A DNA stretch of 64,000 nt from contig CAJNOJ010000318.1 in assembly GCA_905250025.1 (NCBI GenBank), positions 47,676-111,675 of the forward strand. Reading direction: 5' to 3'. Positions 1 through 64,000 of the stretch are shown piece by piece. A model generated the notes under the pieces. The model was not told the origin of the DNA. It saw only the letters and a program-made list of their open reading frames with translations, and made no database searches. Position 1 is the stretch's first letter. Each line of letters begins with the position of its first letter. The DNA comes from Adineta ricciae (Eukaryota > Rotifera > Eurotatoria > Adinetida > Adinetidae). A program made the translations under genes and the position numbers.

Positions 1-3000
1 TGTTGAATATAACGATGAATATTTCCAGAGAGAATTGTATACTACTTCATATAACGGGTTCATTGAATCGTGACGCAGACATTTGTTGTATACACGAATA
101 ATATATAACATTAAAAAACGATGATAGGAGAAGGTAATATAGTAAACTATAGTTGTCAATAAGTGGAAACGAATATTGATAACAAATTACAGTTGACCAG
201 TTCGATGTCATCGAGAGAAATAGATTTTATCGATATTATTAAAAAAGGAAAGTAAGATATATATTTCATCTTTTCTCATATGACAGCTATTGTAAAAGGA
301 AAATGAACAAAAGATATGCATTGATCTTTGTGTTCTATTCATTTCGAAAACGAAGTTTTCTACAGAGAATATGAAGATAACATTAATAAGTTTGATTCGA
401 GTTAACAAATAAGTATCGATGAGAAATCATATGAAAGCGCAAAAAGAACTTTTGAATTCAACCAATTCTTCTCTTTTACTATTCTCTGAAGAAATACTTT
501 CCAACGTGTATTGAAATATCTTGATGAATAATAATTTCGTTTTGCCATTGTAAAAAAAAGTTTTCTAAACGAGATTTGTGTTCTGTTGTGTTATTCACAA
601 ACGAACTCGAGAGATTCATCTAAATCGAGTGTCGAATGATAAAGCATTCGAAACAAACCGTTTCAATTAATCATCGGTGTGTTTTCATGCGGAGAACGAT
701 CGGTGATGTGTATCAGTTTATAACGTACAAAAAATACCATGCAGTTAATTTATCGTACAGATAAATGTCGTTGTAAAGAAACAAAGGTTGTTTTGTTTGA
801 TATAGATATATAAGGTAAGTTATACACATGTAATAACAAAGACAGAAATTTAGAATAATTCGAAACAGTGATAAATGGAATAGCATTTCCATTTAATGAA
901 TTTACCATCTAAGACAGTGTTTAAAGAATAAATTATAGAATATAAAAAGAGACGTTATTGTTCTGATGATATCGTCTGTATTTTGTACACTAAGTACAAT
1001 ATATTTTGTATCACTTCTAAGGTATAGAAGCATTTTAATTCGAATTTTCATTTTTCCTATCGTATTTATACTTTTCTCCTTTAAAAGAAGACAATAAACT
1101 CATATGCTTTTGTCTATGTTAAGTCTTTACTTGTATAATAGTTGAACTGATTTATCATCATCGTATTATAAACAAATTTTCTTTATAAGTTAGTTTTATT
1201 ATTTTTATCTTTCTCTCTTTATTTTGTTATCGTCGTTTTTCTTTATACAAAAAGCACAGACATTCGTCTATTTATGTCAATGAAAAGTAATCGAGTCAAG
1301 TAACGAGTTGACAGATTTTATCTGAATTAAGATATAATAAGTTATTTTTTCTTGAAAATATTACATTTTGACTAGAAAAAATTGATCTAGGACATGATTT
1401 CCTATGTAACGAGCACATGAATATTGATTGTCCCTTGAGAAAAGAATTCTTATTGACTTTGGGAATGAATTTGTTCTGATTATAACCATTTTCCATCTTG
1501 ATTCAACTTCAGATAAGAATATAACGTAGAAAACCAAGATTTTCATCTTATTTCAAATTAAATCTATGACTTTCGATTGATCAAATGTATCTTAGATCAA
1601 AAATAATGTGAATATTTTCATTGATTTTGAAGAAGATTCGTGAAGAGAAACGATATAACAATTGTAATAACATTGTTTTCTTCGTTTTGTAATAGATTTG
1701 TTTGATTTGAATTGATCTTGCTTCAATGTGATATAATAATTGTAATGATTTAATATTCAAGAAGAAAAAAAATGTGCAAAATGTCAATTTTTGAATGATC
1801 TCTCGACTATGTCAGAATCAATCATAATCACACAGAAAAATAATCAATAGAAGAGAGAAAGAGAAGGAAAAACCCGGATATACTTATTTAAAGAGAGAAT
1901 GAGACATCGTAACAAATAAGGATTTCCGTATAGAATCGAAAATGCTTCAAACAACACGAAACAATGATTCAAAAGCGACAAAATCTTCATCATTTCTATT
2001 TTCTATTTGATTTTAATTAAGTTATATATCAACGAAATTCATCCGTAAATTTTCATTTCCAAATAAAATCCAAGAAAACAATCTTGTCCTTCTTTCTCTC
2101 TCTCTCTTTCTTTCTCTGATAAAAAAAATCATTCACTATATTCTCGTTATTTATTCCCAACAGTCACCTCCCTTATTTTTCATTGACTATAAGTGTAATA
2201 TTGCGAGTATATAAAAGATTTTTTGTTCACTAGTCACCCAAACTGGTAACGCTTGTCAGTCTTCATTTAGCTGCTTTTGTTGTTATGTTCATGTATTGAA
2301 TGACTACTAAAAACAAGCGGAAAAGGGCGGCGAAAAAAAAAGGAGCAGCAGAGAGCTTCTTAATCGACAGTGACATGATTGAATTGAAAGAAAGAACTAC
2401 GGGAAATTCATTCAATGAAGAAAGTCTTCTTGATAAATGATAACAATGGAGATTTCTTCTTTTATTCATCTTTCTCATCTAAGAACATTCGCTTTTCCAT
2501 ATCATCAGGTGAATAGTTGAACAGACAAGACAAGTTGTAGAAGAAACTTGATTTCATTTCATTAAGTAAATCATGTCATTTGAAAATCGAGACAAAAGAT
2601 ATTTAAATGATAAAGAGTAATTTGTGGTAAAAAGTAAGTTTTTCTCAAATTTTGTAATCAAATAGACGAGTTCGGAAAAGAAATTTCTTTCTTTTCTTCT
2701 TCATTAAAAAGAAAGTTGCAAAGTATTTCATGTTTTTCTTAGACAGAAAAGAAAACAGTCGCGTCGCACTTTGATTCCGTCCGTTTTATAGTCGACTTAG
2801 TTATGGTCTTTTTCGATCGGTCTGTTTTCCGTATGTTTACATGATTGATTGATAGGCATACGGGACAAAATAGCTTTGTGCTCATTGGTGGATTTCGTCG
2901 GCTCTCTTTCTTTCTTTTTTTTTTGTTCAGAACAAGACTTGAAGAAGAGAAGAAAAATCTCGCTTCTCTATTCTCACCTAGAGCATCAAATACTGTTCGA

Positions 3001-5003
3001 CAATTTCCTGGCAAAAGGAGATTTGAATATGAGATTGGTTAAGTGTTAATTACATCAACAAAGATCTCTATGAAGATTAAGCTTTATGTCACCTGTCCTT
3101 TTTCTTCTTATCTTCTGTTAATGATTTTTCTATTCTAGATACTCTGTTACTTCAAGTCTTTATTATTTATATCAACTACAAGACGTGCTCATACAGAAGT
3201 CACTCGACGAAATCAATTAGTTAGAAATTTCTCTCTCTCTCTCTCTCCCATATAGAACTCGTCAACAGCAACCATTTTCCTCAGGCTGCATGAACACATT
3301 ATTAAAAAAAAAAACGGTTACTTTCTCGTTCATCATCCATTTGCATTTACTTGTTTTCTCATAATGTATATTAAACGAGAGTGAAGAACACGCACGTGTG
3401 TATATGAAAGATGTATTAAATCACAGTGATTGATCATTATCAACGACAAATCTCTATGGAATTGGCATCACAATTGTTGACTGTTGTTCGGAATACAACA
3501 GAAAATTTCATTTCGAAAGTTACTGGGTAAGAATATTTACTGTTTGAATTTCGTTTAGAAACAAATTTATTATTAATTCTTCTTGAAATTTTTCTCAAAT
3601 TAAGTAGGAGTATCAAACATTTCTTTTTCCATACATTAAACATTTAATTATCCTTTAAAGTATTTTCCGATCCATTAACTTCTCGACTCTCGTTTTTTTT
3701 CTTCAAAACGTTCGTAGTTTTATTTGCTAAAAGAAAACAAAATTTTCTATCAATATTTGAGATTCATTTATTTATGATGATGAACACCTTTATTTGATGT
3801 TTTATATCGTTCGCTGAATCATCTATGGCTTTTTGTCGTTTCTTTCTTTTTTTCTCATTATTATCAAAATAGCCTGTTTGACTACGAGAGAGAAAGAAAG
3901 AATGTTTCAAAACAATATGAGCTCTCTTTTAGTACTTGTCTCGGATTACATTGCCGTTTTACTTGTTTCCGTCTCAGTTTTTTTTTTATATATTCAAAGA
4001 AGAAGAAGAAAAATAGTCGATCTACTCAAATTCCCAGAATAAGGCCAACAGCAATTGTTAATTAGAGGAGATTTTTTTCAGTCTGATGAAGGAAAAGATC
4101 GCAACAACGAAAATCTCTTAGCTTGATGGTTGTTTTTAGGAATCTAATGCGCAAATGATGTTTGTTTTTAGCGATCGAGATTCGATGTGAGAAAGAAAAT
4201 GAAACATGAACAAAAACAAAGTGTTTTCAACTAGAAAATCGAAGAAAATTCAATAGATTTTCATATTTCCGTTAAGAAATGAAGGATTCAACGAAAAAGA
4301 AACGCCTAAAATTACACTTGAAGACATTTTTATTTCATAAGGGAAATCAACAAGCATGAGATATTCACATACACACAAATCTAACATGAAATTCTATATC
4401 TTCTGAACAGAATAACAATCTTATCTATTCGCATTCTCTTCAACAAGATTTTTCTTCCAAAATAAAACTTCTCGATATGAACAAATTGAAAACAATCTTT
4501 TGAAACACCTAAGTACTATTGATTCTGACAGGAAGNAATTACACTTGAAGACATTTTTATTTCATAAGGGAAATCAACAAGCATGAGATATTCACATACA
4601 CACAAATCTAACATGAAATTCTATATCTTCTGAAGAGAATAACAATCTTATCTATTCTCATTCTCTTCAACAAGATTTTTCTTCCAAAATAAAACTTCTC
4701 GATATGAACAAATTGAAAACAATCTTTTGAAACACCTAAGTACTATTGATTCTGACAGGAAGTTACCATTTGTCATCGAAGTTATCAAAAGTATCTCATA
4801 GAATTACAATTCTTTTCCTTCTCCTCCTACACTTCTTTAGCAAAAAAATGTCGCGACTTGTCTTTGTCCATGTCGAAAATAAACGATTCTGTCAAATAAA
4901 AGAATACATAATCAAAGAGAAACTGAGAACAATACAAAATGAATCGATTTTTCTATGTTTGAGAAAAGTCATCTCAAGAGATTTGTCCAAACATTGAATA
5001 ACA
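1..5003. other. Gene-free AT-rich stretch
   Basis: I see no supported gene on either strand. Open frames are short (under about 95 codons), made of T-rich or A-rich low-complexity codons, and lack any recognisable domain. Short CT-rich simple repeats occur near 2090-2120 and 3230-3250. The only notable structure is the 226-bp repeat around the N at 4536, listed separately. The last few hundred bases should contain the promoter and 5' leader of the glutamate transporter gene that starts at 5004. Confidence 0.7.
4310..4762. repeat. 226-bp direct repeat split by one N
   Basis: Bases 4310-4535 and 4537-4762 are the same 226-bp sequence, with only two mismatches that I can find (C/G in the gaacag/gaagag word and G/C in the attcgc/attctc word). 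They are separated by a single N at 4536. A lone N exactly between two near-identical copies is typical of an assembly join where two overlapping contig ends, possibly two haplotypes, were placed in tandem rather than merged. A true tandem duplication is possible but less likely. Confidence 0.85.
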
Positions 5004-7244
5004 ATGGAAAATGATATATTTAGACTTTTTCAACGTGCAACTCATGATCCTCAATCAGATTATGCTGAATTAGTTGAAGATGACGAAAGAAATTCTCAAC
5101 GACGTATTAAAACTATTCCATCTACATCAGCAAATTATGGTTCCTATGGATATTCTCGTATCCCATTTGTTAATTCAATTCGAAATATGCCTGTTCGATA
5201 TCAAACAGCATTTCTCAGTTCCTTAGGTTTTCTTATTTCCTTCGGTATTCGATGTAATATGGGCGTGAGTGTAGTGGCAATGACACATAATAAAACGGAA
5301 AAATATCCAAATGGAACAATCAAATTAGTTCAAGTAAAAAAATCAAAGATATTCAAAGAATATTTATGTTTTGTTTTTTTCTTGTTCAGCTCGCTCAATT
5401 TGATTGGACACCGGGAATTATCGGAATTGTTGATAGTTCGTTTTTTTGGGGTTATCTTGTCACACAAGTACCTGGAGGATATTTAGCAGCTAAATTTCCA
5501 GCAAATCAGTGAGATATATTATGAAAAGACTCGTTTTAGATTTCTTCGATATATTTTTAGTGTATTTGGATTTGCACTTGGAATTTCTTCGTTTCTAAAC
5601 TTATTTATTCCCTTTGCTGCGAAAATTCATTATGGATTTGTAATGATTCTGCGAATTTTACAAGGACTTGTCGAAGTAAATAAGTATAGATTTGAATAAG
5701 ATGAAAATTTTTTCCATTGGAATATTTCAGGGTGTAACATATCCCGCTGCCCATGGTATTTGGCGATGGTGGGCACCACCATTAGAACGAAGTACGTTAG
5801 CAACTATCTCGTTTACCGGTTCATATGCAGGTGCCGTTCTGGGAATTCCTTTGTCGGGAATTTTAACTGAATATTTCAATTGGCAAGTCGCTTTTTATTT
5901 CTATGGTAAAATTTCTGTTTTCTCTCACAATTTATCAATCGAATTCGAAAGAAACTCATAGGTATTATTGGGATATTATGGTCAATTGGTTGGTGGTATG
6001 TGTCATATGAACGTCCGGCGATACATCCGAAGATTAGTGAAGAAGAACGAATCTATATTGAAGAAAGTATTGGTGAAGCGAGTTCAGTTGCAAATAAAGT
6101 GAAAGATTCCTTCTGTAAATATGAAATATTCTCATTGATCGTGTTGTCAATTAGTCGTGGATCAAACCACCATGGCGTTCATTTTTTACATCAATGCCAG
6201 TATGGGCTATAGTTGTTGCTAATTTCTGTCGTTCATGGTCATTTTATTTATTAATTAACTCTCAAGCTGAATATTTTCAAGAAGCTTTAGATTATAATGT
6301 TGGAAAGGTTCGATCTTTTCCCCTTGGAAAAAAAACAGATTCAATTTTAAGACTTTCTGTTTTTAGGATCCATTTGCTGCAGCTTTACCTCATCTAACCA
6401 TGTCGTGTATTGTTCCATTTGCTGGTAAATTAGCTGATTACTTGCGTCGTAATTATTTAACAACGACCGTTGTTCGAAAGATAATGAACTGTGGAGGATT
6501 CGGTATGGAAGCGGTTTTTCTCCTCTTTGTTGCATATGCAAAGAGCCCACCATTAGCAATAGTAGCATTGACAATCGCAGTCGGTTTTAGCGGATTTGCG
6601 ATTTCAGGTTTGAAGATAAATTTTTATTTCGTTTGTTTTCGTCAAACGTTTTCTCTTTTTAAAGGATTTAATGTTAATCATCTTGATATTGCGCCACGGT
6701 ACGCGAGTATTCTTATGGGAATATCGAATGGTGTTGGAACATTAGCTGGAATGTTATGTCCTGTTGCTGTAGAATTTTTAACGCGAAAAGGCGTAAGAAT
6801 TCGGAAGAGGTTTTGATCGAAATCGAATCTTCTGTTTTGTTTTTTCATAGAGACGCGATGAGTGGGCGCATGTTTTTCTGATCGCTTCATTAATTCATTT
6901 CGGTGGAGTTATTTTCTATGGAATGTTCGCATCAGGTGAAAAGCAGCCATGGGCTGAGCCACCTCCGGACAACAATGATTCATCATGGTCAACAAACAAA
7001 AGTAATTTTCTCTTCTAAGACGTCATCAAAAACTTTTCTTTTTATTAAAGATCCGAATAATGAAAACGATCGATTTCCATTATATGGCGCAACAGCAACA
7101 AATGAAACAAGTGGTTATCAAGGAGGTGATCCATTTGCTGGGATGGCAAATGGAAATTATACAAATATTCCCGGTCGAAATGTAAATCCATCATCGTCAA
7201 TTCCACTTACAATTGAAAATCCCTTGTATCGTAATGATCGTTAG
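5004..7244 (+). CDS. VGLUT: Vesicular glutamate transporter (SLC17 family)
   Basis: Proton-driven uptake of glutamate into synaptic vesicles; major facilitator fold. Ten exons fit in phase: 5004-5333, 5390-5508, 5561-5675, 5731-5905, 5962-6098, 6155-6307, 6367-6607, 6665-6792, 6851-7001, 7051-7244, giving 580 residues. Diagnostic VGLUT stretches are intact: [20 protein letters not shown] after exon 3, [69 protein letters not shown], and [12 protein letters not shown] near the end. These match VGLUT/SLC17A6-8 more closely than sialin or phosphate-transporter relatives. The N- and C-terminal tails are divergent and hydrophilic. The start ATG at 5004 follows an in-frame non-coding leader. A poly-A signal AATAAA lies at 7250-7255, just after the stop. 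Confidence 0.93.
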
Positions 7245-9304
7245 ATGAAAATAAATGCTAGAACAATCTTTTGACAATCACCTTTCAATTCAAAGAGATA
7301 TTTTTTGAAGAAAATAAAAAAAAAGAATGAAGTCGATCGTTTAGTTTTCTTGGAAATCTCGAAAAAAAAAGTCAATATCGTTTGTTTTCTTTTCTCATTT
7401 TGCAAATTAGTATGCATAAAATTCGATGTTCTCATCGTCTTTTTTATTTGTTGTAATTCAGATTTTGCCTGTTGATTAGTCAAATCTTTTCATATGTTGT
7501 CTGTATTTTTGGTTTCGTTTTTTTGTTTTTCCCCTATTAAGAAAAAAAAAGAAGAAAAAATAATCCTTAACAAACTTGTCAACACAGATTTTGATTTTCA
7601 GTTCAAAGAATTCAAATATAAAAAAAGTACATCGTCTAGGTTTAATTAACTTTCCTGCTTGGAGAAGAACTTCATAAGAATTCTACCAAATAGTACTCGA
7701 GAGTGAAAGTCCAAACCAATCTTCTTCTCATATTGTTTTTAAAAATTGATGACGTTTCAATCAATTTTCAGTGAAGTGAACCAAATCTTTCTCATTGAAT
7801 ATTCTACATCTATTTACAAGACGAAAGAACATTGAACTTGATCTCACGCATCATATCATGTCATATTCATGTACATAACGTTTTTAACAACTGGATGACA
7901 AATCTATATGTGTAATGGTACAAGATATTTACCTTTCTTTCTCTTTTGACGAATAATACAAGTTAAACTTTATGCATTATTAAAAAAAGATTTGCCTTTG
8001 TGCAAATGTGTGTGTGTGTGTACTTTATGTTAGTTTGAATATATCCAACAACACAAGAGTGTGATTATGAAACGAAACAATGACGAGCAAACATTCCTAT
8101 TTTGATCGATTGGAAGAATTGACGTAAGTTTTGGTGAAAGGAACATTTGTAGATTTCGTCAAAAAAGGTCAATCGAGTGTATTTTCGAAAGAAAAAACTG
8201 GTATGGATGAAAAGTTTTTTCAAGGTAAATTAAAGATTTTGATTAGAAAAAGACAAAAGAAAGGATCAAATCTTTTGTTAATCGAAGGTCAAAAACTCTT
8301 CTTCTATTGATTATCTTTCATCAAGAATTGTTTTATTTAAGAAAAAAAAAAAGAATTTTTGATTTGTATCGCGTATTCATTCACAGTCCTTCTGACATTT
8401 TCTCTCGTCGTCATCATCAAGAGATAAAACGAGTAGATCTTATCATTTGCTTCGTATTTCTTTTCTCTACATCTTGTCATTATCAACATTGAGGAAATAG
8501 ACGAATCACATACATATTAACATAAACATATACAAAAACTTCTCTATTTGGCCTTCGATGTCTTTTTATGTTGCCATAGAATATCTGTCGACATTATTTC
8601 GGAGGAAGATGAATCAAGAAAGAGAGAAAATATCGATGAAAAAGTTAAATTCGAGGTTAAACATTTGTTCAATAAAAACAAAATGAAAAGTTTTCTTTAG
8701 TCAATATTGTCTAATCGAGTCGATTCATATCAATTGTCTTCTTTTCACCATATTTGTCTATTTTATATCAATAGACTAAAATTGTTCGACTTTGCAAAAG
8801 AAAGAGAAAAAAAACAATCGTTTCATTTGATTGATTAGTAGAGGAAAAAATCGAGACAAAAACTTTTTATTTCTAATAGAATGAATCTTTTCATAATAAG
8901 AACAGAAAAACAGTGTTGATCCCTTAGGCACTTTAGTCTGTCCTATTCTATTCAATGATAAAGTATTGTGCCGTTGATGATAGTGGTAGTAGTTCGCTGT
9001 TATTGATTGTTATGGTGAACAACAATTCTCCGTCTTTTTTTTTACTAGATGTTCTTTAAGCCGGAGGCAAATACAGACATACATTCTCTTATTCGTGCAC
9101 TTCTTTGTTTTCCGCACCTTTTCTTCTTCTTTACTGTCGTTTTCCTGAAGCCATATGAAGAATCTTCTTCTTCTTCTCTTCGGCAAAACAGACACGCATT
9201 TGACAACAATCATTCGACAGAGAAAAAAAACGGCGCTGCATTGATCTAATTGACTCTATCATATTTTCACGATCTACTTGCAGGCGAAGCGAAGAGACGC
9301 TGAG

Positions 9305-9395
9305 GATATGCGCACACACACACACACACATACACGCAGGAAAAATACTACCGATGGCATACACACACATATAGATAGATATATACACACACATC
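9305..9395. repeat. CA/TA microsatellite cluster
   Basis: Runs of CACACA (about 9311-9332 and 9360-9368) and TATA/GATA units (about 9370-9392) sit close together. Similar ATAT and CT runs follow at 9505-9545. Simple-sequence DNA with no coding signal. Confidence 0.8.
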
Positions 9396-9762
9396 GACGT
9401 CGTTTAGTATAAAGAGAAAAAGAGGTGGGTTATGCACACAGCTTACAGAGACAGAAAAGTGAAAAATCAATCATGCTTGCAGGATGTATGTGCTGTGATA
9501 TGCACTCATCTTTCTTCTCTCTCTCTCTCTATACATATATATATGCTCGGTTATATGCATCATTATATTGAAACATGCTTCTTTTCCTCATATACAACAC
9601 TCCAGCCCATCCGTGTGTATATGTCCGCCTATGCGTGTTGTATATCGTCGTCGTAATATATTGCCAAATGATACATTGACAGACAAAATGTTTCTAGTTT
9701 GCCAGCTTTCTTATATTTATTAGATAGACGCGTAAAACGATGAATGGATTTACCATCAGTTA

Positions 9763-9785
9763 GACGAACGAACGAACGAACGAAC
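9763..9785. repeat. GAAC tetranucleotide repeat
   Basis: About five uninterrupted GAAC/CGAA units in otherwise mixed sequence. A short microsatellite; no coding or structural role visible. Confidence 0.8.
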
Positions 9786-12700
9786 ATGTAACCTTGTTTC
9801 TTGTCATTTTTGCATGTAGCTTATCATAGATCGTCATCACATACAGTTACTATCATTAGTCGATTCAATAGACGATGGGTAAGTGGTTTCCGTCATCATA
9901 TTTATCTCTATCGATTCAGATTACCCAGGAAGGAAAAGTTTTTTTTTAATTGAAAATTTCATTTGTTAAATTCCAATTCAATGGTCTTTTTTTTTCTTCG
10001 AGAAAATAAGAGAGAATTTCATTATTGATTCGTTCACCTGTAAAGCAAAACGAGTTGAATTTGAAGAAAGAAAATGCCAAAGTCTTGTTAAGAAAAAAAA
10101 AACATTTCTTTTTTTTCCTCTACGATTCATTTGTCTTCGATGATACTCGATTTTTTTCTTCTCTAAGAAAGATTTTCTCATCGCTGTTGATAATGACAAT
10201 AAGAAGTAGACATCCAAATCATTTTTCTTCTCTTGAGAAAAAACGCGGAGATTGTTTTAGCTGTGATGTTTGGGAATCGAAGCACTTGAGTCGAACGATT
10301 CCAATGAACGAGAAAAACATATTCTTGATAAGAATGTCGAATCGATTCACACAGTTCGATTTCTTGTCTCGAATGAATTCTTCTCTAATGAATCGACATA
10401 TCAACCAGGCGAAGTTTTTTCCTTTTCTTAACTAATAGCATTAGAGAAAGAGGGAGAGAAAGAGTGAAAGAGATAAGAAGAAATGATCAAATCCATAGAA
10501 ATGATATGAAGAGATTTTTTTGTCCGATTATTTCTCGAAGAAGAAAACACGTACATTGAGACAAATCACGTCCGCAGATCAATTTCTTTGAATTGCTTGG
10601 AGTAAGTTGCCAAATGAGAAGTTCTTTTCATCATTAGAAGAAAAATTCTAGTTCATCATTAATCTGGCAAGGTATTTACATTAATGTAACCTTTTCCAAG
10701 AGAGAAAAGGTTATATTGTATATTCTTTTTCCTTCTATCTGGATTTGACGACAAACCTCTCATTAATATGTCATCTCTCCATAGTTTACGAGCATTTATA
10801 TCCGTTGGAATCGAATTTTCCAGACGTTAGCTTTGATCGAAGTTGTATTGATCTCGAAGAAAAAATGTTGTTTTACGTCGCCATCTATCTTCGACAAAAA
10901 ATCTTTTTCTTTGTCAAATTCAAATCTCTTTTATCCGTGAGATTTGTTTGTAAAATACAAAAAATGATTTGAAAATAATTTTTCAAGTTAAATATTGGAG
11001 GTCTGTCAAAATCTGTTCGTCAAGAGGAATGGTAGAGTAATATTGTCTCTTTCATTTCTTTCTTCTCTTCTATTCCTACTTAGATGTCATCACATCGATG
11101 TTATTTCTTAGTTGATCAAAGTTCGAAGAGGAGAACTTTTTTTTCTTCGAAATAATCGATAAATTAATGTTTGACTTTCTCATTAAAACGTTTCGCACGA
11201 TGGATTATCTTTTCCATTTTGAGACATAAATGTCATCATGATCAAGATCGAACCATGCCGAACATAAACAACGATTGATCAAAAAGACAAATCTCGTTTT
11301 TTTCCCTTCTCTCTTCTTTTTATATGAATAATGATCAACTATTAAAGATCATTCCCCAAAAGAGTTTCGCTTCTTTCAACAACTAAATGTGAATTTTTTC
11401 TTTAGTTTTAGAATAGAAAATCCAAATGGATTTGTTTGGCAAGGAGAAAAGGTCGTTATGACGTCAATGAACATTGTCTATAATCATTTATTCTTTTTTT
11501 TTTCGTCACCAGGTAAGGAAAAACTAATAACTTCCGCTTGAATATTTTCTTTTCTTTCTCATTTAGTGTTTTTTTTTCTCTTCTCTTTTGTTGCGTTGAG
11601 TTCTGAAATTTTTATCGATAAAAAAGAAGATAAGGAGAAAAAGAGAAGACGAGAATCCGAAATTTCAATTCTCTACTCATTCTTTGACTTACATCAGGTC
11701 GACGAAGAAATCTCTTTTCGTCAGTTTTTTCTTCTTCTTGTCGTTTTGTCAATGTTTGTGTTCAATACTCGAGACTAGAATTTGTTCAATCAGGATGCAT
11801 TTTATTTGAAAAGGGCTATTCACATAACAGAAATGAGTCTTATTTGATAAGTTAACGCAGTTTTTTTCCCGATGATAATTGGCCTCGAGCCAAATTTATC
11901 TAGGTCAACGAAGAAAAAAAACGCAAATTCTCGTTTTTCTCCTCTCCTATCAACTTCTCTGTTTGCTGATGAGTCGCTTGATTGCCAGTTACTTATTCTA
12001 CACTTGTCTATTTTTGACATTTTATGTTCGAAGAAGAATTTTCTCCCTAATGTTACATTCGATGAAGAATATATCTCTCATCATAACTGTTTGTTATGAA
12101 AGGGTGGGAATGCGATTATTTGTTGTCTCAGGTGTTCGATTCGATTTCATACTAAATGACCCACATTTTACTAGAGGATTCATTTCTACACTAATGAAAA
12201 AGAAGAAAAACAAAGTCTCAATATGTTCGAATATCTATATATTGTTAATCATTGTAACGTGACATTTATCTATTGTTAAGAAAATATTATTTCTCTGCTG
12301 ATTGTTAATCAATTGTTTGTTTAATTAGCGATATAAAAATAAAATGAAAATAACAAAAAGAAAAGAATAAACTGACAGGATCTTCGTCTTTCTCTCTTTT
12401 TTTTTAAATAGAATTAAGGCGTTTTGCTTTCTGCTGAAGAAAGAGAGAATTGTTTACCTTAAGAAAGATGATGAATTCAATACGAATCATAATTGTAATT
12501 GCGGAAATCGAGCTCTTTTTTTTCTTATCGCTATCTGACTATCGTTTCGCTCGTCGAGAGACAAAATGGCAGGCATTTTCTTGTATATGTCTATGCACGC
12601 ATCTCGTCGTCATCTCGTTAGTGATATTCCCTTTCCGGCATCTTTTTTCCCCTCTTCTATATAATGGAAACATTCGCATGCAACTTGAAATGTATACAGA

Positions 12701-13020
12701 TAGAGAGATATATATTCACATTTGGGACAAGCATAAAACTAAATGTATACGAAGAGAAAAGGATGATTTGTGATTAGGACCTGTCTTTCTCTTTCTTTTT
12801 TTCATTCATTGATGTTGTTCAATGGATCAATGATCAGAAAAAGTAGGTTTGGTAATGATGATCAACGGTTTTGTAAGAGAATGAGACGCTATTTTTACCT
12901 CATTTACACACTCTTCTACTCTTTCTTCTTTTACATTTTGCGCAGGAAGAATCAAATAAAAATGAGAAAAACGAGATGGTTGCTTGTCGTGCTTTTGCGT
13001 CTGCCGAGATGAGATGAAAC

Positions 13021-13044
13021 GAATGAATGAATAAATGAATGAAT
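13021..13044. repeat. GAAT repeat containing two TGAATGAA words
   Basis: A short GAAT/AAAT tandem repeat. It contains TGAATGAA at 13024-13031 and at 13036-13043; the reverse complement TTCATTCA occurs at 12801-12808. TGAATGAA is the octamer bound by Capicua proteins in flies and mammals, and a capicua gene lies about 2.6 kb downstream. The words may simply be by-products of the microsatellite. Confidence 0.5.
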
Positions 13045-15693
13045 AAAATGCGCACAGTGCCTATTAATAGTAAACGAGTCTGATGTTTCTTACAGCATCA
13101 TCAATAGTTCTACTTGAGAAATATGAGTAGAAAATTAAGGTAAAATCCGTTTCTTTTCTTCTAGAATGATTAAATAATATTTTCATTGAACTTTGTTTGA
13201 TCTTGTTAGATTTGAAAACGTAAAAAAGGAGTAAAAAAAGTGCGTATATGTTTGCGTCAACTATATTTTAACTGGCCCATTCAAGTCACGTATTATCTAT
13301 TATCTCTCTCTCTTGACAAACGAAACACGTCGTGTCTTTTCTCCTTCATTTCAACTAGACCATCGATTTGATTAGAACACACATAGAACAAGACAAAATG
13401 CAGGTGTCGAGCAAGACTTATTATAACGACGTTTATTGTCGTGCTCAAGCCTTTCGTATATAAGCTTTTCTCTCTCTCTCTTTCCCTCTCACTCGTTTTT
13501 TTTCCTCTAAATGTGAAGACATATATATGTTGAACAAGGACGATTGTCACATAAATCAATTTCCGTTTTACACACCCATTCATGTATGTACAAATCATGA
13601 GTAAAGATTGTAGTTGAGGATTTTGTACCTAAGTTCTCAAAGGAAATTTCTTTCGAAGAACTAAGTACGTTAATATTCGTCATGTCGAGTGTTGATGTAA
13701 GTACGTTTGTTCAGTAAGAAAGAAAGCCTCTCAAACGACTCATTCATCAATAATTTATCGAGAAGGAAAAAAAAAAGAAAATTTTCTTTTCTGTTTTTTG
13801 AATAAATAAATAACTATTTTGTCATTAGAAATTTTTCTGTCAAGATAAACAAGTCATTTATTAACTCGAGCATATTCAACATCTACCGATGTCTTTTTCT
13901 TTGTCTTCTCCTAACGGCAATAAGAAAAACTTTCGTTTATTTGATAATAGAAAAACAAATGAGATCACTAAGAAGAATATTTTCTATTTCAAAGATTGTC
14001 TATTGAGAATAGTTCAATTGTCGAGAGATTGAATTCATTGTCCTTCGAATGAGAAAAGGTAAATTGCTTTCGAAAAAGACGAATTTTACACCTGTGTGTA
14101 AGAAGATGATCTCTGTTTGTCTAATAGATGATCCTTGTCGAGATTTTATTGACTTTCGTCCATCTCTTTTTTCTTCTTTAAACTGTCAAGTATACGTTCG
14201 TTTTCTTTTTCTTATCTTAAGGTGTAGAAATTCAGTGCCTGGAGCTTTTTTTTTCTCTTAACGAAATTTCAATGAAGCTTACTATTTTTCATTTATTTAT
14301 GTATAATTAAATCGTATGCATGCGTGCATACAATTAAGTCAACGAATGAACGTGTATTTCTAGAACATTATTATTGAAAAGAAAAATTAATATTATCATA
14401 TAGACATTAATATCTTTTTTTCTGTTTCTATATTAAAAAGAAGAAAAAAAAAGCTTTTGAATAGAATTCTATTTTTATCTCTTCTCATTTAACACGTTTT
14501 CAATCTTTTCTTCTTTAATAAATAATACTAAAAAAATGTGTTGGTTACATTGAAAAACGTCGGTAAGAAAAAGATTCATATTAACAATATTTTTCATCCA
14601 CAGAGGTAAAAGAAAAGTAATCACAGAAGAAAACGAGATAGTTGTAGTGCGCTCGATGAACAGAGGGTTAATTGTATCTTTTTATCTGATTATTCTCGCG
14701 TAAATAATTCTCATGTTAATCATAGTAGAAACTTTTTTTTTGCGAAAAAAAATGACGAATCAACACGGAGTTAAGATTAATAAATTCGTTCGATAAATAT
14801 TCTTTTCGTTTGGTTTTGATATATGATCAGATATTATCCGATATTTACCTTACATGTATATTTTTCTCTTGTTTTTTTCCCTTTCGTTTAGATGCGTCAA
14901 GTGACTAACGAAAATCAATGACAATCCATTTTTGTTTTTTTGTCTTCATTGATCAGTCGATTTTATCAAATCAAGTAATACTCGATTTTCCCCAAAAGTA
15001 TCATTACTACCGAGTAAATATCTTTTTCCAGTTTGAATACAAATGAATATTTCATTAGACAGACTTCAGATTTATCTTTCAACATAAATATCAATCTCTT
15101 CCTTATTTTTACAGAAATTCAAACGAGAAATCTTTTCATCTTCGTTGTTCAAAATGAGAACAAACAGTCAAATGTTCATTTGTATTCAACTTCGTAGTTC
15201 ATAATGTACCCTATACCCCTAGTTGACTTAGTCTTGTCTTCGTAAAAGTACGCCATCTAGAAATCTGTCAAATAGTGGTATAATGAATGCATATTTATTT
15301 GTGCTGGATGATATAAGATTGTTGTTGTTGTTGTTGTTGTTATTATTATTATTGTCCACGAGAAAAGACAATCAATGCAAAACGAAGAAATTGTTCGATT
15401 TGACACACTCATCTTGCAATTTGATTTTACAAAAAATCTTTTTCTTTTCTTCTTCTAGATGTTCTATATATATTGATTACTTTTTGTTGTTCTTGTTGTT
15501 GTTTTTTTGTCCAATCATTGACAAAAATTTCTATCTGTGCATTCCATTCACCTACACAGAAGACAAACACACATCTTTTGTTTTATTTCTCAAATCCGGT
15601 GTTCTCCTTTTGTTTTGCAATATGATTATTTCTTTGAAATGTAAGTCAAGTCGTTCTTTGAGAAAATCTGCTGAAAATGAATTTCTTTTAAGA

Positions 15694-18193
15694 ATGTTAA
15701 CTCGTTCGTCAGCAGCTTCTCGTTCATCTCCACCAATTGATCAAGAAATTGAAAAACGTCGACGATCCACCATCACAAATAATGATGAGCAACAACAAAA
15801 TGACAATTTCTCGTCAACACAAGCTAAACCGTTGAAAAAACGTTGGTTAGCTCATCACAATGATGATCAAGAACAACAAGTAGATCTTAGTCAAGGTAAA
15901 ACTTTCCTCTCGTCACGATTTCTCTTCTTGAAAATCATTTTTTTTGTTTTAGATAATTTATTATCAATCAATAATTTAATTCGTGAATATAATTTTCAAG
16001 ATTGGCAAACAATAACAGTTCTCGTGCGCATAGGAAATAATGAATATGTATCCGGTACAATCACTGATATTCCAAAAACTGCGTGTTTAACAGTTGTGCC
16101 ATCGATTCAACCGAATTCCAGTGCTCATTCAAATCAAATTCAAATCAATTTATTCGAAAATCTTTTCGGAATTTTATCTGATAATGCACCACCCATACGA
16201 GAATTAACCACAGGAAAACATGTTGTATGTCGTCGACAACAAAATTCGCCAATTTATCAACATGGAATCATTATCGAGAAAACCGACGATGCCAAATTCA
16301 ATATTTTATTCGAAAATCAACAAGAAAGTTTCTACGTACCAAGACAATCCATTCGATTGTTTTTACCACCTTGGCACGATGGTAAATCATTTCGTTTTTC
16401 TCTGAATAAATCGTCATTTGTTTCGATTTTTCTTTTTCAGAAATTCCTGTTGATTGGAATGCCGCACTTGAATCGACTTATTTATTCAAATCGAGTCTTA
16501 CATCTGATCTTAATCAACGATCAGGTTATTTTGGAAGTCCATCACCACGTGAATCATCGGTTTCATCCAATGATAGTTTACAATCAACAAATACCAATTT
16601 AAATGACTCGGTTAAAATGACATCGAACGATTGTTTGACAAAAGAAAATCCTTCAATCGGCAATTCGAATTCGTCATTGAATAATTCGAATGATGTTCCA
16701 ACAACAATTTATAATCAAGTTCTTTATCGTAAAGGGGATGTGATGACATCAAGTCAATCACAAATTCGTAAGAAATTCAATGGTAAACAATGGCGTCGTC
16801 TTTGTTCAAAAGATGGTTGTCCAAAAGAATCTCAACGACGTGGTCTTTGTTCGCGACATTTATCCCAAAAAGGACGACAAGAACATTGTGCTCAAACAAC
16901 AGTTAGTTTCGATCGAATTCATTCTCAACCATCGATCCTTCCATTGACAACAACCAATTCATCGATGCCGCCACAACATGGATATTATTCTGCTCCACAA
17001 TCGCGAACTACAACACCACTTTTGTTCTCACAACAATCACCGAGATTTCTATTACAACCGAATTCATTCGACAATGAAGATTTTCATTCGAATGGTTATT
17101 CATCTGGTCCACGATCAACGACATCAGAAATTTTAACCAACGAATCTTCCCAAGGTTTAGTCAATTCGATTCGAACGGTTAATTGGCCAGAACTTTTACC
17201 GAAAATCGCGATAAATTTCGATTCAAATCGTTTTCATTCGATTGCCACTGATGAAACAAAAGACGATGAAAATAACAATTCATCGAATCCAGACGATAGT
17301 TCAATGCACGAAGATGAAACGAATTCTTCAACTAAAAATGATAACGATAATGAAAACTCGTCATTTCATCCCGATGATTATCAAAATTTCCAACGTTCAT
17401 CTTCATCGACATCGAAGGACAAACATGTTCGACGTCCGATGAATTCATTTATGTTATTTTCTCAAGAACAACGCGGAAAAATTCACTTAGCGAATCCAAA
17501 TCGTGATAATCGAAATGTTTCGAAGATTTTAGGTGAAAAATGGTATTCATTATCCGCAAGTGAACAAGAACAATATCGAATTCGAGCGAAAAAATTGAGA
17601 AATGAACATTCGAAACAAAATCCTTCGTTCAAATGGACAAATCAATCGAATAAATCGAATTCATCGACTGTTCCAATCGAAAGTAAAGATGAAACTGATC
17701 AATGTAGAAGATCAGCTCGTTTACAATCACATTCAAATCAAGAGAAAAACACTTCACCACTTTGCGATCGATTACAAGCATTTGCACAAGTAATATTTTA
17801 CTTTCTTTCAAAGAAAATATTCATTTTTTTCTCATATAGATTTGTACAAATATGCCAAAATTAACTGAAGAATCAACACAAAGATTTTCTCCAATAACAA
17901 AACCTTCTTCGGATAATATTTCAACATTGACTAATCTGATTACACCTGTTCCTATTCATGGAAATTCAACTCCGACAAGTACAATGACGACAAATATCAA
18001 TTCAACTCATGGTAAAACAGATTTTCTCGAGAAAGGACTCCGAAATTTTCAAATTTGATTCTTTAGAATTTGATCATACATCATCAACTGGAACTTTTCA
18101 ATTTCGTAATACAGCATTTCGTCTTCATTCATCTTGTCATTCAACTGAAAGTAATTCTGTACCAAATTCTCCACATTTAAAAGTTGAAAATAC

Positions 18194-18224
<31 letters not shown>

Positions 18225-19474
18225 GTTTTATCTGAAAATGAAACATGTCGAACGATTGTTTCGATGTTACTCAATCAACGCAAAACGAATCTTGGTCTTG
18301 AACAACATCTTAAACATTTACAATCGACATCAAATCATTCAAATAAAGCATCAACATCTCAATCACCAACTGAATCGAACAGTAACTCTCATGATCGACT
18401 CAAACGTTCTTCCTTCGATGAACAACAACAACAACGAAACTTAAATTTTCACAACTCTCAACATCGTTTCTTCACACATTCAACACTAAGTAAATCAAAT
18501 TTACATTTTGATCTTTTCTTCATTTCGAATCCTTCATTTTCAGCTTCATCAGCAAGTAATTCTACTGGTTATTCAAGTGGTTCATCATCATCGACATCTT
18601 CACTTGATAGTAGTAGTACAATTTTATCAGCATATAGTTCTCGTTCGAATAGTTCACTGTCTGAACGAAGTAAAACATCACCAACACCATTAAAACAAAT
18701 TCCATTTCAATATTTACCTACAATTAATGAATCAAATATACATTTACCAATCACAACTGATGATGAAGTGACACAATTAACTTCATTTAATGAAAATCGA
18801 TATGAAAAACAATCACCTATTCCAACCACATCGGAACAATTCGATTCGAATGTGAACAAACCATTAGCAAAACGAAGAAAAACGATCACATTAGAAGTTG
18901 TTCAACGTCCGACAACTCGATCTCGTAGTATTAGTGAACGTGCTGGAACAGGCAGTTGTAGTAGCAGTGATTTATTTCCAATTGTAACACGTAAACGAAA
19001 AGCATCTATCAATAGTGAACAAAATGAAAGTGAAATCAAACGTACAACTATTGATTATGTCAAACAGTTAGATGGTAAGATGATTTGTCTTGAAAAAAAG
19101 AAAAGTTTTGCTTATATTTATTGAATAGATATGAAAAGTCATTATATAAAAATAAGTTCGATTCGTCAAATAAATACATCAGCTTGTTCAATTAATCCAG
19201 TTTTGAATAAAAATCAGTTAACATCAAGAATAAAAGTGATTGAGTTTTTGAAAGATCATCTTTATCCCACTGGTAAACAATTTCTTGATGTATTTTTTTT
19301 TGCTAGCCATATATCTATTTTTTTATAAAAGATTTATCAATATCATCATTTCAAGTTGAAAATCAAGATATATTTCCAACAAAACGTTTATTAAATCAAC
19401 GTATTCGAGAAATTCGACAAAAATTAATGAGTCATGTCAATCAACAACAAATAATTCGTGAAACATCATCATAA
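15694..19474 (+). CDS. CIC: Capicua-like HMG-box transcriptional repressor
   Basis: Capicua is a DNA-binding repressor of genes controlled by receptor-tyrosine-kinase/ERK signalling. Exons 15694-15895, 15953-16381, 16441-17789, 17840-18011, 18067-18489, 18544-19074, 19129-19272, 19332-19474 join in phase to about 1130 residues. Three family regions are visible: an N-terminal DUF4819-like domain (about residues 75-205), a Cys/His motif near 327-355 (CSKDGC...[10 protein letters not shown]) as in other CIC proteins, and the HMG box near 537-610 with [16 protein letters not shown] and [16 protein letters not shown]. The C-terminal C1 motif ([20 protein letters not shown]), needed with the HMG box for DNA contact, is intact. 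Long Ser/Asn/Thr-rich linkers lie between. The start is uncertain: the open frame extends upstream to ATG 15622 and beyond into leucine-rich low-complexity codons, and TTTTAAG just before 15694 could be a splice acceptor. Confidence 0.88.
18490..18543 (+). other. 54-nt in-frame intron or exonic insert in capicua
   Basis: The segment begins GTAAAT and ends with a T-rich tract and TTTTCAG, so it looks like a normal short intron, yet it is exactly 18 codons long with no stop. Retaining it would add 18 residues to a serine-rich linker without changing frame. I treated it as an intron. Confidence 0.6.
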
Positions 19475-20147
19475 ACAAACTTTTCTTCTTCATCTTCTTT
19501 CTTTTATTTGTTTATTCGATGTTGTGCCATACGTATGTCGTGGTAGTCTTAGCCTCTCATTGTATCACCCACCGGAATGACGTGTCCGTTCGCCTCCTAT
19601 TCTCTCTTTCTAGTCCGTGTTCTCTCTTTCCCTTCTCGTTTTAGACAACAACACAAACTCTGCGTGTCTCTCTCTTTCTTTCTTCATTAGGTATAATTTC
19701 TTGTTCTTCATTATTCAATTGCCATCATCATTATCGTAGACTCGTCATTGAACGTGTCTCTAAAAAAAGTAACCCTTATAACAACAAATAATGCTTATCT
19801 TCTCTTATTTTCTTCTCTCATTTGTTTTTTTTCTTTTTGTTAAAACGGTCTCTATTCTACAGTATGTGTGCGAGATGTCAGATTGAAGGTTTTCATAAAT
19901 TTTGTTATTAAAAAAAAAAGGAGAGAAAATAAAGGAAAAGTTAAGAGAAAGATTTATTTGTTGTGCTTTCCTTCTTCTTTCTTGTCTTGGTCAGTTTTTT
20001 TTCTTCTTCGCGTCTCGTCTTTTTGTTTATGTAACGCGTTTTGTGTCTTCTATCGTTTTTTTTTTCTTTTTTTCATTTGGATAACAAAGAAGAGAAACAG
20101 AAAAAATATATTCAAACTAAACAGGAAAAAAGGATCCTTCACTGTAG
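19475..20147. other. Intergenic: capicua 3' end to ALG9 5' end
   Basis: T-rich spacer with CT-rich runs near 19590-19690 and poly-T tracts near 19990-20070. It must carry the end of the capicua transcript and the ALG9 promoter. No further gene, repeat or RNA is visible. Confidence 0.6.
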
Positions 20148-22428
20148 ATGTTTTCATGGCAAATTGAGAAACAGATGAGAAACTTCTCATCTGTATTGAA
20201 ATATTTCATCTTGATTCGATTGTTCAGTGCATTTTTCAATCCAATCGATGATTGTGATGAAGTTTACAACTTTTATGAACCTGTAAGTCTTTATCATCGA
20301 ACTTCTCTCGGACGATCTCAAGTTTTGTTTTCAGTTGCATAAACTAATGTATGAACATGGATTTCAAACATGGGAATACTCGCCGTTATTTGCCCTACGT
20401 TCTTATGCATATCTTGTTCTGCATTGGATACCGATTTCTTTCGTTCCGAGTAGTTTCAAAGTGAGAGGCAAGAAAAATTGAAGTTAATTTCATTCAATCT
20501 GATTTAGCTCATCGCATTTTACCTTCTTCGAGTTTGTCTGGCATTGATTTGTGCAGTTTGTGAAGCATTTTTCTTTCGGTTTGTATACAAAATCAATTTG
20601 ACAAATGACAAAATCTTCTGTTTTAGTGCAATTGACAAACAACTAAATAATTCTATTGCTCGTAATTATGCTTTATTATCGATCTTTAATGTGGCGTTAT
20701 TTCGAAGTAGCAGTGCTTTCATAAATAATTCATTTTCCATGTATACGGTGTTATTTGCATATACATGTTGGTTTTCAAATGTTTTACCTGTAAGTTTCTT
20801 GCTATCACATCGATTTCTATTCTCTTTCATTTAGTTATCGGTGTTCTTCATTGCTTTCGGTTCGTTATGTGGATGGATATATGTTGCTGTACTCGGGTAA
20901 AAGGAAGATTTATGCTATGATTGAAGAAGCTTTGTTGAGTTTAGTGTACCAATAGCAATTGATATTCTATTTCGTCGTCAACGTTATTGGGACTTTATTA
21001 AATGGAGTTTTATTTCAGGAATGATCACAATAGTATGTGAGAAAAATGATCATTGAACATTTTTTTATTGTTGTTTTGTTTTGTAAAGATTCCGTCAACT
21101 TTGATTGATTCATACTATTATGGACAATTAGTAATTGCTCCACTGAATCACATTCGTTATAACATTTTTTCAAAACATGGCCCTACACTTTACGGTGACG
21201 AAAGGATGAAAATTTGATATCTTAAAGATAGTTTTATTTCATTGAGTTAGGTACGGACCCGTGGACTTATTATATCGCAAATGGTTTACTAAATTTTAAT
21301 CTAATTTATCCATTAGGAATTCTTGGAATTTTCCTAGCAGTAAAAAAACCTTTTGTTTTCTTCATCGTAAGGACTCGAAATGTTATTTTCAGCCATTCAT
21401 TGATATATTTGTTGATCGTCGTTATGTTCAATCTGGCAAAGCATCCATTCCACATACATTGATTGTATCTTCAATCGTTCTTTGGATGGGTTTATTATGG
21501 ATGCAACCACATAAGGAAGATCGATTTGTTTTTCCAATTTATCCGTTGATTATTCTTGCAGCATCAATTTGTATCGAACAATTCGAAGTGAAGGACTTGA
21601 ATTTGAAAGATGAAAGATTATTTACCAATGAATTTCTAGAATTTTATTCCACGTCTTGTTCGTTTGATCAAATTGAAGCGTGATTATGTTTTACTTCTTC
21701 GTTCATTGTTCGTCTATTCGATTGTTATTGTTCATGGTTTATTGTCAATATCACGAACTGTGGCGATTATCGATGGATATTCTGCGCCTATTCGTCTCTT
21801 GACACACTCAAATTCAACACAAGCATTTAAATTAGAAGAAAATCGACATTTGAATGTTTGTATTGGAAAAGATTGGTATCGATTTCCGTCACATTATCTC
21901 CTACCACAGAAGTACTTTAATTGTTAATTGAAAAGAAACGATTGACTTTCGTGTTTGTTCTAGTTCGAAACTATCATTTCTTCGTTCAGAATTTCGTGGA
22001 CAATTACCAAAAGCATATAGTCAAGAGAAAAATGCTACACGATTGAGAGAAAGTCATTTCAATGACGCCAATAAAGAACAAGTTGACCGATATGTAAGTA
22101 TTTTGGTGTTGAGAATTTTGATCCACTTGATTACGTTCATAATAGATCAATTTGAATGAATGTGATTACATTATTGATCATGATAGTGAAAATCCGAGTG
22201 AACTAGAACCGAATTATAGTAAACAATCAGAAATTGTTACGTCAATGAGAATGATTCTGCCATCAAAGTGAGAAAAAAACAATCTTTTCTATGTTAATAA
22301 CTCAATGTGATTTGTTTATCTGTAGAGGATCAATACTGCGATCGTTTTATGTTCCGTTGTTGAGTGATCGATCGAATCGATACACATTTTTACATTTGTT
22401 GAAGTTTTCTAAACATTTTCGTATTTGA
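20148..22428 (+). CDS. ALG9: ALG9 alpha-1,2-mannosyltransferase
   Basis: ALG9 adds alpha-1,2-mannoses to the lipid-linked oligosaccharide inside the endoplasmic reticulum, the precursor for N-glycosylation. Thirteen small exons (20148-20282, 20335-20460, 20508-20578, 20627-20789, 20835-20896, 20945-21032, 21089-21194, 21251-21339, 21393-21587, 21640-21911, 21964-22093, 22146-22267, 22326-22428) close in phase to 553 residues. Family landmarks are present: the luminal DDCDEVYNFYEP acidic motif near residue 35, LHKLMYEHGFQTWEYSP, SYYYGQLVIAPLNHIRYNIF, TDPWTYYIANGLLNFN, MQPHKEDRFVFPIYPL, then the C-terminal FRGQLPKAYS and SFYVPLLSD blocks. These distinguish ALG9 from ALG12 and the PIG mannosyltransferases. 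The protein should have many membrane segments. The first ATG at 20148 was taken; the ATG ten codons in is an alternative. Confidence 0.93.
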
Positions 22429-23493
22429 AATAGATAGACAAAGAGAATCGGGTGTGATGGGCTATGATAAAAGATTTTCGTTAGTGCAAGTTTGATATCA
22501 TTTGTGGACTCGAAAATATTATTACTGAATTAGTATAATATACTGTCGCATTGAACAAACAAAAGTAAATGTTCTTTTTATTGTGGATAGCTACATTATC
22601 AAATATTTCTTTACATAAAAAGTATTACACTGATCGGCTTAAAAAGTTTTAGTTTGGTGGATGTCATAAGTACCTAACTGTTATAAAAAAGAATTCGTCA
22701 ATCAAATGATGGCCTATATTGTCTATTTTTTACCGACTACGCTACATTTTCATTGGGATATGGGCCGCATCGATTTTCTGACAGTGAATTGTGCAAGTTT
22801 TGACTATTTGACTTTTCTCTGTGCTCTTTAGCATATATCGTACGGCTTAATTTACACATGTAGTATTGATATTTATCTTATCTCTTAATAACAATGGTCT
22901 TGGCTGAGAAAAATAGCTTGCATAATTTGTGTACCAAAATCATCGTTGAGATAATAAAATTTAAATAGTATTTTTACACTGAAGAAAATGGCCGTTTCCA
23001 TGTCAAACATTAATAGCACGAAAAGTACACATTTCCTATAGGTTTTAGGAAAAGACCGACATATAAGTTGCAAGATGAATTTTTTAGCTACTCGTAGCTT
23101 ATGTTCAAGTATGGCTCTCGTTCACAAATATAACTTTCAATGATATTACAAGCACGACGATATACCAACCCTAATAATAAATATACTCCCCTCGCTCCTG
23201 ATGCGAAACGTTTCTCTTACCTTAGTAAGCCTTGCAAAAAGACATTCACTATCAATTATAAGGATACACAGTGGCTGGATGCTTAATATTCGTCGTAATA
23301 TCAAATTGTGAATGTTAATATAGTCGGCCATCGTTTAAATCTGACAGGATGTGCAAATCGTGAAGTATATTTTTATTTTGCGTTCGATTACAAAATGACT
23401 GTAAAAGTTTCTATCCATTAAAATTTATGTTACCGACATCAATCCATCAATAACTTGATCGTTATCTTCTTCTATGCAAACTATACCATGACA

Positions 23494-23676
23494 CTACAAA
23501 ATCCTCAACGACTTAATTTCAGCATCGTTAAGATTGTGCGGAAGTTTCAAATCAACCAAGTTGAAGTGTGCAACAAGGAATTTCAGTAGGTTTCTGACCG
23601 GCGCAAAAAATGGCTGATGATGAGATTCTCTGTCAGACTTTGGCAATCCGTATAAGTTGGTATCGAGATGAACAAT
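23494..23676 (-). pseudogene. Short protein-like relic, unrecognised
   Basis: Read on the minus strand this gives about 60 codons with natural-looking composition (for example FFAPVRNLLKFLVAHFNLVD) ending in a stop, directly beside the mobile element. I do not recognise a family. No start, splice partners or promoter are visible, so it may be a gene or transposon fragment, or chance. Confidence 0.2.
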
Positions 23677-23746
23677 TCTCTATTTTTCGTTCAAATTTGT
23701 AAAGCTTAATTTCTGGAAGGCAAAATACTAATTAGTAAATATTTTA

Positions 23747-24025
23747 ACCAGGACGATGCTTCCTGAAGCAGGATTCCAAGAATTTCCGACAAAATCCTTG
23801 AGGAAACTCGCCATTTCTGAACGGAACCCCGTCCGGAAAATGCCAGGGATCCGATGAAGAAATGTGGTAACCGTTTTCGGCTACCGATTTTGACGTGTTC
23901 CTATCGGTTTCGATCCAAACCAGATAAATCCGATCACCGGATCCGTCCATCAGGAATACTGCTTCCATGAAATCTCCGGAATATCACGGACCCAACCGTT
24001 TCCGTGCCGGATTGTTCGACCTGGG
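23747..24025. mobile_element. GC-rich inverted-end element, copy 1 (279 bp)
   Basis: Starts with (C)CCAGGAC and ends with CCTGGG, flanked on both sides by TA (23745-23746 and 24026-24027), which suggests a 2-bp TA target duplication as made by Tc1/mariner-type transposases. The interior is far more GC-rich than its surroundings and full of CCGGAT/GGATCC words. It encodes nothing. Its left 80 bp and right 35 bp match the copy at 44887-45000, which lacks the middle. This is best read as a non-autonomous DNA element (MITE). Confidence 0.7.
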
Positions 24026-24115
24026 TAAAAATCAAACGATAGCTGAAATATATTGGCAGTTTAAAAAAAAAATTAACTAGACACAATCTTTTCCTAATAA
24101 TCTCTACTAAAAAAG

Positions 24116-24188
24116 CGACCCTGGCAGGAGTTGAACCTGCAATCTTCCGATCCGAAGTCGGACGCCTTAGCCATTAGGCCACAAGGCC
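24116..24188 (-). tRNA. tRNA-Arg (anticodon TCG), copy 1
   Basis: On the minus strand the 73 nt fold as a full cloverleaf: acceptor arm GGCCTTG with CAGGGTC, D arm GCCT/AGGC, anticodon arm TCCGA/TCGGA with loop CTTCGGA (anticodon TCG), T arm GCAGG/CCTGC. Internal promoter B-box is GGTTCAACTCC, one base from consensus. No intron. A run of six Ts follows on the minus strand, a normal RNA polymerase III terminator. It reads arginine CGA codons. Confidence 0.95.
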
Positions 24189-24816
24189 GATGTATGTTCA
24201 ACAAGTCTAAAACAATCTAATTAGTTCAATTTATATCTAGATGAGGATACACTTTGTATCTACGAAATATAACTCCTCTTATAGATACTTTATCATTTAT
24301 TGTCAAGTGTGCCTCAAAATAAATGAATAGTTTGGTGATTGTTTCTCTTTGTAGAAATATAGAATAATTTCTTACGAAGTGTAAGTTCTTTCTATAATAT
24401 CTCCATTTTCTACATTTGGTATATCTTATACATCTGATGAGACTGAAGAAGTTTTCCCAAGATCGTACGATTCGTGATGACAATTGCCATCTACAGGACG
24501 TTTGTGTGAAATAGATCTATACCTGCAGTCGTGAGTAATTTGATTGATCATATGATATCAGAAATTCATGGTAAGACGAGGAAAATTATGTTAAAAAATC
24601 AAAGATGATAATGTTTAAATAAAGAGACAACAAACAGATGGACCTGTATTGCGTTGACAATTCAACTAAATTTTTTCCAATCGATCTTTTCCTGAATTCA
24701 GTGAAATTCACTTAAAAATAAATATTTCATACAAATGTAGTTGATATTTTCGATACTCGAGCTGAATTCATCAGTCAACATTATTTTTAAAAGATTAGAA
24801 AAAAAACGAAAAAAAG
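24189..24816. other. Spacer between the two tRNA genes
   Basis: AT-rich, with no coding frame that I can support. Apart from the tRNA bodies and a few adjoining bases, this spacer does not resemble the flanks of the second tRNA. Confidence 0.6.
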
Positions 24817-24889
24817 CGACCCTGGCAGGAGTTGAACCTGCAATCTTCCGATCCGAAGTCGGACGCCTTAGCCATTAGGCCACAAGGCC
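24817..24889 (-). tRNA. tRNA-Arg (anticodon TCG), copy 2
   Basis: Base-for-base identical to the copy at 24116-24188 and on the same strand, about 0.7 kb away. It has the same cloverleaf, TCG anticodon and T-run terminator (seven Ts on the minus strand). Both are probably functional. Confidence 0.95.
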
Positions 24890-25360
24890 GGTGTATGTCA
24901 TTATATGAACAGAAACGAAATAGATAAGTGAAGAATTTCGTTTTCTAAAGAGAAAGTGTGATGTAGCCTGTCAAAGGGAACTTTTTCATAAAATAAGTAT
25001 GAGAATATCGGTATCTTTTTCTCGAAAGAAACAATGAGTTTTATCCATATGACTGTCGCGACCGGCATGCCATTAGGTATGTTTTGATAACGTGTAGCTA
25101 CTATGACTTAGCTAGAAAAACAAAAACGTACGTGATATGTTTGTTTCGATTTTCTCTCGCGGGTAGTTAAATGATAATTTCCTGTCACTGCTTTAGTATT
25201 TTTTTTTCCATAGCCCATCCACATGCTCTGAAAATAGAGAACATACACCGTGGGGATATCTCTTTTGGTTAAGTGGAAGCGAAATCAATAAACAACGAGC
25301 ACATTCGGTGCTTTCTTGTACTAGAATATAAAATATTTCGATATGTGAACAATGTTGAAA
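24890..25360. other. Intergenic, nothing recognised
   Basis: AT-rich sequence between the second tRNA and the 3' end of the nuclear-receptor-like ORF. No gene or repeat seen. Confidence 0.6.
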
Positions 25361-26083
25361 TTACATTAAACAAAGAACGGATTTAGTTAATGGATTGTGT
25401 TCAGTTGGATTTGTGTCATGAATAATGACGTCTCCCATATGTTCCATCAATAATTGATATCGAAGATATTGAAAAACCAATATTTCAACTGCTTTTATTG
25501 CATCTTTTTCACCACAAGTCGCATTTAAATACTTCCATAATAATGTGATGTAATAATATTGATGTTGAACAATTAATTTGTAGTCAGTCAACGTTAGTGG
25601 CGATTGTTTCGGAGATAATCTCGACAGATTTATTGTGAATATCAGAGAACTCAATGCTAGTTTTAAAACTGATGGATATTTGATAAAATAGTCGTAACAA
25701 TGACGTGCTTGTGACATTTGAGAATGAAAAGATGGACTAATCCATTGACTCATATGTAGACCAATCTTTGGATTTTCAATAAAGTTGTCTCTCAAGACAT
25801 GATGAATGTGAATGAGATGCGTGAGATTACATTTGACCAGAAGAATTCGATCTTCAACGTTTATCTGTTGAAATTCTTCTATCTGTTTGTAGAATTGTAT
25901 CAAAGTTCGATACATATCATGTTCATCATTTAAAAAGTCGATGAGTTTTGTGTGAGATAATGAATAATGAGTGAAACGATCTTTGTCACACTGAATAATC
26001 TGAGCATCGTACGCTTTTATGATTCGATTGATCAATAGCCATTCATGAGATGTCAAATGTAGCGAAGAATCGCTTGAATTCAT
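25361..26083 (-). CDS. Nuclear-receptor ligand-domain-like protein without a DNA-binding domain
   Basis: Single uninterrupted frame of 240 residues, mostly alpha-helical. The stretch around residues 57-100 (YRTLIQFYKQIEEFQQINVE then DRILLVKCNLTHL) resembles the helix 3-5 signature of nuclear receptor ligand-binding domains, where a phenylalanine and Asp-x-x-x-Leu-Leu-Lys pattern is typical. The rest (helical, with LLWKYLNATCG and ILVFQYLRYQLLMEHMGD) would fit helices 7-10. No C4 zinc-finger DNA-binding domain is visible in the 1.3 kb upstream. The sequence just before the ATG reads TTTTGTTTAG on the minus strand, an acceptor-like site, so an upstream exon or a spliced leader is possible. The assignment rests on pattern only; a different helical family is possible. 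Confidence 0.45.
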   Translation of the reverse strand: MNSSDSSLHLTSHEWLLINRIIKAYDAQIIQCDKDRFTHYSLSHTKLIDFLNDEHDMYRTLIQFYKQIEEFQQINVEDRILLVKCNLTHLIHIHHVLRDNFIENPKIGLHMSQWISPSFHSQMSQARHCYDYFIKYPSVLKLALSSLIFTINLSRLSPKQSPLTLTDYKLIVQHQYYYITLLWKYLNATCGEKDAIKAVEILVFQYLRYQLLMEHMGDVIIHDTNPTEHNPLTKSVLCLM

Positions 26084-27436
26084 CTAAACAAAATGAATTA
26101 CGTTCATTTCAACATACATTTCACTAGTAGTCAATGTGCTCAATTCAATATGGATCGATCGATGACTGTTAATTTTATTTATACGGAGTAAGACAAACTA
26201 ACCAATTATCGAACGAAGTTAACATCACACTGGTCACAATGAACAAGATCTATGATTGGAAAATTCATATTTCTTTTATTCACATAATCTTCGAACCATC
26301 TACTTTCTGTTAAACATTTGTTACATCAATTATTTCCATTTTTCTTATTTGAAATACTGAATAAGAATCAATAACATTTAAATTCTATGAGAACGTCGTC
26401 AGTAGAAATCGACGACATCTACAGAAGTAGAAGGTCGATTTATTTCATCGTGTATACTATAAATAGGATTGTAAAACATCGCTTCACTAGTTTCATTTAA
26501 CCATTCGGAAGTATCGACAAAAACATTCCACTTGAAGTAGAAATTCGTTTAAAAAAAGTGAATGATATCCAAAGGGTTATTATGACATATATTCATATAT
26601 TTAATAGGAACAATTGTTTCTTTATTTTTTACTTTTCTCTTCGTTTCATTCACGTTATTCAAAATCTCATCTAGGAAAATTACGCTCGAGCGCAATTATA
26701 TCAATCTATTGATGTTCGTTACATTTGAAAAGAGTCGCTTGTTTCATTGATGTGAGATATGGAGTTTGATTATTCACTCCAATCGAAAACATGTTTTTGT
26801 GAAATGAAGGGATATTTATAATTACACTCGTCAGTCTATAATTATTTGTCAGTAAAAATGTTTTTGTCAGCGAGTATCACCTTTTTACGATAGGTCTTTG
26901 GTCTTCATATTTAAATTAATTTAGTAGAAGAAGACAGAAGAAATTTTTGTTATGCGTAGTTATAAGTTGTATTGTGAATAATATTCATCACTCGAATCAA
27001 TTTTATCATTCGGTTTAATTAATTTTACAGAGTAGATTCGTTGAAATGTAAACTAGCCCGGATATGAATGTTAAACTGACGAAAATATTGTTTTTAACAT
27101 GTGAAATAATATGTTTTTTCATGTAATATATCGCGAGTTTGATAGGCCGTAGATTTTTGCCGTTTATCGATAAATAATTATATTCTTTTTAATTCATATT
27201 GTATAACCCACCTCACATCTTGTTTTTCACTCCGATAGCATCAAAATGTCAGGTATGTATGATTGTATTCGTGAATCGACGCCAACGTTATCATATATAT
27301 ACACGTACTATATCTTCTTTGCCTTCATAATTTAATCGGATGTGAGCTAATTCTAAATCACGTTCACCCATTTCATGTTCTTCGCGGTTTTATTTAAAAA
27401 TAATGCGGATAGTTTGTATTTTAGATATCTTTGAGC
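26084..27436. other. Divergent intergenic region
   Basis: Lies between the 5' ends of the minus-strand receptor-like ORF and the plus-strand DUF2252 gene, so it should contain both promoters. Near its end, ATGTCAG followed by the donor GTATGT (27246-27258) and an acceptor TTTTAG before 27425 outline an upstream exon, but splicing them does not keep the DUF2252 frame, so this exon would be untranslated or encode a short upstream frame. Confidence 0.5.
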
Positions 27437-29060
27437 ATGTCCACTGCCGCTTCAATCGAAACCAATGCACCGGAAAAAGCGATTCATCGCATCAAAGCAC
27501 AATCCGATGAAGAACGTTCACAAATCATCATCGATGTTTTCGTGAAATATTTTGGAGATGGAATCAAAGCTAATCCAGCTGCATTTCGCGGTCGATTTCG
27601 AAAAATGGCTGCAACACCATTTAACTTCTATCGTGGCTCAGCACTTTTGTTCTATCAAGATCTCAAAGTCGATCAGGATCAATGGATCAATGCCAATCCA
27701 GCAGCGGGAAACATCTTCATTCATGTGAGCTATTTCTGTCACACTTCGTCTCGTTTTTATTCTTCTCTGTGTGTAGGGCGATCTACATGCTGAAAACTTT
27801 GGCACCTATCTGGACAATCACGGCATCTTGAATTTTGATGTGAATGACTTCGATGAAGGATATTGTGGACCATTCACATGGGATGTCAAACGTCTTCTGG
27901 CATCATTGAACTTGGTTGCACACAGTAAAGGCTTTTCTGATGCTGAGATCGAAGAAATCCTTCGAACTTGTGCACAAGCCTATGTAAAACAAGTCGAAGC
28001 ATTTTGTGAACATCCAGAACAGGAGTTTTCATTGACACTGAAAACAACTAGTGGCAAGATTAAGAAGATTCTGAACGAAACACGTGTGAAATCGCATGTG
28101 GAACATTTGAACACGATGACAGTGATTGAAGATTATGATCGACGATTCATTCGATCGAAAATGATCAAAGACGTCGACGAAAATCTACGAGCACAAATCA
28201 CCCAAGTATAGCGATCGTGCTTGATTGAATGTAGTCGAATCAAATGATTTTTCTGTTTATAGGCTTTCGATGATTACGTAAGAACAATTCCTGAGTACAA
28301 GAAAAAGGGCAGTAAAACATGGGAGAGCTATACCTATAACATTAAGGATGTCGTTGCTCGATCATCACCTGGTATCGGATCAGCCGGCAAAGTTTCCTAT
28401 TCTATTCTTGTCGAAGGACCAACAGAAACACTAGAAAATGATATTGTTCTTTACATGAAACCAGCACAAAAGTCAGCCATCAGCTATGTCATTCACAATC
28501 CCGAACTAGAACAGTATTTTCAACATGATGGTCTTCGCACTGTGCTTTGTTCCTATGCAATGCAATCCGTCACACCTCAATGGTTGGGCTATACAACACT
28601 TGGGACTATCCCTTGTCTCGTTGATGAAGTCACCGCACACTCGGAAGATCTCGACTGGGATGACATCAATGATCTGAATGACATTCTCGAAGTTGTCACC
28701 TATCTTGGACGAGCGACAGGTGAGCAGTTATGTTTTGTCATCGAAATATTGTTGAGTTTGATTTAGCTAAGATTCACTGTGTTGCCGATTCTGATTGTGT
28801 GAACACACCGGGTGATGTATCTTGCTTACCTTTCTCAATTATTCCAACACATACGGAGAAAACCATTCGCGATGCCGTTGGAAGTGGCGAAGAAGAGTTT
28901 GTTAATGAAATGGTTGAATTTGGCATGGTGAGATGATTAAACAGATGTATTGTAGTGATGAAATTGTGTTCTTTGTTTGTAGTTGTATGGTAAACTGGTT
29001 CGTCGAGATCATCAACTATTCTTCGAAGCATTTCGCAACAAGCATATTCCTGGTCTTTAA
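27437..29060 (+). CDS. DUF2252 kinase-like protein
   Basis: Exons 27437-27724, 27777-28205, 28263-28719, 28767-28927, 28983-29060 join in phase to 470 residues. DUF2252 proteins have a phosphotransferase (aminoglycoside-kinase-like) fold; substrates are generally unknown. Visible motifs are FRGRFRKMAATPFNFYRGS near residue 57, the catalytic-loop motif HGDLHAENFG spanning exons 1-2 near residue 96, and the metal-binding-type NFDVNDFDEG near residue 115, followed by GPFTWDVKRLLASL. The family is common in bacteria and fungi and sparse in animals, so an old horizontal transfer followed by intron gain is plausible, but I cannot test it here. The start at 27437 is the first ATG after a good acceptor; the ATG at 27246 leads out of frame. 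Poly-A signal at 29135-29140. Confidence 0.85.
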
Positions 29061-29755
29061 TAGAACGGTTACAGGGACGGAGAACTTTGCAGTGAAGTAT
29101 TATTATGATTAGACCTCCTCTCATATATTCTCTAAATAAATTGTGTGTGCGTGGTTCATTGAAAGGAAATATATATTACAACTTAGATTTTCGAATTTGC
29201 ATGCAGCAAGAATACTACAATAGCTCTACATTAGAGAAACAGAGACAATTACTTTTATATACGATGTTGAAATGATCGAACGGAATCAAGATTTTTAGTA
29301 GGAAGTATTGAGTAACTGCGCGATAATTCCACGAAATAAATATTGAAAAGATATCATAGCTGTCATATTGCACCGGAAAGAATTTGTGCTGATCCATTCG
29401 GTCATTTCCGATCGCTATGAAAACATATAATCATTGAAAAGGATATTTTGTGCACAAGTGCGACATCTATTAGATGAATCTTGGTATAAAAATGAAAAGT
29501 GCTATTGTCACGTTGTGTTATTTTCTATTATTTGGAATTAGTACTCGTTGAAATGAATTGCATTATTTAGTTTGAATTTGATTCATAAAGATTCTACGCA
29601 TAGTTTGATTGGTGACAGTCGTTTCGTTTGACTCATCTCTTTCGTCTGTCTACTTACCTAAGACAAATGTAATGCTATGCTATGAACTGAAATTGACTTG
29701 AAATCATTATCAGTTTGTTCTTGAATTCGAATAAAAAACATATTTCAGATAAAGA
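29061..29755. other. Intergenic: DUF2252 to Nup58
   Basis: About 0.7 kb of AT-rich sequence with no coding frame I can support. TTTCAG at about 29741-29746 just ahead of the Nup58 ATG could be an acceptor for an untranslated leader exon. Confidence 0.55.
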
Positions 29756-32508
29756 ATGTTTTCATTTGGTGCAAGTGCGAATAAAACCACGGCAAGTGCC
29801 ACTCCATTCACATTTGGTGGTGGATTGTCAACAACTGCTGGAGCGACTACAACCACCACAACTCCATTTGCGTTCGGTGCTGCTGCTGCTGCCACAACAA
29901 ATGCACCAACGAGTACAACATTTGGATTCGGTGCAACATCAAGTACAGTGGCGCCTTCAACTGCACCAGGAAGCTCTTTTTCATTTGGTTCGACTTCTGC
30001 AGTACCTGCTTCTCAACCTTCAACATTTTCATTCGGATCAACACCTACAGTAGCACCTTCTACTCAACCATCTTCATTTAGCTTTGGATCGACAAGTACA
30101 GCTCCAGCAACACAACCATCTTCTTTTGCCTTTGGAGGAACACCTGCAGCAGCAGCAGCATCTTCTTCTTCTACTACACAACCAGCAGGTTTCGCTTTTG
30201 GAGGAGGAGCAGCACCAACAACTGTATCAACACAACCATCATCTTCTTTCTCGTTTGGCTCGACAGCAACTAGCACTACAGCTGCTCCTGCCCCTACTAC
30301 AACTGGTTCTACATTTTCGTTCGGTGGTGGTAGTTCGTCAACAACACCAGCATTTGGTGCTAGTATTGCTACACCCGTTGCTTTCGGAGCGACGACATCC
30401 GCTCCATCATCAGCTGGCTTTTCAACAACATCATCCCTTTTTCCTTCAGCTACATCGACAGTTGCATCGTCACCGTTTGCACCGCCTGCTACGACGACAA
30501 CTACTACTGCACCGGTGAGGCTGAATTTCAAGAATTATTTCGCGTTTCTAAAATATTATCTTTAGACTTCATCTCTCTTCTCTTTTGCTACTACGCCAGC
30601 AGCGACAACAGCGGCAGCAGGATCTACGACTTCGTCTGCTTCTCTGTTTCCATTCAGTGCTCCTGCTAGCACTGCTGCCACTACGACAACTACCGCAGCT
30701 GCCCCAGCTACATTTTCTTTTGGAGGAACACCAGCAGTTGCTCCTGCTGCTCCAACTACAATAACAGCACCACCAGCTCCTTCTCTCTTTCCTCTTTCAA
30801 CCACAACAGTAGCGACAACAACCACATCATCAACAGCAACAACTCTATCAGCAACACCATCTTTTACATTTGGCTCTCAACCTGCTCCTGCTCCTGCCGC
30901 TATTACAGCAACAACTACACCATTAACAGCAACAACCGTGTCAGCAACACCATCTTTTACATTTGGCTCTCAGCCTGCTGTTACAACAACAACTACAGTA
31001 GCAAGTGCTCCTGCTCCATCAGTAATGATCATTCACACTACAAAATATAGATACTTTTACATGAACTAAATTGCTGAAACCTGTTCATTTTTCTAGGCGC
31101 TTCCATCGTTTACATTGCCCAGTGCTACGACAACAGCAGCAACTACTGCTATCTCTTCAGCAGCGACTCCTACTTTCACCTTTGGTGCTCCTTCGACAGC
31201 AGCTAGCACAACACCATCTGCATCGCTTAGTTTCCTTCCTATAAAAACAACAGCCACGACGACTACTACGTCGTCAGCAGCAACTACCAGTGTATCCAGT
31301 TTTCCATCGTTCACTGCTCCAACAACGACAGCAGCAACAATAGCATCCACAGCTGCATTTACACTACCTACGACTACTTCAACACCTGCCACAACAAGTG
31401 CATCAGTAAGAAGGAGAAGAAGAAAAGTACTGAGACGTTATCGAATCAATTATTATGTATTTAGTCAGCTACTTCAACATTAAGTACAGCAACAAGTATT
31501 ACTGGACTTGGTGGTTTCTCTGCTCCTCCTGCAACATCTGCAACAACTAGTTCATCCGGTACGACTACCACTAGTACATCCACAACTTCATCATTCGGTT
31601 AGTTAAAACTGAAAGAAATATTAATCAATTTATTTCTCTCTCCTTCATAAAGGTCTAACAGGTATTATTCAAAAACCCAAAGAATCATCTGATCCAATGG
31701 ATCAATTATTACCGACTGAATTAGATACGCTTGTTGAGAGTTTCATGTAAATCATTTCGTTTGGTTTTTCTTAAATGGTCTAACTTTTTTTTCTGTTTAG
31801 TAAAACGCTGTCAGAAACTGAACAATTATTAACCGATATGGAACATACATCAACAAGCAAATTTATCAATGTTCATGAACAAATCGTCCGTGCTCAACAG
31901 CATGTCTTAGATATTCAAAGTGATGTTCAAAGAGATGAAGCAACTTTTGCACAAATCAATCAAGCATATCAACAAGTAATTCATTTTTTGAATCCATTTT
32001 CAGCCATCTGATTTTGTTTTACAACAAAGGAACTTTATAATACAACAATTTGTAAATATCTTCGATCGCTTCCATTGGGTGCTGATATCGAAGATCGAGT
32101 TGTGAATAAGTAAAACTTTTCAATGAATAGTTTCGAAAGTATTGATCTTGTGGATTGTTTAGTTATTTAATGCAAAAAGTTGAAGATATCAAAGTGAATT
32201 ATAAACAATGCCAAGATGTTTTAGATTGCGCAGAAAAACGCTTACAGACAAATGGTTTGGGTGTCACTACCGAAGGTAAAGTTGTTAAATAATTCAATAG
32301 GACATGTTTGTATGTGTCTGTTTAGATTTGGTTACAACCGCTAAAAATGTTTACACAGGAATGATCACGGCCGGTTCAAAAGCAAATCAAACACATAAAT
32401 TGGTCGAAGTAAGAAGAATCTGTCTTTTGTCTTTATTTTCCCGCTTCTTATTCTTAGGATCTCAAATATCGTGTTCTTGGTCATCAAAATAATTCTAATG
32501 ATCTTTAA
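29756..32508 (+). CDS. NUP58: FG-repeat nucleoporin Nup58 (Nup62 channel complex)
   Basis: Component of the Nup62-Nup58-Nup54 complex lining the nuclear pore channel. Exons 29756-30514, 30566-31021, 31097-31405, 31465-31597, 31653-31746, 31801-31975, 32030-32109, 32163-32275, 32326-32408, 32458-32508 give 750 residues. Residues 1 to about 550 are a Thr/Ala/Ser-rich FG domain with many FGxx and SFxFG units (for example SSFSFGSTS, SFTFGSQPAP). The last 200 residues form a coiled coil that matches Nup58/p45: LPTELDTLVESFIKTLSETE, SKFINVHEQIVRAQQHVL, then TTEDLVTTAKNVYTGM and DLKYRVLG near the C terminus. The FG part is longer than in vertebrates, and exons 1-3 lie wholly in it. Nup54 and Nup62 are less likely because their signature domains are absent. 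AATAAA lies at 32548-32553. Confidence 0.85.
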
Positions 32509-32645
32509 ATACTTGATTTTTTTTGTTATTTTTCTTTTGTATATTCAAATAAACTAGGTATTGCCTCTTATGAATACTTGAATTAGTTCGATATATTTTA
32601 TTTTGTCATGTATGAAGTGTTACAAATAAGATAAAATATCCAGTG

Positions 32646-33281
32646 TTAACCTTTCCCTGACCTTTTGCTACTGAGAGCATGAAAAGTAAATCCAACAAAA
32701 TAAATTGCATCGGGAAAATCATTGGACAAGATTTCTAAATCATATTTTGCTGTATTAAACAATGCAAATGGGCGTTTTTCGAGTTTGGCAAGAGTTCGAT
32801 TTTTTTTGTCATCAATAAATAGTGTTGGTGTTAATATGCCTTTCTTTTCAATTCGAATATCTTGTTCATTCCAATGAATAAAATATTTTCCACAGAGAAA
32901 ACAGAACTTTTTTTGAACATTTCCGTTTATCCATTGGTTTGAAACTGGATCATGAACGGTGAAATTTGCTTTCTGTTGTCCCAAAGTAAATTTCCATTTT
33001 AGCTCACCAACAACTTCTTTTGATGAATGCTTAGTTATCTGCAGTTTCTGTGTCCATGAATATAATGAGTTAATATGATAAAGTAGATTTGTTTCTGATG
33101 AATCATAGATCGAAAATTTATTGGTTCTATGTGTAATGAATAAATTGGTTTTGATGAAATAACGACGGTTTGCTAAACTTTCCTTTTCAAGAATAAACAT
33201 AAGCACAAAAACAAACGTCCGAGAAAACATGTCGACAAGTTGTAAGTTATCAATGAAATGACATGATCTCGGAAGAAGCAT
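32646..33281 (-). CDS. Small tubby/LURP-one-like beta-barrel protein
   Basis: Single-exon frame of up to 211 residues. From residue 40 on it shows alternating short beta strands: RRYFIKTNLFITHRTNKFSI, SWTQKLQITKHSSKEVVGEL, NQWINGNVQKKFCFLCGKYF, then EKKGILTPTLFIDDKKNRTL. This layout resembles the LURP-one-related/phospholipid-scramblase/tubby C-terminal superfamily, but no single residue motif proves it. Translation may start at the second ATG (33230), which gives a hydrophobic N terminus (MFSRTFVFVLMFILEKES) that could be a signal sequence. The gene ends only 137 bp from the Nup58 stop, tail to tail. Function unknown. Confidence 0.5.
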   Translation of the reverse strand: MLLPRSCHFIDNLQLVDMFSRTFVFVLMFILEKESLANRRYFIKTNLFITHRTNKFSIYDSSETNLLYHINSLYSWTQKLQITKHSSKEVVGELKWKFTLGQQKANFTVHDPVSNQWINGNVQKKFCFLCGKYFIHWNEQDIRIEKKGILTPTLFIDDKKNRTLAKLEKRPFALFNTAKYDLEILSNDFPDAIYFVGFTFHALSSKRSGKG

Positions 33282-35106
33282 ATATCAACACAAGGTACAA
33301 TTACGGACAATCTAATGTTGACCCATATTTTTTGTTTTCTCGTTATCTTGTGACTTTCTATTTGTGGATTCGACCTTCCTGATTATTTTTATGGTAGTAT
33401 TTCTGTTTCCATATTGGGGTCACAGTAGAAACTCTAAGAGATTTTCACTGCAATCAAATGAAAGGAAGTCCTCTTGAAGAGTGATGAAAGTTGAGAGATA
33501 GCAGAAAGTATTTCCGAGGATCTGTTTCAACTTTTTCAACAGGATCAAATTCTTTTTCTTTGATTAAGCAGAAAGAAAATAATATCTCAATGACGAACCA
33601 ATAGGCTGATGATTTACACAAAAGGTTTTTATCAATTGATTATGTAAGAAAATAATCGTAGATAAAATTAACAGCTATAGTGGTACGTTCAAAAGTAGAG
33701 AATAAAAGCTTTGAGCTATTGCATCATTTCCTTCTTCCTTTTGAAGATCTGAATAGTCAAGAATTAGATGGTAATACTATGCGTGGACTCAATAGAAGCG
33801 ATTTAGCAATGATCTTTCGAAGTAATCATGATGACGTGCAATCAGACAGAAAGAATGCAGTAAAATGGGTTTGTATAGTTTCATCCTGTATTGTTTTCAA
33901 TCTGTTCGTCCTTCGATATTTCGATGCATTTTGCGGCCAATCAGAAAGAAGTTTCTTGAATTGAAAAGTTTGCCTGTCCAAAGAGACATTTATTTATGAT
34001 AACGGCTATTGTATTCGTTTAGCAATCAAATTTCAATAATATTTTTATTGCAATCTCCAAAATAATCAGGATGAAGTGCAAATTTTTGCTACAGCTAATG
34101 ACCAAATTTTTTTGTCTGTCATCATACCGACTCTTGAACGTTCTTCCAGATATGAGCGTTTTTCTTTGGAGATAACGTCGCCAGTATAAAGAGAAAAGGA
34201 TTCCTATATTGTCCATTTCACAACGATTCCGCCGCAAGCGAAATCATGTGCATTGAGAATCTCCTACGAAATTGTAATCAATATATCTATGTGTCATATA
34301 AAATATGGTGTTTTATCATCGTAGTAATTCGAAAAGGGACCGCTTCATCATCATACTTTATGATAACTGAATATTCTAATTCGATTACACTAATGTGATT
34401 GAGGAACAGTTTCAGTTACCTGTGTAATTGTTCACAAAAAAGCCGACATCGAAAAGATAATACACGATCTCCTTCCATTTCTATAGGCAAAATTGTCAAT
34501 GTGTCCGATCCTCTAACAATCGATTTAACTCACCATAAAATTAGCCATCAGATGACTGGCAGCTTAACACATTTCGCTTGATTTTCTTTATTTCACCGAG
34601 AATAAGAATGGAAGATACATTATTCATTGTCAATTTTGACTACGAACGTAAAAGAGAAAAATAATAAAACTGAATGTTAAATTTCAAGAACAAAGATCTA
34701 TTATTACATTTATGCAAGTTTCATTTCTTTCGTATATAATACAGGAAAACTTAAGAAAAACTCCGCCTGCGTCTCACTGTAATTGCCTAGTGCCTTATAT
34801 TATTTTGTTCAAATTTTTCTTGTTCGTACGATTTTTTTCCCCAAATTTAGATCAATGATCGTAATAAGTACTGTATAGTGGCGCCCTTCTCCGCATTGAA
34901 GATAGCATTAAGAAAGATATTAAAAGCGAAACTGAAACTCAACATAGATATTCAGTTAAAAATCGATCCTTTGCACATTCACTTCATTTTTCACAGAAAA
35001 GAAACAATGAATAAATTTGATTGGTGAATAGTTTCTCCCCAAAAATATCGCATATCAAATGAAACGAAACGAACGAATTAATTCAATATTACTGAACAGA
35101 TAAATC
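33282..35106. other. Intergenic, 1.8 kb
   Basis: Between the tubby-like gene and TDRD9. Apart from the weak SAM-like frame at 33680-33964, I see only AT-rich sequence with no exon chain, repeat or RNA gene. It should contain the promoters of both flanking genes, which point away from each other. Confidence 0.5.
33680..33964 (+). pseudogene. Possible SAM-domain fragment
   Basis: A 94-codon frame in which residues 18-50 (PFEDLNSQELDGNTMRGL, then NRSDLAMIF) resemble the second half of a SAM domain, where a small-residue DG turn is followed by a Leu-x-x-x-Asp-Leu helix. The first half of the domain and any neighbouring exon are missing, and the frame ends in low-value hydrophobic sequence. It may be a relic or chance. 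Confidence 0.25.
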
Positions 35107-38100
35107 ATGGCGACATCAATGCATCATGATCGTCGAGCATCGACAAAACAAAAAACAATTGCACCAAGTTATGGTCCAGGCAACAGTTTATATTCCGCGA
35201 CAGAATCTTTAACTGCACAAGATATTCAAGATTATTTTCGCATTGGTCCAGCACGACCGAACTCTACCCTTACCACTCCTTCAAGCACAAATGAACGTAA
35301 AACTGTTCAATATCTTCGTCCAACATCATTCGAACATCATCAAAAAGAAATGCAACAAGTTAATAAGAATAAAATGGATATCATTCCATATGCGACTTTT
35401 CATGAAAAGTAAAAAACCTATCTTCTTTTGTCTGTTTTTCCGAGAAAATTTCGTTTCGTATAGAAAACAATTATTACCAACGGATCAAACAGCTTATGCT
35501 CGAGACTTTCAACAAAGATATGACAATGAATTTTTACAGGTAAAATAAATCTTTGGCTTAAATGAAAGAGACCATATGAATATTCTAGCGTTGGAATAAA
35601 GGTGTCACAGGTGACATTGACGGTGAAACAACCATAAGTTCATCAAGCCAACAAATTGGAAGTACAACCGCGAGTTCATCGACAACGAATCGCTTCGCAC
35701 AATTAAATCTCATTCGTGAATCTGATCGTGAACGTATGTCTGACATAGAAGGTCAAACCGATCCCGATGGTGTGCCAAGTGAAGCTGATAAAGAAGAAAT
35801 TCGTCAAATATTTGGTGTTTCACATGCGCTCGAAACTTTAGATGATTACAAAGAAATCAAACAATGGATTAATCAAGATACAACATTACCTGTCTATTCA
35901 CAAAAAGAGAAAATTCTATCAGCAATTGAAAAAAATTCTATAACAATTATTCAGGGAAATACAGGATCAGGAAAATCAACACAAATTCCACAATATATCT
36001 TAGACGATTTTGTAAAACGATCTAAACCGGTGAATATTGTCGTCACACAACCACGTCGAATCGCTGCTCGATCACTTTGTGAACACATTTCTTATTCACG
36101 ACAATGGCCTGTGGGTCAAACAGTTGGTTATCAGACAAGTCTAAATCGACAACGTTGTGAATTAACGAGAATTTTATATTGTACAACAGGTGTTCTTTTG
36201 CAACGATTGATTTTAACGAAAACTTTACAAGATTTTACACATATTATTCTTGATGAAGTTGGTTTGATGAAAGCTGCTTTCTGAAAGACAAGATCTTGGA
36301 CGGTTTTTCTTGTTTTTTAGGTTCATGAACGTGATCAATCGATGGACTTTCTACTAATTCTAATTCGAACATTATGGTTGAGAAATTCACAAAACGTTAA
36401 AATCATTTTAATGTCAGCAACGATCGAAATTGATAAATTAGCACATTATTTTCGTCAAGTTATCGATGGTCAAGTTGTTCCGGCATATCAATTTCACGTT
36501 GGTGATCGTCTTTTCGATGTTCAAGAGATGTATTTAGAACATATTCAAAACTACGGTCTTGTAAATATATCTTTCGTCGAATATGTTCGTTTCTTACATA
36601 CATTCTTTCTTTTAGTTACCTGATCTAAAGTTAAGCGAAGCACGTTTATCTCGCGAAGCTATTGATCTTTGTGTTAAATTAATCAAAAGTTTTGATGATG
36701 AAGATAGTATGGCTGGATGGGATCATACGAAGAATTTACCAATCAAACGTGCAACTGTTCTCGTTTTTCTTCCGGGTTTGTTAGAAATTCAAACTGTTCA
36801 TGAAGCCTTGCGTTTTCCTCGTGGAAAACCCGATTCTGTCAAATTCAACTTAGATGAATTAGATGAATGCGTGAAGTTTAATTACGAGATTGTTCCATTA
36901 CATTCAGATTTATCGATGGATGATCAAATGAATATTTTTACACCAGTGAAATCAACGTATCGTAAGGTAAATCATGTCATTTATTATCGACCACTAATAT
37001 GAACGATTTCGATTTGAAGATTATTTTAGCGACAAATATTGCCGAAAGTTCAATAACGATTCCTGATGTGCGATACGGTATAAAAATTTCTTTACCGTTG
37101 GACTTCTAATAAAGAAATTTTCTGTTTAGTAATTGACTTTTGTCTGAATAAAGAAATGGTTTGTGATCCGGAAACGAATTATTCATGTTTACAACTGGTT
37201 TGGGCATCTAAGGCGAATTGTGATCAACGACGAGGTTTTTTCATTCTTTCTTTCGAACCTTTTGTTTCATCAATGATTTGATTTAGGCCGAGCTGGTCGT
37301 GTTGCTCATGGGAAATGTTATCGTCTTGTTAAATTACATCTATTCAATTCATTTTCATCGTATCAAAAACCTGCGCTTGTTCAACAATCTCTTGATCATG
37401 TGATTATTCAAGCAAAACGATTAAATATCGGTGAACCAAAAGCTATTCTTGCACTCGCTCTAGAACCACCAAATATCAATGATATTGAAATAACAATTCT
37501 CAAATTAAAAGAAGTTTGTAGAAAAGAAATCAAATGATTCGATTAAGAAATTCTTGCTCTTTTAAGCTTGGTGCATTAACAATTCATATGGGACAAGATG
37601 AGATCCGTCCATTCGATGGTGATTTAACGTTTCTTGGCAAAATTATGGCTGCATTACCTATTGACATCGAGTTATCACGTTTAATTGCATTAGGGCATGC
37701 GTTTGGTTTAGTTTATGAAGCAGTAGTCATTGCTGCATGTTTATCAACAAAAAGTATTTTCAAAGTTTATTACAAAGATCGTTTAGCTGCTTACAAGTGA
37801 GTTAATCCATTATGATCTCTTCGGAATGTACTAACTGATTTCTATTTGCACAGGAGTAAATTTAATTTTGCTTCGGGAACATTTTGTGATTGCCATGCAT
37901 TTCTCAATGTTTATAAAGTAAGAAGATAATCAGCGTTGAAAAGGAATTCTAATATTAACTGTTACAGACATGGCTTTATCATGAAAGTAATCAACAATTT
38001 CGAACACATGATGCTGAACGTCGTTGGGCACAGTTGCATAATGTTGATATAAAACGTTTACGTGAAGTTCATTTACTAATCGATGAACTACGAACACGTT

Positions 38101-41100
38101 TACGTCAGTTTCATATCTTCGTACCACGTGATGTGGAATCGGAGCAAATTCAACGACGACGAAATCCCATAATTCAACAACAAAATTTACTCAATCTTAA
38201 AGTTTGTATTTGTGTTTGTTTGAACCGAATGAAAAAGTTATCAGTTATTTTAGATTATCATCGCTGGTGCATTTTATCCGAATTTTTATATTCGTGAACC
38301 GATTCAACCGGAAGCTGTGGATCGAGAACTGTCTTCGAAAGATCCCTTGAGAACAATTATGGTAAAACAAAGTTTTCTATCTCTCGAAATCTCATTGTTT
38401 TTCTTTTCGTTTAGCTTCGTAATGTTCCCTTAAATGAAGGAATTTTATATCGAAATCAAATCGAACAACAACTAAAGACTTTAGTCGATGTTGAAGATAT
38501 GAAAATTACATTTGAAAATACCAAGTAAGTCTCTTTGACAATCTCGATTCAAGTATTCTATTTCTTTAATAGAGCATTAGTAGAATTTGCTTCTCCACAC
38601 TCCACACGTCAACTTGTGAATCCATCTGAATTACCAATTGATCAAATTGTTACATCGACAACTTCACATACAAATATTCTCCCAGCTGTTTATTTTGCTG
38701 TTAAAGCGAGAATGACAAATCACAAAATAATTCTTCAGACATTCGAACGATCAGCTGCATTGCAACGTGTCGAACGTCTTCGTCTATACATGTCCGGTGT
38801 TGATATTCAAGATCAAATGTTTGATCGTGAACGAGATCTGTTTGAAGAACATCGCGATGCTTTGCTTCATCTAGCTCAACGGCAAAGTAAAAGGATAAAA
38901 TCAATGAAAACTTCAATAAATTTTTGTAAATGATTTCAGCAACAATATATTCATTACCACAACAACGATTGCCTGATATAAAATGTCAATATATAACAAT
39001 AAATGTTTCAACTGTAGTCGATGTTAATCATTTTTGGGCACAATATGCTGATCGAGAAAGCAATGCACAAATGAAACAAATCAACGAGATGTTATCACGT
39101 TCATTAACACGTTTGGCAGCAACATCTGTGGAAATTGGAATGATGTGTGCTGCACCATTCGCTCTCGTCTCACCACGAACAACAACACCTTCAAATAACG
39201 AAAATCAACAAATTGTTAAACGATACGAATATTATCGAGCGAGAATTACACATCGTATTGATAATGTGACTGTCGAAGTCTTCTTTGTTGATTGGGGAAA
39301 TACTGAACATGTTCCGATCGATCAACGTAAGTTTGAAATCAATACAGAAACATAGAATCTCTTGTTTTCCCTTCATTGTTAGTACGTATTCTCGAACCAA
39401 CATTATTGAAAATGGCTCCACTTGCGTTCGAGTGTCAATTATGGTCCATTCGACCTAATGTTGCACGTTATCCTTCGAACAATTGGCCTGTTCCAGCATT
39501 AAACTATGTCTGTTCGCTTATTCTCGAACGACAAGTGGAAGCAGAGATCAAAGCAGTTGCACGAAATATCGTCAAATGTGATATTCTATTAGACATCCAA
39601 TCAACCCGATCGCATCAACATTACAATGAAATGGGACGAATGACTCTTCGACAAAGTTTGATTCAAAAGGGTTTTGCTGAAACGGCAAATGAAGAACATG
39701 TCTTTGAAGTAATTTTCAACAAAATGAAGAAAAAAGAGCACTCTTTTTCACTGATTTTTGTAGCATGATTATCGAATACGTCGTGATGCTCAACGTTTTA
39801 TTAGTCATTCAAACGATCTATCATCAACAACTGATCCAAGTAACACATCGCCACAGATTATCGATGTACCCAAAGAACTATGTGAAGTTTATGAACGAAA
39901 GGAAATTGGTCAACCTGTGACATTAACTGGTGAATGGAAAATCAAGGGAGACGATCGAAGTAAACATGTATGTTTTTCTTTTCGTAGGTCCATACTCACC
40001 GTTAGAAGCCAATCATTCATCATGTCATTATGCAACGAAAATGCGACGTGTTCAGATCGATGGCGATTCGATCAACTCTGTTGGTTTAGAAGAAGAACAA
40101 CATTGTAATTATCGTCGTTTACTTGTCTCGTATGGTGTTCATCTTTCACAAACACGACAAATTGTTTCACTCCGTCATACAACATTGATGCCTTCGATCC
40201 GTGGTCTACCCGCACTAATTGCTATGATATTTGCACCAACGATTGAATTGAGGTAGAAGAAAATGATGTGTTAATTCGGAAATATCTTGTTTTTTCTTTG
40301 TAGACTTGATGAAGAAGGTCAAATGAAAACTGGTGTTCTCTGTGGTTTAGGTTTCAATCCAGTTACAAACACTTCTCTTTATCCTGATCACGATATCGAC
40401 ATTGGATTCGATGTCCAAATATCGACTGAAGATCTTGTTCGAGTAAGTATCTTATTTGGCGATGTTTTATTTTGTAAACGTTTTCATGCAGATCAACGAA
40501 ATTCGCAAACAAATGAATTTAGCATTGTACAGTGCTGAATCTGCTGGAAATAGAGATTTGATGCGATCGGTTCGACGAATCATTTGTACGGAATTACAAA
40601 AGTTAGCTTTTTATTTATCTCGTTTGATGTTAAATCGAAAGTGATTCTCTGAAATCGTAGATTACTTGAGGCAAAACGACCACCAAGTCGAAACAATTAT
40701 TTTGGAACATTTCAATGGAACAGGGTAAGAGTGATTTTGATACAATAGCTCTTTGTTATACCCTGAAATTCTTTATCTCTAGATAAATCCGGATGATCGT
40801 GTTCCGAAAATGGCTGAAGATGTTTCACCTGATCATCTTCGATTGTTTCCACTTCATGATGATGTGATTACACGTACAGTCGAAATCGATGACGAATATC
40901 GTCTGAAAATGATGTATCATCTAAGATGGCTACGAGAAAAGGCGACAATGTTAGTCTCATTTTACTTTGATGATTCTTCTCTACGTTGTTTTTGTTCTTT
41001 TAATTTTAGCACAACATTTATATGCCAAGTTACTTGTGAACTATGTGATATGGATTTTAATTACACATCAGATTTATTTGCTCATTTATCATCAAGTCAA

Positions 41101-41145
41101 CACCGTGAACTTGTTCGACAGCTTGAACTCATTCATTGCGTCTAG
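35107..41145 (+). CDS. TDRD9: TDRD9 / Spindle-E: Tudor-domain DExH RNA helicase of the piRNA pathway
   Basis: Acts in cytoplasmic germ granules with PIWI proteins to silence transposons. Twenty-three exons from 35107-35408 to 41010-41145 close in phase to 1625 residues. Helicase motifs are complete: Walker A GNTGSGKST (about residue 249), motif II DEVH (about 349, split by an intron at 36258-36320), SAT, ATNIAESSITIPDV, and QRRGRAGRV (motif VI). The helicase-associated region follows (SRLIALGHAFGLVYEAVVIA). A Tudor domain lies at about 1060-1210 with FWAQYADR and VFFVDWGNTEHV. The C terminus has a zinc-finger-like CELC...HLSSSQH. The order helicase-Tudor-finger and the DEVH box identify TDRD9/Spindle-E rather than splicing DEAH helicases. 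It is longer than human TDRD9. All ATPase motifs look intact. Confidence 0.93.
40950..41009 (+). other. 60-nt in-frame intron of TDRD9
   Basis: Starts GTTAGT and ends TTTAATTTTAG, yet is exactly 20 codons without a stop. If retained it would insert 20 residues just before the C-terminal zinc-finger-like motif. Splicing gives a smooth join, so I treated it as an intron. Confidence 0.65.
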
Positions 41146-41494
41146 TTTGTTCTTTTTTTCCACTCATTCTCTTGTAGTTATGTTACATTTTTGTCATATT
41201 TTTTTCTTTGAACAATTGTTGGTTTTTGGTTTTTTTTCTTCAATGCCTAGTATTCCCTTTTTTGTATAAGTTTAAAAAAGTACCTGATCACGTAAAATGA
41301 AAGAAATGAATCGTAGAAGTAAATTCATTTTGTTCAATCATCTATCAATCAAGTTGCGTAAAGATACCATGTCACATAGATCCGATTCTTCACTACGAAC
41401 AACAGAACAAACGTAGCAATATTGTCTTTAGAAGCTTGGCGAATGGGCTCGTAACTAATTATTTGACGATACGTCCGATAAAACTAACTGCTTC

Positions 41495-41698
41495 TCCAGG
41501 TCGAACAATCCCATACTCGGATCCCATATCGGATCCTAAACATGGATTTCCTGGATTTTCTAAGGGTCATCATAGAACATAGCTGAAAAGATCGCTCATA
41601 AAATTTGCAACAACCGACGGGATTTTTCTAGTCGGATTCCAATGCAATTCCATTTCCAGGAATCCGGTCGGATCCAGCATCGGATTTGTTGACCTGGG
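41495..41698. mobile_element. GC-rich inverted-end element, copy 2 (204 bp)
   Basis: Left end CCAGGTCGAACAATCC and right end GGATTTGTTGACCTGGG are imperfect inverted repeats that extend for about 40 bp through GGATCC-rich sequence. The ends match those of the elements at 23747-24025, 43042-43274 and 44887-45000. No protein is encoded. Target duplication is not clear for this copy (CT/TC on the left, CA on the right). A non-autonomous DNA element. Confidence 0.65.
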
Positions 41699-41939
41699 CA
41701 TTGGTGTTTAATGGTAGACGTTGAACGAAGACTTAAACGAGCACGAAAGCGAAATAATTTCCTACTTACCAGTGAATGTCATTTTCTGACGAATTGTTGT
41801 CGTACATCGACTTAAACATAATTCCATATCATATCAGAGCAGTTTGACAGAAATGTTTTTTAAAAACAGCATATTGACTTCGGTGTTTCCAATTACATCT
41901 ACGTCATCGTCGATATCTCAAATCGCTACGCTTGACGAT

Positions 41940-42121
41940 ATGCAAAATACATTAATAGAAGAAAACGTTTCTCTTCGCCGACTATCGACTAATGATGAGT
42001 GAGAGAAAGGAATAGAGAACGATTCACATTTATCATTAGTTGATTGTGGACGTATATGATGCGAGCCAAGTTCAAATCCTGTGCGAAGAGAAACGTTTTC
42101 TTCTACTAATGTATTTTGCAT
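41940..42121. repeat. Foldback element with 38-bp inverted arms
   Basis: The arm at 41941-41978 and the arm at 42083-42120 are inverted copies with one mismatch over 38 bp (TGCAAAATACATTA.TAGAAG at the outer ends). Inside the arms a second, weaker inverted pair (CTATCGACTAATGATGA against TTATCATTAGTTGATTG) continues the stem, so almost the whole 182 bp could fold into one hairpin. It encodes nothing. Likely a foldback or MITE-type element; family not recognised. Confidence 0.8.
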
Positions 42122-42249
42122 TAATGGATAATTTGAAAATTTTGTATTTTGTCAGGGGTACCCATTTGAAAGGTCGACGTTGTCGTGACGATAATTAACA
42201 ACGCTGAATCCCAAAGATACTGCTTTATTTTAACGAGCATATTTTCTTC

Positions 42250-42700
42250 TAAACTGTTCCAGGTTGGTGGACTTTATGAATATCGATCAGTCGTACACAT
42301 ACATCACACAGGGCAGTGGTTGATGATAAACCATTTGAATGACTAATAAATCGTTGGACACCAGGACGGATTCGATAATTTTCCTACAATACTAAACAAA
42401 GAAAGAATGAAAACATTTTTAGGAACGCAAATATCTCGCTTGAAAAACGTGTTTATCATTTGCTGTTTCAGCGAAACCTTTCTGAATCAAACTTTGTCGA
42501 AGAGTCATTCGCCTCATTACATTATAATGTTGATGCAATCAAGTTGATTGACTATCTAAGATAACATCACATTTGATGATATTTTGTGCAGTAGCTTTGA
42601 TGGCACCTTCAACTTAGCATTCAGCAACAAGTCAACCACCGTAGTTCTATGGTTGAGCTAGCCAAAAATAATGAATTGGTTGTTCCCAAACGTCTAAATA
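42250..42700 (-). pseudogene. Decayed inverted fragment of TDRD9 (Tudor-region exons 16-17)
   Basis: On the minus strand this region aligns with TDRD9 exons 16 and 17 (39520-39900). Near-matching blocks include GCATCAACATTA.AATG, ATGACTCTTCGACAAAG, TTTGATTCA.AA.GGTTT, and CGATTTATTAGTCATTCAAA against CGTTTTATTAGTCATTCAAA. Sequence in the position of the parent intron is present but diverged, so this is a DNA copy rather than a processed one. The frame is broken: for example, the codons equal to parental TRSHQHYNEMGR include stops (TGA and TAA on the minus strand). Only about 450 bp of the 6-kb gene is represented. It lies about 1.1 kb from the parent's stop codon, in opposite orientation. Confidence 0.8.
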
Positions 42701-43041
42701 AGCAAGAGAAAGTTATCTGAAATCATTTTTCTTCCGCAACTTGCTAAAATGCTTTATTAAATAAGATTAACAAAGTGCTCTAAAATGAAAAATGGTTTTA
42801 TCGAATCGTATTGTCTATTTTTTTTATTGAAGAATGTCCACAACACCAGCGGCCGCGTCGAAGACATTGAAGAACAGTCGCGTTCTTGTTTTCGATGACA
42901 ACTCCGACACTATTAATGAATGTCTTCGACGTCATCTGCACAAATTTGAGAAAACCAATAGAAGAAACAAAAAGAATGCTCGTAAGGTTGCTTCACATCC
43001 GACCAAACTAGCATTTCTAATTTACTTTGACGATGGAGGTA

Positions 43042-43274
43042 TCCCAGGTCGATCATTCCGGCGACTGGATCCGTTGAAATCTGAGTCGATTCTGGCTGGA
43101 ATGACGCGGGAAATATCCGATCAGATCGTGATCGTTTCCGACTCGAAGTTTGCAGGAAACGGCTAGAAAATTAGTGGAACCTACGTTTGAACTTCCGGCT
43201 GGAATCCGGCGGCAAGAAAATCGTCGGAAAACAAGTTTAACCGGCCGGAACCGACCAAGCCATAATAACCTGGG
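43042..43274. mobile_element. GC-rich inverted-end element, copy 3 (233 bp)
   Basis: Begins (T)CCCAGGTCGATCATTCCGG and ends with CCTGGG; TA flanks both sides (43040-43041, 43275-43276). The interior is GC-rich with CCGGAA/TTCCGG words and no coding capacity. The insertion lies three bases inside the first intron of the coiled-coil gene, directly after the GTA of the splice donor. Confidence 0.7.
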
Positions 43275-43309
43275 TAAAATGAAAAGTAAATAACATTTTA
43301 AACAATGAA

Positions 43310-43780
43310 TTGTTTTCTTCCTTACTTTGGTCATATCTCGAACATATTGAAGCCAAGATTGCTCCTCGGATCGGTCTCCTTCGATATCTATCGAGATCAG
43401 CACAAGAACCAAACAACAAGACGATGATAAATGTCTTCAAATCAATTGTACGCACAGTCATCATATACGGTTATCCTGTCCTTCTCACAGCCGATCAAAA
43501 AATATGGGATCGCTCACAAATCATGCAGAACAAAGCAATCGGAGCTGCTTTAGGTTTACCCATATACACATCGGTCAAATACATCCATCAGATCAGCAGT
43601 ATCTCCAACATCAAGGAATACGCAGTAGGACTTCTTAAACAAGCAGTTCAAGCAGCGACAAACAACAGCGACGTCACGCTTAAAAACCATCTAGTACACA
43701 TACTAGAAAAGACTTAAAAGAAATCACCAAAGTCGTATTATATAGAAGCGTTGATAAACTGGATCATTCTTGTATCGCCC
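43310..43780 (+). mobile_element. 5'-truncated LINE fragment (Jockey-like reverse transcriptase end)
   Basis: An open frame of 135 codons ending at 43717 resembles the region just after the reverse-transcriptase core of Jockey/I-type LINEs: IAPRIGLLRYLSRSAQEPNN, VFKSIVRTVIIYGYPVLLTA, then IMQNKAIGAALGLPIYTSVK. The palm motifs, endonuclease and RNA-binding ORF are absent, as expected for a 5'-truncated insertion. It lies in the first intron of the disrupted coiled-coil gene. The 3' border is uncertain. Confidence 0.65.
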
Positions 43781-44886
43781 GAGTCTATACAAAAATCGTT
43801 ATATCGGAATAACGTACGAAGCGTTTGGTATATATGCAACAACATATACAATATAAAACGAATTCAATCCAGCTGACTATTCTTTCGGTCGTTTTTCTCG
43901 TTGTCTTCTTTTCATATGTAATATGGAATCGAATCAACGTGTTTGCTGACTCTTTCACCACTACCAAATCTTTCACTCGTTCTTATATCTAATACCAGAA
44001 AAATTCAATCTATTTGCCGATTAAACGGTAACCGTTTCAATTCTCTTTCCTTTCCTTCAACTTATTTTTCTTATCATAACACATCACAGACGCACACCAC
44101 TACCATGCACAAACCATATTTTCTCCGTGTTTATTTTCTCATCCTTTTTTTCTAGGACAAAATACATTCGTCATGGGTCCTTTCTTCTTTCATTTCTCGT
44201 GCCCAGCTTTCGTGTGACAACTAACCGTTGCTTTTTTGCTTATGCAGTAATGTTACACAAAATAAAGCTATGTTACTTTAGTCAACGAACAGAAAAGACC
44301 AATTTCACGTCTGACACCACCGAAATCACCGTTCAATCGTTTGTCGGTGAGTTCGATGTCGTTACCATTGGTCTCAATTCCACCACCATTAATTCCATTG
44401 GCAACAACAACATCAGCAGCAACAACTACTTGTTTATTTTTACCGGTAGTTCGTCCACCATCCCCACCAGCTGCTGCTCCACCAACTATTGCTTCGCCAT
44501 CACCACCTACTCTTGCTCCACCATCACCACCTACTGCAATTGAAACTGTTACATCTAATGAAATGCAGTTTATCTGTTCAATTACCAAAGTAATTCATAG
44601 GCTATTCTTTCTTTTCGAGATAATAGATATGATGTTATTTTGTAACGGATATACGAGCTTGACAAACAAAAGTGCATTCTTGATGTCTGCTTTTTTCTTT
44701 TCAGGAAAACCAGCCCACATGGTTAATTGAATTGAAACAGTTTCATCACGAAGCAATAAGACCAGTTGACAAGGAAATTGAACGATTGAGTGATGATCAT
44801 CGAATAGTTGAAGATCATCTGAATGAAGTTGAAGAAATGATCACGTCAACTGGTGAACAGAAAAAGCAACTGGATGAAGAAGGCTG

Positions 44887-45000
44887 CCCAGGACAACGGT
44901 TCCTGAAGCAGGATTCCATGAATTTCCGACAAAATCCCTGAGGAAACTCATCATTTCTGAGCGGAACCAGCCGTTTCCGTGCCGGATTGTTCGACCTGGG
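44887..45000. mobile_element. GC-rich inverted-end element, copy 4 (114 bp, internally deleted)
   Basis: Begins CCCAGGACAACGGTTCCTGA and ends CGGATTGTTCGACCTGGG. Its two halves match the two ends of the 279-bp copy at 23747-24025, so it is the same element with the middle removed. It sits inside coding exon 3 of the coiled-coil gene. The two frames of the host gene re-align if 116 bases (114 plus a 2-bp target duplication, TG left and CG right) are taken as inserted. Confidence 0.75.
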
Positions 45001-46149
45001 CGTAAGGTGGATGATCAAATTCGACATTTAGTGGTCGAAAAAACGATCATCAACAATAGTTTGGTCCTTGCCAATGAACAAAATGTCAAAAGACAAAACG
45101 ATAAAAGAATTTATACGAACCAGTCTGCGTTGATTAAAGAAAACATTGATCAGATGCGAGCCACGCGGGCTAAAATCAATCAATGCTGGCTTGATCGGAT
45201 CAATGACGAACTGTGAAAACGTCAAACGCACAATTATCGGTAAGTTTCATAAATCAAAGTAAAGTTTCGCTCAAATGCGACACAAACACCACATTTAACT
45301 CTTTGTTTGTCTCAATTGTGTTTTCAGTCATGGTGTCCTCTCATCAAAAACAACGATCAAACATTTGAATCAAGACGGTGGTCGATGAAAGTCATTTGTT
45401 TTGTGAATGTGGACTTTGTTTTTAATCAAGTCAATTGTTTCAGTAATTAATCAATTTGTTTGTTTAATAGTTTAATCATTTTGCTTTGATTGTTTAATTT
45501 GTAATTAATTGTCTGTAAAATCAATAAAATTTTATCTGTCAGAGAACGAGAACAAAATAAACTTATTCTGAATGATTTTACTATCGAAATAAAAAAAAGG
45601 GCCGGTGGAAGAAAGTTGTATAACTTTTGATTGAAAAGTTATTTCGAACTGCGGTTTTCACCATTCAATAGAGGAGGGTCGGGGGGCATATACCTACGTG
45701 GGAAAGTCACCATTCAAAGTATTTTGTCAGCTAGATTTTCGCTGACGCAATTTAGCATGTATTAGGCGATCTTTTTTAGGATTTTTTTTCATGATGTTGG
45801 TACCCGAACATGCCCACTTCACACCGGTATGGAAGGAATTTTCTCAGTTTCCTCACTGGAAATATCAGAGATATTTCAACGGTGAAACTACACGTAAGAC
45901 ATCCCGCGCTAAAAAATGAAAATTTGATCAAAGTATAAGCAAAATACAAGTTTTTACTATACTAAGCAATATAAAAGAAAATTATTGCTTTTCGAAATCT
46001 TATATGACACTACTTAGTCACTCCCTTAGAATGTGTTTGTCAGTATATAATGACAAAATAGAGAAAAGAAAGGAAAAATAATGTGTTTGCGATAATTCTC
46101 GGTCATTTTTTTTCTTTTTCTGTTTGATATGCACATGCTTTATGTTATA

Positions 46150-46860
46150 GATGGTGTATTTAGCTACAATGCCAACAGGTCATGAGTTTTCGCAAGAAGT
46201 GAAACAACTAATGTTTCGTGTTATTGATTTCGTTGAAAGTGAGAAGAATGGTTTCAATCATTCCTCTTTTGAACGTGAAAGAGCGTCTTGTTAAAATGTT
46301 AAATATATCAGAAAGATCTGCGTATAGATTAACGCATGAATTACATCATTCACGATGTAAAGAAATAAAGAAGATATCACAGGAACGAAAAGAGATGGAA
46401 GAGAAAAGCAAATAAGAAAGAAGTGTAAAAAATCTTCGTAGTTGTACTATTGTATATTCAACACTCAAACGGCAACAGTATTCAACGTCGAATACACCAG
46501 CTAAAATTCTTTGTCGTTGACATACTGCATCTTCTACCTATCCATCAACAAATCATGTCGATCATCTTGTTCCTCAAGCATTATTTCCTGAGAAAAAAAG
46601 TAAAATTTTTTTACTATGAATAAATTGAAAGTTAACTCTTTTGGTTTTAGTGCATTCTGGTCATCCGAACATTGTTTTATCAGAGCAAGGGAGATACTTA
46701 ATTCGACTTGAATTTCATAAACTTGTTCGAGAAAAATCAGCGTTGTTATTTTATTTGGAAGATCAATAATTTGAATCAATTTTGAATGATAGACAAAGTA
46801 AACAACAGTATTGCAAACGGAGTGAAGATCGAAATATTTGTTTCTGTGTTGAAACATGTT
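46150..46860 (+). mobile_element. Remnant of a DNA-transposon transposase (helix-turn-helix end)
   Basis: ATGGTGTATTTAGC at 46150 opens a frame encoding FSQEVKQLMFRVIDFVESEK; after a frame change near 46230-46245 it continues as IPLLNVKERLVKMLNISERS, then AYRLTHEL. This order (helix, EK-rich turn, then LNISERSAYRL helix-turn-helix) resembles the N terminus of IS630/Tc1-related transposases seen in many invertebrates. Later pieces (for example near 46650-46760, GRYLIRLEFHKLVREKSALL) are weakly protein-like but no catalytic DDE core is recognisable. Both borders are guesses. Confidence 0.4.
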
Positions 46861-47288
46861 CTCTATTCAAGTCTTTATAATCGTTGACAGAAATCAAAAA
46901 AAGATGCTAAGAAGTTTTGTGGACTAAACGTACATAGAAGCTCTTCATTTCATTTTCACGGTTCCAATTCGGAAATACGATCTGATCCAACATCAGAAAA
47001 AGAACGCGAATATTATCACTTTCCCTTTGGCCGAAAACACACCGAAAAAATAAATTTAAGTTCGAATCGTATCATCCAATACAAGTCTGTTTTATCTCTT
47101 AAATCATCTTTTTTAGACGGCTTAACGATAAAACAAAACGTGATGAATCATAATGATATAACTTAATTCAACATTGACGTTAATACACTTTTCGATCTTT
47201 CTTCATGATTAATAACAATGAGATCATCAGACGAGAGACACATATTATTCAACAATAGTCGTCTGATATCATCATTTCTTCATTCATC

Positions 47289-47296
47289 TATATAAA
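47289..47296 (+). promoter_or_regulatory. TATA box ahead of coiled-coil gene B
   Basis: TATATAAA lies 81 bases before the ATG at 47377. With a start site about 30 bases further on, the leader would be some 50 nt. A plausible core promoter, not proven. Confidence 0.4.
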
Positions 47297-47376
47297 CTCA
47301 TAGGTCACAAGACATAATTGATCTTCAACATTATTCGACATTTCTTCAACTTAATCGTGATATACTCAACTTCTCA

Positions 47377-48262
47377 ATGGATCAAAATGATCTTCAACAT
47401 CTTGATGACGAGGTCAGTGAAAGATTTATTTTACAAATTAGTTTGTATTTCAATGGGAGTTCTGCAGTTTGGATCGAATGAGAATAGACGTAAACAATCG
47501 ATCTGGGTTCATTAGATGATGATGTTGAATGATTATTTTCTGTTTTGTAGGAACAAATGCCAGATTGGGTGATCGAAATACGTGAAGGATATCGTCGAGA
47601 TATGGAAATTCTTCATCAAGGAGTTCTCGAATTACGAGGCCAACTAAATCAATGTTTGGAAGGAATCGAAAGAACAAATGATGATCTGAAAAGAACGCAT
47701 CAATTACAAGTGGACACTTTGGCGCAATTACGTTCAGTGGATGCAGAAATTGACTTATGTAAGAAGAAAATGGATGCATATGATCAACAACTTACGGTGT
47801 ACCAGGAAAAAATTGCTGCTTGTAATGAACAAATCAAAGAATGCGATGAAAAAATCAAAGAATGCGATGAACAAATCAAGGAATGCGATGAAAAAATCAA
47901 GGAATGCGATGAACAAATGGCTGTGAATCGTGCTGGCATCAAATCTTGTAATGCGATCCTCGAACGCGAAAGAATGAAACGTGAAGTTGGAATGAAAGAA
48001 CTGGCTGAAATCGAGAAAAAGATCGAAGCAGCAAAATTAAAACGTGCACGAATCGACGCATTTTTCAATAATTTGATTGAAAAAGAAAAAGCAAAGCGAG
48101 GTGAAATTGACAAAGTTCAATGGTAAGTGAGATATTTTTAAAATTCAAATCTTCAACTTCGTGTGCTTTAGCTCAAAAGTTTCATTGAAGAAATCATCGA
48201 GGAAACGATTAAACAGCAAAGGTGTAAATGCAAGACTGAAACGGACGAAACGAAAAAATTGA
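47377..48262 (+). CDS. Coiled-coil protein B with cysteine heptads and basic tail
   Basis: Exons 47377-47412, 47551-48122 and 48172-48262 give 232 residues. Nearly the whole of exon 2 is predicted coiled coil by its heptad pattern. In the middle (about residues 104-135) is an almost exact seven-residue repeat EQIKECD/EKIKECD, placing a cysteine in each heptad. The last 25 residues are strongly basic (KKSSRKRLNSKG, RLKRTKRKN), a likely nuclear localisation or nucleic-acid-binding tail. The N-terminal EQMPDWVIEIREGY block is shared with the damaged paralogue at 42834-45216. I do not recognise the family and assign no function. The start chosen is the first ATG in the exon in good context; AATAAA follows at 48309-48314. 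Confidence 0.75.
47827..47919 (+). repeat. 21-bp coding tandem repeat (4.4 units)
   Basis: Units of 21 bp, GAA(C/A)AAATCAA(A/G)GAATGCGAT, start at 47827, 47848, 47869, 47890 and (partial) 47911. The alternation of C/A and the change of AAA to AAG after two units show a 42-bp higher-order duplication. Each unit encodes one coiled-coil heptad. Confidence 0.9.
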
Positions 48263-49130
48263 ATAGATTTCATTTGAAAATGTCTGAGTTGTTTGTTTGA
48301 ATTTCATTAATAAAACTTTTAAATTGTTAATTCATGAAAATCAGAGACTAGTCGAATTGTGTATAAAATGTGATAGAGCGGCTATGTCGTGTTTTCTAAT
48401 GAGTGATGAGCAATGGCAGTTGGATAGAACGTAAAATGTTTCACGAGTTTATTTAATATGCAAAGTGGAAACCGTAAAGAGTCGTTGTCAAAACTCGGCC
48501 TAGGCAGAAAATGTTGAATGTTTGAGAGAAAACTTGTTGGTAAATGGAAAATCGTTTTGAATATGATATAAGAAAATGAGTTATATTTGTGATGAATATA
48601 AATATGACGAAAATAGATACGTTTCGAAAACTAGTGTTTGTGTAAGTGTTAGTGTGTGAAGGCCCTCTAACAAATATGGAGAAATTTATTACTTCTGTGA
48701 TCGATGTGAGGGCGTGTGATGTTATACAACAATCATTTACGACTGTTTCTGTTGGCACTTATTTGATCAGTTATTTTATCTCACAAACTACGTTTGTCGT
48801 AGCCATACCGAAACTGCAAGTGTCATAGTTACGCGTTTATAAACTCAACTATTCTGACTGGATTCTTTCTTTCTATTCTCATTATATATCATTAAAATAC
48901 ACCCTCAAAACAACAATCTTTCTCTCTCTTGTCTGCAAATATTTTAAATAGCGAAGATCATACGTTGAGTGTCGAAATGATTGTACTCTGTCATATTTTG
49001 TAATATTCAAGTATATTTGAGCGTATTTGCAATTTGATGTGTATGTTGATAACAAAAGATAAGAAAACGAACCGACAAATTATTTCATACATTACATGTC
49101 ACATTTTTTGTCTTTATTTAAAATTCATTA
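48263..49130. other. Intergenic
   Basis: The 3' end of coiled-coil gene B followed by sequence with no supported gene. Short frames on both strands near 48450-48830 show no recognisable feature. Confidence 0.55.
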
Positions 49131-50108
49131 ATGATGGTGTCTGTTCCACAAACAAGTCGATCATATCTTTTCAAAAGTTTTGTTTTACTCATTGCTTCCT
49201 TGTTGATATATTTTTTCATGTTTAAACCATCCAAAAATCGGATTGGTCTGTCAACAACTTCATCCTCACCCACACCCTCATCGATTCATTTAGTAACGGG
49301 TTTACTTGTCAACAGTGAGCACGCTTGGAATAAAAACGATGATCGTAAAAATGAAAGTGGTTCTTGGCTATTAAATCCATTCTTCGATCGTCTCAATAAA
49401 ACTGTTTACATTTCAGATGTTTTAATAACAGAGAAAAATATCGTTTCTTCCGTAATATTAAATCGATATGGAACACAAACGTGGCAAAACTATCTTTTAA
49501 AATCTTTATCAAATCGAGATGATATTGATCTAAGACCATTAGCTCAATATAAAAAAAGTCAAGAATGTCCGTATTATTTGACATATATTATCGATCATTA
49601 TTACAATCTACCCGAGATAATTCTCTTTTCTCATGGTCGTCCGCAGGTTCATAACCCACACATTCTTAAACATTGGTCATGGTTTATTGATCGAGTACAA
49701 CAAGACATCGATCATCAATTTTTCAATGCCTCTGTCGGATTTCTCAGTTCTAATTGTGGTATCTATGTCAAAAGATTCATACGAAGTCGTCCTATTCTTG
49801 ATTTACTTGGCTATAATCGATCAATGAATCCATTCGCGAATCAAATTCGAGCATTATCTGTGGGCACTTATTGTTGTGCACAATTTATCGTTCATCGTTC
49901 TCGTATTTTACAACATTCGATCTCATTTTGGCGTTTGGCCTTGAAAATCTCTATCGACATGAACGATTGTTCCCATTTTGAGCACTTATGGCACATATTC
50001 TTCGGTGAATCTGATGAACTTGACCCAAAGAAAAGTCTTGCTGTATGGTATGAAGATGCACATCCTCATTTCAATGAATATTGCCAAATAAAATTTCTTG
50101 GCGAATAG
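49131..50108 (+). CDS. DUF3431 type II membrane protein (glycosyltransferase-like)
   Basis: Single-exon frame of 325 residues. A membrane anchor lies at about 14-31 (FKSFVLLIASLLIYFFMF), followed by a Ser/Thr/Pro-rich stem, so it should face the Golgi lumen or outside. The body matches the DUF3431 pattern: CPYYLTYIIDHYYNLPEIIL, then FSHGRPQVHNPHIL, and near the end GTYCCAQFIVHRSRILQHSI before WRLAL, resembling nucleotide-sugar transferase folds. DUF3431 is known mainly from fungi with scattered cases elsewhere. The substrate is unknown. The start at 49131 is the first of two Met codons. AATAAA lies inside the coding end (50089-50094), and the next gene's stop is only 36 bp away on the other strand. 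Confidence 0.75.
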   Translation: MMVSVPQTSRSYLFKSFVLLIASLLIYFFMFKPSKNRIGLSTTSSSPTPSSIHLVTGLLVNSEHAWNKNDDRKNESGSWLLNPFFDRLNKTVYISDVLITEKNIVSSVILNRYGTQTWQNYLLKSLSNRDDIDLRPLAQYKKSQECPYYLTYIIDHYYNLPEIILFSHGRPQVHNPHILKHWSWFIDRVQQDIDHQFFNASVGFLSSNCGIYVKRFIRSRPILDLLGYNRSMNPFANQIRALSVGTYCCAQFIVHRSRILQHSISFWRLALKISIDMNDCSHFEHLWHIFFGESDELDPKKSLAVWYEDAHPHFNEYCQIKFLGE

Positions 50109-50144
50109 AACAAAAAGTTCATTGAATCTTTATTTCAACAAACT

Positions 50145-52925
50145 TCAGAAAAAAACATTTTTTAGTAAAAGTAAAAGTAGAAAATTTGAAGAGATACATT
50201 TCCCAGTCGACACACTGCCAGATGTTGTTTGTAATAAAACATTTTCATCAATAACAACTTTAACTGATTCCCAATGATGTAAATTATCTTCTTCATTCGA
50301 TAACATATCTTTTGTACAATATTCATTCTCTGTTCCACCATTATGACAATTTTGCTCAGCAGATTTCATTTCTTCAGACGAATTCAGTTCGTTCTTAATC
50401 GTAGAATCGAACATATCGTCAAACGAATAATGAAATAAAGATGAATTTCTTGAAACACGCCACGATTGTCCATATTCAAATAACGTTTGTTCATCACTTT
50501 CATGAATTGATATTCTTGTACCATTTGGAAATGTTAAACCATTGACATCACCTAAGAGACCATAGGATGGAGTAGATAATTTGTTGAATTTCTCTCGTCG
50601 AACTAATGTTTCTAGATCAAAAAAGTCGAATGTTGGACGAATGGTTACACGAAGTCGAAAATGAGTTGTTGGAAAAGAGATTTTAAATGCTCCATTTGCT
50701 TTCCGTTTAATTTTGATAAACTCATCTTCATAGATCAACACTGCTACGGCAAATTCTTCGTGAGGTACTTCGATCAATTTGGTATCGATTCGAATCTCAC
50801 AAGATTGATATTTTGAGAATAATTCAAATTGAACACGTCGTTTTCCGTGTAAAAATCCAATAACAAAGGCTTCAATTCCAACATTTCCATCATTTTCATT
50901 CGATGAAAGACGGATTTGGATTTCTTGTCCATTAAAATCTGGTAAAGCTAATAAAGTAAATTCACCTTGTCCTCGAAAGGCATAAACGCCTCCATTCAAA
51001 GTTGCAAAATACGGATCTCCATGTTTCTCGATCGATTCCGATTCGAAATCTTCGCATCGTCCTGCAGGTCGATATTTATAATACTCTTTACACATTTCTT
51101 CACTAATCAACAGACTTCGACAACACGACCAATAAGAAAGAAAATCGGAAAAGAAATGTCCGAACATACTTAGACTTTTCTCCAACCAACTGTTGGCGTC
51201 CGGTGAGACAACATCTAACGTTCCAGCGCCTTCATTTCCTTGTTCAATAAACTTTCCATGTTCATCGTAACAACATTGTGCACCAGCCCAAGTCGTGTCC
51301 GATTTTTTCCGATAACAACCTCGTGCTTTTCGATGGTATGTACAGGTTTTTTCGATTGGTTTTCTTGCGTCACATCCTTCATCGATTCGAAATCCGTGAA
51401 ATTCTTCTGGCCAAGGTTGTGTTGGCATCTGACAAGCACAAACAGGAACTTGTTCGAGATATTGCCGAGGATCTGTTTGAAGTAATAACCAAGCTGGACA
51501 ATATGCTGCATTCAATGACGTGGCAGCAGTGAAGATTTTCGCACCGACGAACAGAGCTGAACGAAGCCAACCGGGTTTATGTTTCATTTCGAAGGAAATT
51601 TGTAGAGCATGAACACGATCGTTTGGATCAGTGTTGACTGAGAAAAGACTATCGTAACGAACCGTTAGATTTCCTATCGATGAAAGATTAAGGTAACCTA
51701 AACCTAAGTCAATCTTTTGCCGAGTACGATTGTAAAGTGTTTGATTGTTCGACGAGAATTGCGTGGCATAATCATAAATAACAATTTTAAAAAGATACTT
51801 TTTCGTAATTTCATTCGATTGAAATTCCAGAATTAACTCTTCGTTATTCGGATCAGCTATTTGATGTGTTAAATTGATATAATTCTTCAAAATTAATTCA
51901 CCATGATCTTCAGGAACATGAGCAAGAAAAGTCGTCGTATCAACAAGTTTGTTCTCTTCATTATCAAATAATTCTATTTTGATTTTTCCACTATCCATTA
52001 ACATTGGCATTGTACAAACAATATAAAGTGAATTTAATACGCGACAATCATCTACGACATGATTATCAACCCGAATTTCATATGTCGATCGATTAAAACA
52101 AATTCCATGTAAACGAAACTCATATCCACCATAGATCGAACCACGAAATGGAGAAACTTGTAAACCAGTTGATGTTTCACATTGAATATCATTGACATGT
52201 CCGGTCGTATGGAAAATGAATTGACCTGGAATGCCAATGTTGGAATCATTAACAATACTAAGAATTTGTGGTGAAAGTGATTTTTTTAATTGATAATAAT
52301 TAACATTATCACCCGCATTGAATCCAATTCGAGCGTGATTACCAGTTGAATCTTGTGACCATTCTAATTGATGATAAGTAAATAATGTAAATGAATAAAA
52401 TCCGTTGGTTGTTAAGATAGCTTGGTATGTATTTCTATTGATTTCGTTTTTTATATCAGGGAGATCGTACCAAGTGACAACAAACGCCCACAACATTCGT
52501 TGAGCAGCTAACTTAGGAAAGCCAGTTCGAAGAATTTTTGTTATTTGATAAAGAGTCTGGGGTTCGGTTTTTAAAAGAATTTCTCGGTAGAAAATGTTCT
52601 TTAATGTCTCATGTGTAAAATTTGTGTTGATCCAAAACGGAGCCACACAAACTAAATCTTGAAATGGAAATGGATCTGATGATTTGTATGACAACGAACA
52701 TGTTTCATTTCCAAACATAATTAAACCATGACTTGAGATACGAAGTTCATCATAAAATTTGTTGAAGAATGAATACCGAACAGATAAAGAGATTGACTCA
52801 GTGACGTAATTGAGATCATTTTCTAAACTTTTATCATTATGTTCAATGCCGAATGGAACAAAATTCTTTATATCGACGCAATAAATTAAATATAAGAGAT
52901 GAAACAATAAATAAAGTCTAAACAT
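50145..52925 (-). CDS. Mesh/SUSD2-like secreted adhesion protein (NIDO-TIG-AMOP-VWD)
   Basis: Uninterrupted frame of 926 residues with a signal peptide (MFRLYLLFHLLYLIYCVDI). Domain order: NIDO (about 60-230, VCVAPFWINTNFTHETL, ARIGFNAGDNVNYYQL), an IPT/TIG domain (about 250-330, SPFRGSIYGGYEFRLHGICF), a cysteine-rich AMOP domain (about 475-600, CPAWLLLQTDPRQYLEQVPV through GAQCCYDEHGKF), and a VWD domain (about 640-800) ending with YGLLGDVNG. This is the architecture of Mesh, SUSD2 and mucin-4 relatives, surface proteins of epithelia. The usual GDPH autocleavage site in the VWD start is GDPY here. There is no sushi or EGF domain and no clear transmembrane helix; the short hydrophobic end (NFLLLLLL) could be a lipid-anchor signal. 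Lack of introns is unusual among its neighbours. Confidence 0.85.
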   Translation of the reverse strand: MFRLYLLFHLLYLIYCVDIKNFVPFGIEHNDKSLENDLNYVTESISLSVRYSFFNKFYDELRISSHGLIMFGNETCSLSYKSSDPFPFQDLVCVAPFWINTNFTHETLKNIFYREILLKTEPQTLYQITKILRTGFPKLAAQRMLWAFVVTWYDLPDIKNEINRNTYQAILTTNGFYSFTLFTYHQLEWSQDSTGNHARIGFNAGDNVNYYQLKKSLSPQILSIVNDSNIGIPGQFIFHTTGHVNDIQCETSTGLQVSPFRGSIYGGYEFRLHGICFNRSTYEIRVDNHVVDDCRVLNSLYIVCTMPMLMDSGKIKIELFDNEENKLVDTTTFLAHVPEDHGELILKNYINLTHQIADPNNEELILEFQSNEITKKYLFKIVIYDYATQFSSNNQTLYNRTRQKIDLGLGYLNLSSIGNLTVRYDSLFSVNTDPNDRVHALQISFEMKHKPGWLRSALFVGAKIFTAATSLNAAYCPAWLLLQTDPRQYLEQVPVCACQMPTQPWPEEFHGFRIDEGCDARKPIEKTCTYHRKARGCYRKKSDTTWAGAQCCYDEHGKFIEQGNEGAGTLDVVSPDANSWLEKSLSMFGHFFSDFLSYWSCCRSLLISEEMCKEYYKYRPAGRCEDFESESIEKHGDPYFATLNGGVYAFRGQGEFTLLALPDFNGQEIQIRLSSNENDGNVGIEAFVIGFLHGKRRVQFELFSKYQSCEIRIDTKLIEVPHEEFAVAVLIYEDEFIKIKRKANGAFKISFPTTHFRLRVTIRPTFDFFDLETLVRREKFNKLSTPSYGLLGDVNGLTFPNGTRISIHESDEQTLFEYGQSWRVSRNSSLFHYSFDDMFDSTIKNELNSSEEMKSAEQNCHNGGTENEYCTKDMLSNEEDNLHHWESVKVVIDENVLLQTTSGSVSTGKCISSNFLLLLLLKNVFF

Positions 52926-54614
52926 GGTCTTTGTATTGTGGATCGTGATAATATCATCGTCTTTATATACTTCTTATCAATGGGCGTGCTTGTGTAAACT
53001 TTTACCTTTATGTAATATTAATGTCCTGAAAATGAGTCATTATTTTCATGAATAAAATGAATGGTCATTGAGTGAAAATTCACTCGATAAACTTTGATAA
53101 ATGATGAAAAAAGTTTGAATTATCTATATTCTATGATAGCCAAAAGAGACACAAAGCAAGAATATTTTGAGAGGATTGTATGTTGATAAGCCACGCTTAA
53201 CTTGACACTGAGCAAAGAAAACGAATTCAAATTAGGAATTTGATCATATAACCAGTAAGAAAGCAACTAAATGACAAATATGTTCACATACAAAGGTTTA
53301 ATCGATTCGTCTCTGATTCTATGTCTATACATCTTCTTTCCTTCGCCTGTTCTCGATAGACGTACATTTCACATGACATAAGGACGACACAGAGAATCAA
53401 ACCTTTCATATACGTCAACTATCTCAGAGAAAACAGCGCATTTCATCGTCGAGAATAGATAATTGATATCACAATAAAAAATATCCTGGAGAGCTAGTTA
53501 TGCTCGTATGTGTATGTGTGTAGTATGGATGTAGACATAGCCCAATAACGCAAAAGAATCGTTATAGTCGCTCGTTCTGTCTTACTGCGTCGTTTATATA
53601 CTTCTATTACTAAAGATTATCATGCAAGAAGAGGAAAAAGATCAAGCACAGTTTTTGACTATTTAATGAATAGAGAGAAAGAGAATCCAATTTCTTTCAT
53701 ATTACTAATAAAAGAACAGCAAAAAAATCGCAAGAGTAAGTAAAATCATATCGACTAATGTGTTTTTCCTTGTTTAAGACAAGTGAATACTTTTCAATAT
53801 TTATTTCAACTATACAAAAATACTTTCAAAGAAGATCCTTATCATATTTGCTTTTTACAATTTGAATGTTGTCTAACGTAGATCCATTTGTTATTGTATA
53901 AAGGAACCAGCGTAACATTCTTTTTCTTCTCATTTTCAAACATAGAACATCCTAATAGTGAATAATAAAAGTGTCAACGAAATAACTTCAATATTTTTTC
54001 AATAATACACAAGACAGTAAAAACAATTGAAAGCGTTTCGACATGGTACGAAGTTATTGAAAGTAGAAAAGTCTGTCTTTTTTCCTTTAATAGACATCGG
54101 AAACTAATTGTCAAATGTCTTTCTTTAACATATCAAAAGAAAACGTTCTGCTTTGAGTGTTGAAAACATAAACTACATATATTGAGAAATTAATTTCTTG
54201 TTGGTTTGATCAGAAAGGTTGGATGAACATCAGTAGAAGAAAATCTCTCGACAAAATTTCAATAAAATAGCATCCGATGGAGAGTCTTCGACGTTAATTA
54301 CTTTTTCGTCTGTTACATAATCTTTACAAAGCAGCGTGTAGTCAGACACATTTTCATCTTTGAAAAGAATCCTTGTATAGATAAGAAGTTTTATGTCTTT
54401 TTCTCGTTCTGTTCCTTTTCTCTTTTTTTTTACTTATTTAAGAAGTTTTTTTCTTCATCACTCTAAGCCAGATTTCGCCACGTGACAAAGAGGAACAAAT
54501 AAATTTTCTTCTTCACGCATGCCATCTCTGTCAGACACTATATTCATAAAATACTTTACGATTCTTTCAGATTAAGCCTATGATCTATTTCTCAAAAAAT
54601 ATATTCGCATTTCA
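52926..54614. other. Intergenic, 1.7 kb
   Basis: Divergent promoters of the Mesh-like gene and GT31 copy A. AT-rich; no supported coding frame, RNA gene or repeat. Confidence 0.55.
52962..52969 (-). promoter_or_regulatory. TATA box of the Mesh-like gene
   Basis: On the minus strand the sequence reads GTATATAAAG about 37-45 bases ahead of the ATG at 52925, which supports that start and implies a very short leader. Confidence 0.45.
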
Positions 54615-55894
54615 ATGTCTTTTAAACAACTTTACATTCCGTTTTTGCGTCAATATCTACGATTTTCCTCATTGTCTATTAAACTTCTTCTATTCATAAC
54701 GATTTTAATATTTCTCATCGGCATCAAACAAATCTTTTCAAATAAAACTTCTTGGTGTAATCCAGAACAATCATTGTGGTGGTTTTGTCCATGGCCAGGA
54801 CCAGAAACAGTGTGCAGTTGGGACGAACATTTTTCCAAAGCAAATCCAAACAATCGGTATCGCTGTCCATTGATATACCGAACATTTTTATCTTCTTATT
54901 TATTATTAATTTCAGATCTCCAGCATTCTATCACAAAGCTCTTCGCTCTCTTTCAAAACGTCGTTCGTCTTTCCTCTTCAACAACTTAACTCTAACACAA
55001 TGTAACGAATCTTCTCTCGATTTACTCATTTTTATCATTTCAAAATGTTCTCACGGTTCCATTCGACAATCGATTCGACGAACCTGGGCTAATCAACACT
55101 TATTACAACAATTCTTTCCCGATCTTCACATCAAACTATTGTTTCTACTCGACAATGATCCACAATCGACACCAAAACTCATTCTTGAACATCAATTTTA
55201 TCAAGATCTCGTTCAAGTCACTAATCTTCCTGAACAGTATGACTATGTTACACAACGCGAATCAGCTCTCTACGAGTTCGTTGTCAGTCGTTGTCAACAA
55301 ACAAGATTTGTGTTCAAAACTGACGATGACATTTTCATCAACACAATTCTCCTATTATCAAAAGTTCGAACGTTGATGAACAATGTCGAAATGAAAGACA
55401 AAACGACAAAAAAGTATCTAATGTTTGGATTTCCAATCGAACATGGCCTAGTTGTTCGTCATAGTGCTGATCTAGTTGGACAACGATATGTGATCACAAA
55501 AGATGAATATTCATGTCCAAGATATCCCACATTTCTGTCCGGTTTTGGTTATTTGATGACTGTGGAAACATGTTCATTGTTGTTCGATGCTTATGTAAGT
55601 GATGAAAGACCATTTCTATTGTCCGATGTTTATTTCACTGGACTATTGGCTGAGATGATGCAGATTCCACGAATGAAGATCATTGAAAACGTGAACTATC
55701 GATATGAAAGTCAATGTAATGAAGAATTCTTTCGTGAGAAAGAGAACAGTGCATTGGCATGTGCAGCATCGAATGATCATTTTGATGTGAAACATTCGAA
55801 AGGTGGTGATCGAAGCTTGATGAATGACTACAATCGTTACTGGACAATGTTAATTGAACGACATCGTACATCTATGAATAGTAAAAGACGATAG
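54615..55894 (+). CDS. GT31 beta-1,3-glycosyltransferase, copy A
   Basis: Golgi type II enzyme of the beta-1,3-galactosyl/N-acetylglucosaminyltransferase family. Exons 54615-54856 and 54916-55894 give 406 residues. The N terminus has a membrane anchor (SIKLLLFITILIFLIGI), then a WWFCPWPGPETVCSWDEHF motif shared with copy B. The catalytic part has the family marks: SIRQSIRRTWAN, FVFKTDDDIFIN with the metal-binding DDD, YPTFLSGFGYLMT and LLSDVYFTGLLAE (the usual acidic EDVY motif is SDVY here). The acceptor sugar cannot be told from sequence. Exon 2 bases 54954-55852 are identical to copy B. AATAAA at 55918-55923. Confidence 0.9.
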
Positions 55895-56000
55895 ATTTTT
55901 TACAATTTGTGTAAGAAAATAAAATAGAAACTAATGTCAGTGTTAAGAATGACTCATATAATTACTGAAAGACTTTTGCTCTTGTGTGAAACTTTCTCCC

Positions 56001-56119
56001 TAGGGGTGGCACTTTATTTTTTTGGTAAAGTATGTCAACTTTACTTTATTCGGTAAAGCAAAGTATCTCGGCTTACTTTATTTTTTTCAAAGCGGAATAA
56101 AGTTAAAGTGCCACCCGTG
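56001..56119. mobile_element. hAT-type MITE, 119 bp
   Basis: Starts TAGGGGTGGCACTTTA and ends TTAAAGTGCCACCCGTG, a terminal inverted repeat of about 14 bp. It is flanked by TTTCTCCC (55993-56000) and TTTCTGCC (56120-56127), an 8-bp target duplication with one mismatch. The GGGTGGCA end and 8-bp duplication are typical of hAT elements. The interior is repeated ACTTTATT/GGTAAAG sequence with no coding capacity. Confidence 0.8.
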
Positions 56120-56377
56120 TTTCTGCCGTAATATCTTTCTTATTGTTTAATGTATAATTGACATTGAAGAAAGGCATGAATGTACTCGTCGATGGATTGA
56201 CGCGCGTTGCGTGCTTGTCAACGGTAGGAATTGAATCCACCAATAATGTTGTGGTCGATTGGTGATTTATTAATGAATAACACGAAAATTCTCCGACTCT
56301 TGTTTATTGCGCTTTGCATTACACACCTATTGTTTCTCAAGCATCACCAAATGAATCTGCATTATTCCAATTAGAAG

Positions 56378-56598
56378 AAACCCCCTCCCCAGAATAGAAG
56401 ATTCACTCCAAGGTGAAAAGTTTTAGTGAAAACTAATAGTTCGATTTACCTTGAGCGGGCGCAAACTAGTTAAAAATAAAAGAGTAAACACGTCTCTGTC
56501 AACTAAAGCAACAACGAACCTCGACCCGAGCATATTTCCGGAGTTATAGCTTGTTGAACAGAGGCGACTCGAGAGTCTTCTATTCTGGGGAGGGGTTT
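56378..56598. mobile_element. Small inverted-repeat element, 221 bp
   Basis: The left end AAACCCCCTCCCCAGAATAG and the right end CTATTCTGGGGAGGGGTTT are inverted copies for about 23 bp, differing by one extra C. The interior (about 175 bp) is unrelated to the ends and non-coding. Target duplication is uncertain; TTAG occurs at both sides (56371-56374, 56597-56600). A MITE of unknown superfamily. Confidence 0.7.
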
Positions 56599-57542
56599 AG
56601 CGTATCCTGGGTATATTCAGGGTACCGGATCTTCTGTGTGTCTAAAAAAGACGTCACGAAACACCGCGAGGCGTTTACTAATTCTTTTCATTCGTTATGT
56701 TTTGTCATACACTGCTGTTAATGGTATAATAAAAAAGCCTATATTCATGACTGTTAAGATTCAATGATGAAAGAGAAAAAAAAAGAATTCTTCTGGTAAC
56801 TAAACAACTTTTTTTTATATTTCTTCTGTCTATACAAATGTTTTGAAAAGAGTAAAAAAAGTTCATAGAACGATGAAAATTCTTCTTCTTCTTCTTCTTC
56901 CACTCAAAGCATTCTCCCATTTCGAACAATTCAGAACTCACGTGAATACTTTCTTCGATTTTAGACGCGCACCTATGAAACTACATGATCACGTTGTATA
57001 AAATGAATACATTAACGTATGGCAATGAAGTGTAATAAATCGTAACGTTACCGATAAGGGCTAATGAAACGATCGATATTTTTTCTCTCTTGACATAAAA
57101 GGTCCGAGTCACAACATGAGATAGAGAGAACTTTTCTATCTGAATTTTCATTCTCAATACCCATCATACTTCTCTAGACGACCTTTTTTCTTCGAGCGCA
57201 TGAGTTTCATGAGCAAGAATATCCTGTCGTATGGACACATCATGAGAAAGGTCTTATTCAAGCGCATGACGAAAAAAATTCGACTAGGGTTGTTCTTTGG
57301 TATTTACTCTATTACTTCAACGACACCAATTTTCTTTTTCCTTTTAGTTCAATATTTACTTTCGATGAAAAAGCGGTTTCTCTACTCGCTTATTTAACAT
57401 TTAATTTCGCGTATGAATATCTTATTTCGTTGCCATCAGAACAATGTCGAACAAACGCTAACGTGATATCTACGGCGTTCGTTGTTCTCCGGTGTCCATG
57501 AATGTTTTTAATCAGAGGAGAAACAGAAAGTTTTTTATAACA

Positions 57543-58989
57543 ATGTCATTTTATTTCAATCAACGTTATCGAAGCTTCTCATTATTGAAATTCGTTGTCT
57601 TAGTCATTTCTCTGCTGCTTTTACTTGTTTATTTATTTATTTTCAATTCTTCCGACCGAATATGCGATCCTGAAGAGCATCTTTGGTGGTTTTGTCCATG
57701 GCCAGATCCTAAAACAACAGTTTGTCCATGGAACGATCATTTTTCTACCTTATCAAATAAGATTCGGTAAATTTTCTCGTTTGTTTCCATTTAATTCAAT
57801 CCATATAGGCAGCCATTACATGAAAATGCAACCGCCGCCTACATGGGAAACGATAAATTTCTTGTTTACATCGTAAATTTAAAAACAATCATAAGTCAGC
57901 ACTAGTAGTAATGAAAAACTAGTATTACCCCTAAATTTCACTTTTAACCACACCATATCACACTCAAAGTTTTCATTCTTCAATCAATCATGAATTGATA
58001 TCTCTTCTAGGACGCCTCAGGCTTATCACAAAGTTCTTCGCTCTCTTCCAAAACGTCGTTCGTCTTTCCTCTTCAACAACTTAACTCTAACACAATGTAA
58101 CGAATCTTCTCTCGATTTACTCATTTTTATCATTTCAAAATGTTCTCACGGTTCCATTCGACAATCGATTCGACGAACCTGGGCTAATCAACACTTATTA
58201 CAACAATTCTTTCCCGATCTTCACATCAAACTATTGTTTCTACTCGACAATGATCCACAATCGACACCAAAACTCATTCTTGAACATCAATTTTATCAAG
58301 ATCTCGTTCAAGTCACTAATCTTCCTGAACAGTATGACTATGTTACACAACGCGAATCAGCTCTCTACGAGTTCGTTGTCAGTCGTTGTCAACAAACAAG
58401 ATTTGTGTTCAAAACTGACGATGACATTTTCATCAACACAATTCTCCTATTATCAAAAGTTCGAACGTTGATGAACAATGTCGAAATGAAAGACAAAACG
58501 ACAAAAAAGTATCTAATGTTTGGATTTCCAATCGAACATGGCCTAGTTGTTCGTCATAGTGCTGATCTAGTTGGACAACGATATGTGATCACAAAAGATG
58601 AATATTCATGTCCAAGATATCCCACATTTCTGTCCGGTTTTGGTTATTTGATGACTGTGGAAACATGTTCATTGTTGTTCGATGCTTATGTAAGTGATGA
58701 AAGACCATTTCTATTGTCCGATGTTTATTTCACTGGACTATTGGCTGAGATGATGCAGATTCCACGAATGAAGATCATTGAAAACGTGAACTATCGATAT
58801 GAAAGTCAATGTAATGAAGAATTCTTTCGTGAGAAAGAGAACAGTGCATTGGCATGTGCAGCATCGAATGATCATTTTGATGTGAAACATTCGAAAGGTG
58901 GTGATCGAAGCTTGATGAATGACTACAATCGTTACTGGACAATGTTATCGGATCAATATGATGTGCTAAGAAATGACAATGTCAAATAG
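57543..58989 (+). CDS. GT31 beta-1,3-glycosyltransferase, copy B
   Basis: Tandem paralogue of copy A. Exons 57543-57766 and 58011-58989 give 400 residues; exon 2 has the same length as in copy A. The N terminus differs (anchor LLKFVVLVISLLLLLVYLFI) but keeps a LWWFCPWPDPKTTVCPW motif, and its intron is 244 nt rather than 59 nt. The catalytic part is identical to copy A up to the last 14 codons, which differ completely (SDQYDVLRNDNVK against IERHRTSMNSKRR). An upstream in-frame ATG at 57492 is possible, but 57543 gives a start like that of copy A (MSF). Confidence 0.88.
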
Positions 58990-59692
58990 AAATTGCTTTG
59001 ATTTTGTTGTTCTAGAGACTCTGTCACTTGTCGGATAGAATCTAATGATAATAAATTATTGTTTTGCTCGTATTTGAAAACATGATCAAAGACAAGAAAG
59101 TATTTTAAAGAATCGAGAAAACGATGCATATCGAGGGAATACTCGAATAAACAAGACAAATGAGAAGATGTTTTATCAAATATTTGTGTAGACGAACAAA
59201 TATTCATTGCCTTTTTTTTGTTTTCTTAGCAGAACTTGCTGAATTCGTGTGCTTATTTCGATGTATTTCAGATATTTCGGATGTTACGGAATGAAGTAAT
59301 GCAGGAGAAGAGGAGACTGATGTACCTGTAACATCATATTCAATAGAATAAAATGTCTACAAAAAAAATGGTCAAATATTTGTTCGAAGGACTCGACAAA
59401 TATTTCCAATTGGATTCGAAATCAAATTGATTTTCGATGAAAAGTCTTTTTCGTCTTTTAGGAGGAATCGGCCGTTGCCGATTGAAGCTTAGACAATGAA
59501 ATTCAATCTGCTGATTTGCTTTTTGAAATTTTCATTAAATCCTACGCTGAAAAAGAGACGCCCGTGAATTTTGATATACTAAGAAACAAATATCACAAAT
59601 AAACTCAATGGAAACGAAAACAAATTCGAAGAAGAGATTCACAAAGAAGAAAAACGACGACAGTTTTGTTTTGTTTGAGCGATCAGATTTGA
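58990..59692. other. Convergent intergenic region
   Basis: Between the 3' ends of GT31 copy B and GALNT. AT-rich with no supported gene or repeat. Confidence 0.55.
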
Positions 59693-62467
59693 TTATTTAC
59701 GCAATTGAACTTCTTGATTAAATGACCATTTTTGACTTGGTTTATTTGTATCACATCGTGCTGAAAAAGAAATTTTTACATAGAGATATTCATCGACAGT
59801 TTCGCATTTACCCAGAACAACGTCAGAATTGCCGGAAACGTGTAAACATTGTCCTTGATAAAATTCGTTTTTCAATTGTGAAGTCTAAAAGGCGAATTTT
59901 GCCATGAAAATCGATGTTTGATTCAAAGTCAAACCTGTTGATCATATTCCCAGTTTTGTTGGTTTCGTTCGTCATTGCATAGAGTGAAAATAATATCTTG
60001 ATTCGATGCTTTCTCAGGATTTGGTTCGAGACATAATTCATCAAAATGAATTTTGTTCGATGTTGTGTACAAAAATATCTGCAAAAATCAATGTTTTCAA
60101 TGGGAAAAATGTACCATTTTCGTAACAAACTTGATTTCCACCCTCAGCATGGCAAGCCTGAGCTGAAACTTGACTATTCAAACCCTTTGATATATCAGGA
60201 CCTGTCATTGAATCGAGACAACGACGAGAGCTGGTTGAAATCTAAAGAAAATATTCTCGTCCATACATTTCCGAAAGAAAATTCCTTACCGATCCGATAA
60301 AACGATGATTGAATGGAAAATTCTTCAATTGGAACTTGTCTAAAAACTCTCGAAACGACGAACAATTCAATTTCTTTCGAAGTTCGATTCGACTTGAAAC
60401 ATCTCCTCCGTCAAGTCGTTTTATATCGGGATTAACTGCATAGATTAATTCTTTGTATTCATCTAACCAGACTAGAGCTACACGTTTGTAATTTTTGAAT
60501 ATTGTCACGAAGATTGATTCATGTTCGAGAAATTTATACGGAGTTTCTTTGCGAAATACATGAGCAACATGCGAACACGGATGAATAACAATTCTTCCAC
60601 CACACATCCAACATTTAAATGACATTTCACTAAAAAAGAATCAAAGATTCTTTCCGGTAAAAGAACGAAAATTCTTTCTTACAGATTTTCACCACCCCAA
60701 ATCTTAATTCCTTCATCATACATGCCCAATTCTTCGAAATAAAGACGATCAATTGCATAGAGACCACCAGCCATGGTTGGCGTACTGAATTTAATCGATA
60801 AAAAACGACAAATTCTTTACTTTTTCGTCTTACTTGATCGGTTGAGCATTGTTTGCGATTAATCCTTGAATTTTCGACCAACGAAAAATCATTTTCCAGC
60901 TAAACGTTCCAAAAATATCCGTCGCTCCATGTAACAATTGAAATGCATCATAGGTCAACACATCAATTATCGGACAAACGATCGATGTTCTAAAAACAAA
61001 AGAACTTTTTTCTCAAATTGAAGTTAATTATGACATTTTCGTTCTGGTCTGCGAAGTTTTTGTCTTTTCACGGTCAATGAAATAAATTATTGTTAATTAA
61101 AAACGTCTCAGGGAAATGTAATTGTTGATTTCTACTTGACAAGAAAAATGAAATATCCTAACCGATCTTTTTGAATTTCTTCAAGTAGATATAAAAGCCA
61201 ACCATTGAGAACTTCCACGTGTGAATCGAGAAACATCAATGTTTCACCAGTTGCAATTTTTGCCGCTAAAAATCGAAGAAACAAAACCATTGTTCATCTT
61301 TGTCACTCGATATTTTCTTCTTACCCTTCACTCGGGAACTGATCAATCCTAAACGTTTTTCATTTTTAAGAAGAATTGTTCGCACTGGAAGCGTTTCAAT
61401 AAATCTCTGCAATGGTTCATTTAAATATTCTGAAAAATCAAATATTTTCTAATAAAAATCTTCATTCAAATCAATTTACTCAAACCTCGATCAACACTGG
61501 CGTCATCAAGTAAAATAATTTCATGAATTAATCTCCAAGGTGTTCGGTTAACGATACTAACCAATGTTCGTAATAGAGTAGAATTTCCTTCATTATGAAA
61601 AACAATTATGATCGATGTGTTCGGTAAATTCTGATTAAATTTAGAATGAGCTTTACAACTAAAATCAAATCGAGATCTTTTCCTTGATTTTTCTTTTGAA
61701 AGAACCTGCATTACTTTTCATTTCGTATGTCAGGCATTGCACGATCTAATGCGATTCGATCACTAACAGCGATATCAAACATATTCTCGGCAAATCGAGC
61801 TTTTGATTCTTCTAAAAGATGGTCCGGTGGAAGATAAGCTGACCCCATTTCTCCGGGCCAATTCGGCGGATTGGAATTTTTTATCGCAGCTAAAAAAAAT
61901 TCGTATAATTTGAAAAACAATTTCGCAAGTTGTGTTACATTCTTACATTCTTCGGGAATGATAAAATTATCTTTACAATCTTGATCTTCCTCACACATGT
62001 CTTTATTATAAATATCTGTAAATTTCAATTTGACAGAATTTTTATCTGAGGACGACAGGGATTTGATCGGTGCAGATTCTACGAAGAAAAAATGGAATTA
62101 AATTAGGAAAAAGAACGAAAAACTAACTTGATTGCCGATAATTTTCTTCTTCCTGATAAGACTCGGAACAAAATCCGATCAACACATGACCAATTTTACA
62201 AAACGCAGCTAAATGCAAACATCGAATCACTTTCATTTCACTCAAAACTTCTCTCTCTCTCTCTCTACTTTGAATAAGTCCAACTTGCGAACAATCGGAC
62301 GTTGTTGATGAATTTCGATTTGTTGCATAAAGACTGACAAGAAGAATAATCAGCCATACCAATGATGTGATGAAAATCAAACGAAATCCACCAGACTCGT
62401 GTCGATTCGTTGGCATCGAGTCTTTTGTTGATGATGTTTGTAATGTTGTAACACCTCGTCTTTTCAT
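59693..62467 (-). CDS. GALNT: Polypeptide N-acetylgalactosaminyltransferase (GALNT, GT27)
   Basis: Starts mucin-type O-glycosylation by adding GalNAc to Ser/Thr in the Golgi. Twelve minus-strand exons (62467-62128, 62078-61947, 61889-61715, 61658-61486, 61429-61325, 61265-61163, 60989-60834, 60784-60683, 60629-60290, 60241-60131, 60078-59935, 59884-59693) close in phase to 690 residues. Visible: a type II anchor near residue 30-50 ([19 protein letters not shown]), [18 protein letters not shown], the metal-binding MFLDSHVEV (DxH), [51 protein letters not shown] and [13 protein letters not shown]-terminal ricin-type lectin domain follows with CLDS, GGNQ and QNWEY/QKWSF (QxW) repeats. The N-terminal stem is longer than usual. 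All catalytic motifs look intact. Confidence 0.93.
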
Positions 62468-64000
62468 AGTAATTAAAATTTTACTTGAGAATCAATTCAA
62501 GCAAATCATGGTTTTACTTCGACGATGTAGGTTATGAAAGAATAGAAGAAAAGAAAATATTTTTTGTGAAAATAACTTACTACCGTTTTTTTCACCGAAG
62601 TTATTTCTGTACCAATCAGAATAGAAGAAACCTTATTAAAAGAAATGAAGCGCCATCTTTTTCTTTTACTCGGACACTTTCGATTAATTAGGTTTCTTCA
62701 GAGCGATTCTCATTCTGTATGAATATCTCTCGCGTATAAATGAAGATTCAACTGTTTGTCATAACTTCGAAGATAAATTTCATAGATTTTCATGTTCTTC
62801 AATATACATAGAAAGGAATTTATTCTGATCTTGTGTAATAATAACTAACATCTGCATTCGTATCAATATCTACTTTTCAAACTCGAATTAAATATCTACT
62901 CGTCAAGTAATTCCTTGACTGGAATAGATATCTTTCATTTAACGACCATCATCATTATCTTTCATGGAACATTTCCTGTTGAGATCGTTAATAGTTTTCT
63001 CGATATAAATCGACATAATCATCATTGGTTATTCTTTCTATGAGCTAAAAGCCTTGATTGCTGTAAAAAAAAGTTGTCTTTCCGAAGAATCTATCCTATG
63101 AGATTAAAACATTCCCAAAAAATGTGAGTTTCTTCTCTTATCTGTCTAAACATGCGTATCTGGTTTAAGACAAAATCGATATATATTTTCTAAGATAATA
63201 AATCTCCATGAGATGTGCAAATGCATTATGTATAGTTTTAACACATGGGAAATCAGATGTCTCCTTGTAGTTTTTCCTCTCTTTCTAACTAATCAATCTG
63301 TCGATGATTTGATTCTTGTAAACTGATCTGATTTCTCCCGCAGATTTCTATTTGTTCAACTTGAAATCCTTGGTTATCAAGGTTTATTACCTGAATGATT
63401 TACCTTTCGGTTAATCCGTTTAGTACCATTTGTCTATGTCTTTACATTAAATCTGATTTGATGTTAAAGAAACTTGTTTGACCATCAAAATCTTCTTTTT
63501 CCCTTTCTTCTCCAAAGAGGTAAATCCAATCAGCTTACAACATTTCGCTTAAAAAAGTTGTTTCCTCTCGGTTCACACATAAATAAATTGTTCGTTTGTA
63601 TAACCTTGATTAATATTAGTTCTATTTGTTGAACATATCTCTAGTGGTTTGAAAAAGAAAACTCTTTTTCTTTTGTCTTTGGAAAAACGTCAAGGTCAAT
63701 TCTGTCTGAACATAGGCCAAGTCAATTGACTTCTTCAAATAATAACCTTGTCGGTTTTGAATGACAAAGTATTTTTCAAAGTCAATTGATCATTGATCGG
63801 AAAAGAACGATGAACTTGCCCGTCAATGAGGTAATCAAATCGAAAGATTTCCTCTTTTTCTCTACACGCGTTTTCATTTCAATCATCTAGTTAACTCGAT
63901 TCGTTTGTCGGCAAATCATTTGATAAAAATCACGTTCGTGTCAACAAAATAACAAATCAAAGTTACTCTCATTGTTTTGTTTGTTTAAAGATAATTGTCC
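62468..64000. other. Terminal intergenic stretch
   Basis: Upstream of GALNT to the window edge. AT-rich, with no supported gene, repeat or RNA on either strand. Confidence 0.6.

Follow-up and report, generated by a model that had tools for sequence, protein, structure and literature searches.

How can two neighbouring genes, whose beginnings and ends have diverged from each other, come to share most of an exon base for base? This question is raised by two genes that lie in tandem on the + strand of a window of 64 kb (the whole stretch of DNA that was analysed), each of which carries, in its exon 2, one copy of a long tract of identical sequence. The GC content of the window is 33.8 percent, which falls within the range of 30.8–35.6 percent given for four bdelloids in the consulted section of PMC5916493, and which is no test of a bdelloid origin.

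The Two Genes and Their Predicted Products

The models of both genes are predictions based on GT–AG sites and open frames alone, and each comprises two exons. Exon 1 of gene 1 (54615–54856) starts at the first in-frame ATG after a stop at 54573 and ends at a GT donor; it is followed by a GT–AG intron of 59 nt (54857–54915) and, according to the splicing model, by an exon 2 of 979 nt including the stop (54916–55894), giving a spliced frame of 1221 nt without an internal stop. The corresponding parts of gene 2 are exon 1 (57543–57766), a GT–AG intron of 244 nt (57767–58010) and an exon 2 that is likewise modelled with 979 nt including the stop (58011–58989), and the spliced frame of 1203 nt has no internal stop either. 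The start of gene 2 was set at 57543 because both proteins then begin with MSF; the in-frame ATG at 57498 is an alternative. The predicted proteins have 406 residues (gene 1) and 400 residues (gene 2), and in both cases exon 1 would encode a signal-anchor and a stem with the motif WWFCPWP.

Both genes match the Pfam family Galactosyl_T (PF01762), with E values of 1.5e-25 for gene 1 (query: the unspliced frame 54776–55894) and 9.9e-26 for gene 2 (query: 58036–58989) and scores of 90.6 and 91.2 bits, respectively, the curated cut-off being 23. We take PF01762 to correspond to GT31, and the assignment of the pair to GT31 in the original prediction holds. The domain (55064–55675 in gene 1 and 58159–58770 in gene 2, both on the + strand) lies entirely within the tract. 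When the protein encoded by the tract was compared with the PDB, beta-1,3-galactosyltransferase 5 (8zwp) was matched with an E value of 1e-15, and the KTDDD of the tract protein aligned with KTDSD of that enzyme and with KGDDD of B3GNT2; the acidic triplet in KTDDD is presumably metal-binding. Over the whole length of the proteins, 19-residue windows with a hydropathy above 1.6 occur only at starts 14–25 in gene 1 and 9–22 in gene 2. With this single strongly hydrophobic stretch near the N-terminus, both products are likely to be enzymes that reside in the Golgi as type II membrane proteins.

Upstream of the pair are two single-exon frames, one on the + strand encoding a DUF3431 protein (49131–50108; E 1.4e-16) and one on the − strand with NIDO and AMOP domains (50145–52925). 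A further frame, at 28263–28763, matches DUF2252 (E 3.5e-24), a family listed as conserved among bacteria; it is possibly an acquired gene, and the match would be in keeping with a genome that contains acquired genes, without being proof.

The Identical Tract

Base-by-base comparison of 54954–55852 with 58049–58947, both on the + strand, gives 899 identical bases out of 899, as had been claimed from first inspection of the sequence, and in the assembly the next base on either side differs. The two copies start 3,095 bases apart. A comparison of the window with itself by blastn (E up to 1e-4, dust on) joined them into a single match of 924 bases (54929–55852 and 58024–58947) at 99.78 percent, which is the longest match listed; next in rank are a pair of 226 bp at 99 percent and then an inverted pair (39533–39833 and 42314–42615) with 75 percent identity across 310 aligned positions. 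No third copy of the tract is listed in this comparison of the window at E values up to 1e-4. A search for relatives by pattern matching gave 15 matches in viral_contigs and 37 in genome_contigs, none of which encodes a relative; these are sets of viruses and prokaryotes, in which animal relatives are not expected.

Other repeats in the window include a dispersed 81-bp repeat (23748–23828 and 44888–44968, 90 percent identical), close to which a second piece also matches (23987–24025 and 44962–45000), and two tRNA-Arg(TCG) genes on the − strand (24115–24188 and 24816–24889), whose enclosing 89-bp stretches differ at one base.

A run of 899 bases is far above what would be expected from the divergence of the two paralogues. 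If the 37 mismatches of exon 2 were placed randomly, a clean run of this length would arise with a probability of at most about 4e-43, by which chance is ruled out as the cause of the identity.

Synonymous Sites and Constraint on the Protein

Two old copies might be kept alike without any exchange if purifying selection acted strongly on the catalytic domain, and the tract does cover the whole of the Pfam domain. What such selection leaves unexplained is the state of the codons. Where the two proteins have the same residue (Met and Trp excluded), the codon is also the same at 288 of 288 positions within the tract, as against 19 of 38 outside it, i.e., 11 of 28 in exon 1, seven of nine at the start of exon 2 and one of one in the tail. 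Fisher's test of tract versus outside gives a P of about 1e-20 with all flanks and of 4e-21 with exon 1 alone. There are about 190 synonymous sites in the tract and not one has changed; by the rule of three, their divergence is at most 1.6 percent (upper 95 percent bound). The proposal that the identity includes synonymous sites is thus borne out, protein constraint is no explanation for it, and the probability that selection of this kind produced the tract is negligible. Rather, the lack of change at these sites indicates that an exchange or a copying took place recently, taking the sequence as assembled.

Divergence Outside the Tract

To the left of the tract, homology between the two genes is clear. 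Of the 78 residues that align before the tract (up to residue 85 of gene 1), 35 are identical, and the first exons, which agree at 140 of 216 aligned bases, are diverged yet homologous. The intron has the same position and phase in both genes, with the two lengths given above (59 versus 244 nt). Exon 1 and the intron had been said to differ, and they do. A global alignment of the introns, with a figure of 52 out of 59 aligned positions, was discarded as evidence of likeness because 59 nt placed freely within 244 nt make such a figure meaningless. By their sequences, the upstream parts mark genes 1 and 2 as old paralogues.

To the right of the tract, each gene has a private C-terminal tail of 13 codons and a stop, at 55853–55894 in gene 1 and 58948–58989 in gene 2 (both on the + strand). 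One residue of the 13 is common to both tails, and 14 of 39 bases are identical, for which shuffling gave P values of 0.08 (residues) and 0.22 (bases). Scored with BLOSUM62 at nine offsets, the tails fit best in register, with +3, the other eight offsets giving −6 to −19. As the shuffles are weak, homology on this side is suggested only. The original prediction had the last 42 coding bases differing between the genes; their divergence holds, whereas the stretch in fact consists of 39 coding bases and the stop. Beyond the genes, agreement is 0.23–0.26 in the 3′ flanks and 0.31–0.34 in the 5′ flanks, which we judge to be near the level of unrelated AT-rich DNA.

Between the two genes there are two elements with inverted repeats. 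The first (56004–56116) lies about 110 bp past gene 1 and has 18-bp inverted repeats that are 89 percent complementary; the second (56379–56598) is 220 bp long, has 26-bp terminal inverted repeats that are 92 percent complementary, and is a candidate for a small non-autonomous DNA transposon. Neither element lies within the tract or flanks it.

The Borders of the Tract

Counted from the beginning of exon 2, ten mismatches fall at offsets 0–12, two more at 23 and 37, and none until 937, from which the tails diverge at once. The right border is thus abrupt. On the left, 12 of the 38 exon-2 bases preceding the tract differ, ten of them in the first 13 bases. The 25 bases adjoining the tract on this side (54929–54953 and 58024–58048, on the + strand) match at 23 positions; both differences alter an amino acid, and all seven shared residues have unchanged codons. 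If two differences were distributed at random over 924 bases, both would hit the first 25 with a probability of about 7e-4. Sharp borders had been proposed for both ends, and this description is right for the right-hand end and too strong for the left. Such a pattern, with two differences in the 25 bases followed by an unbroken run of 899, could be the patchy end of a conversion, and a tract that begins at 54954 beside a conserved piece fits equally.

The form of the right border bears on another explanation, namely a recent partial duplication, by which most of exon 2 was copied and inserted non-homologously into the other gene. Such an insertion would suit the abrupt right border, the weak homology of the tails (P 0.08 and 0.22) and 3′ flanks that look unrelated (0.23–0.26). 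It does not suit the left side, where the genes are homologous in exon 1 and at the beginning of exon 2, nor the fact that the position and phase of the intron, the length of exon 2 and the position of the stop are the same in both genes. An insertion would have to restore all of these matching features, and a partial duplication is therefore disfavoured and judged highly improbable. Exon 2 has the same length of 979 nt in both genes and is in register from acceptor to stop, which favours a homologous replacement over the insertion of a partial copy.

The Assembly as a Possible Source of Identity

It could also be that the identity is a product of the assembly, i.e., that the two copies are similar without being identical and that one collapsed sequence was placed twice by a short-read assembler or a gap filler. 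Platanus, SSPACE and GapFiller were used for some published bdelloid drafts, according to the part of PMC5916493 that was available, although the pipeline behind this window may differ. The only N in the window (4536) sits between stretches of 226 bp with two differences (within 4310–4762), which resemble unmerged contig ends; these are probably overlapping contig ends joined by scaffolding, a false duplication. Such a joint points to a draft assembly where repeats may be collapsed, by which small differences between the copies could be hidden. Near the tract, in contrast, there is no N, and both copies are situated in open frames with distinct flanks. Furthermore, a collapse would need copies that were already near-identical. 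As this presupposes near-identity beside unlike flanks, the weak form of this explanation still needs a recent conversion, and the exactness of the identity could be partly a product of the assembly. In the strong form, reads of one copy would have been used in error to fill the other, or one copy would be absent from the genome, and conversion as an explanation would then fall. Taken as a whole, an origin in the assembly is considered unlikely.

Probable Gene Conversion Between the Paralogues

The best explanation for the tract is a recent interlocus (ectopic) gene conversion between two old tandem paralogues of the GT31 type, which on the comparisons made here is quite probable. The original prediction had offered a recent conversion or a recent partial copy; synonymous identity and register speak for the first of these, and the homology of exon 1 and intron speaks against the second. 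A conversion of this kind might have proceeded as follows. A break or nick would arise in exon 2 of one copy and would be repaired with the neighbouring gene, 3.1 kb away, or with its sister-chromatid or homologous copy, as the template. About 0.9 kb would thereby be overwritten, comprising the catalytic domain in full and the larger portion of the C-terminal part, and the recipient would retain its own exon 1, its intron, approximately the first 13 bases of exon 2 and the last 39 coding bases. We infer the repair mechanism, the number of events (one), the direction and the source (the neighbouring gene instead of a third copy). An unseen third copy could have converted both genes. For the direction, the GC content at third codon positions (GC3) is uninformative as to the donor, with 0.32 in the tract and 0.29 and 0.31 upstream.

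A point against conversion concerns similarity: in the consulted portion of PMC3924818 it is stated to take place chiefly between sequences that are more than 80 percent identical, the rate under this level being low, and the catalytic parts may or may not have reached it beforehand.

Comparison with Published Cases

The available text of the review PMC3966223 contains comparable cases of neighbouring genes in Caenorhabditis elegans. The collagen genes col-12 and col-13 are in tandem, 1.8 kb apart, with reading frames that are 99.5 percent identical and flanks of extremely low similarity, and they are taken as an older duplication, in a passage about gene conversion. The pair described here resembles them in being a tandem pair with near-total identity beside unlike flanks, and differs from them in that the borders are inside the coding sequence, so that the ends of the proteins differ, and in that the identity is 100 percent as assembled. 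The genes fog-2 and ftr-1, in the same review, are likewise tandem neighbours with conversion tracts over part of the gene; these tracts, at 39 to 145 bp in its table, are unlike the 899 bases found here. For 7,829 pairs in C. elegans, conversion tracts of 12–2,958 bp with a mean of 117 are reported, the surviving ones cluster at 50–200, and long ones may be the sum of several short events (PMC3966223). Tandem pairs in the same orientation are among the published cases, and the present tract would lie within the published range, yet is long, and may thus represent several events. Closeness of the genes was favourable in C. elegans and had no such effect in a human study (PMC3966223).

In bdelloids, conversion has been proposed for collinear copies, former alleles or allelic regions, in the portions of PMC3464624, PMC6264785 and PMC7749112 that were consulted. 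The tract is similar to these cases of homogenisation, as both concern copies within one genome, and is unlike them in that the copies are tandem paralogues. Losses of repair genes have been suggested to favour exchange between divergent sequences (PMC6264785, in the same portion). The one use of "ectopic" in the part of PMC5916493 that was available refers to recombination of transposable elements. No paper matched a search for interlocus gene conversion in rotifers, and a case with tandem paralogues from this group may still be in print. The tract is a further case of a known kind of event.

Implications

It is tempting to suppose that in an ameiotic animal ectopic conversion keeps tandem catalytic modules identical, while selection keeps the anchors and tails distinct, perhaps resulting in one activity in different places; this is regarded as a long shot. 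Conversion between paralogues is known in meiotic organisms, such as C. elegans, and therefore says nothing on ameiotic life. The catalytic part of both genes is unfit for dating their duplication. The tract would be a clear trace of an exchange between tandem paralogues; were the host a bdelloid and were long reads to agree, a case with tandem paralogues would join the conversions between former alleles and collinear copies that are described in the consulted bdelloid literature.
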